A stretch of DNA of 64,000 nt, taken from positions 314,557 through 378,556 of the forward strand of contig BGOJ01000001.1 in assembly GCA_003569185.1 (NCBI GenBank). Direction: 5' to 3'. Made by a program: the position numbers and the translations under genes. Positions within the stretch are counted from its first letter, which is position 1. The number at the start of each line of letters is the position of its first letter. The notes beneath the pieces are model-generated. The model was not told the origin of the DNA. It did not search any database and saw only the letters and a program-made list of their open reading frames with translations. The stretch comes from Candidatus Planktophila sp. (GTDB taxonomy: Bacteria; Actinomycetota; Actinomycetes; Nanopelagicales; Nanopelagicaceae). Shown here piece by piece: positions 1 to 64,000 of the stretch.

Positions 1-2
1 CT

Positions 3-1079
3 TACACACCAAGTGAGTTGAAAATAACTGAAGGTCTGGCTCAAATCTCTAACTCATACATTGATTTACTACTAATGGAAATGAAAGCGGCAAAGGTGCA
101 GGTTGGTCAGAGCGCCAATGTGCCATCAATTTTCTTTGGCGGGGGAACACCATCACTTATGCAACCAGATGATATCGGCCGGGTGATTTCTACAATTAAA
201 TCTGAATTCACACTTTTACCAGATGCTGAAATAACTATGGAATGTAACCCGGACACTGTAACTAAGGAAAGCTTGGCTGCCTTTCGAGCAATTGGTGTGA
301 ATCGTGTTTCATTTGGTATGCAATCAGCAGTTAAACATGTATTAGCAACACTTGATCGCACGCACAATCCTGAGAATTTGTTGCAGGTTACAACTTGGGC
401 AAAGGAGGTTGGATTCTCCGAAATTTCAGTTGATTTAATTTATGGAACACCTGGGGAGTCTTTATCTGATTGGCAAACATCTATTGATGCAGCTCTTGCT
501 CTTCCAATCACACATATTTCTGCTTATGCATTAATCGTTGAAGAGGGCACAAAATTAGCTGCTCAGATTAAACGTGGTGAAGTTGCGCAAGTAGATGATG
601 ATTTAACTGCTGAGAAATACTTGGTTGCAGATAAAGCATTTACTGCAGCGGGATTTGAATGGTATGAGTTGAGTAATTGGGCAAAATCTGGATCATTAAG
701 TAAACATAATTTGGCATATTGGTTAGGTGATAATTGGTGGGGTGCAGGTCCTGGTGCCCATTCACACTTGAATGGGAAGAGATTTTGGAATGTTAAACAC
801 CCCAATTTGTATAAAGAAAGAGTTCTTGCAAATCAATCACCAGTTGCAGATTCAGAAGTACTTGAAGAATTGCAGATTGAAAGTGAAAGATTGATGTTGT
901 CGTTAAGATTGCCAAGCGGTGTAGATAAACAAAGTTTAAATGAACTACAACTTGCAGAGCTTTCAAGTTACGTCGAAAGCGGTCATTTAGATCAAGCAAA
1001 TTGGAATCAAGGCCGAGCAACTTTAACCTTAGATGGTCGTCTAATCGCCGACCGAATACTAAGACAAATACTCTTGTAG
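3..1079 (+). CDS. hemW: HemW-like radical SAM heme chaperone / coproporphyrinogen III oxidase-like protein, 5'-truncated by window edge
   Basis: Frame is open to window start (YTPSELKITEGLAQ...); FFGGGTPSLM, MECNPDTV and SFGMQS motifs; lies upstream of hrcA as in Actinobacteria. Confidence 0.9.
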   Translation, partial: YTPSELKITEGLAQISNSYIDLLLMEMKAAKVQVGQSANVPSIFFGGGTPSLMQPDDIGRVISTIKSEFTLLPDAEITMECNPDTVTKESLAAFRAIGVNRVSFGMQSAVKHVLATLDRTHNPENLLQVTTWAKEVGFSEISVDLIYGTPGESLSDWQTSIDAALALPITHISAYALIVEEGTKLAAQIKRGEVAQVDDDLTAEKYLVADKAFTAAGFEWYELSNWAKSGSLSKHNLAYWLGDNWWGAGPGAHSHLNGKRFWNVKHPNLYKERVLANQSPVADSEVLEELQIESERLMLSLRLPSGVDKQSLNELQLAELSSYVESGHLDQANWNQGRATLTLDGRLIADRILRQILL

Positions 1080-1091
1080 TAGCGTTGGCTT

Positions 1092-2105
1092 ATGAGTAAT
1101 GCGATGCCAGGTCGGCAACTTGAGATCCTCAAAGCAATTGTGGATGAGTATGTTGCAACCGAAGAGCCAGTAGGTTCAAAGACTCTTGCTACGCGCGCGG
1201 GGTTAGGCGTTTCACCAGCAACAATTAGAAACGAGATGGCTTTACTAGAGGATGCTGGGTTAATAACTCAACCCCATACAAGTGCGGGCCGAATTCCTAC
1301 AAATAAAGGTTATCGAGTATTTGTTGATCAATTAGCTAAGGTGAAACCTTTATCCTCAGCAGAACGTAGAGCGATTGAAAACTTTTTAGATGGCGCAACT
1401 GATTTAGATGATGTTATATCCCGAACAGTTAGATTATTAGCTCAGGTAACTAAGCAAGTTGCAGTAGTTCAGTATCCATCATTAATTAAGGCAAAGGTTC
1501 GCCACATTGAATTGGTTCTATTAAACCCAAGTCGAGTAATGATTGTATTAATTACCGATGCTGGCCGAGTTGAACAGCGAATGGTTGAATTAGCATTTGA
1601 AATCACCGAAGGTGCTCTCTCTGATCTTCATAAGAAAGTAAATTCCCTTATCGCCACACAATCGCTTTCAAATGTGGCCAGCAAATTAGAGAGTTTGTCT
1701 AGTAATTATCGTGGCAGCGATAAATCCAATATTGTCGTGATAATTACAACTTTAATTGAAATGGCCATTGAGCATCCAGAGGAGAAGGTGGTATTGGCTG
1801 GAGCTTCAAATCTTGCAAGAGCAAACCAGGATTTATCTAGCAGTATTCATCCAATTTTAGAGGCGTTAGAGGAGCAGGTGGTTTTACTTAGATTGCTTTC
1901 TGGCACAGATTCTTCGGTTAAAGTTGAAATCGGTGATGAACAAAGTGAAAAGAGTTTGAGAAAAACTAGTTTAGTAAAGGTTGGTTATGCAGATATCGGC
2001 GCACTTGGAATTTTAGGACCAACCCGAATGGATTACGCATCATCTATTTCAGCGGTGAATGCGGTGGCAAATTATGTTGGTAGATTTTTGACGGAGAATA
2101 AGTAA
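1092..2105 (+). CDS. hrcA: Heat-inducible transcription repressor HrcA
   Basis: N-terminal winged helix RQLEILKAIVDEYVATEEPVGSKTLA; adjacent dnaJ. Confidence 0.95.
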   Translation: MSNAMPGRQLEILKAIVDEYVATEEPVGSKTLATRAGLGVSPATIRNEMALLEDAGLITQPHTSAGRIPTNKGYRVFVDQLAKVKPLSSAERRAIENFLDGATDLDDVISRTVRLLAQVTKQVAVVQYPSLIKAKVRHIELVLLNPSRVMIVLITDAGRVEQRMVELAFEITEGALSDLHKKVNSLIATQSLSNVASKLESLSSNYRGSDKSNIVVIITTLIEMAIEHPEEKVVLAGASNLARANQDLSSSIHPILEALEEQVVLLRLLSGTDSSVKVEIGDEQSEKSLRKTSLVKVGYADIGALGILGPTRMDYASSISAVNAVANYVGRFLTENK

Positions 2106-2108
2106 AAG

Positions 2109-3215
2109 ATGGCTGATCTTTATGAAACTCTTGGTGTTGATCGGGATGCAAGTTTTGATGAAATTAAAAAGGCTTATCGAAAACTAGCGCGCAGTTATCA
2201 CCCAGATGTAAACCCTGATCCAAAGATGGCTGATAAGTTCAAAGAGATTACCGCTGCTTATGAAGTTCTAAGTGATCCAGATAAGCGTCAAAATTACGAT
2301 GTTGGTGGAAGTGGTTTTGGTGGTGGATTTTCTAATGCGGGCTTTGGATTTGGCGACATCATGGATGCTTTTTTTGGTGGTGGACAGCAACGAGGCCCAC
2401 GGCCACGAACCAGGCCAGGACAAGATGCATTAATTAGAGTCGAGGTGGATCTTAAGGAAGCAACATTTGGTTGTGAACGAGATTTAAATGTTGATACTGC
2501 GGTGGTTTGTTCTAAATGTGGTGGAAGTGGTTGCGCGAATAATTCTCGTCCGCGAACCTGTGATATTTGTAAAGGACGTGGTGAAACACAACAAGTAGCA
2601 CGTTCGATTTTAGGTCAGGTAATGACTAGCCGACCTTGTGCTAGTTGCCAAGGTTTTGGTTCAGTAATTTCTGACCCATGCACCGAGTGTGCTGGCGATG
2701 GTCGTGTTCGTTCGAGAAAAAGTATTCCAATAAAGATTCCAGCTGGTGTTGAAACTGGAAATCGCATCCAATTAAGTGGACAAGGTGAGGTTGGCCCTGG
2801 CGGTGGTAATGCTGGTGATTTATATGTTGAGATTGTTGAGATTGCGCATGAGTATTTAATTAGAGAAGAAAATAATCTTCACATTTCAATTGCAATCCCG
2901 ATGACATCAGCTGCTTTAGGTGCAACAGTGATTATCGAAACATTTGATGGTGATCAAAAGGTTGAAATCAAAGAGGGAACACAAAGTGGCTCAACGGTGG
3001 TTCTCAAAGGATTGGGAGTAACTAAGTTGCGAGGAAGTGGACGAGGTGACTTGATCGTTCATATCGAGGTAGTAATTCCCGGCAAGCTCAATAAGGAACA
3101 AAGTGAGCTGCTTCGTAAATTTTCTGAATCTAGAAATGAAGATGGCAGCAAGGTTGTAATCCATAAAAATAGTGATCAAGGTTTCTTTAGCAAAGTAAGA
3201 AGTGCTTTCCGGTAG
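2109..3215 (+). CDS. dnaJ: Chaperone DnaJ
   Basis: J domain with HPD, Gly/Phe region, four CxxCxGxG-type zinc repeats. Confidence 0.97.
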
Positions 3216-3931
3216 TGCTCACCTTATTTTTTACTGACCAAATAAATAATGGCAGCACGCAAACATTAGGCAAAGATGAATCACATCATGCCATAAAGGT
3301 TTTGAGGTTGAATCTTGGCGAAGTTATAAAGATTTCAGATGGCGTAAAAAAGTGGGTATCCGGTCCAATAATTGAAATATCAAAGAAAGAATTGACGATA
3401 TCAGTTTCAGAAAAAGGTGAGTTTGAAGAAAAGAAGCCAGAACTAGTTTTGGTACAAGCAGTGACAAAATCTGACAGAAACAAAGAGATGCTTGAACTAG
3501 TTATCGAATCTGGTGTGGACCGAATAATTCCATGGCAAGCAGAGCGATCAATCAGTAAGTGGCAATCTGACTCTGCACAAAAGTGGGAGATTGGGATCAA
3601 AGAGGCGTGTAAACAGGCCAGACAAATCAGATTACCCAAACTTATGCCAATGTTAACGACTGCTGGCGTGGTTCAATTATTAAATAAAGATGCTCAGGCA
3701 ATCGTGTTTCATGAATCAGCTGGTGAAAAATTTGCTCAACTGCAATTAGCGCAATCACTTACTTCTATATTTCTAATTATTGGACCTGAAGGTGGAATAA
3801 GTCCAAATGAGCTCTCGATATTTGAAAACAGTGGCGGTAAAGTAGTTAGGTTGGGAGAAACTGTTCTTAGATCAGCACATGCCGGATTTGCGGCAATCTC
3901 TGCAGTTCAAACTAAGTTAGGACGGTGGTAG
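3215..3931 (+). CDS. rsmE: 16S rRNA (uracil1498-N3)-methyltransferase
   Basis: SPOUT motifs IIGPEGGISPNE and RLGETVLRSAHAG. Confidence 0.93.
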   Translation: MLTLFFTDQINNGSTQTLGKDESHHAIKVLRLNLGEVIKISDGVKKWVSGPIIEISKKELTISVSEKGEFEEKKPELVLVQAVTKSDRNKEMLELVIESGVDRIIPWQAERSISKWQSDSAQKWEIGIKEACKQARQIRLPKLMPMLTTAGVVQLLNKDAQAIVFHESAGEKFAQLQLAQSLTSIFLIIGPEGGISPNELSIFENSGGKVVRLGETVLRSAHAGFAAISAVQTKLGRW

Positions 3932-4269
3932 TGGTGGATTGTTTATTTTGTAAGATAGTTGACGGAACTATTCCTGCAAAAATCGTGAAGAAATCCGAGA
4001 TATTTACTGCCTTCAACGATATAACTCCGCAAGCGCCGACTCATATTTTAATTATTCCTAATAAACATTTCACAAATATGGCAGAGGTTGCTAACTCTGA
4101 TCCTGCTTTAGCTGGAGAGATTTTTAGGGCCGCCGGGCAGATCGCAAGTGAGAATGGTTTAGAGAGTTACCGAATGAATGTAAACACTGGCGCTGCTGCT
4201 GGCCAATCTGTATTTCACGCTCACTTACACCTTCTGGCAGGCAGGTCATTCGCATGGCCGCCAGGTTAA
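3925..4269 (+). CDS. HIT family hydrolase
   Basis: CLFCKIVDGTIPA start, HAHLHLL histidine triad, WPPG end. Confidence 0.93.
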   Translation: MVVVDCLFCKIVDGTIPAKIVKKSEIFTAFNDITPQAPTHILIIPNKHFTNMAEVANSDPALAGEIFRAAGQIASENGLESYRMNVNTGAAAGQSVFHAHLHLLAGRSFAWPPG

Positions 4270-4285
4270 ATATAGAATTAAAGTA

Positions 4286-5284
4286 ATGGACCCGATCGCA
4301 ATAAAAGTACCGGCTGCATTTCCCATGGTCACATTAGTAGGCCCAGGGGATACCAATCTTAGAATTTTAGAAGATCACTTCCCGCAGTTAGCAATTACTG
4401 TGCGAGGTAATGAAATTTATGTCAAAGGTGAGATAGAGCAATCTAAGCAATTTGTAGGTTTAGTTGAAGAATTAATTGCAATTTTACGTAGTGGCCAAAA
4501 TCTAACCTCCGATATGGTGCGCAGATCTATCGGCATGATTAAACAAGATCCAGTAGAGCACCCAGCTGAGGTTTTATCGTTGAATATATTAAGCAATCGC
4601 GGCAAAACTATTAGACCAAAAACTTCAAATCAAAAGAAGTATGTTGATGCAATCGATACAAATACCATCACATTTGGAATAGGACCGGCTGGATCAGGTA
4701 AGACATACCTTGCAATGGCTAAGGCCATCCAATCCCTACAGGCAAAACAAGTTAATCGAATTATTTTGACTAGACCTGCGGTAGAAGCTGGTGAGCGATT
4801 AGGATTTTTGCCAGGTACTCTGCACGAAAAAATTGACCCCTATCTACGTCCATTATTTGATGCCTTGCATGACATGATTGATCAAGATGCAATTCCCCGG
4901 CTAATGAACTCAGGTGTAATTGAAGTAGCACCCCTTGCTTATATGCGAGGTCGAACTTTAAATGATGCTTTTATAATTTTAGATGAGGCTCAGAATACGA
5001 CTGCTGAACAAATGAAAATGTTTTTAACCCGTCTTGGATTTGGTTCAAAGATGGTTGTAACTGGTGATATTACTCAAGTTGATTTACCGAACAACTCTCA
5101 GTCTGGATTGAAAATTGTGCAAGATATTTTGAAGGATGTTGAAGATATTTCTTTTATGTACCTAAATGCTGAAGATGTTGTCCGCAATAGATTAGTCGGG
5201 GATATCGTCACTGCTTATGGGCACTGGGATGAAAATATCTCAAAAAGCACATTCCCAATTCGAAGCGGAAAAGGTGATCGATAA
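4286..5284 (+). CDS. phoH: PhoH family ATPase
   Basis: GPAGSGKTYLAMA Walker A, ILDEAQNTT Walker B. Confidence 0.95.
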   Translation: MDPIAIKVPAAFPMVTLVGPGDTNLRILEDHFPQLAITVRGNEIYVKGEIEQSKQFVGLVEELIAILRSGQNLTSDMVRRSIGMIKQDPVEHPAEVLSLNILSNRGKTIRPKTSNQKKYVDAIDTNTITFGIGPAGSGKTYLAMAKAIQSLQAKQVNRIILTRPAVEAGERLGFLPGTLHEKIDPYLRPLFDALHDMIDQDAIPRLMNSGVIEVAPLAYMRGRTLNDAFIILDEAQNTTAEQMKMFLTRLGFGSKMVVTGDITQVDLPNNSQSGLKIVQDILKDVEDISFMYLNAEDVVRNRLVGDIVTAYGHWDENISKSTFPIRSGKGDR

Positions 5285-5315
5285 TCGATTCAAGTACTTT
5301 CTTGAATTAATCGCC

Positions 5316-5753
5316 ATGAAAATAGATTTAGTAAATAACTCCTCCGTTCAATGCAATGAGTCCGCCATCGCATCGGTATCTGAATTTGCGTTAAAGAAAA
5401 TGGGCATCCACCAAGAGTCAGAGCTCGGGATTAGATTTGTAAATGAGGATGAAATGTCGCAGTTACATGTTAAGTGGATGGATCTTGCAGGGCCAACAGA
5501 TGTGCTTTCCTTCCCAATGGATGAATTAAAGCCAAACTCTGCTGCAAATGGACCGGGAGTAATTGGCGATATTGTTTTATGCCCTGCTTATGCTGAGAAA
5601 AATGGAAAGCAATCTTTAGAGAAAGAATTGGAGTTGCTAACAGTTCACGGCGTGCTACATCTCTTGGGATTTGATCATGAGGATGTTGATGATGAAAAGA
5701 AAATGTTTGCTTTGCAAGAGGAAATACTAAAAGAGTGGAGATTATTAGTATGA
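5316..5753 (+). CDS. ybeY: Endoribonuclease YbeY
   Basis: HGVLHLLGFDHE zinc motif; ATG at 5316 gives a compact start, the track ORF start at 5217 overlaps phoH. Confidence 0.92.
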   Translation: MKIDLVNNSSVQCNESAIASVSEFALKKMGIHQESELGIRFVNEDEMSQLHVKWMDLAGPTDVLSFPMDELKPNSAANGPGVIGDIVLCPAYAEKNGKQSLEKELELLTVHGVLHLLGFDHEDVDDEKKMFALQEEILKEWRLLV

Positions 5754-5771
5754 GCCTTTCCACATTAATTC

Positions 5772-7046
5772 TTGGTTGTTTTCTTGCTTCTATTTGCCGG
5801 ACTTCTTGCAGGCTGTGAGTCAGCACTTACCTCACTTTCAAGGTTGCTGATAGAAGAGTTGGTAGAGAAGTATCCGAAATACAAAAAGCGGTTTGATAGA
5901 TATGTTGAAAATCCTGCTCGCTACTTAAATGTACTTCTACTAGTTCGCAAAAGCTGTGAATTAACAGCAACAGCCTTAGTTGCAACATCTTTTGTTGAGA
6001 ATGCATCAAATAAGAGTTTGGCTTTAGCTGAGGCCATAATTTTGATGGTAGCAATTTCCTATGTAATCGTTGGAGTTGGGCCAAGAACTTTAGGAAAGCA
6101 GCATGCTCCAAAATGGTCTAAGCCTGCAATAACCATTGCTTACTTCCTTTCTCAAGTCTTAGGTCCGCTAACAAACTTATTAATTAAAATTGGTAATGCC
6201 ATTACGCCTGGAAAGGGATTTAAATCTGGCCCCTTCTCGACCGAGGCTGAATTTAGAGATCTAGTAGATCAAGCAAGTGAGAGTGGATTTGTAGAAGAGT
6301 CAGAGCGGGAGATGATCCATTCAGTTTTCGATCTAGGCGAAACAATGGTTAGAGAGTTGATGATTCCAAGAACGGAAATGGTTTGGATTGAGTCTGGAAA
6401 AAATCTACGACAAGCGCTTTCACTGGCTCTTCGATCAGGATTTACTCGTATCCCAGTCATCTCTGAGAATTTAGATAATGTGGTTGGAATTGCTTATGTT
6501 AAGGATCTGGCCAAGCGGGTTCATGAAAATAGAGATGCTGAGCAAAATGAGTTTGTGGAGGAGCATTTAAGAAAAGCAACCTTCATTCCAGAGACTAAAA
6601 CTGCCGATGAGTTGTTAAAGCAGATGCAACGAGATCAAATCCATATGGCAGTAGTTGTTGATGAGTATGGTGGCACGGCAGGATTGATTACGATTGAAGA
6701 TATTTTAGAGGAGATCGTTGGCGAAATTGCAGATGAATACGACGATGATGAAACAGTTGAGATTGAATGGCTTACTGATGGTAAAGCTAGAGTTTCTGCA
6801 CGTTTGCATGTAGAGGATTTTGCTGAAAAATTTGATACTGAATTTACGCCAGAAGAAATAGAGGATGTTGACAGTATTGGTGGATTGATTGCAAAGCACT
6901 TAGGTCGCATTCCAATTCCAGGAAGCACAATTACCGTTCCAGGATGGAAATTAACTGCAGAGCGCCCAGCAGGCAGACGCCATCGAATCGCTACCGTACT
7001 AGTTGAGAAAATTGCCGAAGCGAGTCAAATAACCGATCAGTTGTAA
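5772..7046 (+). CDS. CNNM/CBS-domain transporter (CorC/HlyC family)
   Basis: CNNM TM domain and CBS pair (FTRIPVISENLDNVVGIAYVKDL, VVDEYGGTAGLITIEDILEEIVGEI); start is TTG or upstream ATG 5750 with a frameshift. Confidence 0.9.
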   Translation: MVVFLLLFAGLLAGCESALTSLSRLLIEELVEKYPKYKKRFDRYVENPARYLNVLLLVRKSCELTATALVATSFVENASNKSLALAEAIILMVAISYVIVGVGPRTLGKQHAPKWSKPAITIAYFLSQVLGPLTNLLIKIGNAITPGKGFKSGPFSTEAEFRDLVDQASESGFVEESEREMIHSVFDLGETMVRELMIPRTEMVWIESGKNLRQALSLALRSGFTRIPVISENLDNVVGIAYVKDLAKRVHENRDAEQNEFVEEHLRKATFIPETKTADELLKQMQRDQIHMAVVVDEYGGTAGLITIEDILEEIVGEIADEYDDDETVEIEWLTDGKARVSARLHVEDFAEKFDTEFTPEEIEDVDSIGGLIAKHLGRIPIPGSTITVPGWKLTAERPAGRRHRIATVLVEKIAEASQITDQL

Positions 7047-7055
7047 GATGATCTA

Positions 7056-9298
<2,243 letters not shown>

Positions 9299-9340
9299 AT
9301 TGTGGTGCAGGGTATTCTTAGCCTGTAAGAAATTTACTAT

Positions 9341-9412
9341 TGGGGTATGGGGTAATTGGTAGCCCAGCTGATTCTGGTTCAGCTTGTCTAGGTTCGAGTC
9401 CTGGTACCCCAG
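9341..9412 (+). tRNA. tRNA-Gln(CTG)
   Basis: Acceptor TGGGGTA/TACCCCA, anticodon loop TTCTGGT, T-loop GGTTCGAGTCC. Confidence 0.95.
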
Positions 9413-9436
9413 CGATAAAGAAAAGTTTTACCGTAC

Positions 9437-9509
9437 GGCTCCGTCGTCTAGTGGCCTAGGACTCTGGCTTCTCAAGCCAGCTACGGGGGTTCGAATCCCC
9501 TCGGAGCTA
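9437..9509 (+). tRNA. tRNA-Glu(CTC)
   Basis: Acceptor GGCTCCG/CGGAGCT, anticodon loop TTCTCAA, T-loop GGGTTCGAATCCC. Confidence 0.95.
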
Positions 9510-9515
9510 CATTAA

Positions 9516-10259
9516 TTACTTACTGTTTTTAAGTAAGTAATCACTTAATCTGGCAGCGGTAGCAACAACTGCTGCTGAGTGAATTCTGCCAGGTTGTCTG
9601 CTTAATCTTTCAATCGGTCCGCTGATACTAACTGCAGCGATAACTTTATTATTTGGTCCACGTACTGGCGCAGAGACTGATGCAACACCAACCTCTCTTT
9701 CACCAACTGATTGCGCCCAACCACGACGCCTAACTGCTGAGAGATTTGCTGCTGTAAATTTTGCATTTACTAAACCGCGATGAAGTTTATCTGGCTCTTG
9801 CCAAGCTAATAATATTTGCGCAGCTGAGCCCGCCTGCATAGTTAATACAGTTCCAACTGGCACTGAATCTCGCAAGCCAGTTAATCGCTCCGCAGTTGCA
9901 ACGCAGATTCTAAGATCACCTTGGCGACGGTATAACTGAGCACTCTCACTTGTTGCATCTCGCAGAGCGGTAAGGGCTGGGGAGGCAATCGCTAACAACT
10001 TATCTTCACCAGCTGCGGCAGCTAACTCAGCTGATCTGCTGCCAAGTACAAATCTTCCAGAAAAATCTCGACTTACCAATCGGTGGTGCTCTAGGGCTAC
10101 CGCTAACCGATGGGCGGTTGGCCGGGCAATGCCAGTTGCCGAAACTAAATCACTTAAGGATTGCGGGCCTGCCTCTAGCGCAGCAAGAATTTTCACCGCT
10201 TTATCTAATACACCAACTCCGCTATTCTTACCGTCCACACTCTGATAATGCCATCTCAA
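9516..10259 (-). CDS. IclR-family transcriptional regulator (LtbR-like by position next to leuCD)
   Basis: VLDKAVKILAALEAGPQSLSDLVSATGIARPTAHRL HTH; divergent to leuC. Start probably internal (GTG GACGGTAAG). Confidence 0.88.
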   Translation of the reverse strand: MRWHYQSVDGKNSGVGVLDKAVKILAALEAGPQSLSDLVSATGIARPTAHRLAVALEHHRLVSRDFSGRFVLGSRSAELAAAAGEDKLLAIASPALTALRDATSESAQLYRRQGDLRICVATAERLTGLRDSVPVGTVLTMQAGSAAQILLAWQEPDKLHRGLVNAKFTAANLSAVRRRGWAQSVGEREVGVASVSAPVRGPNNKVIAAVSISGPIERLSRQPGRIHSAAVVATAARLSDYLLKNSK

Positions 10260-10320
10260 CTAGTGAGAAGCAAATCTAAGTGTGAACCTACAAAATTTCT
10301 TAAAGGGAGCTAGTTTTAAA

Positions 10321-11718
10321 ATGGGAGAGACATTAGCGGAGAAAATTTGGACAGAGCACATTGTCTCTGCCACTGCTGGTGAACCAGATTTACTTTATAT
10401 TGATCTACACCTTATTCATGAGGTAACTAGCCCACAAGCATTTGATGGCTTGCGCCTGGCAAATCGAAAGGTGCGCCGGCCAGATCTGACCATTGCAACT
10501 GAAGACCATAATGTGCCAACCCTAAATATTGATAAGCCAATTGCTGATCCAGTATCTAAATTACAGGTTGATACTTTGCGTAAAAATTGTGCCGAGTTTG
10601 GTGTTCGCCTTCACTCATTAGGTGATGTGGAGCAGGGAATTGTTCATGTGGTTGGACCGCAGTTAGGAATTACCCAACCTGGCATGACTATTGTTTGCGG
10701 TGACTCCCACACCTCAACTCATGGTGCTTTTGGTGCGCTCGCATTTGGTATTGGTACCAGTGAGGTTGAACATGTATTGGCTACCCAGACTTTGCCGCTG
10801 GTGCGTCCTAAAACTATGGCAATTAATGTTGAAGGTAAGTTAAAACCTGGCGTAACAAGTAAAGATATTATCTTGGCGGTAATTGCCAAAATTGGAACTG
10901 GTGGCGGTCAGGGTTACGTTCTTGAGTATCGAGGAAGTGCTATCCGGGATTTATCCATGGAGGCACGAATGACAATTTGCAATATGTCGATTGAGGCAGG
11001 AGCTAGAGCTGGATTAATTGCTCCCGATCAGATCACCATCGATTACGTCCAAGGAAAACCACACGCACCAACAGGTACTGAATGGGATGCCGCTGTTGCA
11101 TACTGGAAAACTTTAACAACTGATGCTGATGCAAAATTTGATAAAGAGGTTGATCTAAATGCTGATGAATTAGCACCATTTGTTACCTGGGGAACTAATC
11201 CAGGACAAGGATTGCCATTAAGTGCGGCAGTTCCAAACCCAGCAGATTTTGCTAATCCTGAAGATCGTGGCGCAGCTGAACGAGCACTTGAATACATGGA
11301 TTTAAAACCAGGCACACCACTTAAATCAATTAAGGTCGACACAGTTTTCTTAGGTTCATGTACAAATGGACGAATTGAAGATTTAAGGTCTGCGGCCTCG
11401 ATTATTAAGGGTAAGAAAATTGCCTCTTCACTTCGATTACTAGTTGTTCCAGGATCAGCTCGAGTGAGATTACAAGCTGAATCTGAAGGGCTAGATAAAG
11501 TATTTTTAGATGCTGGTGCTGAATGGCGAAGTGCTGGCTGTTCAATGTGTTTGGGAATGAACCCAGATCAGTTAAAGCCAGGAGAGCGTGCTGCCTCCAC
11601 AAGCAATCGAAACTTTGAAGGTCGCCAGGGTAAAGGCGGACGTACACATTTAGTAAGCCCATTAGTAGCTGCTGCTACTGCGTTAAAGGGCACATTAGCC
11701 TCACCGGCGGATTTGTAA
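10321..11718 (+). CDS. leuC: 3-isopropylmalate dehydratase large subunit
   Basis: [15 protein letters not shown] start, [33 protein letters not shown]. Confidence 0.96.
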
Positions 11719-11719
11719 T

Positions 11720-12316
11720 ATGGAAAAATTCATAAAGCATTCCGGCAGCGCCCTTCCTCTGCGCAGAAGCAATGTTGATACAGATCAAATAATTCCAGCT
11801 GTTTACCTAAAGCGGATCACAAAAAGCGGTTTTGAAGATGGGTTATTTGCAGCCTGGCGAAATGACCCAGCCTTTGAGTTAAACCAACCTCAGTATAAAA
11901 AAGCGACGATCTTGGTTGCTGGCCCTGATTTTGGAACTGGCTCCTCCCGTGAGCATGCAGTTTGGGCCCTACAAAATTACGGATTTAAAGTTGTTTTATC
12001 TAGCCGATTTGCTGACATCTTCCGGGGCAACTCCCAAAAAATGGGTCTGCTAACGGTGATTTTGAGCCAAGATGAGATTGAAAAGATTTGGCAAACTGTT
12101 GAAAGTAAGCCAGATACTCAAATAACTGTTGATCTTGAGAGCAAAACCGTTTCATATGAGGATAAAACCCTTAGCTTTGTTATCGATGATTACACCCGTT
12201 GGCGCTTAATGGAAGGGCTAGATGACATTGGCCTTACCTTCACAAAGATTGATTCAGTAAGTAAGTTTGAAGAAAAAAGAGTGAGTTTTAAGCCTAAAAC
12301 ACTGCCAATTAAGTAA
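11720..12316 (+). CDS. leuD: 3-isopropylmalate dehydratase small subunit
   Basis: [32 protein letters not shown]. Confidence 0.96.
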
Positions 12317-12494
12317 TCGAAAACTCTAAAGTAATTATTTAGAGTTTCGAATAATTGCTTAAAAGCCTTGATTTACAATAAGAATTTGCTTGCGACACAC
12401 CCAATAAATACATCAAAGTATTACTACTCACCCCATAGATTAACCCTTAGTTAAGCGAATGCTTAATGTTTACGCGTAAAAATAAGGGGATCAA

Positions 12495-12899
12495 ATGAAC
12501 AAGGCCCAGTTCATCGCTTATCTAGCACCACAATTTGGTGATAGTAAGAAGGAAGCTGCTCGCGCCGTAGAGGTTGTTTTTGATGCGATTGTTCGCAACA
12601 TCTCTAAGGGTGATGATGTAATGATTAATGATTTCGGTAAGTTTAAGAAAGTAGATCGTCCAGCACGTAAGGGACGTAATCCATTTACCGGAGAGTCAAT
12701 CCAAATTAAAGCAAGTAAGAAAGTTCGTTTCTTGCCTGCAAAGGGTTTAAAAGAGGTTATCTCTGGCGCCCGTAAATTGGGTGCAGCACCAACACCTCCA
12801 GCAAAGGCAGCACCTGCAAAGGCTGTTAAAAAAGCTGGTAAGGCAAAGAAGGTAGCTCGCAAACCTGCTAAGAAAGCGAAGAAGTCAAAGCGTCGCTAA
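12495..12899 (+). CDS. hup: HU-family DNA-binding protein with Lys/Ala-rich C-terminal tail (HupB-like)
   Basis: HU core (FGKFKKVDRPARKGRNPFTGESIQIKASKKVRF) plus KKAGKAKKVARKPAKKAKKSKRR tail. Confidence 0.95.
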   Translation: MNKAQFIAYLAPQFGDSKKEAARAVEVVFDAIVRNISKGDDVMINDFGKFKKVDRPARKGRNPFTGESIQIKASKKVRFLPAKGLKEVISGARKLGAAPTPPAKAAPAKAVKKAGKAKKVARKPAKKAKKSKRR

Positions 12900-12910
12900 T
12901 TAAGTAATTA

Positions 12911-12946
12911 AAAAGCGGGATCTCATGCGTGAGGTCCCGCTTTTTT
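12911..12946 (+). terminator. Rho-independent terminator downstream of hup
   Basis: AAAGCGGGA...TCCCGCTTTTTT inverted repeat with T-run. Confidence 0.88.
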
Positions 12947-12991
12947 ACGCTCATTTATACCCATTTCCTGTAATGGTCGTAGAATTACACA

Positions 12992-13774
12992 GTGTCAACT
13001 GAGTTGAAGATTTCATACGCGCCTCCAACTGGAAAACCACTTGGTGTTACAGGTTGGTTTAGATTCGGCGCAACACTTATCCGTCCGATACTTAATCTGA
13101 TTGCAAAGCGGGATTGGCGGGGAGCGGAAAATCTGCCAAAGAGTGGGGCTGCGATTGTGGTCTGCAATCACATTTCATATATGGACCCACTGCTCTTTAC
13201 CCACTTTTTATATGACAATGGCAGAGCGCCAAGATATTTAGGCAAAGCCTCCTTATTCAAACTACCAATCATTGGCAGAGTATTACTCGGCGCAGGTCAA
13301 ATTCCAGTCGAGCGTGAGAGCGCAGTAGCCTCCCAATCTTTACAACATGCAGTTGCTTTTTTAAAAGCAGGTCACTTACTAGGTGTTTACCCAGAAGGCA
13401 CCTTAACCAGAGATGAAAATTACTGGCCCATGAAGGCAAAGACTGGAATTGCTCGTCTTGCCATTTTGTCGCAGGTACCAGTAATTCCTTGTGCACAATG
13501 GGGAGCACAGAAAATTCTGCCGGCCTATAGCAAGAAGCCAAAATTATTCCCGCGCACAAAAGTGATAGTGGTAGCTGGCGAGCCACTTAATTTTTCTAAG
13601 TGGGCTGGTCGAGCTGAAGATCCGGTGGCACTGGAGGAGGCAACCGCTTATGTGATGAGTGCGGTTACTAAATTATTAGAAAACATTCGAGGTGAGATTG
13701 CCCCTAGTGAAGTTTTTGATCCCAAAAAATCAGCTTTACCAAGAATTGGTAATTTTAAAAAGGATGACAAATGA
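12992..13774 (+). CDS. plsC: 1-acyl-sn-glycerol-3-phosphate acyltransferase
   Basis: NHISYMDP and YPEGTLTRD motifs. Confidence 0.93.
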   Translation: MSTELKISYAPPTGKPLGVTGWFRFGATLIRPILNLIAKRDWRGAENLPKSGAAIVVCNHISYMDPLLFTHFLYDNGRAPRYLGKASLFKLPIIGRVLLGAGQIPVERESAVASQSLQHAVAFLKAGHLLGVYPEGTLTRDENYWPMKAKTGIARLAILSQVPVIPCAQWGAQKILPAYSKKPKLFPRTKVIVVAGEPLNFSKWAGRAEDPVALEEATAYVMSAVTKLLENIRGEIAPSEVFDPKKSALPRIGNFKKDDK

Positions 13775-14769
13775 AAAAAGTTGCCGTTCTTGGATCAGGC
13801 GCATGGGGAACAACCCTAGGCCAGGTAATGGTGGATTCCGGACAACAGGTATTGATCTGGGGAAGAAATAAAAAGGTGGTGCGGGAAATTAACCGCCGTC
13901 ACTCAAATCGAAAATTCTTAAAAGGAATTGATTTACCAAAAGAGTTGAAGGCAACGACTGATATTAAAGCGGTGCTTGAGTTTGCAGATGTGATTTTATT
14001 AGCAATTCCTTCCCAAACCTTGCGTGAGAATTTGGATTCATGGAAGAGCTTTTTCCCTAGAGATTTACCAGTAATTAGTACATTAAAGGGAATTGAGGTC
14101 CAAACTCAACTACGAATGACTGAGGTTGCTGGGGAAGTACTTGGTATTGATAAATCTCAATTTGGATTAATCACTGGCCCAAACTTGGCAAATGAAATCA
14201 TTATGCGCCAGCCAGCAGGAGCAGTAGCGGCCTCGGAGAATCCAGCAAATATTGAGATTATGCAGCAGATGTTTTCAACTAATTACTTCCGAATTTATCC
14301 ATCTAGTGACTTAGTTGGTTGTGAATTCGCTGGCGCAGCAAAGAGTGTGATTGCGCTGGCAGTGGGTATTGCAGTTGGTATGGGTTATGGCGAAAACACT
14401 CAAGGATTAATGATTACCCGCGGTCTATCTGAGGTGGCCCGACTTGGTGGTGCTTACGGTGCTAATCCACTTACATTCTTAGGACTTGCTGGAATTGGTG
14501 ACTTGGTAGCAAGTGCACAATCACCACTTTCAAGAAATAGAAGTTTTGGTGAAGTACTTGGTAAATCAGGTTCAATCACAAAAGCTAGAGCGCAGGTGGT
14601 AAAAACAGTTGAAGGTGTTTATTCAGCTGGTGCGATGCTGGAACTAGCTCACCGAGTTGGTGTTGAGGTACCAATTATCGAAGCGGTCTCAGATGTAGTT
14701 GCCGGTACTTTGAATCCAAAGGATGCAATGGCCCGGTTAATGACTGTGAGCATTAAGGCTGAAATTTGA
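13771..14769 (+). CDS. gpsA: Glycerol-3-phosphate dehydrogenase [NAD(P)+]
   Basis: VLGSGAWGTTLGQ, GPNLANEI, GLAGIGDLVASAQSPLSRNR. Confidence 0.96.
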   Translation: MKKVAVLGSGAWGTTLGQVMVDSGQQVLIWGRNKKVVREINRRHSNRKFLKGIDLPKELKATTDIKAVLEFADVILLAIPSQTLRENLDSWKSFFPRDLPVISTLKGIEVQTQLRMTEVAGEVLGIDKSQFGLITGPNLANEIIMRQPAGAVAASENPANIEIMQQMFSTNYFRIYPSSDLVGCEFAGAAKSVIALAVGIAVGMGYGENTQGLMITRGLSEVARLGGAYGANPLTFLGLAGIGDLVASAQSPLSRNRSFGEVLGKSGSITKARAQVVKTVEGVYSAGAMLELAHRVGVEVPIIEAVSDVVAGTLNPKDAMARLMTVSIKAEI

Positions 14770-15812
14770 TGAGCAAAGCACGGGTTGCAATTATTTGTGG
14801 TGGTAAAAGTAGTGAACATGAGATTTCATGTGTATCTGCAAATGGCATCTTAAACGCAATTGATCGAAATTTATTTGAGCCAGTATTAATCGGTATTACC
14901 AAAAGTGGGAAGTGGCTACTACTTCCAGATGATACAAATTTTGCAATTATCAATGGCGCACTTCCGACAGTGCCTGAATCTGGTGTGGAGATAAGTATTA
15001 CTAGCCAAGGATTGTTTTCAGGGGGTAAAGCTTTAGCTATTGATATTGCATTTCCTATCTTGCATGGTCCATATGGTGAGGATGGAACAATCCAAGGATT
15101 ATTTGAAATGATTGCAATTTCCTACGTTGGTTCAGGTGTTCTGGCAAGTGCTGTGAGTATGGATAAATCTTATGCAAAGCCAATCTTTGCTGCCGCTGGC
15201 TTAAAAGTTGCCCCTGGCATTGTGGTTACATCTAAAGATTTTGAATTGCCAAGTAATCTAACCTTTCCATTATTTGTTAAGCCAGCCCGAAGTGGCTCAA
15301 GTCGGGGTACTACAAAGGTTAAGCAACAATCAGAGCTAGCAGCAGCAGTTAACAACGCTCTTGAATTTGATACCAAAGTTATTGTCGAACAAAGCGTGGT
15401 TGGTAAAGAGATTGAGTGCGCAGTTTTGCAAGCAGATGGGAAATTAACTGTTTCCCAAGTTGGTCAAATTCTTCTTTCCGATAAGTTTGAGTTTTATGAC
15501 TTTCAAGCAAAGTATTTAGATAATTCCATGCAACTAGTTGTGCCAGCAGATCTACCAGCGGGGGTAGAGGCAAAAATTCAAAAAGCAGCTTTAGTAGCAT
15601 TTAAGGCAGCTGGTTGTGAAGGTTTAGCCCGGATTGATTTCTTTTATTCAGATCAAGGCGAAATTATCATTAATGAAATCAACACTATGCCTGGCTTTAC
15701 ACCAACCTCTGTTTATCCAAAGTTAATCGAGAAGAGCGGGATTACATATCAGCAGTTAATCACAAAATTAATTCAAACTGCTGAAAATCGATCGCTTAGT
15801 ATCACCCGTTAG
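14766..15812 (+). CDS. ddl: D-alanine--D-alanine ligase
   Basis: GGKSSEHEISCVSA, HGPYGEDGTIQGLFE, EINTMPGFTPTSVYPK. Confidence 0.96.
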   Translation: MMSKARVAIICGGKSSEHEISCVSANGILNAIDRNLFEPVLIGITKSGKWLLLPDDTNFAIINGALPTVPESGVEISITSQGLFSGGKALAIDIAFPILHGPYGEDGTIQGLFEMIAISYVGSGVLASAVSMDKSYAKPIFAAAGLKVAPGIVVTSKDFELPSNLTFPLFVKPARSGSSRGTTKVKQQSELAAAVNNALEFDTKVIVEQSVVGKEIECAVLQADGKLTVSQVGQILLSDKFEFYDFQAKYLDNSMQLVVPADLPAGVEAKIQKAALVAFKAAGCEGLARIDFFYSDQGEIIINEINTMPGFTPTSVYPKLIEKSGITYQQLITKLIQTAENRSLSITR

Positions 15813-15817
15813 TAATC

Positions 15818-16315
15818 ATGGATGGGGTACTAGAAAAATCTGCAGTTAAGCGGGTAGTGGCTGCAAAAGAAAAATTTGGTATTACCGGTCAGATCAAAGT
15901 ATTAACTGAAACTGCAAAAAGTGCAGCAGAGGCTGCCGCTGGGTTGGGAATTGAAGTTGGGCAGATTGCCTCATCGATAATCTTTAAATTGCCTGATAGC
16001 TCACCATTATTAGTAATTACCTCTGGCCAACATCGTGTTGATACGCAATTGGTGGCAAGTAAATTAGGTTTTGAAAAATTAGAGCGAGTTGATGCTGATT
16101 ATGTAAAAGAGAATTCAGGCTTTTCAATTGGAGGCGTAGCGCCAATTGGATGGATTAAAACTCCTTCAATAACTTTAATTGATGAGGCTTTAAATGATTA
16201 CGAGGTTGTCTGGGCAGCAGCTGGGCACCCGCATGCAGTCTTTCCTACTAGTTACAAGGAATTATTGGGTTGCACCGGAGCAGAATCGATGATGGTTGGT
16301 ATGGTGTCTAAATGA
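15818..16315 (+). CDS. YbaK/EbsC-type aminoacyl-tRNA deacylase family protein
   Basis: GFSIGGVAPIGW, GHPHAVFPTSYKEL motifs. Confidence 0.88.
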   Translation: MDGVLEKSAVKRVVAAKEKFGITGQIKVLTETAKSAAEAAAGLGIEVGQIASSIIFKLPDSSPLLVITSGQHRVDTQLVASKLGFEKLERVDADYVKENSGFSIGGVAPIGWIKTPSITLIDEALNDYEVVWAAAGHPHAVFPTSYKELLGCTGAESMMVGMVSK

Positions 16316-16542
16316 AGATTAATAAATCAAGATTGTTTGAATGGCTTGGTGTAGTAACTGCGATCATCTATTCATTACTTGTTGCAGCCAACATTGGCGC
16401 TGAATTTATTGGCTTCACACTTCTACTAGCCTCATCCGCATTCATTGGAATTTGGGCGTTTCTAGGTAAGCACAGAGGAATATTGTTCCTGCAGTTTTTT
16501 TATGCAACTGCAGGAATTATTGGGATGATTCGATGGTTTTGA
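16312..16542 (+). CDS. Small membrane protein of unknown function
   Basis: Two to three hydrophobic segments, ATGA overlap with upstream gene. Confidence 0.6.
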   Translation: MKINKSRLFEWLGVVTAIIYSLLVAANIGAEFIGFTLLLASSAFIGIWAFLGKHRGILFLQFFYATAGIIGMIRWF

Positions 16543-16546
16543 TTTT

Positions 16547-16783
16547 TTAAAAAGTAGTTACTGGACAGGTAAGAGTTCTAGTTATTCCAGGAACCCCTTG
16601 TACCTTTGCTAATACAGTTCGACCTAAATCCTCCATGCTGGCAGATTCAGCTCGCATAATTACATCGTATGGGCCAGTAACTCCTTCAGCGATGGTTACC
16701 CCGGCAATGGCAGATACAGCTTTGGCAACACTTGAAGCCTTGCCAACTTCAGTTTGAATCAAAATATAAGCCTGGACAGACAT
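16547..16783 (-). CDS. Lrp/AsnC ligand-binding (RAM/SIM) domain protein lacking HTH
   Basis: AYILIQTEVGKASSVAKAVSAIAGVTIAEGVTGPYDVIMRAE; standalone 78 aa next to thiL as in Actinobacteria. Confidence 0.88.
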   Translation of the reverse strand: MSVQAYILIQTEVGKASSVAKAVSAIAGVTIAEGVTGPYDVIMRAESASMEDLGRTVLAKVQGVPGITRTLTCPVTTF

Positions 16784-16867
16784 TTGTAGCCTTTCAATTT
16801 ACATTTACCAGTTCAACAATGAACGGTAGTGATATTAAAGGGTAGCCTATAGCGAGTTAATTGGGGA

Positions 16868-17803
16868 GTGCCAATGATTGAATCAGAAGCTGGGTTGATA
16901 GAGCGCTTGCGCGATCTATTTCACACCTCATTTGAAAATGGGGTTGAGGTTGGAATTGGTGATGATGGTGCGGTAATTGCTGCCAATAATAATAAATTAG
17001 TGGCAACGGTAGACATGGCGGTGGAGGAGATCCACTTCAAAAGAGAGTGGTCCACACCCTTCCAAATAGGCGCAAAGTTAACTACCGCAAACTTAGCTGA
17101 TGTTTTTGCCATGGGAGCCACACCGAAATACTTACTTGTCGCTGCTGCGATAACAGAGGTGAATAACTCTCAAACTGTTACCGATCTTGCAAATGGGATT
17201 AGATCAGTTGCTGATAAGTTTAAAGTTACTGTAATTGGTGGAGATTTAAGTAAAGCTGAAAAAATGAGCCTAAGCATCACCGCACTCGGGGAGCTAACTG
17301 GTAAAGCGATAACTAGAGATGGTGCAAAGGTTGGTGATCTGGTTTACCTAAGTGCGCTGCCAGGTTTATCCGCCGCAGGGCTTGCGATTTTAACTAGAGG
17401 ACTTAACCGACCAAAGTATGTGGTTGAGGCGCACCTAAATCCAAAATTAGTGGCTCCAAATAATTTAATTAAGGTGGCGACTGCGATGTGTGACATAAGT
17501 GATGGCTTAGTTACTGATGCAGGAAATATCGCAAGAGCATCTGGTGTGAATATAGAGTTAAGTAAAGAGCTACTGCAGAAATCAGGTGATTTCAAAGATC
17601 TTGCCGAACTTGCCACCGAATTAGGTGAGGATGTTTTTGATTGGATACTAACTGGCGGTGAGGATCATTTCTTCTTAGCAACCGTCTCTGCCGATAAGGC
17701 CAGTGATGATCTTGGCTTATTGGTTGGAAAAGTTGAAGCCGGAAGTGGTGTTGTGAAATTAGATGGTAAAGCGATTACAAAGGCTGGATACCAGCACTTT
17801 TAA
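16868..17803 (+). CDS. thiL: Thiamine-monophosphate kinase
   Basis: GIGDDGAVI, GGDLSKAEKMSLSITALG, CDISDGLVTDAGNIA. Confidence 0.94.
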   Translation: MPMIESEAGLIERLRDLFHTSFENGVEVGIGDDGAVIAANNNKLVATVDMAVEEIHFKREWSTPFQIGAKLTTANLADVFAMGATPKYLLVAAAITEVNNSQTVTDLANGIRSVADKFKVTVIGGDLSKAEKMSLSITALGELTGKAITRDGAKVGDLVYLSALPGLSAAGLAILTRGLNRPKYVVEAHLNPKLVAPNNLIKVATAMCDISDGLVTDAGNIARASGVNIELSKELLQKSGDFKDLAELATELGEDVFDWILTGGEDHFFLATVSADKASDDLGLLVGKVEAGSGVVKLDGKAITKAGYQHF

Positions 17804-17989
17804 TTAACGGGAGACTTTTCCAGCCTTCAGACAGGATGCGCAAACATTCTTACGCTTGGTCTGGCCATTGATAATGGTGCGAATCTTTTGAATATTTGGA
17901 TTCCAACGACGACGAGTAGCACGCTTTGAGTGTGAGACGTTATTGCCAAAGCTAGGTGCTTTGCCACAGATATCGCATACTGAAGACAC
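17804..17989 (-). CDS. rpmB: 50S ribosomal protein L28, CxxC zinc-binding form
   Basis: MSSVCDICGKAPSFGNNVSHSKRATRRRWNPN...CASCLKAGKV. Confidence 0.97.
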   Translation of the reverse strand: MSSVCDICGKAPSFGNNVSHSKRATRRRWNPNIQKIRTIINGQTKRKNVCASCLKAGKVSR

Positions 17990-18118
17990 TTTACGTACTC
18001 CCTTGTAATTGGTTTAACTCACTTAATAGAGGCGAAAGATTACCTTGCCAGGGTATTAATTGGCTAATCCAGTGGGTAATTACGCACAGATAGCCACCGG
18101 GCGTTAGATACTTCCACT

Positions 18119-20305
18119 ATGGCCACTCTTTCAACCCGATTAACAAATATCGTGGGCGACCGAACAGCGCAGGTCTTAGAGAAATCTTTTGGCATTACAA
18201 CTATAAATGAATTACTTCGGCACTATCCACGCAGGTATGTAGTTCGGGGTGAATTAACTGATATTTCAACCTTGGTTGCCGATGATGAGGTAACAATTTT
18301 GGCAGAGATTGAAGCGGTAAAACTTCGGCGAGCAAATGGTAAAAATATTCTTGAGGTAGTGGTCACCGATGGCAGCGCAAATTTATCCCTAACTTTCTTT
18401 AACCAAGCATGGCGCGAGAAGGATTTAAGAGCAGGAAGAGTTGGTCTATTTGCTGGCAAAGTTGGAGTATTTAAAGGCAGGCGTCAGTTGGCTCATCCGG
18501 ATTATCAACTAATTCCAGATGGCGATGATGTGGATGCTGCCGTAGCTGAGTTTGCTGGGAAGTATTTACCTGTCTATCCAGCAACTGGAAAATTACCCTC
18601 ATGGAAGATCATGCAGTGCATGAAATTAGCAACTGATTCCCTAGATGATTTGCCAGATTACCTACCTGCGCAGATCACTGAACAATTTAAGTATCCATCA
18701 TTAAAAAAAGCATTTCTAGATATCCATCAACCACCTGATTTAGAGAGTGCTGAAAATGCTAGGCAGCGCCTGACCTTTGATGAAGCGTTGCTGTTGCAAT
18801 TACTTCTGGTGCAACGCCGAGATGAGATAACCAAATTGAGCACTAAATCTAGAACTCCAAATACTCCTAAATTAGTTGCAGCATTTGAGAAGAAATTGCC
18901 ATTTAAATATACAGCCGGGCAAATTGAGGTTAATTCTCAAATTGAAAAAGATTTATCAAATAAATACCCAATGCACCGCTTATTGCAAGGTGAGGTTGGT
19001 TCTGGAAAAACAGTGGTTGCCCTTCGAGCAATGCTCTCAGTGGTTGACTCATCTGGCCAAGCAGCATTACTTGCGCCTACAGAAGTTTTAGCTCAACAGC
19101 ACTATCGAACAATTACTAAAATTTTAGGCGAGTTAGCCCAGGCTGGAACATTACAGGCTGGTGAAATTGGGACCCAGGTTGAATTACTAACTGGTTCATT
19201 ATCTGCTGCTGAGAAAAAAGAGATCCATACCAAATTAGCAACAGGTCAAACTGGGATAGTAATTGGTACACACGCATTAATTTCAGATGGTGTTGGTTTT
19301 GATGATCTTGGCTTAGTAGTAGTTGATGAACAACATCGATTTGGTGTTGAGCAACGAGATGCACTTCGGATGAAAGCAAAACAGCCACCTCACCTTTTGG
19401 TTATGACGGCAACGCCAATTCCAAGAACTGTGGCAATGACTGTCTTTGGTGATTTAGATATTTCAACCCTAAAAGAGTTGCCAAGTGGTCGAGTTGCAAT
19501 CACAACTCATGTAATTCCAGTGCTAGAGAAACCACACTTCTTAGATCGCGCATGGCAACGGGTGAAAGAGGAGGTGGCTAAAGGCCATCAGGTTTATATC
19601 GTTGCCCCAAGAATTGCTAATCCAAATAAGAAGTTAACGGAGCGAGAGATTGCTGCTGCCTTATTACTCGGTGAGGAGCTACTGGACAATGAAGAGATGG
19701 TCGCAGTTGAGGAGTTGGCCCCGCAATTAGCAAGTGGCGCACTTTCTGGCTTAAAGATTGCAGTTTTGCATGGCAAACAATCTAGTGAAATTAAAGATCA
19801 AACAATGGCAGCCTTTGCTGCTGGTCAAATACAAGTTTTGATTGCAACTACAGTCATTGAGGTGGGCGTGGATGTGCCAAATGCATCAATGATGGTAATC
19901 ATGGATGCTGATCGATTTGGCGTATCTCAACTTCACCAATTACGTGGTCGAGTTGGCCGAGGAAGTGCACCTGGTCTTTGTCTGTTGGTAAGTAGCGCGC
20001 AGGAGGATTCACCTGCTATGCAACGATTAAATTCAGTAGCTGCCACCTTAGATGGTTTTGAATTAGCCAGAATAGATTTAGAACAACGCAAGGAGGGTGA
20101 TGTGCTTGGCAGATCTCAATCTGGCGGTAAATCACATCTTCGCTTACTTAGAGTTTTACGGGATGAAAACTTGATTGATCAAGCGCGTGAGGTTGCGGTG
20201 AAAATTTTGAAAACAGATCCAGATCTTAGTAACTTACCTGAGTTAAATGCTGAGGTTGAAAAGCTTAAATCAGATGAGGCGGCAAGATTTATGGACAAAT
20301 CATGA
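18119..20305 (+). CDS. recG: ATP-dependent DNA helicase RecG
   Basis: LLQGEVGSGKTVVA, DEQHRFGVEQR, MTATPIPRT, QLRGRVGRG motifs. Confidence 0.97.
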   Translation: MATLSTRLTNIVGDRTAQVLEKSFGITTINELLRHYPRRYVVRGELTDISTLVADDEVTILAEIEAVKLRRANGKNILEVVVTDGSANLSLTFFNQAWREKDLRAGRVGLFAGKVGVFKGRRQLAHPDYQLIPDGDDVDAAVAEFAGKYLPVYPATGKLPSWKIMQCMKLATDSLDDLPDYLPAQITEQFKYPSLKKAFLDIHQPPDLESAENARQRLTFDEALLLQLLLVQRRDEITKLSTKSRTPNTPKLVAAFEKKLPFKYTAGQIEVNSQIEKDLSNKYPMHRLLQGEVGSGKTVVALRAMLSVVDSSGQAALLAPTEVLAQQHYRTITKILGELAQAGTLQAGEIGTQVELLTGSLSAAEKKEIHTKLATGQTGIVIGTHALISDGVGFDDLGLVVVDEQHRFGVEQRDALRMKAKQPPHLLVMTATPIPRTVAMTVFGDLDISTLKELPSGRVAITTHVIPVLEKPHFLDRAWQRVKEEVAKGHQVYIVAPRIANPNKKLTEREIAAALLLGEELLDNEEMVAVEELAPQLASGALSGLKIAVLHGKQSSEIKDQTMAAFAAGQIQVLIATTVIEVGVDVPNASMMVIMDADRFGVSQLHQLRGRVGRGSAPGLCLLVSSAQEDSPAMQRLNSVAATLDGFELARIDLEQRKEGDVLGRSQSGGKSHLRLLRVLRDENLIDQAREVAVKILKTDPDLSNLPELNAEVEKLKSDEAARFMDKS

Positions 20306-20885
20306 GCATGCGAATAATTTCCGGTCTTGGTAAAGGTAGAAAGTTGTTTTCACCTCCCTCAATTACTAGACCAACCTCAGATCGAGCCCGTGAAGGTTTG
20401 TTTTCATCATTAACCTCAACCTTTTCAACATTGGATGGATTACATTTCTTAGATCTCTATGCTGGCTCTGGCGCAGTTGGTGTTGAAGCCCTTTCCAGAG
20501 GTGCAGCTCTAGTTGAGGCGATTGAGAGTAATTCAGTTAGCGCGCAAGTTTGTGAAGATAACTTCGCACTTATTTCAAAGCTAGAAGGTGTTGGTAAATT
20601 TAAAGTCCATGCTAAAACTGTATTTGAGTTCTTAAACCACTCCGCCAGTGAGCCGTATGAGATTATTTATATAGATCCACCTTATGAGGTTGATAATGTT
20701 GAGGTTGAGAAGATTCTTAAAAGATTTTAGCTCTTGGATTACTTAGTAAATTTGGTCTGGTGGCGATTGAACGAGATGCTAAGGCAAAATCGTTTACCTG
20801 GCCTGATGGATTCTCTGAGTTAAAGGTTCGATCATATGGCGCCGGTGCTATTCACTATGGCGTCTTAACTGAGCGCATTGGCTGA
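20302..20885 (+). CDS. rsmD: 16S rRNA (guanine966-N2)-methyltransferase RsmD, apparent 1-nt deletion near 20725-20728
   Basis: RPTSDRAREGLFSSL, LDLYAGSGAVGVEALSRGA, DPPYE; C-terminus LALGLLSKFGLVAIERDAKAKSFTWPDGF in next frame. Confidence 0.93.
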
Positions 20886-20926
20886 GAAAATGGCTAACTG
20901 CGCAATAAGTTGCTAGCGTTTTACTC

Positions 20927-21409
20927 ATGAGACGCGTTGTTTGTCCAGGTTCTTTTGATCCAATTACTAATGGTCACCTAGATATTATCGCTAGAGCTTG
21001 CTCCTTATTTGATGAGGTTGTCATTGCGGTATTAGTTAATCAAACCAAAAGCTCATTGTTTACAGTGGATGAGCGAATTGCCATGATCAAAGAGGTTACT
21101 GCTAGATATAGCAATGTAAAGGTTGATTCATGGAGTGGTTTATTGGTTGATTACTGTCGAACAAATAAGATTCCAACAATAGTTAAAGGATTAAGAGCGG
21201 TAAGTGATTTTGATTATGAACTGCAGATGAGCCAAGTAAATCTACAATTGCAAGGGGTTGAGACCTTGTTTATGTCTACTGCGCCATCGCACTCATTTTT
21301 GTCCTCCTCATTAGTGAAGGAGATAGCAAGTTATGGTGGAGATGTTTCAGCTTATATGCCCGCTGCTATCGTTGATAAGTTAAAATCTAGAGTCAAGCGG
21401 AGGGATTAG
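20927..21409 (+). CDS. coaD: Phosphopantetheine adenylyltransferase
   Basis: VVCPGSFDPITNGHLDII, FMSTAPSHSFLSSSLVKEIA. Confidence 0.97.
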   Translation: MRRVVCPGSFDPITNGHLDIIARACSLFDEVVIAVLVNQTKSSLFTVDERIAMIKEVTARYSNVKVDSWSGLLVDYCRTNKIPTIVKGLRAVSDFDYELQMSQVNLQLQGVETLFMSTAPSHSFLSSSLVKEIASYGGDVSAYMPAAIVDKLKSRVKRRD

Positions 21410-21411
21410 CG

Positions 21412-21888
21412 ATGGATGTAATTGAGAATTTAGAGGCAGCAATTGCTGCCGTAGAAGAGGCTCGATCAGTTCCGTTATCGGCATCCTGTGTTTTAAATCG
21501 TGGCGAAATGTTGCAATTACTTGATCAAATTAAACTTTCATTTCCAAATGATCTAGCCAAGGCGATTTCGATTCTTAGAGACAAAGACATGATTTTAGAA
21601 AATGCTCACACTCAAGCTGATGGGATCATTGCGCAAGCCAGGGATGAGGTCGCACGTTTGGTTGAGCAAACCACCATTGTTTCAAATGCTCGAAAAGAGG
21701 CAACTCGTATTCTTGCTGAGGCAAATGCAGATGGTAAGAAGAATCGTGAAGAGATTGATGAGTATGTAGATGCCAGGTTGGCAACTCTTGAGGTAATTTT
21801 GAATAAAACCTTAGATGTAATTAGTAAAGGTAGAGATCAATTAGGTGGAGTTGAAACTAAGCACGCACTCTCTGATCTAAATAAGTAG
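21412..21888 (+). CDS. Conserved actinobacterial coiled-coil (DivIVA-like) protein
   Basis: Coiled-coil helix with Ala/Glu-rich repeats, position between coaD and yceD. Confidence 0.6.
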   Translation: MDVIENLEAAIAAVEEARSVPLSASCVLNRGEMLQLLDQIKLSFPNDLAKAISILRDKDMILENAHTQADGIIAQARDEVARLVEQTTIVSNARKEATRILAEANADGKKNREEIDEYVDARLATLEVILNKTLDVISKGRDQLGGVETKHALSDLNK

Positions 21889-21892
21889 TTCG

Positions 21893-22462
21893 ATGGCACG
21901 ATCAATTTATATCTTCAATACCCATGACCTGCCTCATCGGGCCGGTGAGATGCGGGAGCATCAGTTAGATTTAAAGATTCCAGAGCCAGTTGGTGTTGAT
22001 CTGCTCTCGGTAAAGCCAGGTGAAGTTATTGAGGTTGATCTACGCCTGCAATCAGTTGATGAAGGAGTTCTTGCTACCGCTCGAGTAATGGCCACCGCCA
22101 CCGGTGAGTGCACCAGATGTTTAAAGCCGATTACCTGGCCAATTGATGAAAACTTTACTGAGCTCTACTACTACGAACTTGCCGCTAGTAAGCGAGGAAC
22201 TAAATCAAAATCCGGTAAGGATGAGGAGATTGATTTAGAGGAGGATGATTTAAGTTTTATGGTTGGCGATGACATTGATCTAGAACCGGCAATTCGCGAT
22301 GCAGTTATTTTAAATTTGGCGGTTAATCCACTTTGCACTGAGGATTGTCCAGGTCTTGAAGAGAAGCAGGGGCAGAGTTGGGCGTATTTGCCAGCAGAGC
22401 AATCGCAAACCCCCGCCGATCAAAGATGGGCTGCCCTGAAGGATTTCCCGCTTAAAAACTAA
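21893..22462 (+). CDS. YceD/DUF177 family protein
   Basis: GECTRCLKPI...LYY, NPLCTEDCPGLE, directly upstream of rpmF. Confidence 0.92.
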   Translation: MARSIYIFNTHDLPHRAGEMREHQLDLKIPEPVGVDLLSVKPGEVIEVDLRLQSVDEGVLATARVMATATGECTRCLKPITWPIDENFTELYYYELAASKRGTKSKSGKDEEIDLEEDDLSFMVGDDIDLEPAIRDAVILNLAVNPLCTEDCPGLEEKQGQSWAYLPAEQSQTPADQRWAALKDFPLKN

Positions 22463-22538
22463 TCGTTTTTACAAGATCCAACTTTTCGTAGATAATTCTC
22501 ATCTTGCGCAAAGCGCAGTTATATAAGGAGTAATTATC

Positions 22539-22712
22539 ATGCCAGTACCAAAGCGAAAAATGTCGCGAGCACGCACTCGCTCTCGTCGTAGCATGTGGAA
22601 GACAACTCCTGCTCACTTGGCAACATGTGAACAATGCCAACAACCAAAGTTGCAACACACAGCTTGTCCAACCTGCGGAACTTATAACCGTCGCCAGGTT
22701 TTAGAGGTCTGA
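22539..22712 (+). CDS. rpmF: 50S ribosomal protein L32 (57 aa, below track cutoff)
   Basis: MPVPKRKMSRARTRSRRSMWKTTPAHLATCEQCQQPKLQHTACPTCGTYNRRQVLEV. Confidence 0.97.
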   Translation: MPVPKRKMSRARTRSRRSMWKTTPAHLATCEQCQQPKLQHTACPTCGTYNRRQVLEV

Positions 22713-22761
22713 TCTGTACTCTGACCTAACCGAGCAACTCGGAATATCGGTTAAGGAAGAG

Positions 22762-23400
22762 TTGCTTGAACTTGCATTAACCCATCGCTCCTTTTCATAT
22801 GAAGCAGGTGGCATTCCAACTAATGAGCGATTAGAGTTTTTAGGCGATTCAGTTTTAGGTTTAGTTGTTACCGATGAACTCTATAAAAGATTTCCTGACT
22901 TAGATGAAAGTAGATTAAGTCCTCTTAGATCTGGCGTAGTGAACATGCGAGCCCTTGCTCAAATTGCTCGAGATTTAAAATTGGGAGAGCACCTTCGAAT
23001 TGGTAAGGGTGAAGAGGCAACAAATGGTCGAGATAAAAACTCGATCTTGGCTGATTCATTAGAAGCTTTAGTTGGTGCAATTTATCTTCAATATGATTAC
23101 ACAAAGACGGCTGAAATAGTTTTAAAGTGGATGCAACCAGCATTAAGTTCGGTTTCTACTTTAGGTGCAGCACTTGATGGCAAAACCGCATTACAAGAAA
23201 TTTCCGCTACCTTGAATTTGTCAGCGCCTGAATATGAAATTACCGAATCTGGTCCAGATCACGATAAAAGTTTTATTGCCACAGCAATTGTCGGTGGTGA
23301 GAAATTTCCATCTGGCGAAGGAAAGAGCAAGCGCGAGGCTGAACAAGCCGCAGCTAAGTTAGCTCATGAAGTGTTAAGTAGCAGAGTCAACAAGAAATAA
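22762..23400 (+). CDS. rnc: Ribonuclease III; true start probably upstream
   Basis: NERLEFLGDSVLGLVV signature, dsRBD C-terminus; in-frame homologous residues LYSDLTEQLGISVKEE precede the first TTG. Confidence 0.94.
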   Translation: MLELALTHRSFSYEAGGIPTNERLEFLGDSVLGLVVTDELYKRFPDLDESRLSPLRSGVVNMRALAQIARDLKLGEHLRIGKGEEATNGRDKNSILADSLEALVGAIYLQYDYTKTAEIVLKWMQPALSSVSTLGAALDGKTALQEISATLNLSAPEYEITESGPDHDKSFIATAIVGGEKFPSGEGKSKREAEQAAAKLAHEVLSSRVNKK

Positions 23401-23416
23401 ATAATCTGAGCGCGTA

Positions 23417-24253
23417 ATGCCAGAGTTGCCAGAGGTTGAAACTGTTCGAAGCGGACTTGAAAAATATGTAGTTGGGAAGAGAATTTCTGCCGCGCAAACC
23501 TTTCACCCACGGACAGTTAAGCCAGGCTCAATTGCGCCATTATCTGCCGCAGTTGGTTCAAAGATTCAAGCAGTTAAACGTCGTGGAAAATTTCTATGGC
23601 TAGAGTTAGATCGCGATTTCACCTTAGTGGCACACCTTGGCATGAGTGGCCAGCTACTTGTCCAACCATCAACTGCGCCAATTCAAACCCATCTGCGAGC
23701 GAGATTGTCATTAAGTAGCCGGCTGGGTAGGGGAAGGGATGAGATTAGATTTATTGACCAGCGAACCTTTGGCTGGCTTTCCATTGAAGAGCAAAATAAC
23801 GGCATACCTAGATGTGTTGAACACATTGCTTTTGATCCATTTGAAACTGAGTTTGATATCCAGCAGGTTGTTGCCAAAATTAAATCGAAGAGATGTGCAA
23901 TTAAGCCAGCGATACTTAATCAAGAGGTGTTAAGTGGGGTCGGAAATATTTATGCAGATGAGGCGCTATGGCGAGCAAAAATACATCCGGAAGTAATTTG
24001 CGAGGATTTATCAGAAGCAGAGATTAAGAAAGTGATTACATCTGCGATCTCAGTAATGAAATCAGCCATAAAAGCTGGTGGCACATCCTTTGATCAGCAG
24101 TATAAAAATGTTAATGGCGAAAGTGGATATTTCTCAAGGTCATTGAAGGTATATGGCCGTGAGGGTGAAAAATGTTCACGATGTGGCAGCACTATCCACA
24201 GAATTGCCTTTGCTAATCGATCATCTCATTTTTGCCCGCGTTGCCAAGGGTAA
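23417..24253 (+). CDS. mutM: Formamidopyrimidine-DNA glycosylase
   Basis: MPELPEVETVRSGLE N-terminus, C-terminal zinc finger CSRCGSTIHR...CPRCQ. Confidence 0.97.
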   Translation: MPELPEVETVRSGLEKYVVGKRISAAQTFHPRTVKPGSIAPLSAAVGSKIQAVKRRGKFLWLELDRDFTLVAHLGMSGQLLVQPSTAPIQTHLRARLSLSSRLGRGRDEIRFIDQRTFGWLSIEEQNNGIPRCVEHIAFDPFETEFDIQQVVAKIKSKRCAIKPAILNQEVLSGVGNIYADEALWRAKIHPEVICEDLSEAEIKKVITSAISVMKSAIKAGGTSFDQQYKNVNGESGYFSRSLKVYGREGEKCSRCGSTIHRIAFANRSSHFCPRCQG

Positions 24254-24308
24254 GTAGCCCAGATTTTCGGCAGTTTTTAGATAGGTTTGCGCCTATGAGG
24301 GCGAAGCC

Positions 24309-27300
24309 ATGTATCTAAAGAGTATGAACCTAAAAGGGTTCAAATCCTTTGCCTCCTCCACCACCTTAAATTTTGAGCAGGGCATTACTTGTGTGGTTGG
24401 CCCAAATGGATCTGGTAAATCAAATGTGGTTGACGCACTCTCTTGGGTAATGGGAGAGCAGGGCGCAAAATCTTTACGTGGCGGAAAGATGGAAGATGTA
24501 ATTTTCGCCGGCACCTCTGGCCGTGCACCCCTAGGCCGTGCAGAGGTATCAGTAACAATCGATAATGCAGATGGTGTTCTACCTATTGATTTTTCTGAAG
24601 TAACAATCACTCGTGTTCTATTTAGAAATGGTTCATCTGAGTATTTATTAAATGGTGAAACCACAAGATTATTAGATATTCAAGAGTTGCTCAGTGATAG
24701 CGGTATTGGTCGGGAAATGCATGTAATTGTTGGGCAAGGACAGTTAGATGCAATCTTGCTGGCAAATCCAGAGGAGCGTCGAGCATTTATTGAAGAGGCT
24801 GCAGGAGTTTTAAAACACCGCAAGCGAAAAGAAAAAGCAATTCGAAAATTAGATTCAATGCAAACCAATCTTGCTCGAATTCAAGATCTCACCGTCGAGC
24901 TTAGGCGTCAATTAAGACCGCTAGGTAAGCAGGCTGAGGTGGCAAGAAAAGCATCGGTAATTCAATCAGATGTTAGAGATTCAAAACTTCGCTTATTAGC
25001 TGATGACTTAACCCGGATGAGATCTGAGATGGAGGTTGAAGTTGCTGATGAAAATGTCTTGCGTGAGCGAAAAGAGCAGGTGGAGCGAGAGCTAAACAGT
25101 GCAAGATCACGTGAGGTTGAGTTAGATGCAATTGCTGCAAGTGAGAATCCACAATTAATTGCTGCTCAAGAAAACTTTTATAGATTAACTGCCCAACGCG
25201 AGCAAATTCGTGGCGTTCAGAATTTATCCTCGGAGCGCGCCAGATTCTTAGCGGAAGAGGCAGAAGATGCTAAAGCTATTGGCCGAGATCCAAAGGCATT
25301 AGAGGATGAAGCTTTAGTTTTAAGACAAGAGGAGTCAACACTTGCTTCGCAAGTAAAAACTTCACAAGAACAATTACAAGTAGATTCAAATTCATTAAAG
25401 GCAATTGAGGAACAGTTAGCATTAGAAGAAAATCGCGTTTCTGCTTCACTACGAGCGATTGCAGATCAACGTGAAGGAACAGCAAGGCAAGAAGGTCATA
25501 TAAATGGACTTCGATCTAGAATTGATGCCACCACTGGTGAGATAACTCGATTAACTACGGCCAAAGATTCCGCCGAAGGCAGATTACGAGGTTATCGTGA
25601 AAGTTTTGCATTAATTGAAACTCAAATTTCATCTCTAACGGCAACCGAGCCGGGCCTAGATAATCAATTTAATAAATTAAAGGGTGATTTAAAGTCTGCA
25701 GAAGCTGAGTTAAAGGTTTTAACTGACAAGTTGCAATCTACAGAAAAATTAAGAGCCGGCTCACTGGGAAGATTAACTGCATTCACGGAGATAACTGAGT
25801 TGGTGGCCGCCTCACAAAATGCCAATTTAATTGAGAAAATTTCGGTATTAACATCTAATTGCGAGGCCGAAGTAGCAAAGGTTTCCGCAGATTGTGATCG
25901 CATTAAGTTTGAATTGACCACTTCACAAAGCGGTTTTGATGCAGTCAGCCGCGAGTATGAGATAGCACTTTCTAAGTTAAATGATTCAGATGCCGCCATG
26001 ACTGGATTGGCTGAGCAATTAGCTGTGGCTGGCCAGAATGTTAAGAACACAGGCGAGGAGTTAGATCGCTTAATCTCTGCTCTAGATGCAGCAAATGAGC
26101 AGCGCACCTTTGATGAACGAGATCTAGCCGCTGCTATTGCCCAATTTGAGTCACATCAGACTCCACTAGAACCAGATCTAACTCACTTAGAAGATTTAAG
26201 ATCGCAAGTCTCTAGTGCTCGCTCAAAAGAGGTTGAAGCAAGATTAAGCCTGCGCACAATTGAAGAGCGACGGGATGCTATCGCACAACGGGCGATTGCA
26301 CTGGAAAACCAAGCAAGTGCTGAACGAGATGCAGCTTCAAAATCTATTTCGCGCAGGGAGAATCGAGCTCAGGCTGCAATTACTGCACAAGAAATAGCAG
26401 ACACTGCATATGAGGCATTAATTCAAATTGAATCTTCGATTTCAAAAGCTGGAGCAGAGCGTGAGCGCCTTGAGAAATCACGATCTGATAGAGAAGGTGA
26501 GATTTTAAGTCTAAGAACTGTTGGTAGAGAGTTGGCAATTGAGCTCGAAAGACTTACCTCTAGTGTTCATAAAGATGAGATTGCACGCGCCGAACAAAGA
26601 TTGAGAATTGAGCAACTTGAAAGCAAAGCAGTGGAGGAGTTAGGTGTTGATGTTTCAACGCTTTTAACTGAGTATGGCCCAAGTAATGATGTACCGACAT
26701 TTTATGAAAATGAGCAAGGGGAGTTTGTACCTGGAGATTTAATCCCATATCGAAGAGATCAACAAGAAAAACGTTTAGCGCAAGCCGAGCGCTCACTAAC
26801 CTTACTTGGCAAGATTAATCCGCTAGCCCTTGAGGAGTACTCATCCCTTGAAGAGCGGTTACGTTATTTGGCAGAGCAATTAGAAGATTTGAAGAAAACT
26901 AAAAAGGATTTGCTAGACATTATCAAAGAGGTAGATGATCGGGTGCAACAGATATTTACTCAAGCATATGAAGATACAGCCCGTGAATTTGAACTTGTAT
27001 TTGCTCGACTATTTCCTGGTGGAGATGGAAAGCTAATTCTTACTAATCCTTCAGATATGTTGACCTCAGGAGTTGATGTAGAAGCTCGGCCACCTGGCAA
27101 ACGAGTTAAGCGATTATCACTTCTATCAGGTGGTGAGCGATCACTAGTAGCAGTGGCTTTGTTAATTGCGATATTTAAAGCAAGACCTTCTCCATTTTAT
27201 GTAATGGATGAGGTTGAGGCCGCACTTGATGATACAAACTTGGGAAGATTGTTAGGCGTCTTTGAAGAGTTACGCGAAAAATCTCAGCTAATTATTATCA

Positions 27301-27416
27301 CCCACCAAAAGCGGACAATGGAGATTGCCGATGCACTCTATGGTGTGACTATGCGCGGTGATGGAGTTAGCGAAGTAATTTCACAGCGAATTCGTGAAGT
27401 TGACGCAGTTTCTTAA
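24309..27416 (+). CDS. smc: Chromosome segregation protein SMC, apparently lacking the hinge domain
   Basis: Walker A GPNGSGKSNVVDALSWVMGEQ, signature LLSGGERSLVAVALLIAIF, Walker B YVMDEVEAALDD; 1035 aa, no hinge-like globular segment between the coiled-coil arms. Confidence 0.95.
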   Translation: MYLKSMNLKGFKSFASSTTLNFEQGITCVVGPNGSGKSNVVDALSWVMGEQGAKSLRGGKMEDVIFAGTSGRAPLGRAEVSVTIDNADGVLPIDFSEVTITRVLFRNGSSEYLLNGETTRLLDIQELLSDSGIGREMHVIVGQGQLDAILLANPEERRAFIEEAAGVLKHRKRKEKAIRKLDSMQTNLARIQDLTVELRRQLRPLGKQAEVARKASVIQSDVRDSKLRLLADDLTRMRSEMEVEVADENVLRERKEQVERELNSARSREVELDAIAASENPQLIAAQENFYRLTAQREQIRGVQNLSSERARFLAEEAEDAKAIGRDPKALEDEALVLRQEESTLASQVKTSQEQLQVDSNSLKAIEEQLALEENRVSASLRAIADQREGTARQEGHINGLRSRIDATTGEITRLTTAKDSAEGRLRGYRESFALIETQISSLTATEPGLDNQFNKLKGDLKSAEAELKVLTDKLQSTEKLRAGSLGRLTAFTEITELVAASQNANLIEKISVLTSNCEAEVAKVSADCDRIKFELTTSQSGFDAVSREYEIALSKLNDSDAAMTGLAEQLAVAGQNVKNTGEELDRLISALDAANEQRTFDERDLAAAIAQFESHQTPLEPDLTHLEDLRSQVSSARSKEVEARLSLRTIEERRDAIAQRAIALENQASAERDAASKSISRRENRAQAAITAQEIADTAYEALIQIESSISKAGAERERLEKSRSDREGEILSLRTVGRELAIELERLTSSVHKDEIARAEQRLRIEQLESKAVEELGVDVSTLLTEYGPSNDVPTFYENEQGEFVPGDLIPYRRDQQEKRLAQAERSLTLLGKINPLALEEYSSLEERLRYLAEQLEDLKKTKKDLLDIIKEVDDRVQQIFTQAYEDTAREFELVFARLFPGGDGKLILTNPSDMLTSGVDVEARPPGKRVKRLSLLSGGERSLVAVALLIAIFKARPSPFYVMDEVEAALDDTNLGRLLGVFEELREKSQLIIITHQKRTMEIADALYGVTMRGDGVSEVISQRIREVDAVS

Positions 27417-27423
27417 AAAGTAG

Positions 27424-28258
27424 ATGAGTTTATTTAAACGTTTATTCAATGCAGTTAGATCTGGCTCAGTATCTAATGAGCAGTGGGATGAGATTCGAAG
27501 CAATTTAATCTCAGCCGATCTTGGCGTAAAGCTAGTGATCAGGTTATTGCAGAGGCGAAGTTGGCAAAGCCTGAGGATGCACAACAATCAATTACAAATG
27601 TGATTCAGCAGTGGCTTAGTAGTAAAGATAGGGCAATAGCTAAGAATTCAGATCGGGTAAGCACCATATTGGTTGTCGGAGTTAATGGAACGGCAAAACC
27701 ACCTCAACTGCAAAGTTAGCTAATTTAATTAAGAATGAAAAAAATACTGTTTTGTTGGCAGCAGCTGACACTTTTCGCGCAGCAGCTGTTGATCAGTTGC
27801 AAACTTGGGCAAAGCGAATAGATGTAGAGGTTGTAAGTGGGGCAGCAAATGGTGATCCTGCAGCTGTGGCATTTTCAGCAATCACCAAAGCAAAATCTGA
27901 AAATTACGACTATCTTCTTGTGGACACCGCCGGCAGATTACACACTAAAGAAAATTTGATGCAGGAATTAGGAAAAGTTATTAGAGTTATCGAAAAGCAA
28001 TCACCTGTTGATGAAATTTTATTGGTGCTAGATGCCACCACTGGGCAAAATGGAATTAACCAAGCAAAGGTATTTATTGAAGCAGCTGGTGTGACTGGAT
28101 TTATTCTCACTAAATTAGACGGTTCGGCAAAGGGTGGGGTAGGCCTTGCGATAGAGAAGGAGTTTGGTTTGCCGATTAAATTTATTGGCACTGGGGAGCA
28201 GATCTCAGACCTTGCCCCCTTTGATCCTGAGCATTACATCGCCTCTTTGTTTGATTAA
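27424..28258 (+). CDS. ftsY: Signal recognition particle receptor FtsY, two apparent 1-nt deletions (about 27533 and 27692)
   Basis: MSLFKRLFNAVRSG...ISADLGVKL | SDQVIAEAKLAKPEDA...VVGVNGT | GKTTSTAKLANLIK...ADTFRAAAVDQL, DTAGRLH, TKLDGSAKGG. Confidence 0.94.
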
Positions 28259-28289
28259 GTAACATACTTTTAACAATTGCCTTAAAACT

Positions 28290-28305
28290 GTCACCAGTTG
28301 GAAAC
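28290..28305 (+). promoter_or_regulatory. Putative GlnR-type operator upstream of amt
   Basis: GTCAC-N6-GAAAC matches the actinobacterial GlnR a-site/b-site consensus GTnAC-n6-GAAAC. Confidence 0.6.
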
Positions 28306-28398
28306 TTAAAAAACCACCTGATTTAACCCGCTCAAGCCAGAGTATGGCCATCTCAAAGGCGAGGTTTCCCAACTATATGAATACTGCGAAAGCAGGTA

Positions 28399-29721
28399 TT
28401 GGTTATTGGAGATCAAATGGCAGAAGTAGTTTTAAATACTGGTGATACTGCTTGGGTGTTAGCAAGCACTGCATTAGTACTTTTGATGACACCAGGTTTA
28501 GCTCTTTTTTATGGCGGCATGGTTCGTGCTAAAAGTGTTTTGAATATGATGTTAATGTCAATGGTAACAATTGGCATCGTTAGTGTGTTGTGGGTTATCT
28601 ATGGATTCAAATTAGCCTTTGGCTATGAATCTAATTCACAATGGTATGGAGAAATTTCACTATCTGGTTTGGGTAGTGCGGTAAATGAACTAACTAATAA
28701 TGGCGGTGTTTATCCGATTCCATTACTAGCATTTGCTGCATTCCAACTGATGTTTGCAATCATTACGCCAGCTTTGATATCTGGTGCAATTGCAGATAGA
28801 ACCAAGTTCACTGCATGGGCGGTTTTTGTGACTGTCTGGGTGACATTGGTTTATTTCCCAGTTGCGCACTGGGTCTTTGCCTTTGGAAATAAGGTTGGCG
28901 ATACGGTAACGGGCGCTGGATTCTTAGCAGCTAGAGGTGTGCAGGATTTTGCAGGCGGTACAGCTGTTCACATAAATGCTGGCGCAGCTGGTCTTGCAAT
29001 GGCGATAATCCTTGGTAGGCGAGTGGGATGGCGACGAGAATCGATGCGACCACACTCATTGCCATTGGTTTTGATCGGAGCTGGTTTGCTTTGGTTTGGT
29101 TGGTTTGGATTTAATGCCGGATCTGCATTGGGGGCCAATGGCACCGCAGCTTTGGCATTGTTAAATACTCAAGTTGCAACAGCAGCCGCAGCACTGGGAT
29201 GGCTTCTTGTTGAAAAACTTCGAGATGGTCACCCAACATCATTAGGTGTTGCATCTGGCGCAGTTGCCGGCTTAGTTGCCATTACACCAGCATGCGCATT
29301 TGTTGCACCGTGGGCAGCGGTGGTAATTGGATTAATTGCAGGAATCTTATGTGCACTTGCAGTTGGCCTTAAATATCTATTTAACTTTGATGACTCACTT
29401 GATGTGGTTGGGGTTCACTTAGTCGGTGGATTATGGGGTTGCTTATCACTTGGCTTCTTTGGAAGCAGTGCAGTCAATAACCTTGGCTTAGATGGCATCT
29501 TCTATGGTGGTGGCGCCACATTGCTTGGCAAACAAGCATTTGGAGCTTTCTTTGTTTTAACTTACTCCTTCATCGTCACTTTAATGATTGGCTTTGCGAT
29601 CGATAAGACGATTGGGCTTAGAGTTAAAGAAGAGGCTGAAATTTCTGGAATTGATTACGATCAACATGCAGAAACTGGCTATGAATTAACCAATAGTTCA
29701 AGAGGAGGCTTTAGTTCATGA
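28399..29721 (+). CDS. amt: Ammonium transporter Amt (start probably ATG 28417)
   Basis: MTPGLALFYGGMVRAKSVLNM, GGTAVHINAGAAGLA, VHLVGGLWG. Confidence 0.97.
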   Translation: MVIGDQMAEVVLNTGDTAWVLASTALVLLMTPGLALFYGGMVRAKSVLNMMLMSMVTIGIVSVLWVIYGFKLAFGYESNSQWYGEISLSGLGSAVNELTNNGGVYPIPLLAFAAFQLMFAIITPALISGAIADRTKFTAWAVFVTVWVTLVYFPVAHWVFAFGNKVGDTVTGAGFLAARGVQDFAGGTAVHINAGAAGLAMAIILGRRVGWRRESMRPHSLPLVLIGAGLLWFGWFGFNAGSALGANGTAALALLNTQVATAAAALGWLLVEKLRDGHPTSLGVASGAVAGLVAITPACAFVAPWAAVVIGLIAGILCALAVGLKYLFNFDDSLDVVGVHLVGGLWGCLSLGFFGSSAVNNLGLDGIFYGGGATLLGKQAFGAFFVLTYSFIVTLMIGFAIDKTIGLRVKEEAEISGIDYDQHAETGYELTNSSRGGFSS

Positions 29722-30056
29722 AACTGATTACTGCAATTATTAAGCCGCAAAAACTAGATGCAGTTAAAGAGGCGTTAGTTTCGCAAGGGATAACTGGTAT
29801 GACAGTTTCAGAGGCGAAAGGTTTCGGGCGACAACTTGGCCTTACTGAGGTTTATCGTGGAACCCAATACAAGGTGGATCTAATACCGAAAATAAGATTG
29901 GAAATATTAGTAAGTTCTAAGGTTGCAGATAAAGCAATAGAAATTATTGTCAATGCTGCTAGGACCGGAAGTATTGGCGATGGCAAAGTATGGGCAACAG
30001 CTGTTGATTCAGTAACTCGGGTTCGGACCGGTGAAAGTGGTGAAGAGGCAATCTAA
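29718..30056 (+). CDS. glnB: Nitrogen regulatory protein PII
   Basis: KLITAIIKPQKLDAVKEAL, T-loop TEVYRGTQYKVDLIPK, TGSIGDGKVW. Confidence 0.96.
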   Translation: MKLITAIIKPQKLDAVKEALVSQGITGMTVSEAKGFGRQLGLTEVYRGTQYKVDLIPKIRLEILVSSKVADKAIEIIVNAARTGSIGDGKVWATAVDSVTRVRTGESGEEAI

Positions 30057-30076
30057 ATAAAATGTAAGATGCTTCC

Positions 30077-31501
30077 ATGTTTGAAGCGCTAGGCCAGAGG
30101 TTTACATCATTATTCTCTGGCCTGCGCGGCAAAGTTTCGCAGGCGCAGTTAGTTGAATTCTCATCTGATATAAAAAATGCCCTTCTTGATTCAGATGTTG
30201 CCCTTTTCGTTGCAGATAAATTTTCAAAGCAGGTACTTGAAGAATTTAATAATCAAGCAGAAACCATAAATAAAAGCACAAACCCATCCCAAAAAATCTT
30301 TGAAATTGTCAACCTGCAGTTAACTCAAATATTAGGTGGATCAGAACGCAGGCTTAAGTTTGCAAAAGTAGCACCAACCGTAATTTTGTTAACAGGTTTG
30401 CAGGGCGCAGGTAAAACTTCACTTGCTGGTAAATTAGCTAACTACTTAAAGCAGCAAGGCAACACACCTGTATTAGTCGCGGCAGATTTACAAAGACCTA
30501 ACGCAGTTAATCAACTTCAAGTAGTAGGTGAATCAACCAAAATTCCAGTCTTTGCCCCAGAGCCTGGCAACGGTATTGGCGATCCCATCTCAGTTGCAAA
30601 AGCAGGAGTCAAATTTGCAAAAGATAAGTTACATAATTTTGTAATTATTGATACAGCTGGAAGAACTGGTGTTGATCAAGAGTTGATGAATCAGGTCAAA
30701 AGTATCCGTGATGCTGTTACACCAGATGAAATTTTCTTTGTAGTTGATGCCATGACCGGACAAGACGCAGCGGTAACGGCGAAAGCATTTGCCGATGGTG
30801 TCGGCTTTGATGCAGTGGTGTTAACTAAATTAGATGGTGATGCTAGAGGTGGCGCAGCCCTGTCAATTGTTGAAATTACTGGTAAGCCAATTATTTTTGC
30901 ATCCACTGGCGAAAAAATTGCAGATTTTGATCTCTTTTATCCAGATCGTATGGCTTCGAGAATTTTGGGAATGGGAGATGTTGCCTCGTTAGCTGAGCAA
31001 GCCAAGCGGGCGATGCCGGAGGAAACTTCCAAAAAGCTAGAGGATAAATTTGTTAAGGGTGAAGATTTTACATTTGAGGACTTCCTATCTCAGTTGGAAG
31101 CAATGAAAAATATGGGCAGCATGAGCAAGTTAATGGGATTACTACCAGGAGCTGCTGGCATGAAGAAGCAAATAGAAAATTTTGATGAGTCGGAATTGGT
31201 TAGGACTAGAGCAATAATTCAATCTATGACTCCAATGGAGCGAAATGATCCAAAGGTTTTAAACGGCTCTAGAAGATCACGAATTGCACTAGGAAGTGGA
31301 AGAGCTGTTTCTGAGATCAACTCTTTAGTTGAGAGATTTTCCCAAGCTCAAAAAATGATGAAGCAAATGCGTGGTGGCAACATGCCAGCTGGATTACCAA
31401 ATATTGGATCGATGCCAAAGCCACAACAATCAAATAACATCCCAAAGAAGAAATCACGATCTGGAAATCCCGCTAAGCGGGCGCTGGAAGAGGGTATTTA
31501 G
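30077..31501 (+). CDS. ffh: Signal recognition particle protein Ffh
   Basis: GLQGAGKTSLAGKLA, AADLQRPNAVNQL, DTAGRTGVD, Met-rich M domain. Confidence 0.97.
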   Translation: MFEALGQRFTSLFSGLRGKVSQAQLVEFSSDIKNALLDSDVALFVADKFSKQVLEEFNNQAETINKSTNPSQKIFEIVNLQLTQILGGSERRLKFAKVAPTVILLTGLQGAGKTSLAGKLANYLKQQGNTPVLVAADLQRPNAVNQLQVVGESTKIPVFAPEPGNGIGDPISVAKAGVKFAKDKLHNFVIIDTAGRTGVDQELMNQVKSIRDAVTPDEIFFVVDAMTGQDAAVTAKAFADGVGFDAVVLTKLDGDARGGAALSIVEITGKPIIFASTGEKIADFDLFYPDRMASRILGMGDVASLAEQAKRAMPEETSKKLEDKFVKGEDFTFEDFLSQLEAMKNMGSMSKLMGLLPGAAGMKKQIENFDESELVRTRAIIQSMTPMERNDPKVLNGSRRSRIALGSGRAVSEINSLVERFSQAQKMMKQMRGGNMPAGLPNIGSMPKPQQSNNIPKKKSRSGNPAKRALEEGI

Positions 31502-31658
31502 GCCAATTTGGGTTTATCCCATCCTGCTGGCAAGATTAGCCTTCTGCTAACGGGACCCTCTAACCCATAGCAATATTTATCCGCAAGGTTAGATCTGGAT
31601 GTAAACGCCCCCGCTGTTTACGAAAGAAAAAGCCGAATAATTTTCTATAGGGAGTTTT

Positions 31659-32228
31659 GTGTCAGTAAAGATTAAGTTAATGCGTCTTGGAAAGATCCGC
31701 ACACCACATTTTCGTATTGTGATTGCAGATTCTCGTTCAGCTAGAAATTCAAAAGCAATTGAAGAGATTGGCCGCTACTCACCAGCCTCTGAGCCATCTT
31801 TAATTGAAGTTAACTCAGAGCGGGTTCAATATTGGCTAGGCGTTGGTGCACAACCAACTGAGGCGGTAACTGCCCTTCTTAAAATTACTGGTGATTATCA
31901 GAAGGCTCATGGCTTGCCAGGTAGTGAAGGATCACTTAAACCACAACCTGTAAGAATTGATAAGCGAGTTGCTTATGAAGCAGCTGTTAAAGAGGCAATG
32001 AATGAGCCAGCAGATGGCGCAACAACCTTAAAGAAGAAAGCTGCAGAGAAATTGGCAGCAAAGGCTGCTCCAGTAGTTGAAGAAGCACCTGTGGCACAAG
32101 AGGCGCCAGTTGCTGAAGAAGCACCTGTTGCACAAGAGGCTCCACTGGTTGAAGAAGCAGCAGCGGTTACTGAAGCACCAACTGAAGTTGTTGCCGAAGC
32201 GGTTGCTGAAGAAACTCCACAAGCTTAA
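31659..32228 (+). CDS. rpsP: 30S ribosomal protein S16 with long acidic Ala/Pro/Glu repeat tail
   Basis: [40 protein letters not shown], then [10 protein letters not shown] repeats. Confidence 0.96.
32080..32160 (+). repeat. In-frame tandem repeat in the rpsP tail
   Basis: Repeated GAAGAAGCACCTGTnGCACAAGAGGC encoding [22 protein letters not shown]. Confidence 0.85.
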
Positions 32229-32242
32229 GCAAAGAAAAACTA

Positions 32243-32920
32243 ATGCCTAAGAAGGGTTCGTTCCTTCGCGAACTACCTGTCATTGTTGTTTCTGCCTTAA
32301 TTGTTTCAATTCTGGTCAAAACCTTTTTATTGCATTTTTTCTATATTCCTTCTGGATCAATGGAAAACACACTGCAGGTAGGTGACCGAATTGCGGTTAA
32401 TAAATTTGGAGCCCTGTTTAGCGAAATCAAACGTGGTGAGGTTGTTGTATTTGGCGATCCTGATAAGTGGTTAGGTCAGGTTTCAGAAGCTACCGACCCA
32501 AAGCCAATTGCAATGATAAAAACTGGTTTGATCGCTGTTGGTGTATTACCTGATCCAGCAAAGCAATACTTAATCAAACGAGTAATTGGTGTCGGAGGCG
32601 ACAACGTAACCTGCTGTGATTCTGATGGAAAAATACAAGTAAATGGTGTGGCAATTACTGAGCCATACATTTTTGCGGGCGATAATCCAAGTGATACTAA
32701 GTTTAATGTTGATGTACCAGCAGGTTTTATTTGGGTAATGGGAGATCATAGATCTGCAAGTACTGATTCAAGGTATCAACCAGATAGTGCCAATAATGGA
32801 TTGGTGCCACTGAGTAAAGTTGTAGGTCGAGCCACTTTCATTATCTGGCCATTTGGAAATATTGCGGTACTTGAAAAGGGTGAAGATTTAAAAAAGATTC
32901 CAGTAAAAGCAAAATCTTAG
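32243..32920 (+). CDS. lepB: Signal peptidase I
   Basis: IPSGSMENTLQVGDRI, YLIKRVIGVGGD, GDHRSASTDSR. Confidence 0.96.
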   Translation: MPKKGSFLRELPVIVVSALIVSILVKTFLLHFFYIPSGSMENTLQVGDRIAVNKFGALFSEIKRGEVVVFGDPDKWLGQVSEATDPKPIAMIKTGLIAVGVLPDPAKQYLIKRVIGVGGDNVTCCDSDGKIQVNGVAITEPYIFAGDNPSDTKFNVDVPAGFIWVMGDHRSASTDSRYQPDSANNGLVPLSKVVGRATFIIWPFGNIAVLEKGEDLKKIPVKAKS

Positions 32921-32924
32921 TTTT

Positions 32925-33524
32925 ATGATTGAGCAAACTCTGCTTAAGGCTGGACTTAAAAACATAGCAGGAGTTGATGAAGCCGGCCGAGGACCATGTG
33001 CAGGGCCGTTGGTTGTTGCCGCGGTAATTTTAAAGGATCCACTTTCGCCAGCACTTAGAGAAGTAAAAGACTCAAAAGAACTTACCGAATCAAAGCGGGA
33101 GCAACTCTTTGATGTAGTAATTAACAATTCAATTGCTTACTCAATAATTGAAATCACTCCACAAGAGATCGATGAACTCGGACTTCATAAATGCAATATT
33201 GAGGGTATGCGTCGGGCAGTAAATGGGTTAAAAAGTTCGCCAGAGTATGTATTAACTGATGGGTATGCAATTCCTGGGCTTACCACACCAAATCTTTCGG
33301 TTTGGAAGGGTGATCAAGTAGCAATATCTATAAGTGCTGCGTCAATCTTGGCAAAGGTATATCGAGATCGAATAATGATTGATCTGGACAAAACCTATCC
33401 AAATTATGGTTTGGCAAGTCACAAAGGGTATATAACAGCGCTACATACTGAAGCTATAAAGAAGTATGGAGTGCTGCCCATACACCGAAAATCATTTGCA
33501 AATATTGCAGCCCTTCTTAGTTAA
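32925..33524 (+). CDS. rnhB: Ribonuclease HII
   Basis: GVDEAGRGPCAGPLVVAAVIL, ASILAKVYRDR. Confidence 0.97.
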   Translation: MIEQTLLKAGLKNIAGVDEAGRGPCAGPLVVAAVILKDPLSPALREVKDSKELTESKREQLFDVVINNSIAYSIIEITPQEIDELGLHKCNIEGMRRAVNGLKSSPEYVLTDGYAIPGLTTPNLSVWKGDQVAISISAASILAKVYRDRIMIDLDKTYPNYGLASHKGYITALHTEAIKKYGVLPIHRKSFANIAALLS

Positions 33525-33586
33525 TAGCAATTCACAATAGAGATTTATAGCCTTTATTAGTAATCAAACTTTGCTAAATTTGCAAA

Positions 33587-34468
33587 GTGTTAGATGAAAA
33601 AACAGCCAAATTAATATTATTCTCTGCATTAGATCCCGTTGATACTTTCTGGCAAGGGGAGGTTTTAAGAATTGGAGCGGTTAATACCTACCAAAACATA
33701 ATAAAAGGTTCTGCGTATCTGAATATTTCAGATTTTACTCAGATTAGAAATAAAGTTTTAAGAGCAAATGTTGAGTATCTTAAATCTGAGATTATCGCTG
33801 CAAATGCTCAATTTATAAGTAGTGAGGATTTTGATTGGCCCCTTTCTTGCCAAGATCTTTCAGCCCCACCAATTGGATTAGTAATTAAAGGCGATCGCAA
33901 GTTACTAACTCAACTTAGCAATTCAATCTCAATTGTCGGTAGTCGCAGGCCCACAAATTATGGCTTAAGTGTTGCGAATCAATTAGCTACTGATGCCTGT
34001 AAACAAGAAATTGTGGTGATAAGTGGTGGTGCCTATGGCATTGATACAGCAGCACATAAAGCAACTCTAATGGCGGGCGGTAAAACTCTCGCAGTTTTAG
34101 CTGGCGGCGTTAATAATTTGTACCCACTTGAAAATCGGCAACTCTTTACAAAAATTGCTGAAAATGGATTACTAATTTCAGAGGTTATGCCAAGTGTTAA
34201 AACTATGCCAGCTCGATTTTTGAATCGGAATCGTTTAATTGCGGCTTTATCTAAAGCCACAGTTGTAGTGGAAGCAGAGTTTGTGAGTGGTTCTATCAGG
34301 ACTGCTCGTGATGCTGCTGAGATATTTAGACCAGTTTTTGCGATTCCCGGCCAGATATCTTCAAAGTTAAGCGATGGCTGCCACCGACTTATTGCCGAAC
34401 GAATCGCTGATATTGCAACTAGTTTGGATGAAATATTAGAAGTGATAACACCCTTGCAATTGCGATAG
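33587..34468 (+). CDS. dprA: DNA processing protein DprA
   Basis: SIVGSRRPTNYG, VVISGGAYGIDTAAHKATL, FLNRNRLIAALSKATVVVEA. Confidence 0.94.
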   Translation: MLDEKTAKLILFSALDPVDTFWQGEVLRIGAVNTYQNIIKGSAYLNISDFTQIRNKVLRANVEYLKSEIIAANAQFISSEDFDWPLSCQDLSAPPIGLVIKGDRKLLTQLSNSISIVGSRRPTNYGLSVANQLATDACKQEIVVISGGAYGIDTAAHKATLMAGGKTLAVLAGGVNNLYPLENRQLFTKIAENGLLISEVMPSVKTMPARFLNRNRLIAALSKATVVVEAEFVSGSIRTARDAAEIFRPVFAIPGQISSKLSDGCHRLIAERIADIATSLDEILEVITPLQLR

Positions 34469-34492
34469 CCAAAAGGTGAGAGAATAAGATCA

Positions 34493-35410
34493 ATGGAAAA
34501 CTTCAAATCTGGTTTTGTGGCAATTGTCGGCCGTCCAAATACTGGAAAATCTACCTTGGTAAATGCTTTGGTTGGAACAAAAATAGTGATCACATCTCAT
34601 CATCCAAATACCACTAGAAATCCAATTCGGGGAATAATAAATCGCGAAAAATACCAAATGATTGTGGTTGATACTCCAGGAATGCATAAACCAAAAACTG
34701 CACTTGGTACGAGACTTAATTCGATGGTGAATGAAAATATTCAATCAAATGATGCTGTACTTCTATGTTTGCCGGCGGATGAGGAAATAGGATCTGGTGA
34801 TGAGTACATTGCAAAGCAGATCAAAGGAAATCAGAAAGTATTCTTAGTTGTTACCAAAGTAGATAAAATCTCAAAATCAGATTTAGCAATTCGATTGATA
34901 GCTGTAAATGAGTTTGCGCTGAGACTAAATCTGCAAGATGCTGAAATAATTCCAGTATCGGCTAAGAATCTAGATCAAACCGAACTTTTACTTGAATTAC
35001 TTTCTGAGCACTTACCGGATTCGCCCGCGCTTTATCCAACCGATATCAATACTGATCAAGCACAGGAGTTGATGTTTGCTGATTTGATTAGAGAAGCGGC
35101 AATTGAAGAGCTATATGAAGAGCTGCCACACTCCGTAATGGTCACCATTGAAGAGATGGGTGAGCGAGATGATGGAAAGATATTTGATATCAGCGCCACA
35201 TTGCATGTTGAGCGTGATAGTCAAAAGGGAATAATTATTGGACCGCAAGGAAGTAAGTTAAAAGCTATTGGTACCTTGGCTAGAAAATCAATTGAGAATC
35301 TTGTAGGCATGCAGGTTTTTTTACAAATTCATGTGAAGGTTTCAAAAGAGTGGCAGAAAGATCCAAAATTATTAGCTAAATTAGGATTTACAGACGCACT
35401 TTCCGACTAG
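34493..35410 (+). CDS. era: GTPase Era
   Basis: GRPNTGKSTLVNAL, DTPGMHKPK, C-terminal KH domain IIGPQGSKLKAIG. Confidence 0.96.
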   Translation: MENFKSGFVAIVGRPNTGKSTLVNALVGTKIVITSHHPNTTRNPIRGIINREKYQMIVVDTPGMHKPKTALGTRLNSMVNENIQSNDAVLLCLPADEEIGSGDEYIAKQIKGNQKVFLVVTKVDKISKSDLAIRLIAVNEFALRLNLQDAEIIPVSAKNLDQTELLLELLSEHLPDSPALYPTDINTDQAQELMFADLIREAAIEELYEELPHSVMVTIEEMGERDDGKIFDISATLHVERDSQKGIIIGPQGSKLKAIGTLARKSIENLVGMQVFLQIHVKVSKEWQKDPKLLAKLGFTDALSD

Positions 35411-36251
35411 CAAAGTAAGAGCCAATTAGAACCAATGGTAAGCCAAGCATAATTCCAAGTGTTAAAGGTTCTCCTAATAAAATTACTCCAAGCAACACCG
35501 CAACTGCTGTGTTTAAGTAGGTGATAAGTGAGGCTCTTGGTGGACCAACTTCGGCAAGTAACTTAAAGAACAAAATAAAGGCAATTGCGGTGCAGAAAAC
35601 CCCAAGGGCTGCAACTGATGCAATCGCTTCAATTGAAGGAGTTTTAGTTGGCCAATGAGTTATGGCAAATGGGAAGTAGAAAATAGTAGTAATTATCATC
35701 GCCCAAGCGTTAAGGGCAATTCCAGGAACGGTAGGTATTTTTCGGTTGATCATATTTACTGCGTAGGCATAACCAATTGCAGCCAGGATTACCATGCCAA
35801 TTGATTTAATATCCTGACGTCCACTTATTGATTCAATTCCAACCACAGCCACAACTCCGATAAAACCAATTAATAATCCAAATAATCTAGATTTGTGCCA
35901 GACAGTGTGATCTCCATTTAAAGAGGCAAAAATTGCCGCCCAAATCGGCACAGTTGCAACCAAGAGCCCAGCTAAGCCTGAAGATATTTTCTGCTCTGCA
36001 TTAGTAATCAAATACCAAGGCCCAATTAACTCTGCCACGGTATAAATAAGAACTATATGCCAGTACTTTCTTGGTATGCGGATTGTTTTCTGGGACAAAG
36101 CAAGTGGTAGTAAAACCATCGCACCAATAAGGACACGAAAGAAAATTATTGTAGAAGGAGAGATCTCCTCAACAGCAACTTTGATAAAAAGATATGGCGT
36201 TCCCCAAAGAAAGCCCACCAGGGCAAATCTGCTCCAGCCAACCTTTGTCAA
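35388..36251 (-). CDS. EamA/DMT-superfamily transporter
   Basis: About ten TM segments, GxLWGTPYLFIK start. Confidence 0.88.
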   Translation of the reverse strand: MTKVGWSRFALVGFLWGTPYLFIKVAVEEISPSTIIFFRVLIGAMVLLPLALSQKTIRIPRKYWHIVLIYTVAELIGPWYLITNAEQKISSGLAGLLVATVPIWAAIFASLNGDHTVWHKSRLFGLLIGFIGVVAVVGIESISGRQDIKSIGMVILAAIGYAYAVNMINRKIPTVPGIALNAWAMIITTIFYFPFAITHWPTKTPSIEAIASVAALGVFCTAIAFILFFKLLAEVGPPRASLITYLNTAVAVLLGVILLGEPLTLGIMLGLPLVLIGSYFASRKVRL

Positions 36252-37189
36252 TTAATTACGCCTTCCTAAAACTGCATTAATTTCCTTCGCAATCTCTGAG
36301 TATAGTGATTCGGCGTCATCTGTTACTCCACTTAAATTAAAGAAGCCATGAATCTGGCCGGCAAACTCCTTATATATCGCCGGAACTGAATCCTTTATCA
36401 ATTTTTGATAGTAGTTTTTAACATCATCAGTTAGTGGATCAAACTCAGCTGCAATCAAGATCGCAGGTGCAACACCACGAAGAGAGTTTGCTTTTACCGG
36501 CACTGCATATGGATCTTCTTGGTCTTCAACTTTTGATAGATATTGATCCCAAAACCATTTCATTGCTTGGGTTGTTAAGCCATAACCTTGTGAGTAATTT
36601 GTGGCCGATGGGTAATTCATCTGGTAGTCGTTACATGGATAGATTAAAAGCTGAAAAGCAAGTGAGATTAATTGTTCATTAGAGGCTTTAAGGGCAACTG
36701 ATGAGGCTAGATTGCCACCAGCACTATCACCGCCAACTCCAACTGCGGTTAGATCTACTCCTAGATCTTTTGCATTTTCAATAACCCATTTAAGAGTTGC
36801 ATAGCAATCATCAAGAGGAGCTGGGTAGGAATGTTCAGGGGCTTTTTGATAATCAACTGCAATAATTAAAAGTTTCCATTTTTAGCAATTTTTCGAAGAG
36901 CTGGTTCGTAGATATCTAAGAAGTTTAAAACCCATCCGCCACCATGAAAAAATACCAGCGCCGGCAAGTTATTTTCTTCACTCGGCCGATAGATCCGAAT
37001 AGGAAGATTTGATGTTGGCCCATTAATACTTCGGTGATCCACTGAATGTATCTGCAGTAATGGTTGCTTTAATGCGATATGAAGTTTGGTGTTTTCTCTT
37101 ATCTCAGCAAGTGGTGCTTGCCAGACTTGTGGCAGGCCAGTTGCTGCACGCTCTGCTAGGTAGGCAGCTATCTCGGGTTTAAGTCCCAT
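36252..37189 (-). CDS. Alpha/beta hydrolase (HSL/lipase-like), apparent 1-nt deletion near 36868-36871
   Basis: VFFHGGGWVL oxyanion motif in first part; LIIAVDYQKAPEHSYPAPLDD and GDSAGGNLA in the shifted frame; C-terminal QIHGF. Confidence 0.87.
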
Positions 37190-37262
37190 TGCGGCAGAGT
37201 AGACTTAGCCGTCAACGTTGACCAACTCATATAACTATTTCAAGGCTGGAGTTTTTACCAAG

Positions 37263-38288
37263 ATGCGTATCGGTGTTTTAACAGGTGGCGGAGATTGCCC
37301 AGGCTTAAATGCGGTAATTCGTGCTGTTGTGCGCAAGGGTGTTAAAGAGTATGGCTATGAATTTATTGGATTTAAAGATGGTTGGCGTGGGCCACTTGAA
37401 GGCTTAACAATGAAATTAGATATTCCAGCTACCCGTGGAATATTGCCAAGAGGTGGCACGATTCTAGGTTCCTCACGAACTAACCCATTTAAAATTGAAA
37501 ATGGTGTTGAAAAGATTAAAGAAAATTTAGCAAAAATGAATGTGGATGCCTTGATTGCAATTGGCGGCGAGGACACATTGGGAGTTGCAACCAAACTTGA
37601 TTCACTTGGCGTTAAGGTCATCGGTGTTCCAAAGACAATTGATAATGATTTAAACAATACTGATTACACCTTTGGATTTGATACTGCCGTAAATATTGCA
37701 GTAGAGGCGATTGATCGATTGCATACCACCGCAGAGTCACATCACCGAGCTTTGATTGTTGAAGTAATGGGCAGGCATGCTGGCTGGATTGCCCTGCACT
37801 CCGGATTAGCAGGGGGTGCATCTTGTATTTTGATCCCAGAGGTTAAGTTCTCATTAGATCAAGTATGCAAGTGGGTGGAATCTAGATTTGAACAAAGTTA
37901 CTCACCAATTATTGTTATTGCAGAGGGTGCAATTCCACAAGATGGAGATTTGATTACTAAAGATAAAACTTTGGACTCATTTGGACATGTGAAGTTATCT
38001 GGCATAGGTGAGTGGCTGGCTAATCAGATAGAGGAAAAGACTGGCAAAGAGGCTCGCACCTCAGTATTAGGACATATTCAAAGAGGTGGCACCCCAACTG
38101 CATTTGATCGAGTTCTAGCAACTAGATTTGGTTTACACGCCATCACAGCTGTTCATGATGGGGATTGGGGCAAGATGGTTGCCCTACATGGCACCAAAAT
38201 TGAAAGAGTGCCACTGGCCTCAGCGACAGAGAAGTTAAAGACTGTTGATCCTGCCCTATATAAAGAAGCGGAGATCTTCTTCGGTTAA
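37263..38288 (+). CDS. pfkA: 6-phosphofructokinase
   Basis: MRIGVLTGGGDCPGLNAVIR, VPKTIDNDL, EVMGRHAGW. Confidence 0.96.
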   Translation: MRIGVLTGGGDCPGLNAVIRAVVRKGVKEYGYEFIGFKDGWRGPLEGLTMKLDIPATRGILPRGGTILGSSRTNPFKIENGVEKIKENLAKMNVDALIAIGGEDTLGVATKLDSLGVKVIGVPKTIDNDLNNTDYTFGFDTAVNIAVEAIDRLHTTAESHHRALIVEVMGRHAGWIALHSGLAGGASCILIPEVKFSLDQVCKWVESRFEQSYSPIIVIAEGAIPQDGDLITKDKTLDSFGHVKLSGIGEWLANQIEEKTGKEARTSVLGHIQRGGTPTAFDRVLATRFGLHAITAVHDGDWGKMVALHGTKIERVPLASATEKLKTVDPALYKEAEIFFG

Positions 38289-38343
38289 TTGATGCTGGCT
38301 TAATTAGCCACATCCTTAACTAAAGATTGCATACCATTACCTA

Positions 38344-39681
38344 ATGAACGCTAACTCGATATTTACCCCAGGTCTTGTGGCAGCCCAGCAACCAACCTGG
38401 CCAGATCCAGCTGCGGTGAAAGCTGCCGTTGCTGAGTTGGAGAGCTTTCCACCATTAGTTTTTGCTGGTGAATGTGACAATTTAAAGAAGCGAATTGGCG
38501 AGGCTGCACTAGGTAATGCGTTCTGGCTGCAAGGTGGTGATTGCGCTGAGACATTTGTGGCGGCAACTGCAGACTCAATTAGAAATCGAATTAAAACTAT
38601 TTTGCAGATGGCAGCAGTACTTCAATACTTCTCATCACTTCCGGTGGTTAAGGTGGGCCGGATGGCAGGTCAATTTGCCAAGCCACGTAGCAATGACAAT
38701 GAAACCCGGGATGGGCAAACTCTGCCTGCTTATCGGGGGGATGCAGTTAATGATCTTGAGTTCACTAAAGAGGCAAGAACTCCAGATCCAAAGCGACTAG
38801 TTCGGGTCTATAACACCTCATCTGCAACATTAAATTTAGTGCGCGCATTCACACAGGGTGGTTTTGCTGATCTGCGCCAGGTACATAGTTGGAATAAGGG
38901 ATTTGCAGCTGATGCCAGATTTAGCGCTCGCTATGAGGAAATGGCTAATGAGATTGGTCGAGCGATTCAGTTTATGCAATCTGCAGGCGTTGATCCAGAA
39001 TCATTTAAATCTGTTGACTTCTACTCAAGCCATGAAGCTTTAATTCTTGAATATGAAAAGGCATTAACTCGAATCGATTCAAGAACCAATAATCCTTATG
39101 ATGTATCAGCACATTTTGTTTGGATAGGTGAGCGCACTCGTCAACTAGATGGTGCTCATATGGATTTTGCTTCAAAAATTCACAATCCAATTGGTGTAAA
39201 GCTGGGTCCAAAAAGTACTCCTGAAGAAGCTTTGGCTATTATCAAAAAACTAAATCCTGATAATGAACCTGGACGACTGACATTTATCACCAGAATGGGT
39301 GCTGGCGTAATTAGAGAAAAGCTACCTGCCTTAATTGATGCGGTTACAAAATCTGGAGCTATCGTGCTTTGGGTGTGCGATCCAATGCATGGCAACACAT
39401 ATGAAGCGCCAAGCGGCTATAAAACTAGAAAGTTTGATGATGTTATAGATGAGGTCAAGGGCTTCTTTGAGGTACATAAGAAATTAGGTACTCATCCTGG
39501 CGGTATTCATATTGAGTTAACTGGTGATGATGTAACTGAATGTGTTGGTGGTGGAGAAGCTATCAGCCATGAAGATTTATCTTCAAGATATGAAAGTGCT
39601 TGTGATCCAAGGCTTAATCACACTCAATCTCTTGAACTCGCCTTTTTGGTTGCTGAGATGCTTAGAGATCGTAGAAAGTAA
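38344..39681 (+). CDS. aroG: Class II 3-deoxy-7-phosphoheptulonate synthase
   Basis: WLQGGDCAETF, GRMAGQFAKPRS, WVCDPMHGNT, GGIHIELTGDDVTECVGG. Confidence 0.97.
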   Translation: MNANSIFTPGLVAAQQPTWPDPAAVKAAVAELESFPPLVFAGECDNLKKRIGEAALGNAFWLQGGDCAETFVAATADSIRNRIKTILQMAAVLQYFSSLPVVKVGRMAGQFAKPRSNDNETRDGQTLPAYRGDAVNDLEFTKEARTPDPKRLVRVYNTSSATLNLVRAFTQGGFADLRQVHSWNKGFAADARFSARYEEMANEIGRAIQFMQSAGVDPESFKSVDFYSSHEALILEYEKALTRIDSRTNNPYDVSAHFVWIGERTRQLDGAHMDFASKIHNPIGVKLGPKSTPEEALAIIKKLNPDNEPGRLTFITRMGAGVIREKLPALIDAVTKSGAIVLWVCDPMHGNTYEAPSGYKTRKFDDVIDEVKGFFEVHKKLGTHPGGIHIELTGDDVTECVGGGEAISHEDLSSRYESACDPRLNHTQSLELAFLVAEMLRDRRK

Positions 39682-39719
39682 CTCTTTTCTAATCTATAAA
39701 CTTAAGTTAAAGTCGGTGG

Positions 39720-40211
39720 ATGCTTCACAGCGCCACCCATAAAACTCCAATCGGAGATCTAAGTATCATCGTTGAAGAACATATTTTACTTGCAGCAGGA
39801 TTTAAATCTTTAGAGAATTTGATGAATCGATTATCGCCAGTAGATGCTGATAAAGAGATCAAACATATCGGAAAAATTCCTGTTATTTCCGAGTTAATTT
39901 CAGATTACTTTGATGGGAACCTGAATGCATTTAATCCAATTAAAGTAAGGCAACCAGGCGCAAAATTTTCCCAGGAGGTATGGAAAGTTATGCGGAAAAT
40001 TCCAGCAGGTAAAACGCTTTCTTATGCCGAATTAGCCAAGCGTGCTGGTTCTGCCGATGCAATAAGAGCTGCTGGTACAGCTTGTGGCAATAATTTAATT
40101 GCACCAATAATTCCGTGCCACCGAATAATTAAAAGTGGTGGTGCGTTAGGAAATTATGGTTACGGAATAAAGGTTAAAGAGTGGTTACTTACGCACGAGG
40201 GCGCTTTTTAA
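39720..40211 (+). CDS. ogt: Methylated-DNA--protein-cysteine S-methyltransferase
   Basis: IPAGKTLSYAELAKRAG, active site PCHRII. Confidence 0.94.
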   Translation: MLHSATHKTPIGDLSIIVEEHILLAAGFKSLENLMNRLSPVDADKEIKHIGKIPVISELISDYFDGNLNAFNPIKVRQPGAKFSQEVWKVMRKIPAGKTLSYAELAKRAGSADAIRAAGTACGNNLIAPIIPCHRIIKSGGALGNYGYGIKVKEWLLTHEGAF

Positions 40212-41243
40212 GATCTCTGGTAAGACTTGATTTACTAGATTGACATCTGAATCATCAAGATCTAAATGAGTTACAAGCCTTAAATACTTCGGACCTAAGG
40301 GACCAGTTAGTACACCCTTTTCTTTAAGTTGAGCGGCTAACTCTTGGGATGTGATATTTAAACTTGATAAATCTAAGCCGACGATATTTGTGTCTACCAT
40401 CTCGGGTGTGATTACAGCGGGTGCAATTTTTGATACCGCCTCGGCGATTGATTTCGCACGCAGATGATCATTTTTCAGGAACTTAATATTATTTTCTAAG
40501 GCATAGTGGCCAGCAGCTGCAATCAGGCCTACCTGTCGCATTCCACCACCGTAACGCTTGCGCCATTGTCTTGCCTTAGTAATTCTCTCCTTTGAAGAGA
40601 TCATTAGCGAACCTATTGGAGCACCAAGTCCTTTTGATAAGCACACACTCAAGGTGTCAAAGTACTTTCCATACTCTTTGAAATCTACTCCAGTTGCAAC
40701 ATGGGCATTCCAAATTCTTGCACCATCTAGGTGCATTGAAATTCCAAGTTTTTGGGTTTCTTGGCGAAGTTTTTTTATTTCTTCAATTGGTTGCACAGTT
40801 CCACCACCAAAATTATGAGTATTCTCAATAGCAATTGCCGTTGTTGATACTAAATAAGGCCCAGAGTCTGGTCGTGCAATATTTAATACATCCTCAGCCT
40901 TTAACAAGCCACGATCTGCCAACCAAGTTCTAGTTGTTATTCCACTGAAAACTGCACCTGCTCCAAGCTCTGCTCTAACAATATGTGAATTTGTCTCAGT
41001 CAGTAATTCTTCACCGGGTGCAACTAACATTCGGATAGCTAATTGATTTGCTAAAGAACCAGTAGGGCAAAAAAGAGCGGCTTCATGGCCAAATAAATCT
41101 GCAACTCGTTCTTCAAGTGAATTAACAGTTGGATCTTCACCATAAACATCATCACCAACCTCAGCTGCAACCATAAACTTTCGCATTTCATCTGAAGGTT
41201 TAGTTAAAGTGTCCGACCTAAGATCAACTACTTTATTTGCCAC
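40185..41243 (-). CDS. Low-specificity L-threonine aldolase family
   Basis: DLRSDTLTKPS, MHLDGARIWNAHVATG, CLSKGLGAPIGS. Confidence 0.93.
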   Translation of the reverse strand: MANKVVDLRSDTLTKPSDEMRKFMVAAEVGDDVYGEDPTVNSLEERVADLFGHEAALFCPTGSLANQLAIRMLVAPGEELLTETNSHIVRAELGAGAVFSGITTRTWLADRGLLKAEDVLNIARPDSGPYLVSTTAIAIENTHNFGGGTVQPIEEIKKLRQETQKLGISMHLDGARIWNAHVATGVDFKEYGKYFDTLSVCLSKGLGAPIGSLMISSKERITKARQWRKRYGGGMRQVGLIAAAGHYALENNIKFLKNDHLRAKSIAEAVSKIAPAVITPEMVDTNIVGLDLSSLNITSQELAAQLKEKGVLTGPLGPKYLRLVTHLDLDDSDVNLVNQVLPEILKSALVRK

Positions 41244-42114
41244 TGTTGTTTACTCCTGAATTAGTGTGCTTTGAATCAGACCAAATTACCAGTGCCATGG
41301 CAATTAATACTAGGGTTCCACCGGAAATTATCCGCAAAGTGATCGGATCATTATCAAAGTAGAGTCCAAAAAATAGTGCAAATGGAGTTTCCATGGCGAG
41401 CAGTACTCCCGCAACTGTGGCACTCATAACTGATTGGGCTTTGGTTTGGATAAGAAATCCCAAGAATGTTGCAAAGAACGCAGTATAGAAAACGGCTGAC
41501 CAAACTGCATTATCGGGCGGCAGTTGAAAACCATCTTTTAAGGATAAAGCAAAGAAAATTACTGCTGAAACTAAAATTTGTATCAATGTTAATGCGTAAG
41601 TATTTTCTCCATCACTCCACTCGCCTAAGGCGACAATTTGTCCAGCAAAGAGTAAGGCGGAGATCAAAACCAATATCTCCCCGATGCCAACTGAGATGCC
41701 ATTAAATGAAATAAAGTAAAGACCAATAGTTGCAACTAGCACTGCTAACCATTGAACTTTGAAAATTTCTCGCTTTAGAAGTAGCCAAGAAATCAGGGGA
41801 GTAAAGACTAAGTAAAGGCCTGTTATAAATCCGGTGTTGGAAACTGTTGTTTGGGTTAGTCCAAATGTTTGGAATATGAATCCACTGCAAAGAAGTAATC
41901 CGATTAAAACTGCTCGTTTAACAAATTTACGGTCTAATCCTGTTAAAGATTTTGGCTTGTAGATAAACATAAAAGCAGCTGCCAAAATAAATCTACTTGC
42001 CAAAAAGGAGTAAACGTCCTGACGAACTAGAGAATCTTTCATAACCAAGAAAGCTCCACCCCAAACCGCAGTAGTGGCAAGCAATCCTAAATAGAGAAAT
42101 ACTTTAATTTTCAT
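41233..42114 (-). CDS. EamA/DMT-superfamily transporter
   Basis: Multi-TM, WGGAFLVMKDSL start, TGLYLVFTPL. Confidence 0.88.
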   Translation of the reverse strand: MKIKVFLYLGLLATTAVWGGAFLVMKDSLVRQDVYSFLASRFILAAAFMFIYKPKSLTGLDRKFVKRAVLIGLLLCSGFIFQTFGLTQTTVSNTGFITGLYLVFTPLISWLLLKREIFKVQWLAVLVATIGLYFISFNGISVGIGEILVLISALLFAGQIVALGEWSDGENTYALTLIQILVSAVIFFALSLKDGFQLPPDNAVWSAVFYTAFFATFLGFLIQTKAQSVMSATVAGVLLAMETPFALFFGLYFDNDPITLRIISGGTLVLIAMALVIWSDSKHTNSGVNNSGK

Positions 42115-42981
42115 CTATTTATCTCGCATCTTTTTTAACATGGCAACTTCACTGCCATGTTCTGGTTCAGCTCCTGGGGTTTCTAAGATTAATGGTGCAT
42201 TTAAAACAGCTGGATGGGCCAATAACTCTATGAATGGTTTGCTGCCAATTTCGCCCTTACCAATATTTTGATGACGATCCTTTAGATTACCGCAGATATC
42301 CATCGAGTCATTTGCGTGAATTAATTGAATTCGCTCAATACCTGCAATCTTTACAAGTAGATCCATCGTTTCAGTCATGCCGCCAGGCTTTTTGATGTCA
42401 TGACCAGCAGCAAAAACGTGACAGGTATCAAGGCAAACGCCAACCTTTGGGTGCCACTCAAGGGCTTCAAAATACTTGGTTAGGTCATCTAATTTCTTAA
42501 CTAAAGATTGGCCTTGGCCTGCAGTTGGCTCAAGCAGCAGCCATGGGTCGTCATCTTTTAAGTTATTTAGAATTGGCATGACACCTTCATGTATTTGCTG
42601 CCAAGCTTTATCAACATGTGATTCATCAACAGCGGAGCCGGTATGGACAACTACTCCTTTTGCGCCAATTTCTTTTCCACGTTTTAGTGAATACGCAGTT
42701 GCTGCTAATGAATTTTCATAAGTTGAAACTGTAGGAGAACCTAGATTAATAAGAAATGAAGCGTGCACATAAGCTTCAATATTGTGTTCAGCAGTCTTGG
42801 CTTTAAAAGCCTCATCCATTGCCGGGTTGGGTGCTGAAGTTGCCCAAGTTCTAGGGCTTGATGCAAAAACTTGAATTGCTTCAGCTTTGATCGTTAATGC
42901 ATACTCAATTGAACGTGTGGCCATGCCGCCAGAGGTCGGAACATGTGCTCCGATTTTTGGAAGTGATTTAGCTTTAGCCAT
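42115..42981 (-). CDS. nfo: Endonuclease IV (deoxyribonuclease IV)
   Basis: IGAHVPTSGGM, VVHTGSA, VCLDTCHVFAAGHD, HANDS, ETPG. Confidence 0.95.
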   Translation of the reverse strand: MAKAKSLPKIGAHVPTSGGMATRSIEYALTIKAEAIQVFASSPRTWATSAPNPAMDEAFKAKTAEHNIEAYVHASFLINLGSPTVSTYENSLAATAYSLKRGKEIGAKGVVVHTGSAVDESHVDKAWQQIHEGVMPILNNLKDDDPWLLLEPTAGQGQSLVKKLDDLTKYFEALEWHPKVGVCLDTCHVFAAGHDIKKPGGMTETMDLLVKIAGIERIQLIHANDSMDICGNLKDRHQNIGKGEIGSKPFIELLAHPAVLNAPLILETPGAEPEHGSEVAMLKKMRDK

Positions 42982-43015
42982 CAGGGGAGCCTACCTGAGA
43001 GGTGGCTAATTTTAT

Positions 43016-44917
43016 CTATCTTAAAGTGAGCGTAATTACAGCGCCTTGTTTAACTTTTGTGCCAATTGCTGGAGAGATATTATTTACCTTTCCTGCACCC
43101 TTAATTACAACTTTGAGTCCTAAATTCTCAATATCTAAGCTGGCGTCATTTTTATTCTTACCTAAAACATTTGGCACAAAGACAAACTCAGGTCCCTTAG
43201 AAACAACGACTGAAATTTTGCTACCCAATTCAATTGAATCAGATTTATCAGGAGTCTGAGATATAACTTGTCCTTTGAAAATACTGTCGCTAAATTTATA
43301 AGTAACATCCACATCAAAGCCTTTATCCGTTAACTCCGAAAGCGCCTCATCCGCGCCTTTACCTACAAAGGATATGAGAGTGATTTTTTCGATTCCCTTA
43401 CTAACTTCGATATTGACAATCGATTTACGTTTAACTGCCTCACCATTTTTGGGATCAGATCTAACTACAAATCCGGAAGCCAATTGCATATCAAATACTT
43501 CATTGATATCACCAACTGTTAATCCAAGCTCAGAAAGTTTTTGCGAAGCAACATCAGGGGTTAATCCCTTGAGATCTGGAATTTGAATCCGTTCCTGACC
43601 TTTGGAGATTACTAAACCAACTGTGCCAGCGGGAGAGACCTTTCCACCGCCACCAGGTCTTGAAGAGATTACCTTCCCTTTTTCAATATCTTCGCTAAAT
43701 ATTTCTTCGGCAACTTGAGTTTCAAGCCCTAATTTTGAAAGTGTTGATTTAGCTTCAGATTGAGTCAAACCAACTAAGGACGGTACAGAGATTTTTCCAA
43801 CACCTAAGAACTTGTAGCCACCAAAAATCAATCCAGCAAGAAGTAAGAGGGCGATTATTCGATTGCGCCTTACCCTTCTAGAAACTTTGCGTTTTTTAGT
43901 TCTCACCGAATCCTCTGGCTTAGAAACATTAATAGGCTTAGTTGAGATTAATTGAGAAGTTTTCTCCTTCAGGCCTCCAAAGGCAGAACCTACGGAAACT
44001 TTCTTGCGCTTACTAATTTTAGGCGCTACTGGTGGCAAATCAAGTTCCAAACTTAACTGTCTGCGTTTTGGATCTAGTTTTGCTTGGATATCGCGCACTT
44101 TATTAAGTAATTCCTCAGCATCTTTTGGTCTGTGATCAGGATTTGGTGCGGTTGCGTCAAAAACCAGATCTGCAATTACATCTGGAATATTGCTGTTTAT
44201 CTGGTTAATTTTCGGAATACGGTCATTGACATGGCGATATGCAATTTGAATTGGTGTTTCACCATCGTATGGTTTCTTACCAATTAACATCTCGAACAAA
44301 ACAATGCCAATCGCGTAAATATCACTACGTGCATCAGCAACACCTCGCTGAACCTGCTCTGGCGATAAATATGAGACGCTTCCAAGGACAACACTTGATT
44401 CTGCAGTCATGGTTTGAGCCATAGAGGTGTTTCGAGCCAAACCAAAATCAGCCACTTTTATTCGGCCATCTTTTGAAATTAAAATGTTTTCAGGCTTAAT
44501 ATCTCGATGAATAATTCCAATTTTATGTGCAGCCGCTAAGGCGCTAAGAACTGGATTTATTATTTGAATAGTTTGTTCAGCGTTAAGAGCTCCATTTTCG
44601 TTTAAGAAATCTCTAAGGGTTGTGCCCTCAACTAATTCCATTACAAGAAATACTGCAGGTGGTCCACCTTCATTCCAACCTTGGTCTTGAATTGAAACTA
44701 TATTTGGATGCGATAGTGCCGCAGTAGCTTTTGCCTCTTTAATGAATCTTGAAACAAATGCCTCATCATTGGCTAGATGAGCATGCATTATTTTTACTGC
44801 CACTGGGCGATCAAGCCGAGTATCTATACCAGCATAAATTGTTGCCATGCCACCAGCTGCTAAACGCCGTTGAAGCAAATAGCGATTATCAATCAGTTCA
44901 CCGGTTAGATCAGACAC
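43016..44917 (-). CDS. Ser/Thr protein kinase with C-terminal PASTA domains (PknB-type)
   Basis: AAGGMATIYAGIDTRLDRPVAVKIM, HRDIKPENILI, ADFGLA; one TM, repeated PASTA units. Confidence 0.95.
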   Translation of the reverse strand: MSDLTGELIDNRYLLQRRLAAGGMATIYAGIDTRLDRPVAVKIMHAHLANDEAFVSRFIKEAKATAALSHPNIVSIQDQGWNEGGPPAVFLVMELVEGTTLRDFLNENGALNAEQTIQIINPVLSALAAAHKIGIIHRDIKPENILISKDGRIKVADFGLARNTSMAQTMTAESSVVLGSVSYLSPEQVQRGVADARSDIYAIGIVLFEMLIGKKPYDGETPIQIAYRHVNDRIPKINQINSNIPDVIADLVFDATAPNPDHRPKDAEELLNKVRDIQAKLDPKRRQLSLELDLPPVAPKISKRKKVSVGSAFGGLKEKTSQLISTKPINVSKPEDSVRTKKRKVSRRVRRNRIIALLLLAGLIFGGYKFLGVGKISVPSLVGLTQSEAKSTLSKLGLETQVAEEIFSEDIEKGKVISSRPGGGGKVSPAGTVGLVISKGQERIQIPDLKGLTPDVASQKLSELGLTVGDINEVFDMQLASGFVVRSDPKNGEAVKRKSIVNIEVSKGIEKITLISFVGKGADEALSELTDKGFDVDVTYKFSDSIFKGQVISQTPDKSDSIELGSKISVVVSKGPEFVFVPNVLGKNKNDASLDIENLGLKVVIKGAGKVNNISPAIGTKVKQGAVITLTLR

Positions 44918-44953
44918 AACGAAAGTTTAGAGAGAAAGTTTGAAATTTAGAGT

Positions 44954-45550
44954 TTATGGCACGCCAGATATCGTGTAATCCGCAGCTTTATTGGTTAATT
45001 CAGCAGAGAAATGTTTGTTTTGGTCCTTTAAGAAATTCAACATATGTGTTTTAACTACCTCACCATCACGAGCAATCACCCGTTCAAAACCAGATTCAGT
45101 ATCAAATTCCACCCAAATGATTCGCGAAAGCATTTTACGAAAAGCACTCTGTCCAGCCCCAACGCCCTCCAGAAACAAAGTTTTAGTTGGGGCAATTTTC
45201 ATGGTTTCACCAAAAACGTTTTGATGCCAATCAAATTTTCTATAAACTACCTCATTGCCCTGTAAAAATGGATTAAGAATCTCATTACAAACTCGCTCAG
45301 TTAATTCCTGTGATAGCGGATCCCTCCAGCCACTGTATAAATCATCCATATGTACTACTTGACTACCAGGGGTATCTGATTGCAATTTTGAAGCTAAGGT
45401 TGTTTTGCCTGACCCAGCAACGCCATCGATTGCAAAAACACATGGGGAGCTATTCTCAATCTCCTTAAGGTTAGTAAGTAAATCTTGATAATTAATCAAT
45501 TTTGAATTTCTCAGATTCTCGCTGCCAGCGCACCCAACCCCACACTGCAA
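44954..45550 (-). CDS. P-loop kinase, uridine-kinase-like; candidate salvage kinase of thiamine (hypothesis)
   Basis: FAIDGVAGSGKTTLASKL Walker A, VVHMDDLYSGW; overlaps the end of the riboswitch-controlled pnuC-family gene. Confidence 0.85.
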   Translation of the reverse strand: MQCGVGCAGSENLRNSKLINYQDLLTNLKEIENSSPCVFAIDGVAGSGKTTLASKLQSDTPGSQVVHMDDLYSGWRDPLSQELTERVCNEILNPFLQGNEVVYRKFDWHQNVFGETMKIAPTKTLFLEGVGAGQSAFRKMLSRIIWVEFDTESGFERVIARDGEVVKTHMLNFLKDQNKHFSAELTNKAADYTISGVP

Positions 45551-46043
45551 TTCCTGTGAAGATTAAATATAAAAAGCTTGTTAAATACAAATCACCTTTT
45601 AGGTATTGATAGGTATAGGCAAGATCGACAATTACCCACAAAGGCCAAGCCTCATATCGTTGCCAAATCATTAGCAGTTGAGCGATAACACTTCCGACAA
45701 ATCCAAAGGATTCAATGGCAGAGGATGCCGCTCCAATATTTATTAATAATGGCCAGATGGCAAGGGATAAAACAATTAACATTGTGATTACTGAGATTCG
45801 TTCTTTTGGTTTTAATTTTCTAGGTTTAACTCCCGTTGGTCCCCAGCCGAACCAACCCCAAATTCCGCCAGCTATAAATATAAATTGAAGTGCAGCACTT
45901 GCGTAGTATTGAGATTGAAAAAATAAGATTGCGTACAGAAAAGAGCTAACTCCCCACCAAGGCCATGTTATGCGTGGACCCAGTACGCCAAGAATTACAC
46001 CTGTCAGTGAGGTGATAAAAGCGAAAAATTCTAAAATGGACAT
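45492..46043 (-). CDS. pnuT: PnuC-family transporter, probable thiamine transporter PnuT
   Basis: GGIWGWFGWG and AVWGWVRWQRE motifs; ATG at 46043 (MSILEFF) lies just behind a TPP riboswitch. Confidence 0.85.
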   Translation of the reverse strand: MSILEFFAFITSLTGVILGVLGPRITWPWWGVSSFLYAILFFQSQYYASAALQFIFIAGGIWGWFGWGPTGVKPRKLKPKERISVITMLIVLSLAIWPLLINIGAASSAIESFGFVGSVIAQLLMIWQRYEAWPLWVIVDLAYTYQYLKGDLYLTSFLYLIFTGIAVWGWVRWQRESEKFKID

Positions 46044-46049
46044 TATGAA

Positions 46050-46138
46050 CCCCTTTCCAATTCGCATTACCGAACTGGTCAACCGGTCGGCTTGAAGTTC
46101 AAGCCCTCTCAGCTAAATTTCTTAGCTCCCGTGTTATT
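46050..46138 (-). promoter_or_regulatory. TPP (THI-box) riboswitch
   Basis: Minus strand: ACACGGGAGCTAAGAAATTTAGCTGAGAGGGCTTGAACTTCAAGCCGACCGGTTGACCAGTTCGGTAATGCGAATTGGAAAGGGG; conserved CTGAGAGGG and GGTAATGC, with paired helices. Confidence 0.9.
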
Positions 46139-46174
46139 TATCTTAGCCTAAAGAAAGTTGTCTATAGTTAGCAA

Positions 46175-46504
46175 GTGTTGAAATTCGGTTACATGGCGAT
46201 GATTGTGTTTACGATCATTGGTTCATTTTGGCTGGAAGTTGTCTTAAAAATAGGCGTACTAAGGCGCGCCAAAAGATTGGTGCTAAGTATTTTGCCGGTT
46301 TCACTTTTTTTCCTAGCCTGGGATGCATATGCAATTGATCAGGGGCATTGGTATTTTGATGAAAAGCAAATATTAGGAATTTTTGGACCTTTTGATATTC
46401 CTTTAGAAGAGTTCTTGTTTTTTACTTTCATTCCGATTGCAGCGGTTATGACAATTGAAGCTGTTCGAACTGTGAAAAAGCACTGGTCTGTGGGGGATGA
46501 GTGA
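46175..46504 (+). CDS. crtYc: Lycopene cyclase subunit/domain (CrtYc/CrtYe type)
   Basis: AWDAYAIDQGHWYFD, GPFDIPLEEFLFFTFIP. Confidence 0.9.
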   Translation: MLKFGYMAMIVFTIIGSFWLEVVLKIGVLRRAKRLVLSILPVSLFFLAWDAYAIDQGHWYFDEKQILGIFGPFDIPLEEFLFFTFIPIAAVMTIEAVRTVKKHWSVGDE

Positions 46505-46809
46505 TGGTTTATACCGATATTGCTGTACTAGCATTTTTGTTCTCGGTGATATTTGATCTGTTTATTATCAAGGCGAGATTATTGCGGCGCGCAGTATTTT
46601 GGACAAGCTATGCAATTATTTTGCCATTTCAGCTAATAACTAATTGGTGGCTTACTTCAAGAAACATAGTTATGTATAGTCCAGAGGCAATAATCGGAAC
46701 ACGTATTGCATCGGCCCCAGTTGAGGATCTGCTTTTTGGATTTGCCCTAATTCTATGTGTGATGAATATGTGGATATTTTGGGGCAGAAAAGGTATGCAG
46801 AAGAGATAG
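46501..46809 (+). CDS. crtYd: Lycopene cyclase subunit/domain (CrtYd/CrtYf type)
   Basis: ITNWWLTSRNIVMYSPEAIIGTRIASAPVEDLLFGF; ATGA overlap with crtYc. Confidence 0.9.
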   Translation: MMVYTDIAVLAFLFSVIFDLFIIKARLLRRAVFWTSYAIILPFQLITNWWLTSRNIVMYSPEAIIGTRIASAPVEDLLFGFALILCVMNMWIFWGRKGMQKR

Positions 46810-47721
46810 TTATTTTCTAAATAATGATCGCATGTAGGCAGGTCCTGCAACCTTTAATCTGCGCCAACTGGAAGTTTTTGCCCTCTTAGTAAAAATTTCA
46901 TAATCAATTTTTTCTACCTCATCAACAATTCCACAGTAGAGCTCACTCGCTGCCAAAATGCATTCACGGCTACCTGGGCTCAGCAACTTTATCCCAGAGT
47001 CAGATTCTGCTTGCAACTTCCTAACTCTGCGAATTTGTTCTTTAAGTGCACTACGTATTTGTGGTGTAAGAACTTTGTCTTCTAACATTGTTCGCGTAAC
47101 GCCATGAACCTGTAATTCAGAAACAGGTAGATAAACTCGTCCCCTATCTAGATCCTCACCAACATCTCTAATAAAATTTGCGAGCTGAAAAGCCACACCT
47201 AATTTTTCAGCTGCGATTTTGGCTTCATTCAAATCTGATGGAGAAACGGTTCCTAAGATGTGAACCATTTGTAAGCCAATTACTGCAGCCGACCCATAGA
47301 CGTACTCATAAAGATCTTCATAAGTTTGATACTCGGTGACAGTGAGATCCATTTTCATTGAGTGCAAAAAAGCTTCAAAATACTCAATTGGAATCTTAAA
47401 TTTCAAAGCAGTATCAACTAGTGCAGCTGCTACTGGGTCTTTACTGCCACCGGCTTGTAGATCTTGCAGAACTTGATCGCCCCAAGCATTTAATGCATCA
47501 GCTTTTTCGCCATCAGTTAATGTTGAATTCAGATCATCAACTATTTCATCTGCATATCTAGCAAAGCCATAAAGTGCATGAACGTATGGTCGCTTTTCTT
47601 TTGGTAATAATAAGGTGGCAAGATAATAAGTTTTCCCGTGGAGTGAATTTAGTCTTTTACATTCAGCGTAAGAAGCTCGAAGCCTAGGATCTGTTATCCC
47701 AGCTGCGGTTAATTCATCCAT
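46810..47721 (-). CDS. crtB: Phytoene synthase
   Basis: YGFARYADEIVDD, QLANFIRDVGEDLDRGRVYLP. Confidence 0.95.
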   Translation of the reverse strand: MDELTAAGITDPRLRASYAECKRLNSLHGKTYYLATLLLPKEKRPYVHALYGFARYADEIVDDLNSTLTDGEKADALNAWGDQVLQDLQAGGSKDPVAAALVDTALKFKIPIEYFEAFLHSMKMDLTVTEYQTYEDLYEYVYGSAAVIGLQMVHILGTVSPSDLNEAKIAAEKLGVAFQLANFIRDVGEDLDRGRVYLPVSELQVHGVTRTMLEDKVLTPQIRSALKEQIRRVRKLQAESDSGIKLLSPGSRECILAASELYCGIVDEVEKIDYEIFTKRAKTSSWRRLKVAGPAYMRSLFRK

Positions 47722-47724
47722 CGA

Positions 47725-49209
47725 TTACTTAACTGGCCCAACAATTCTCTCAGCAGCTAATCTGCCAGAGATTAATACCATTGGAACTCCAACTCCTGGT
47801 TGCGTTCCAGAACCTGCAAATACAATATTTTCATATCCTTTAGCAAGATTCCTAGGACGAAATGGTCCAGTTTGGAAAAAGGTATGGGCGCTAGCAAATG
47901 GTGCTCCTTGCTCCATACCTTGGTTTTGCCAATCCAGGGGAGTTGTTAGTTGTTCAACTTCGATTCCGGCGCCAAACCCTGCATAGCCACGAGCTTCTAA
48001 AGCGCGAATCATTTCATCACGGTATTTAGGCGCAGTTACTTTCCAATCTATGTTGGCACTTAAATTTGGAGTTGGGAATAAAACATAATAGGAAGATTTA
48101 CCAGCTGGTGCTAAATCAGGATCATCTTTTGAAGGAACTGTAACTAAAATACTTGGATCACTCATCAGTGTTTTCTTTTTGATTAATTCATCGAAGACGC
48201 CATCCCAAGACTTTCCAAAATGAATATTGTGATGAGCAAGATGGTCATAACTCTTATTTGATCCAACTAACAAGGTTACGCAAGATGGAGAATATTTCAG
48301 GCGCTTTATCGACCTTGGTTGGCCGCCTAATAGATCTTGCCATGCAACTGGCAAATCTGGATTTAACACAACAACATCACAAGGAATACGTTGCCCATCA
48401 TCGGTTATCACGGCAGTAGCCCTGCCATTGCTTCGCTCTAGTGAAGTCACAGTTGTGTTGTACTTAAAAACAACTCCGTGCTTTTCCGCAGCGCCAGCTA
48501 ACGCTCTTGGAACTGCATGCATTCCACCTTTAGGGAAAAAGACGCCGTTAACTGAATCCATATATGCAATAACGGCATATATAGCTAACGCTTGTTGTGG
48601 GCTGACACCGGCGTACATAGCCTGGAAGGAGTAAACCTTCTGAGTTCTTGGATCTTTTAGGAATTGATTTACTTTTGGCGCCAAACGTCTAAAGCCACCT
48701 AAAGCAATAAGTCTGGCTAAATTTGGGGTTAACAAATTTAATGGTGAATCAATATTTCTATCAATAAAATCATTCATTTCATATTTATATAACTTCGTCA
48801 CAAAATCTACATATTTTCCATATCCAACTGCTTCAGCTGGGCTGATACTTTTTGCGATCTCTTCCTGCATCTGATTGGTATCTGCGTGGACATCAAGTTG
48901 GGAGCCATCATGATAAAAAGCTCGATACAACGGTTTAAGTGGAATTAGGTCGAGCCAATCTTTCAAATCTTCGCCAACACAAGCCAGTGCATCTGCAATC
49001 AAATCGGGCATGGTCAAGACCGATGGTCCGGTATCAAATGCAAACCCAGATTTATTCAATAATCCATTACGTCCACCTGGCACAGATTCGCGCTCTACCA
49101 CTGTGACTTTGCGACCGGCACCAGCTAATCGCAATGCAGCACTTAATCCAGCAAGGCCTGCGCCCACAACTACAACATGGTCGGTGGCACCTTTAACTTT
49201 AGCTGGCAC
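47725..49209 (-). CDS. crtI: Phytoene desaturase
   Basis: VVGAGLAGLSAALRLAGAGRKVTVVE, FDTGPSVLTMP, FAGSGTQPGVGVPMVLISGRLA. Confidence 0.95.
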   Translation of the reverse strand: MPAKVKGATDHVVVVGAGLAGLSAALRLAGAGRKVTVVERESVPGGRNGLLNKSGFAFDTGPSVLTMPDLIADALACVGEDLKDWLDLIPLKPLYRAFYHDGSQLDVHADTNQMQEEIAKSISPAEAVGYGKYVDFVTKLYKYEMNDFIDRNIDSPLNLLTPNLARLIALGGFRRLAPKVNQFLKDPRTQKVYSFQAMYAGVSPQQALAIYAVIAYMDSVNGVFFPKGGMHAVPRALAGAAEKHGVVFKYNTTVTSLERSNGRATAVITDDGQRIPCDVVVLNPDLPVAWQDLLGGQPRSIKRLKYSPSCVTLLVGSNKSYDHLAHHNIHFGKSWDGVFDELIKKKTLMSDPSILVTVPSKDDPDLAPAGKSSYYVLFPTPNLSANIDWKVTAPKYRDEMIRALEARGYAGFGAGIEVEQLTTPLDWQNQGMEQGAPFASAHTFFQTGPFRPRNLAKGYENIVFAGSGTQPGVGVPMVLISGRLAAERIVGPVK

Positions 49210-49211
49210 AA

Positions 49212-50285
49212 TTAAATCTTTCTATTAGTAGCAAGGATCGCAAGTTCTGTCAGTAACTTCTTACCATCTGGGCTAATTCCATCATGGTTTAGTGCAGTTA
49301 GAGAAGTGCTGGTGAGTTCTTCAATCATAGTTTCAATGTGAGAAGTAGCACCTGTATCTGTGATTATTTGTTGGAGATCTGAAATCATGCTTGGAGTGAG
49401 ATTTGGATCTCCAATGTGTTTTTTTAATTGAACAGATTGGGAGGTATCAGCTCTCTCTTGCGCGATTGCTAATAGGGCAGTGCGCTTTCCTTCTCGTAAA
49501 TCATCCCCGGCTGGTTTGCCAGTTTCAGATGGATCTCCAAAGACTCCTAATAAATCATCTCTAAGTTGGAATGCCTCGCCAAGTGGTAATCCATAATTTG
49601 AGTAGGCCTGCATTAGTTCAGCAGAGGCACCGGCTAGCGCTGCGCCAAAATGTAGTGGTCGTTCTATCGTGTATTTGCCAGATTTATATCGTGCAACTTT
49701 AAGAGAACGTTCAATACTTTGCGTTCCTAAAGATTGTTCGTAAACATCTAGGTATTGCCCAGCCATAAGCTCTACTCGCATCTCATCGTAAATTGGTAGA
49801 GCTCGAATCAAATCTTGACTTGATATCCCGGAGTTATGCAGCATCTGCGCTGACCAAATAAGTGCTAAATCACCAATTAAAATTGCTGATGCCACTCCAA
49901 ATTGCGCAGAGGATCCAACTAGGTGATTATCCTTGTGCATTTTTTCAAAAGATTTATGAATGCTAGGAGCACCGCGCCTGGTATCAGAGGCATCCATAAC
50001 ATCATCATGAATTAATGCGCATACATGAATCAACTCAAGACTTGCAATTGCTGAGAGTAATTCTTTATTTGGCTGGGCAGATGCTCCAATTAGTCCAACG
50101 TATGCAAACAATGGGCGTAATCTTTTTCCGCTATCGAGTAGGAATTTTTCAAGTGCAATTCCAACGGGGTCTAATTCAGGTCCGATTTTGGCAAGGTACT
50201 TATTTTCCCGCTTTATAAACTCAGTAAGCACCTGATTTATCTCAGCACGAATCACTTTGATATCGCTAGTCGCAGAAAAACTCAC
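49212..50285 (-). CDS. crtE: Polyprenyl (GGPP) synthase
   Basis: LIHDDVMDASDTRRGAPSIH and FQLRDDLLGVFGD aspartate-rich motifs; GTG start at 50285 (VSFSATSD). Confidence 0.93.
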   Translation of the reverse strand: MSFSATSDIKVIRAEINQVLTEFIKRENKYLAKIGPELDPVGIALEKFLLDSGKRLRPLFAYVGLIGASAQPNKELLSAIASLELIHVCALIHDDVMDASDTRRGAPSIHKSFEKMHKDNHLVGSSAQFGVASAILIGDLALIWSAQMLHNSGISSQDLIRALPIYDEMRVELMAGQYLDVYEQSLGTQSIERSLKVARYKSGKYTIERPLHFGAALAGASAELMQAYSNYGLPLGEAFQLRDDLLGVFGDPSETGKPAGDDLREGKRTALLAIAQERADTSQSVQLKKHIGDPNLTPSMISDLQQIITDTGATSHIETMIEELTSTSLTALNHDGISPDGKKLLTELAILATNRKI

Positions 50286-50308
50286 GGCGCAACGGTACCC
50301 TGCCTGCT
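50286..50308. promoter_or_regulatory. Compact divergent promoter crtE/metF with overlapping antiparallel -10 elements
   Basis: TACCCT-N7-GTG on + and TACCGT-N6-GTG on -, sharing GGTACC. Confidence 0.5.
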
Positions 50309-51172
50309 GTGAGCAATGATCAGAGAGCCACTTCCTTCTCGTTGGAGTTCTTCCCACCAAAGGATTTGGCAGGGGAAGAGCGGCTCTGGCAGGTATTGGC
50401 ACAACTTCAACCTTTAAAGCCAGATTTTGTATCAGTTACCTATGGTGCTGGTGGATCCACGCGAGATCGGACAATTCGGGTTACAACTGAAATTACTGAT
50501 CGCACCCAAATCCCAACAGTTGCACATTTAACCTGTGTTGGCTCAACTAAATCGGAATTAGTTGAAGTTTTAAATCAATATAAAACATCTGGAATCAAAA
50601 GCATTTTAGCTTTAAGGGGAGATCCTCAAGGAGGACCAACATCGCAATGGCAATCTATCCCTACCGGATTAGATCATGCAGATGAACTTGTTGAGCTAGC
50701 TATGCAAATAGGTGGATTTAACATTGGAGTTGCTGCATTTCCAGATGGTCACCCAGCATCAAATTTTGATTTAGAAAAAGATATCGATGTGCTTTTGCGC
50801 AAGGAACAGCTAGGCGCCTCCTTTGCAACAACTCAATTCTTCTTTGAATTTGAAAAATGGCAAGGTATCGTAGATCGATTAGCAAAGCGTGGGTCTAATC
50901 TTCCAATCATCGCGGGCCTTTTGCCTATTACCAACTTAAAACAATTGAATCGCATGGTCGAATTAAGTGGCGTGAAGATTCCAAACCATATTTCAAAAAG
51001 ATTTGAAAGTGCAGGTGATGATCCAAGTGAGATCAAAAAAATAGGTATTGATATTGCAACTGAGCTTGGTAGTAAATTACTAGCAGCAAAAGTTCCAGGG
51101 CTTCATTTCTATACAATGAATACCGCTGAATCAACAATTGTAATTGCAAAAAATTTAGGTTTGGTTAAGTAA
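50309..51172 (+). CDS. metF: Methylenetetrahydrofolate reductase
   Basis: SLEFFPPKDLAGEERLW, VTYGAGGSTRDRT, ALRGDPQGG, TQFFFE. Confidence 0.95.
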   Translation: MSNDQRATSFSLEFFPPKDLAGEERLWQVLAQLQPLKPDFVSVTYGAGGSTRDRTIRVTTEITDRTQIPTVAHLTCVGSTKSELVEVLNQYKTSGIKSILALRGDPQGGPTSQWQSIPTGLDHADELVELAMQIGGFNIGVAAFPDGHPASNFDLEKDIDVLLRKEQLGASFATTQFFFEFEKWQGIVDRLAKRGSNLPIIAGLLPITNLKQLNRMVELSGVKIPNHISKRFESAGDDPSEIKKIGIDIATELGSKLLAAKVPGLHFYTMNTAESTIVIAKNLGLVK

Positions 51173-51788
51173 TGACAAAATATGAATTCTTTTTAGCCTG
51201 GAGTAAGTTGCATGGAGATGCCAAGGTTTCAGGAATTGTTAAGGGTTGGCTTAGCATCTCTTTTCCTGTTTCGAAAGCTTTAGCCAAAATACGAGTAACT
51301 CCTAATACATTAACAATTTTAGGTTTAGTATTTGGAATCTTGTTGTACATGAATTCAAATGCAATATGGGCGCCATTAATCTTAGTAATTTCGCTAATTT
51401 GCGACGGTCTTGATGGCAGTCTGGCAATTATTACTAGACAATCCTCAAAATGGGGTGCCCTATTAGATTCAGTAGTTGACCGACTTACTGAAGTTTTTTG
51501 GGTTTAGCACTTTACAGTTTGGGAGTTGATTCAAAGATACTAATAACCGTTTTGATTTTGGCTTCAACTCAAGAGTATCTAAGGGCCCGCGCAGGTGGAG
51601 TTGGGTTAAAGCAAGTGGGCGTGGTTACCGTTGCAGAACGTCCAGTAAGAGCCTCATTTATATTTATAGCTTTGGTTGCATTTAATCTAAATTTAGAGAT
51701 ACTCAATCAGATTACTTTTGTTTGGTTGATTTTGCAGGCAATTAGTTTCTTAACGGTTGTTAGATTTACTGCTGCAAAATTGAATTAA
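51172..51788 (+). CDS. CDP-alcohol phosphatidyltransferase family protein, apparent 1-nt deletion at T-run 51494-51499
   Basis: DGLDGSLAIITRQSSKWGALLDSVVDRLTE CDP-OH motif; continuation LGLALYSLGVDSK in next frame. Confidence 0.9.
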
Positions 51789-53278
51789 GCTTTACCAATA
51801 GCTTTTGCAACAATCTCAGCACTAATACCCACAAGTGGTAATCCACCTCCTGGATGAGCTGAACCTCCGACACAAAACAAACCTTTTACCTTTGATCTAT
51901 TGCGAGCTCTTAGGAATGCCGATGCCGCAGAGTTACTTGAGGTTCCATAGATAGAACCACCAGGGGCCATCGCATAACTTTCAAGATCAAATGGAGTTCG
52001 AAATTGCATTACATCTAATCTGCTAGACACATTCAAACCTAACTTATCTAATTTGTTGATAATTAATTTGGCGTATTCATCACCGCCGCTTCGCCAATCC
52101 CAGCCAGCTTCTACATCATGACGTGGGGCATTAACCAAAACAAACCATGCTTCTTTGTTGCTGGACTTGACCATAGATGGATCTTTTGGAGCACAGATGT
52201 AAATAGTCGGATCACTTACTGGAATCTTTTTCGTGAAAATCTGGTCAAATTCCGCATCGTAATCCTTCGGGAAATAAACATTATGGTGCTCAATGTTTAC
52301 TGGTTTACCTTTACTGTTATCAAGTCCTAAAAGTAGCGAGAATCCAGCAAGGGATTTAGTTGCAGCTTTTAGCTTACGTCGCTCACTCTTTGCTGCGGAT
52401 ACCTTTTTATCCAGTAATTGATTGAATACATACTCTGCATCTGCGTTTGCAACCACCAAATCAGAAAGAATGGTTTCACCATTTTGGGTTTGAAGGCCGG
52501 CAACTGATTTACCTGATGTGAGAATGTTTGTAACTAAGGTATTGAATTTAAACTCAACGCCAAGCTCCCGGCACCTTTGCTCTAACGCCATCGATAGTTG
52601 GCCAATGCCCCCTTTGATGTGCCATGCCCCAAATGTGCTCTCCACAAAAGCAATAGTGAGTAGAACAGCCGGCGCACTTCTTGGATCACTACCGGTATAA
52701 GTTGCATATCGATCGATGATCATCTTTAAATGTGGATCTAGAGCTAATTTATTACTTACCTTTCGAAGAGAGGTAAACGGGGCAATTTGTTTTACTTGGG
52801 AAAATAAATCCCGGCGCTTAAGCAAGGGCCAGATTGAACTTAACTCTGATTCAACAAAAGATTCACGGGAAGCTTCCCACATCCTCTCCGATCGATTAAT
52901 GATTTTTTCCCAGCCTTGACTTGCGATTTTTCCGAAAGACTTTTCAATCTCTAGGTAGGTTTTAGGATTAGAAAGATTTGGAAATACAACAGATTTGCCA
53001 TCTGCAAAATGGTAGTTAAATGCTGGATCTACGGGTGTGATATCCAAAATATGCTCAATTCGTTTTCCAGTCTTAAGGAATAAATCCCGATAAACAGCTG
53101 GAAGTGTTAACAGTGAAGGACCGGTATCAAAACTGTAATCGCCAAACCACTCAGTTCTGCATTTACCGCCAGTGCGATCACTATTCTCATAAATAGTTAC
53201 CGCATGGCCCTGTTTAGCTAATCTTGCAGCAGCGCTCATGCCTCCCACACCAGCACCTATTACAGATATTTTTGCCAC
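51785..53278 (-). CDS. CrtI/CrtD-type carotenoid desaturase
   Basis: ISVIGAGVGGMSAAARLAKQGHAVTIYE, FDTGPSLLTLP, CVGGSAHPGGGLPLVGISAEI. Confidence 0.92.
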   Translation of the reverse strand: MAKISVIGAGVGGMSAAARLAKQGHAVTIYENSDRTGGKCRTEWFGDYSFDTGPSLLTLPAVYRDLFLKTGKRIEHILDITPVDPAFNYHFADGKSVVFPNLSNPKTYLEIEKSFGKIASQGWEKIINRSERMWEASRESFVESELSSIWPLLKRRDLFSQVKQIAPFTSLRKVSNKLALDPHLKMIIDRYATYTGSDPRSAPAVLLTIAFVESTFGAWHIKGGIGQLSMALEQRCRELGVEFKFNTLVTNILTSGKSVAGLQTQNGETILSDLVVANADAEYVFNQLLDKKVSAAKSERRKLKAATKSLAGFSLLLGLDNSKGKPVNIEHHNVYFPKDYDAEFDQIFTKKIPVSDPTIYICAPKDPSMVKSSNKEAWFVLVNAPRHDVEAGWDWRSGGDEYAKLIINKLDKLGLNVSSRLDVMQFRTPFDLESYAMAPGGSIYGTSSNSAASAFLRARNRSKVKGLFCVGGSAHPGGGLPLVGISAEIVAKAIGKA

Positions 53279-54343
53279 CTAGATCACCGTTCTATCTCGC
53301 CAAGTGATTGTATTAGTTAACTTTCCAAACCAGGAGAAAAGAATTAATCCAAGCAGGATCAAAATTGCAAGCGGATGAAAAATCGCAGTATTTGGTAGTG
53401 AGCCAGTCCGTAGTGATGAAATTATTCGACTTAATGTGATCAGGCCAAATGCAATCAAACCAGAAGTTGAAGCTAGGCTGGCAGAGATTATTGGAAGTAT
53501 TCCAGTCAATACCAGCAAGGCAATTGCCAGAATTGTTCCAGGAATAGAACCAAAGGCCTTCCATAAGGATTTTTGGTAACCCTTAAATAACTCCATTCTG
53601 TTTTTATACATATGGCAAGTTGCAATCTTGCTCGCTTCGGCTACGCCACCTTTATATCCTTGTTTAAGTAAGTTACGAGCCAACATAAGATCATCTAATA
53701 CCTCTGCTTTAATGCCAGCATGAGCACCCGATTGGAAATAAGCCTCTCTTTTGATTATTAAAAATTGCCCATTGGCAACTGCCATAGATCTAATTGAAAA
53801 TTTCTGGGCAATTAGAAGTGGCACCGAGGCTAACCATGACCATTGCAGAAGTGGCTGAAATATTTTTTGAACAAAGCCAGAGGTTAGTTGGCGAGGGTAG
53901 GGGGAGATGAAATCCCAGTTACCCATTTTTGAAATTGAGTTTGCCACCGCATAATCGCTCAATCGCACATCAGCATCTACAAACACTAAATAATCACCAG
54001 TACTTTTCTCAGCAAGTTGCTGACAAGCCCATAGCTTTCCAAGCCATTTATCGGGCAATGTTTCACCAGATATCAACTGGACGCTAGGGAAAGCTTTAAT
54101 CTCATTAAAAGTGTTATCTGTTGATCCATCATCTAGGGCTAATACCTCAAGGTTTTCTAACCCTTTTTGCTGCAATATGCTGCTTAGGCAAGGCTTAACA
54201 TTCTCTTCCTCATTTCGCATTGGAATTAAAACTGAAACGGTGCCAGCGGCCTTATTTGGTGAATTCTTAATTACACGGATTGTTAATGAGTTAAAGATTA
54301 CTAAGGCTAGTGCTAGTGAAGAAAGGTAAAGTGAAATTTCCAT
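53279..54343 (-). CDS. Family-2-like glycosyltransferase with C-terminal TM (carotenoid glycosyltransferase candidate)
   Basis: VLIPMRNEEENVKPCLSSIL, ALDDGSTD, FVDADVR. Confidence 0.88.
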   Translation of the reverse strand: MEISLYLSSLALALVIFNSLTIRVIKNSPNKAAGTVSVLIPMRNEEENVKPCLSSILQQKGLENLEVLALDDGSTDNTFNEIKAFPSVQLISGETLPDKWLGKLWACQQLAEKSTGDYLVFVDADVRLSDYAVANSISKMGNWDFISPYPRQLTSGFVQKIFQPLLQWSWLASVPLLIAQKFSIRSMAVANGQFLIIKREAYFQSGAHAGIKAEVLDDLMLARNLLKQGYKGGVAEASKIATCHMYKNRMELFKGYQKSLWKAFGSIPGTILAIALLVLTGILPIISASLASTSGLIAFGLITLSRIISSLRTGSLPNTAIFHPLAILILLGLILFSWFGKLTNTITWRDRTVI

Positions 54344-55155
54344 TAATTATTAGCTGGTGGACCAAATCGCAGTAAGAATATGTAAGGCAGAAGGAATAAT
54401 CCAAATACAAGCCCACCAATAAATGCCACACCAGTGCGATCAAAGAAGAATAGATTTCCAACTACACCGGCAAACCAGGTCCACATTAAGAAGAAATCAG
54501 GAACTGCAGTTGAGGTAGAAACTTTTCGTCGATCAATTCGTAGCACCGCGTTAAGAATTGCCATTAACCCCATTCCAGTTAATAGCCAACCGAATGCATT
54601 TGATAGTGGAATTTCAGGTTGAAATGGCACATGCGATCCAGTGAAATCCCATCTCCATCTTTCTGCCGAAACCATTTGTGGATCAAGAAATAGATCCCAT
54701 GCCATCATCCCAAAACCGCCATATAGAAAAACCCAATTTTTAGTTACTTTTCTGGCAGCCAGTAATACTGGGTGGGCCAACATCACCCAAGCAAATGGAA
54801 CAACTAATGGAACGCCATATATTTGATAACCCAAGGCAGGTGAGTACTCATAACTTCCAAATGGCCAACCACTTCTGCTGCCGATTTGTTCGACAACAAG
54901 TGCGTAGGTAAAGGTAATAAAAAGGAATTGAAATGAGTACACAAAGCCATAAGCAAGAGATGCATGAATAAACATTGCCGCAGCAGCCCAGTAAACCGTA
55001 GCGATTGTTACAACTCGCAGTGGTTCACCATCAATTAAGGGGTAGGAGATTTGCAGGCCAATTGCAACCAACAAGGTTGCATACAAAACAAAGAGCTTCC
55101 AACTAGCAACCTGCCTACGAAGATTTTTTCTTGGGTAGAACTGGCGTAGAGACAT
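54343..55155 (-). CDS. cruF: CruF-like carotenoid biosynthesis membrane protein (probable 1',2'-hydratase)
   Basis: Multi-TM; SGWPFGSYEYSPALGYQIYGVPLVVPFAWVMLAHP; MAWDLFLDPQMV. Confidence 0.85.
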   Translation of the reverse strand: MSLRQFYPRKNLRRQVASWKLFVLYATLLVAIGLQISYPLIDGEPLRVVTIATVYWAAAAMFIHASLAYGFVYSFQFLFITFTYALVVEQIGSRSGWPFGSYEYSPALGYQIYGVPLVVPFAWVMLAHPVLLAARKVTKNWVFLYGGFGMMAWDLFLDPQMVSAERWRWDFTGSHVPFQPEIPLSNAFGWLLTGMGLMAILNAVLRIDRRKVSTSTAVPDFFLMWTWFAGVVGNLFFFDRTGVAFIGGLVFGLFLLPYIFLLRFGPPANN

Positions 55156-55172
55156 GGGCTAATTGTGCCTTA

Positions 55173-55835
55173 TTACTTGAGCACGCCTTGCTCTTCTATA
55201 ACCGCAAACCGCGCAAATAGCTCCTCTGAATACCATTTATTACTTTCAGTTGCTGCGATTGCCGCAACATGAGCCCGCCCTTTATATGCAAAATCGCGAA
55301 GCGCAGCAGCACTTTCCCAAAGCGAGAAGGTTCCCTGTAATCCAATTGGTGCCTCACCGATTCCAATTGCATCAATTAGGCCAGGTGATTGATGCAAACT
55401 TTCCGTAACAGGCGGCACAGCCTTCCAAAACTGAAAATTCTTTCGCCAAACAATCCTTGCCCTGGTGACCGCTGCAACTTTGCCACTCCACTCAAACTTT
55501 TCAACGAGAAAGGGATCTTGCTTAGACCATAATCCATGAGAGGAGATGGGTTTTAAAATCACCCGGTATTGATTGTTTGAGATTCTGCGCCATAGTTTTA
55601 GCACATAATAATTTTCTAGCGCATCAAGATTTGATTCTTTAATTGTAACTAAAATTCCCCAACGCAATTGATCAGCATCCTTTGGTGTAAAACTCTCACC
55701 TTTACCAGTTCCCAGTAATTTGATAAACCCAATTCCTGAAACACTTCTAAGAAGCAATTTATTAGTTGCCATATTTAGGATGGCAATTGGAAGCGCTAGT
55801 GGTTTAATTCGCCAAAAATACACAACTGTAATCAT
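55173..55835 (-). CDS. crtA: CrtA-like spheroidene monooxygenase/carotenoid ketolase family
   Basis: GIGEAPIGLQGTFSLWESAAALRDFAYKGRAHVAAI...WYSEELFARF. Confidence 0.82.
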   Translation of the reverse strand: MITVVYFWRIKPLALPIAILNMATNKLLLRSVSGIGFIKLLGTGKGESFTPKDADQLRWGILVTIKESNLDALENYYVLKLWRRISNNQYRVILKPISSHGLWSKQDPFLVEKFEWSGKVAAVTRARIVWRKNFQFWKAVPPVTESLHQSPGLIDAIGIGEAPIGLQGTFSLWESAAALRDFAYKGRAHVAAIAATESNKWYSEELFARFAVIEEQGVLK

Positions 55836-56620
55836 TGTGAGACACCAACGGTTTGTAGAATCTCAGAAACAACTTCATTTGGACTATCCCACATAGGTGC
55901 GTGCCCAGTTTGCGGCAGAATAATCCACTTCGCATGGGCTGGGGCAAGTGATCGCTCCTGACATGTTTTTGCAGGCAAAGTGTGGTCACTATCGCCAAAA
56001 ACAATGGTGATGGGAATTTGTGGATCAATTTGCTTATCAAATCTTTTACCCAATAACGCATCCCATGCTGGGAAGTATCCGGTGGATTGAGCCATTGCAG
56101 ATGTTGCATCTAAACAAATTTCATAACTAAGTTCTTTCCAACGAGGTGAGACTGTTTCAAAGCCAATTTTCTTAGCCCAGGTGTAATTCAAAAGTGATGG
56201 TGCAAGTTTTTCTACGCCACTTGCCATAACACGAAGTGCAAGCTCTCCTGGGTATCTAGATGAGAATGGGGTAAGCCACAAACCAGCTGGTGCTAATGCG
56301 GTTATAGATTTAACTGCAGTTGGGTTTAAGGCTGCGATCTCAAAACTAACCCAACCACCTAAGGAGTTTCCAACTAAATGAAAACTTTCAATTCCAATAT
56401 TTTTTAGATTTTTTACTACTAACTGGGCAAGTGAGGTTGGATCCATTTTTTGAACTGGTGAGTATGGGGTCCGGCCGTGACCTGGTAAATCGATTGTCAC
56501 CACTGAGAACTGTTTGGCTAATGTTGGAATAATTGGCTGCCATGCTGTGGCAGCAGATCCCATGCCATGAATTAAAACTAGCGGCAGACCTGCGCCATGA
56601 GTTTCAATTGCAAGTTTCAC
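55832..56620 (-). CDS. Alpha/beta hydrolase in the carotenoid operon
   Basis: LVLIHGMGSAATAWQP, DLPGHGRTPY, LVGNSLGGWVSFE, GHAPMWDSP. Confidence 0.9.
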   Translation of the reverse strand: MKLAIETHGAGLPLVLIHGMGSAATAWQPIIPTLAKQFSVVTIDLPGHGRTPYSPVQKMDPTSLAQLVVKNLKNIGIESFHLVGNSLGGWVSFEIAALNPTAVKSITALAPAGLWLTPFSSRYPGELALRVMASGVEKLAPSLLNYTWAKKIGFETVSPRWKELSYEICLDATSAMAQSTGYFPAWDALLGKRFDKQIDPQIPITIVFGDSDHTLPAKTCQERSLAPAHAKWIILPQTGHAPMWDSPNEVVSEILQTVGVSQ

Positions 56621-56640
56621 AGAGATAAGATTACCTTCTG

Positions 56641-56952
56641 ATGATAAATCTTGATGCAGCGCAGTTTTCGGAGAAAATCTCCGATCAGAAGGTTGTAATT
56701 CTTGATGTTAGAACCGCTGCTGAATTTGCTGAAGGTCATATACCTAACGCAATAAACATAGATATTTTCTCAGATTACTTCACCGCTGATGTTTCTGCTT
56801 TAGATAAATCCTTCGAGTATGCAATTTACTGTCGCTCAGGTAAGCGTTCGGTTGATGCTGCAACAGCCATGGATGAAATTGGATTTTCCACTTTAAACCT
56901 AACTGGTGGAATTATTTCTTGGGCTGAGGCGAATAAAGAAATTACTTGCTAG
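56641..56952 (+). CDS. Rhodanese-like domain protein
   Basis: VVILDVRTAAEFAEGHIPNAINI, active site loop CRSGKR. Confidence 0.93.
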   Translation: MINLDAAQFSEKISDQKVVILDVRTAAEFAEGHIPNAINIDIFSDYFTADVSALDKSFEYAIYCRSGKRSVDAATAMDEIGFSTLNLTGGIISWAEANKEITC

Positions 56953-57361
56953 TTAAGGTTGGAATCAACTCTTCAACTAGTTTTTTGATCTGATCTCGAA
57001 TTGGCCTAACATCTGCGACACCTTGGCCAGCTGGATCAGGCAGAACCCAATCTAAATATCTTTTGCCAGGAAAGAACGGGCAAGCATCTCCACACCCCAT
57101 TGTTATAACTACATCAGATTGTTCAACCGCTGAGGTAGTTAATACCTTTGGTTGTTCATTTGAAATATCTATGCCGACCTCTTTTAAGGCTTCAACTACC
57201 GCTGGATTAATTGAGTCAGCCGGTGCTGAACCAGCTGATCTAACTTCAACACGATCTCCTGCTAAATGGGTTAAAAATGCAGCGGCCATCTGTGATCGAC
57301 CAGCATTGTGAACACATACAAAGAGTACGGATGGTTTACTCATCAGATTTTTTACCTGCAA
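56942..57361 (-). CDS. arsC: Arsenate reductase, low-MW phosphatase type (ArsC)
   Basis: VLFVCVHNAGRSQMAAAF P-loop, MGCGDACPFFPGKRYLDW, DPAGQ. Confidence 0.94.
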   Translation of the reverse strand: MQVKNLMSKPSVLFVCVHNAGRSQMAAAFLTHLAGDRVEVRSAGSAPADSINPAVVEALKEVGIDISNEQPKVLTTSAVEQSDVVITMGCGDACPFFPGKRYLDWVLPDPAGQGVADVRPIRDQIKKLVEELIPTLTSK

Positions 57362-58001
57362 TAGTTAAATTCTTTGCCACGACCAGACCAACAAGAGCGC
57401 CAATGCATTGGGCAACCACAAAGAGAAGTACAGAATCTAGTGCAATACCGGTGAAGGAGTTTGTAAATACTCGACCAATTGTTATCGCTGGATTTGCGAA
57501 TGAGGTACTTGAGGTAAACAAAATTGCTCCAAATATCCAGATTGGAACGTAAACTGCAATCAACTCATCCTTTTTACGAAAAGTAAGAATGATTAAGATT
57601 ATTACGGCAGTTGCAAATAGCTCGGAAAAAAATAAATTTGAACCATCTCGAATAATTGATGATTGCTTTAAAAAGCTTTGGCCATAAATTAGGTTGGCAA
57701 TTCCAACACCTAAAATTGCGCCCAGTACCTGTGCCGCAATATAAAGAGCAGCTACTTCATTTGAAATCTTCTTAAGAATTACCATCACCAAAGTAACTGC
57801 TGGATTAAAATGCGCTCCACTAGTCTTCATGCCCACCTTAATTACAACAGCTAGGCTGAGCGCGGTTGCTAAGGCGTTGATCAATAACTTAACTCCACCA
57901 TCTTGAGCAAGGTTTGCGGCCATGTGTCCTGAACCCACAATTGCAACTGCCAAGATCATGGTTCCAATAAATTCCATACCGATGGCTCTTTTTTGCTTCA
58001 T
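57336..58001 (-). CDS. Aquaporin/MIP family channel (AqpS-like by context)
   Basis: Two NPA motifs HFNPAVT and FANPAITIGR; overlaps arsC. Confidence 0.9.
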   Translation of the reverse strand: MKQKRAIGMEFIGTMILAVAIVGSGHMAANLAQDGGVKLLINALATALSLAVVIKVGMKTSGAHFNPAVTLVMVILKKISNEVAALYIAAQVLGAILGVGIANLIYGQSFLKQSSIIRDGSNLFFSELFATAVIILIILTFRKKDELIAVYVPIWIFGAILFTSSTSFANPAITIGRVFTNSFTGIALDSVLLFVVAQCIGALVGLVVAKNLTIAGKKSDE

Positions 58002-58025
58002 GCCTGCCCCCTTGATGGTTAAGAG

Positions 58026-58793
58026 TTAGATTTGAGTCAAAATAGTAAATCCGGCCAGGCCAATTAATAAAAAGGCAAAGCCACGTTTTAGATGAACAGT
58101 AGGTGTCTTTGCTGCCAATCTAGAGGTGTAGCGAGCAATTAATACCGCAGCTAGTGAAATTAATACTGGATAGCCCCAATCAATCTCTTGCCAAATTGAA
58201 AACTTAGCCAGAAATGCGGTTAAGCAGTTAAGGGCGATGATTAGTAGTGAGGTACCAGCAGCTTTGTTTTGGGGGGTATGAAAAAACAAAACCAAAACTG
58301 GGATTGCTAAAAAGCCGCCACCTATTCCAAATAAGCCAGTTAAGGAGCCAATCAAAAGTGAGAGTAAAACCAATGCCCAGAGTGGAATCGTCTTTTCAGG
58401 TGAATCTTTAATCGGTCCTTTAAGCATTGAATATGCAGCACCTAGAAGCACCATTGAAAACCCAATTAAAATCACTGAATCTGCAATCTTTGCGACAATC
58501 AAACCAAAGCCAATATTGGTAAGAAGGCCAAGTGCCCAAATTGTTAGCGCTTCCTTAACCAACACATCCTTGCTTTTAAATTTTGGACCAAGGCCTGCAA
58601 CTGCGGCTAAGAAAACAACTGCCAGGGCTGCAGTAGTGGCAGCAACCGGCGTGAAATCAAATAGGTAAAGCAGAATTGGAACAGAGACCATCGCCCCACC
58701 TGCGCCAATAAATCCAAGCACTGCGCCAATAAATCCACCGCTAAGTAGTGCGGTAAGGATTAAGCCGATCTCCATAACCTGATACTCCCACAT
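58026..58793 (-). CDS. TauE/SafE family sulfite/anion exporter
   Basis: GGFIGAVLGFIGAGGAMVSVPILLYL, GLFGIGGGFLAIPVLVLF repeats. Confidence 0.92.
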   Translation of the reverse strand: MWEYQVMEIGLILTALLSGGFIGAVLGFIGAGGAMVSVPILLYLFDFTPVAATTAALAVVFLAAVAGLGPKFKSKDVLVKEALTIWALGLLTNIGFGLIVAKIADSVILIGFSMVLLGAAYSMLKGPIKDSPEKTIPLWALVLLSLLIGSLTGLFGIGGGFLAIPVLVLFFHTPQNKAAGTSLLIIALNCLTAFLAKFSIWQEIDWGYPVLISLAAVLIARYTSRLAAKTPTVHLKRGFAFLLIGLAGFTILTQI

Positions 58794-58816
58794 ATTTACT
58801 AAATAACGGCAGAAAA

Positions 58817-58853
58817 AAACCGCCCCCGTGGCTTAGTGCCAAGAGGGCGGTTT
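58817..58853 (-). terminator. Rho-independent terminator downstream of DoxX gene
   Basis: AAACCGCCC...GGGCGGTTT stem with T-run on minus strand. Confidence 0.8.
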
Positions 58854-58866
58854 CTACTTATTTAAA

Positions 58867-59289
58867 TTAGCTAAAAAACAGCAGTGTTCCTACGTTGCTG
58901 CCAAAATCTGCGCCACCACGAAGCAGTGCAAAAATAATCAATGCTGCACCAGCAAGGGAAAGATCCTTGAAGAATGCAATTGACTCATTTTGCTTAGCTG
59001 TGGCATCACTTTCTTTCCAGAATGCATGCATTAGTACTGCAGTTGGAATTAAGAAGATGGCAATTAATAGCGCACCAAGATCAGCATAGAATCCAAGCAC
59101 GATATAGATTCCACCGAGAATCAGCATTAATCCACTTAGATAAACTGAGATCTTAGCCATTGGCACTTTCTTGTACTGGGCATATCCGATCATTGCTTGG
59201 GCTTTTGTAAAGTGATTTACGCCAGAGCTAATGAAGAGCAATGCAAACAGCACTCTGCCTGCTATTAAAAGGATTTCTGTTATTGACAT
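58867..59289 (-). CDS. DoxX family membrane protein
   Basis: GRVLFALLFISSGVNHFTKAQAMIGYA, four TM. Confidence 0.9.
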   Translation of the reverse strand: MSITEILLIAGRVLFALLFISSGVNHFTKAQAMIGYAQYKKVPMAKISVYLSGLMLILGGIYIVLGFYADLGALLIAIFLIPTAVLMHAFWKESDATAKQNESIAFFKDLSLAGAALIIFALLRGGADFGSNVGTLLFFS

Positions 59290-59422
59290 GTATTTCCTTA
59301 CCGCTAGTTTTCGCCCAATTGGGCCTTGGCAATAAGGTAAGGGCTACTGTCAGGTATTTAAACTAAACTGCGGGTGTGTCCAATGAAATTATCTATTATT
59401 TTATTACTGGCGAGAGTAATGC

Positions 59423-60607
59423 ATGAGTAATGCCGAGCAACTTGCAACCATCTTGCATGTAGATATGGATGCTTTCTACGCATCAGTTGCAGAGAAAGAT
59501 AATCCAAAATTAAAAGGTAAAGCGGTGGTAGTTGGTGCTGGCAGGCGAGGTGTGGTCTCTGCTGCAAATTATGAAGCACGTAAATTTGGAATAAGAGCTG
59601 CAATGCCAGTTTATAAAGCAAAAGCATTAGCACCACATGCAATTTTTATCTCTCCCGATATGGCTCGCTATGAAGAGGTATCAATTGCGGTTATGAAAAT
59701 ATTTGAAGAGGTAACCCCATTAGTTGAACCAATCTCATTAGATGAGGCCTTTCTAGATGTAACTGGATCTAAAAGATTATTGGGCAGCGGCCGGCAGATT
59801 GCAGATTTAATTCGCAGGCGAGTAGAAGAGCAGGAGGGTATTACCTGCTCAGTTGGAATTGCTCACAATAAATTTATTGCAAAAATTGCATCTAATCACT
59901 GCAAACCAAATGGGGTCTTAGAGATTGATCCAGAAAAAGTCTTAGATTTTCTTCACCCACTAGCTGCAAAGGAGATTTGGGGAGTGGGGCCAAAGACAAA
60001 TGAGCAGTTAATGAAGATGGGGCTATTAACAGTTGGTGATATCGCAAATACACCGCGCAGCACGTTAATCCGAGTTTTAGGCCAAGCAAGTGGCAGCTCC
60101 TTATATGAATTAGCTTGGGGACGTGATTATCGAGATGTTGAGACTGAACATATTGAAAAAAGCATTAGCGCCTCTGAAACCTTTGATCTGGATTTAGATT
60201 CGCAAGAGGAAATCTTGAAGGAGTTTTTAAGATTAACTGAGCGGGGTGTGGAGCGGATGCGAGAGAAAGGCTTTGCCACCAACACCATTTCGATAAAGGT
60301 AAGGTTTGCAGATTTTAAAACTATCTCAAGATCTAAAACAGTTGATTTACCAATTACTGGAACGCAGGAGATTTTTGAGATTGTGAAAAATCTTTATCTC
60401 TCCTTAAATCTAGATCGGGTTTTGATTAGGTTAGTTGGCATCAGCCTTGATTCATTAGTTGAGGATGAGGATGTGAAACAGTTAACTCTTGGCGAGCGCA
60501 CAACCGGCTGGCGCCAGGCAGATAAGGCGATCGATCGAATTAAGGGCAGATTTGGCGCAGGTAGTCTTCGGCCAGCCAGATTGGTTGAAGATCACCAGGA
60601 TGAGTAG
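59423..60607 (+). CDS. dinB: DNA polymerase IV
   Basis: LHVDMDAFYASVAEKDNP, SLDEAFLDVT, SVGIAHNKFIAKIAS. Confidence 0.96.
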   Translation: MSNAEQLATILHVDMDAFYASVAEKDNPKLKGKAVVVGAGRRGVVSAANYEARKFGIRAAMPVYKAKALAPHAIFISPDMARYEEVSIAVMKIFEEVTPLVEPISLDEAFLDVTGSKRLLGSGRQIADLIRRRVEEQEGITCSVGIAHNKFIAKIASNHCKPNGVLEIDPEKVLDFLHPLAAKEIWGVGPKTNEQLMKMGLLTVGDIANTPRSTLIRVLGQASGSSLYELAWGRDYRDVETEHIEKSISASETFDLDLDSQEEILKEFLRLTERGVERMREKGFATNTISIKVRFADFKTISRSKTVDLPITGTQEIFEIVKNLYLSLNLDRVLIRLVGISLDSLVEDEDVKQLTLGERTTGWRQADKAIDRIKGRFGAGSLRPARLVEDHQDE

Positions 60608-60653
60608 CCATTTAGGGTTTTCAAAATAACTCTAAGTACTCTATATTTCGAAT

Positions 60654-60998
60654 ATGGCCCTATCCGATCATGAACGAAAGCTTTTAGCTGAGATGGAGGC
60701 TGCCTTAGAGCAGGAGGATCCAAGACTTCTTTCGACTCTGACCGGCAAAGCCCGCACCAGACAAAGCTCTCGAGCCCTGCTTGGCCTAAGCATGTTGGTA
60801 GTTGGCCTACTGGTTTTAATAAGTGGCTTAATCGCCCAAGCAACGGTGGTTGGGGTAGTTGCATTTCTAATCTGCCTTGCTGGGGTGCTGTTGATCATCA
60901 CAAACATCACCATTAAAACTGGTGGCAAATCCATTAAAAAGCCGGGCTGGGGCTCCACCCTGGAGGAGAGATGGGATCGCCGCACCAACGATAATTAG
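60654..60998 (+). CDS. DUF3040 family membrane protein
   Basis: MALSDHERKLLAEMEAALEQEDPRL signature, two TM, upstream of mraZ. Confidence 0.9.
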   Translation: MALSDHERKLLAEMEAALEQEDPRLLSTLTGKARTRQSSRALLGLSMLVVGLLVLISGLIAQATVVGVVAFLICLAGVLLIITNITIKTGGKSIKKPGWGSTLEERWDRRTNDN

Positions 60999-61026
60999 TT
61001 AAATAAGCTCAACCTCTCTGCCCGTT

Positions 61027-61051
61027 AACCACCCTGCTGGGTGGTTTTTTT
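61027..61051 (+). terminator. Rho-independent terminator
   Basis: AACCACCC-TGCT-GGGTGGTT followed by T-run. Confidence 0.88.
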
Positions 61052-61088
61052 ATGCCCATTTACAAAGGGGAGGGCGGGGGAGGGAAAG

Positions 61089-61133
61089 TGGGTGCGGGGG
61101 GTTGAAAGTGGGGAAAAAGGGAGTAAAGTGGTG
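61089..61133 (+). promoter_or_regulatory. Putative MraZ-box array upstream of mraZ
   Basis: TGGGT, GGGGT, TGGGG, AGGGA, TGGTG at about 61089/61099/61109/61118/61129, about 10-bp period. Confidence 0.6.
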
Positions 61134-61171
61134 ACCTAGGGTCAATTCTTGAGCGTGGGGGGTCTAAAGCG

Positions 61172-61603
61172 ATGTTTCTTGGCACCCATGAACCAAAGCT
61201 TGATGAAAAGGGCAGATTAATTTTGCCAGCCAGATTTAGAGATGAGTTAGCTGAAGGTTTAGTAATCACAAAAGGTCAAGAGCACTGTCTTTATGTTTTC
61301 ACAGCTGCTGAGTTTGCATTGATAACTGAAAGATTGCGACAAGCACCAGTTACCCAAAAAAATTCCCGTGATTATTTAAGAGTTATGTTTGCAGGCGCTC
61401 ATGATGAGGTGCCAGATAACCAAGGTCGAGTAACAATTCCAGCTGGTCTTAGAACTTATGCCACATTAGAAAAAAACTGTGTAGTAATTGGCGCAAATAC
61501 CAGACTTGAAATTTGGGATGCAACTGCGTGGAGTAAGTATTTAGCCGATCGCGAAAAAACCTTTGCTGATGTTTCAGAGGAGGTGCTACCTGGATTGTTT
61601 TAA
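61172..61603 (+). CDS. mraZ: Transcriptional regulator MraZ
   Basis: [39 protein letters not shown]. Confidence 0.97.
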
Positions 61604-61623
61604 ATCCAATCAATTATCTATTT

Positions 61624-61709
61624 AGGCCACCGCCCCTCATAAAGATTCGCGGCGCCACTTCCCCGGTGCCGCGTGTTGTTGAAGATGATCCGTCGAGCGG
61701 CGGTGACCT
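61624..61709 (+). ncRNA. mraW-type structured leader RNA (putative)
   Basis: Closing stem AGGCCACCGC/GCGGTGACCT, inner hairpin GCGGCGCC-ACTTCCCC-GGTGCCGC, directly upstream of mraW. Confidence 0.7.
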
Positions 61710-61790
61710 AAGTAGATAAGTGAGGTAGTAGGTAATAAAAAAAAGAAAAAGAAAAGTAATAAAAAAGTTAACTAGGGGGAGGAGAGAAAA

Positions 61791-62744
61791 ATGAGTGCAG
61801 ATCTAGCACACATACCAGTCGCACTTGATCAGTGCGTGGATTTGCTCTCCCCAGCATTTGCTAATAAATCAAAGCCTTATCTACTAGATGCCACCTTAGG
61901 ACTTGGTGGTCATGCCAAGGTATTTTTACAACAATTTTCTAATTTACAGCTGATTGGAATTGATCGAGATCAAGCTGCGATCAAGATTGCGCACAGCAAC
62001 TTAGCTGCTTTCGCTGATCGAGTAAGCATTACCCACGCAACCTATGATCAAATTCAATTAGCCCTAAATAATGCTGGGGTTTCAAAGGTTGATGGCATCC
62101 TCTTTGATCTAGGTGTTTCATCGATGCAGTTAGATATGGCCGAGCGAGGTTTCTCCTACTCCCAGCAAGCCCCACTTGATATGCGAATGGATCAAAGTGA
62201 TCGCATTACCGCATCTGAAATTCTTAATACCTACTCACATGGTCAGTTAGCAAAAATCCTGCAAAATTATGGTGAAGAGAAGTTTGCGAGCAAGATCGCT
62301 GAAAACATAATTAAGGCACGAAATGCTGGCACCTTAAATACCACCACGGATTTAGCGCAGATTGTTAAAGATTCAATTCCAGCCCCAGCTCGTCGCACCG
62401 GTGGAAACCCAGCAAAGCGAACCTTTCAAGCACTTCGTATTGAGGTTAATCAAGAGTTAGCGATCCTAGAACGAGCTATCCCGGCTGCTTTGGCGGCATT
62501 AGCGGTGGGCGCTCGCCTAGTTGTGATGAGTTATCAATCCCTGGAGGATCGAATTGTTAAAAGTTTTTTCACGCAAGCTACCAAATCAAATACCCCACTT
62601 GGACTTCCAGTTGAGCTACCAAACTCAGCTGCCGCATTTGAATTACTTCATAGTGGTAGTACTGCAGCAAATGAGGCGGAGCAGTTAAGCAACCCACGTT
62701 CCCAATCGATGCGCTTGCGAGCTATCCAGCGAAGGAGTGCTTAA
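61791..62744 (+). CDS. rsmH: 16S rRNA (cytosine1402-N4)-methyltransferase
   Basis: HIPVALDQCVDLL, DATLGLGGHAKVFL, GILFDLGVSSMQLD, RTGGNPAKRTFQALRIEVN. Confidence 0.97.
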   Translation: MSADLAHIPVALDQCVDLLSPAFANKSKPYLLDATLGLGGHAKVFLQQFSNLQLIGIDRDQAAIKIAHSNLAAFADRVSITHATYDQIQLALNNAGVSKVDGILFDLGVSSMQLDMAERGFSYSQQAPLDMRMDQSDRITASEILNTYSHGQLAKILQNYGEEKFASKIAENIIKARNAGTLNTTTDLAQIVKDSIPAPARRTGGNPAKRTFQALRIEVNQELAILERAIPAALAALAVGARLVVMSYQSLEDRIVKSFFTQATKSNTPLGLPVELPNSAAAFELLHSGSTAANEAEQLSNPRSQSMRLRAIQRRSA

Positions 62745-63124
62745 TGGCGATATTTGAATTAGCCCCGGCAATTAGGATCTCCACCAAAATTGTTAAAGCC
62801 CAGACCAATAAAGCGGTTTTGCGATTAGCGCCAGAGATAAAAAATGGTGAGGTTGCAAACGATCGAACCTTTGTAGTTTTTCTGGCAACGATATTTACAG
62901 CTGGCTTGTTGTCGCTACTGGTGATTAATACTGCGCTCGCACGGGATGCATTTGTGCTGGGAGAGCTAAAGCAGCAGGCACAACTACTAACAGATCAACG
63001 CGAAGCGATCTTGCAAGAGGTGGCAGCAAAATCTTCGCCAGATAAGTTGGCGCAAAGTGCTAGTGAGCTAGGCATGGTGGCATCTGGTAGTCCAAGATTT
63101 TTAGATATGTCGGTGGGTAAGTGA
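62744..63124 (+). CDS. FtsL-like septum formation protein
   Basis: Single TM small protein between mraW and ftsI, ASELGMV end motif. Confidence 0.8.
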   Translation: MAIFELAPAIRISTKIVKAQTNKAVLRLAPEIKNGEVANDRTFVVFLATIFTAGLLSLLVINTALARDAFVLGELKQQAQLLTDQREAILQEVAAKSSPDKLAQSASELGMVASGSPRFLDMSVGK

Positions 63125-64000
63125 TGAACCAACAATTACTTGTGCAGGATCGAATTCGAAAAATTGTGGCGATTGCAATTGTTATCTTCTTACTCTTTGG
63201 TCTGCGCCTAATTGAGATTCAAGCAATTAGAGCTAATGGATATGTGGAAAAAGCTGATACTGAATTAAGTAAGTCCGCCACTTTGCTGGCACCTAGAGGA
63301 ACTATTTATGACATTAATGGCGTGGAGCTAGCCAGATCGATCTCGGCTATGAATATCGCAGTTGATCAAACTGTAGTTAATGATCCAATTGCAGCAGCTT
63401 TGGTGATTGCACCAATCTTGGGAATGAGTCCAGCACAGTTAGCACCGCAATTAACTGGTGATCGAAGATATGTTTTAATCGCTAAAGATATTACGCCTGA
63501 AAAATGGCGGCAGGTTTATGAAGCAATTGGCGCCTATAACAGTGAGGTGTTAAAAACTAAGGAAGGCATCAGTAAGCGAATCGGCGGCTTTGTGCCAGAG
63601 CGAAGCTACATACGAGATTATCCAAGTGGGAAGTTAACATCCTCATTAGTTGGAATCATTAATGATCAAGGCTTTGGTGCATCTGGAATTGAAAGTAGTT
63701 TAAATGGCCTGCTATCTGGAGTAAATGGTAAGTATGTATATGCCAATGGTCGGGGAAATATAATTCCAGGATCAGAGCGAGTAAGTGTTGAAGCAAAATC
63801 TGGCACAAGTGTTCGGTTAACAATTGATCGAGATGTGCAGTGGGTAGCTCAGAATGCGATTAGCCAGGCGGTATCCGCATCAAGGGCACAATCTGGAACT
63901 GTGATTGTGATGGATCCAAAAACTGGCGCCATCTTGGCCCAAGCCAGTGCGCCAACCTTTGACCCAAGTGTTTCAAGTTCAATAACTTTAGATAAGCTAA
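63124..64000 (+). CDS. ftsI: Penicillin-binding protein 2 / FtsI, truncated by window end
   Basis: Open to window end; APRGTIYDINGVELARS, RDYPSGKLTSSLVGIIN, GASGIESSLNGLLSG, TIDRDVQWVAQNAI. Confidence 0.95.
   Translation, partial: MNQQLLVQDRIRKIVAIAIVIFLLFGLRLIEIQAIRANGYVEKADTELSKSATLLAPRGTIYDINGVELARSISAMNIAVDQTVVNDPIAAALVIAPILGMSPAQLAPQLTGDRRYVLIAKDITPEKWRQVYEAIGAYNSEVLKTKEGISKRIGGFVPERSYIRDYPSGKLTSSLVGIINDQGFGASGIESSLNGLLSGVNGKYVYANGRGNIIPGSERVSVEAKSGTSVRLTIDRDVQWVAQNAISQAVSASRAQSGTVIVMDPKTGAILAQASAPTFDPSVSSSITLDKL

Follow-up and report, generated by a model that had tools for sequence, protein, structure and literature searches.

The DNA analysed here (a stretch of 64,000 nucleotides, called the window below) carries on its minus strand a conserved variant of the THI-box riboswitch, in which the pyrimidine pocket and the L5 loop are kept and the pocket for the pyrophosphate, which lies between P4 and P5 in the canonical form, has been lost. 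The variant precedes a gene for a PnuC-family transporter, which is followed by a gene for a P-loop protein, and we consider it likely that these make up a thiamine-salvage operon of the thiamine-auxotrophic Nanopelagicaceae (acI). Thiamine would enter the cell through PnuT and be trapped there as TMP after phosphorylation by the co-translated P-loop kinase, and ThiL, encoded elsewhere, would convert TMP to TPP. The relevant features are as follows.

46140-46145, minus strand: putative −10 box TAAGAT (from the sequence), 8 nt before P2 (CGGG at 46131)
46037-46142, minus strand: variant THI-box (TPP-type) riboswitch aptamer, a full-length match to RF00059, conserved 5′ of pnuT across the family
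46107-46112, minus strand: CTGAGA T-loop (J3-2) of the pyrimidine-sensing pocket, intact here and invariant in 58 aligned variants
46057-46078, minus strand: continuous 8-bp P4-P5 helix, CCAGUUCG-GUAAUG-CGAAUUGG, in which the canonical J4-5/J5-4 pyrophosphate loop is absent
46050-46056 (about), minus strand: Shine-Dalgarno-like stretch AAAGGGG (from the sequence), overlapping the 3′ edge of the aptamer
45492-46043, minus strand: pnuT, predicted thiamine transporter of the PnuC/PnuT family (PF04973, 2.9e-36; nearest solved structure 4qtn, PnuC)
44954-45499, minus strand: NF005115-like P-loop protein of the uridine-kinase fold, predicted thiamine kinase, with a TTG start overlapping the pnuT stop
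43016-44917, minus strand: PASTA-domain Ser/Thr kinase (NF033483, 631 bits), a marker of the syntenic site that lies outside the route
16868-17803, plus strand: thiL, thiamine-phosphate kinase, TMP to TPP (TIGR01379, 239.7 bits, cut-off 184)

The first-pass annotation had described a clear THI-box here and proposed Infernal as a check. The THI-type aptamer is real, since cmscan matches RF00059 over its full length (46037-46142, minus strand; E 6.1e-07) directly 5′ of the PnuC-family gene, but the score of 42.3 bits is below the Rfam gathering score of 54.3, so that a scan at that threshold misses the element, and the remodelling of the pyrophosphate-sensing half had been overlooked. The pnuT-linked aptamers of the family score 28-50 bits, every copy below the RF00059 gathering threshold, and the whole variant subclass is thus hidden by default Rfam thresholds. 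A pattern made of the T-loop and P4/P5 matches once in the window and not at all in 100 shuffles.

In an alignment of 58 distinct variants the blocks GGGAGC, GCTGAGAGG, GACCG, ACC and TAATGC do not vary; 32 columns are invariant, and compensatory changes are found in P3, P3a and P5. Two RF00059 features, the UGAGA T-loop of J3-2 with P2/P3 and the L5 UAAU loop (for which docking with P3 is predicted), are present and invariant. The J4-5/J5-4 pocket (G60, C77 and G78) is not: relative to the canonical CCUgAU-ccGGuUAAUaCCgg-CGuAGG, residues A61, U62, C77 and G78 (E. coli thiM numbering) are missing, and the conserved U59-A80 pair of the canonical aptamer is A-U. The resulting P4-P5 helix is uninterrupted in 95 of 101 distinct variants, with one extra 3′ nucleotide in the other six; 98.1% of its cells are paired, and in three of its pairs both partners have changed. 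Over the structure as a whole, 97.3% of cells are paired, versus at most 43% once the partners are slid. G83 is mostly A in the variants, and this change was rejected as a mark of the variant, being found in canonical copies too. A few genera (L068, L071, L084, L085, L088 and L091) have a one-nucleotide bulge in the 3′ strand of P4 and could be intermediates between the canonical and variant forms.

What such an aptamer would sense depends on how the missing residues act in the known riboswitch. In the E. coli structure J3-2 has a role in pyrimidine sensing, and the pyrophosphate is held by a metal bound to G60, C77 and G78 and is also touched by G78 (PMC3764141); the E. coli thiM switch requires the pyrophosphate and binds thiamine about 1000-fold more weakly (PMC4112796). 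Because the pyrophosphate pocket is deleted, the aptamer may bind thiamine or TMP and have no need of TPP, a prediction from sequence to which we give a little less than an even chance. About equally likely is that TPP is still sensed, through a different contact, and that just the sensitivity has changed, to a lower affinity suited to the control of a transporter operon. The invariance of the T-loop, P2, the L5 UAAU loop and GACCG would fit that reading, as would the occurrence of G83A alone in canonical copies and the six variants with an extra 3′ nucleotide, which are possible intermediates; against it stand the roles of G60, C77 and G78 in the crystal structure, the pyrophosphate requirement of thiM, and the retention of C77-G78 in 29 of the 30 switches on non-pnuT genes (judged by eye; a script counted 27, because two copies end GGAA instead of GGGA, and these two, which it flagged "-" and which have GGCGAAGGAA, still carry CG). 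A separate loss affecting the same pocket is seen in L110 (G043:C24), a TPP switch 5′ of a ThiB-like gene in which CCAATACAGGGA replaces C77-G78.

A scan of 85,462 species genomes (a species-level collection) for the variant-helix pattern found 98 loci, with the T-loop upstream in all but one, which begins at a contig end. Downstream, 85 have pnuT and the kinase, 11 have pnuT only (in ten the stretch ends too early, and one is on a contig that looks chimeric) and two have neither (the stretch ends before pnuT); every variant locus with enough sequence therefore has pnuT downstream, and in the linked loci pnuT with its variant aptamer lies directly 5′ of the kinase. This distribution bears on whether the leader is simply a decaying riboswitch that senses nothing any more, as its low Rfam score and lost pocket could suggest. 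With about 100 distinct sequences sharing 32 invariant columns and showing compensatory changes in P3, P3a and P5, always on the same operon, decay is highly improbable. As far as a literature search made largely without subscription papers could find, no TPP aptamer that lacks J4-5 has been reported, and as far as found the variant subclass is new. Some database labels at these loci look doubtful: in L168, from a contig labelled as a Flavobacteriia MAG, the acI pnuT and variant switch run into a thyA-like frame, which looks chimeric, and L125, L127, L164, L177, L201 and L171 carry the acI operon under the labels Bifidobacterium breve or Clavibacter sp. and are probably mislabelled.

The sequence around the aptamer suggests how it may act. 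TANNNT occurs 8, 9 or 10 nucleotides before CGGG in 34, 33 and 25 cases, respectively, among 98 distinct variant leaders, and judging by the position of this putative −10 box transcription would begin at the aptamer itself, leaving the leader with no P1 stem. Absence of P1 was rejected as a hallmark of the variant, for the family's canonical copies look alike upstream. AAAGGGG lies 6 nucleotides ahead of the ATG at 46043 and, as had been noticed from the sequence earlier, at the 3′ edge of the THI-box. Because of the −10 box position and this Shine-Dalgarno overlap, feedback is probably translational, the folded P1-less THI-box covering the Shine-Dalgarno. Minimum-energy folding, applied to one leader, recovers the 8-bp P4-P5 helix but otherwise no clean THI fold (z −1.9).

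The transporter belongs to PF04973 (2.9e-36), and its THI-type element and thiamine-gene context place it with PnuT, predicted to carry thiamine and not nicotinamide riboside, as the first-pass annotation had proposed. That PnuT is under a THI element in acI Actinobacteria is already published: in the parts of their report available to us, Kang et al. (2017; PMC5301498) describe four acI strains with thiamine auxotrophy and a THI element 5′ of a "PnuC" gene to which they give a likely PnuT role, and nearly all thiamine salvage enzymes are said to be missing. Those parts name neither the P-loop kinase nor the altered RNA. The window's genome also has a second, different PnuC-family gene (G000:C1:124383-124967; 146 bits to PF04973), as do many relatives.

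The thiamine gene content of these genomes leaves one step to be filled. The window's genome (868,086 bases in 6 contigs, about 64% complete) has thiL, recognised earlier at 16868 and well above its cut-off, as do 98 of the 100 genomes compared. Neither thiC nor thiE was found in that partial genome, in line with what had been noted for the window, nor in the complete congeners G001, G005 and G013; within the family thiC is found only in G026, and true thiE only in G026, G028, G037, G042 and G053. Weak PF02581 and TIGR01254 matches below the cut-off were not taken as thiE or ThiB. No TPK domain (PF04263) turned up in any of the family's 61 genomes, and matches in other families, which cover about 35 profile positions within long frames, were not counted as TPK. 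Genomes that retain thiL but have neither thiE nor TPK must obtain TMP in some other way.

Could that source be a known type of thiamine kinase? It had been stated at the outset that a dedicated thiamine kinase or pyrophosphokinase elsewhere in the genome would speak against the P-loop protein. No TPK was found, but the window's genome does have an APH-family gene (G000:C1:172726, 71 bits), as do several relatives, so that a ThiK-like kinase could perform the thiamine step with the P-loop protein as an accessory. This is very unlikely, in that the near-complete genomes G030, G039 and G044 keep pnuT-kinase and thiL and have no APH-type kinase, only short Ser/Thr-kinase-like loops matching. From its linkage and profile, the P-loop protein is the best candidate for the conversion of thiamine to TMP and very probably the missing enzyme, a role that is new as far as found.

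That protein had been described as uridine-kinase-like, and both its sequence and its predicted fold agree. The closest NCBIfam model is NF005115/PRK06547, "hypothetical protein", which it matches at 106 bits, below the 173-bit equivalog cut-off, with uridine kinases next; all 64 aligned family members match the same model. An AlphaFold2 model (pLDDT 96) has uridine kinases and the uncharacterised 1rz3 as its best PDB folds, and the uridine-kinase fold sets it apart from TPK. The conserved motifs are DGxAGxGKTTLA, HMDDLY, DW, EGVG and RDG. Homologues begin at a TTG or ATG equivalent to the TTG at 45499, so that the two genes overlap by about 8 nucleotides at the pnuT stop; the 58 nucleotides given previously came from the first TTG of the open frame.

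The kinase gene is present in 71 of the 100 relatives, including all 25 genomes of the genus and 57 of the 61 of the family. Its homologues in other actinobacterial families have no thiamine genes adjoining, and it is absent from some relatives that lack thiE and bear thiL (G064, G084, G086, G091 and G092), so another thiamine kinase must exist in such relatives outside the family. Linkage of the homologues to thiamine genes is thus seen throughout the family but not beyond it, and the assignment as a thiamine kinase, which family-wide linkage and the thiE/uptake profile favour, is restricted to this family because homologues elsewhere are unlinked and several thiE-less genomes are without the kinase.

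An informative contrast comes from a single syntenic site, between lycopene cyclase/crtB genes and the PASTA Ser/Thr kinase, which is 3′ of the site in all configurations. In the window the site is also marked by a carotenoid cluster, with two adjacent lycopene-cyclase half genes (PF18916; 46175-46809, plus strand) and crtB/crtI-like genes nearby. Here and in most genera the variant switch is found there together with pnuT and the kinase. In G028 and G037 the site has thiE as well as thiO and thiG under a canonical switch, and no P-loop kinase; these thiO-thiG switches, positional relatives of the variant, retain the pyrophosphate loop. In G026, G034 and G054 the kinase is there alone, without pnuT, and a ThiB-type gene elsewhere is under a canonical switch. 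G043 likewise has the kinase without pnuT at the site and a ThiB-like locus, and it also carries pnuT with a variant switch elsewhere, at the end of a contig. A CytX-like HMP permease is under a second canonical switch in g5 (seen in G053; G028 and G042 have similar switch copies). This genus (L104, L112 and L113) has no thiC and seems to import HMP and to make its own thiazole, which would be a third way of obtaining B1 within the family.

Across the family, the co-occurrence check suggested earlier gave a consistent pattern: every one of the 57 genomes with a gene for thiamine uptake has the kinase, and all four without such a gene, which bear thiE with a canonical switch and represent two genera, lack it. 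Uptake was scored on PnuT and canonical-switch ThiB only, with a ThiB family search covering part of the set. Fisher's test gives 1.9e-06 with phylogeny ignored, a value that overstates independence because the genomes, partly incomplete MAGs, are related. The contrast indicates that one transporter can take the place of another, that the kinase is retained in all cases of thiamine import, and that it is missing where ThiE makes TMP and no thiamine importer is found.

This pattern also bears on whether the kinase acts on some other substrate (nicotinamide riboside, a nucleoside or another alcohol) and is in the operon for another reason. Its uridine-kinase/NRK-like fold and sequence, the unlinked homologues outside the family, and the known pairing of a PnuC relative with an NRK-like kinase would all suit such a role. 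G026 and G034 keep the kinase and have no PnuC-type gene, however, which argues against a nicotinamide-riboside kinase; the kinase is absent exactly where thiE replaces thiamine uptake, and thiL without thiE or TPK demands a source of TMP. Another substrate is therefore unlikely, and phosphorylation of thiamine is the preferred reading. Taken with the RNA, the history at this site may be that of a subclass derived from the TPP aptamer, whose pyrophosphate pocket was lost as the operon turned from making thiazole to taking up thiamine, and which would now sense thiamine or TMP and control a new P-loop thiamine kinase, a proposal we hold tentatively, at somewhat less than even confidence.

The individual parts have known counterparts. 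The aptamer shares with the TPP riboswitch (RF00059) P2, P3/P3a, the CUGAGA T-loop, GACCG, the L5 UAAU loop and the Shine-Dalgarno position, and departs from it in the lack of J4-5/J5-4 (C77/G78), the change of U59-A80 to A-U, and mostly that of G83 to A. In Bacteroides, PnuT transports thiamine and is paired with Tnr3 (PMC5613172); those pnuT-tnr3 operons likewise have a PnuC-family transporter, a THI-type element and an adjoining thiamine-phosphorylating enzyme (predicted here), but in acI the place of Tnr3 is taken by a P-loop kinase, whose expected product is TMP. The predicted reaction, thiamine to TMP feeding ThiL, is that of E. coli ThiK, which has the APH fold and not the P-loop uridine-kinase type. 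The hypothetical P-loop proteins of PRK06547/NF005115 fall under the same model as the window protein, which scores below its cut-off. The HMP-PP (thiS) riboswitch, a different RNA, is a precedent for a thiamine-pathway ligand other than TPP, and the variant aptamers of the ykkC, guanine and FMN classes are precedents for altered specificity, with no TPP-aptamer variant among those examples.

The acI Actinobacteria are reported to be the most abundant bacteria in most freshwater lakes and to be thiamine auxotrophs (PMC5301498). If the present reading is right, the operon would close the acI B1 route, and some members of an actinobacterial kinase family that has no name would gain a function. 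It would also provide a compact case of a change of aptamer ligand, in which positionally related aptamers, at one genomic site in related genera, either have the pyrophosphate pocket or lack it.
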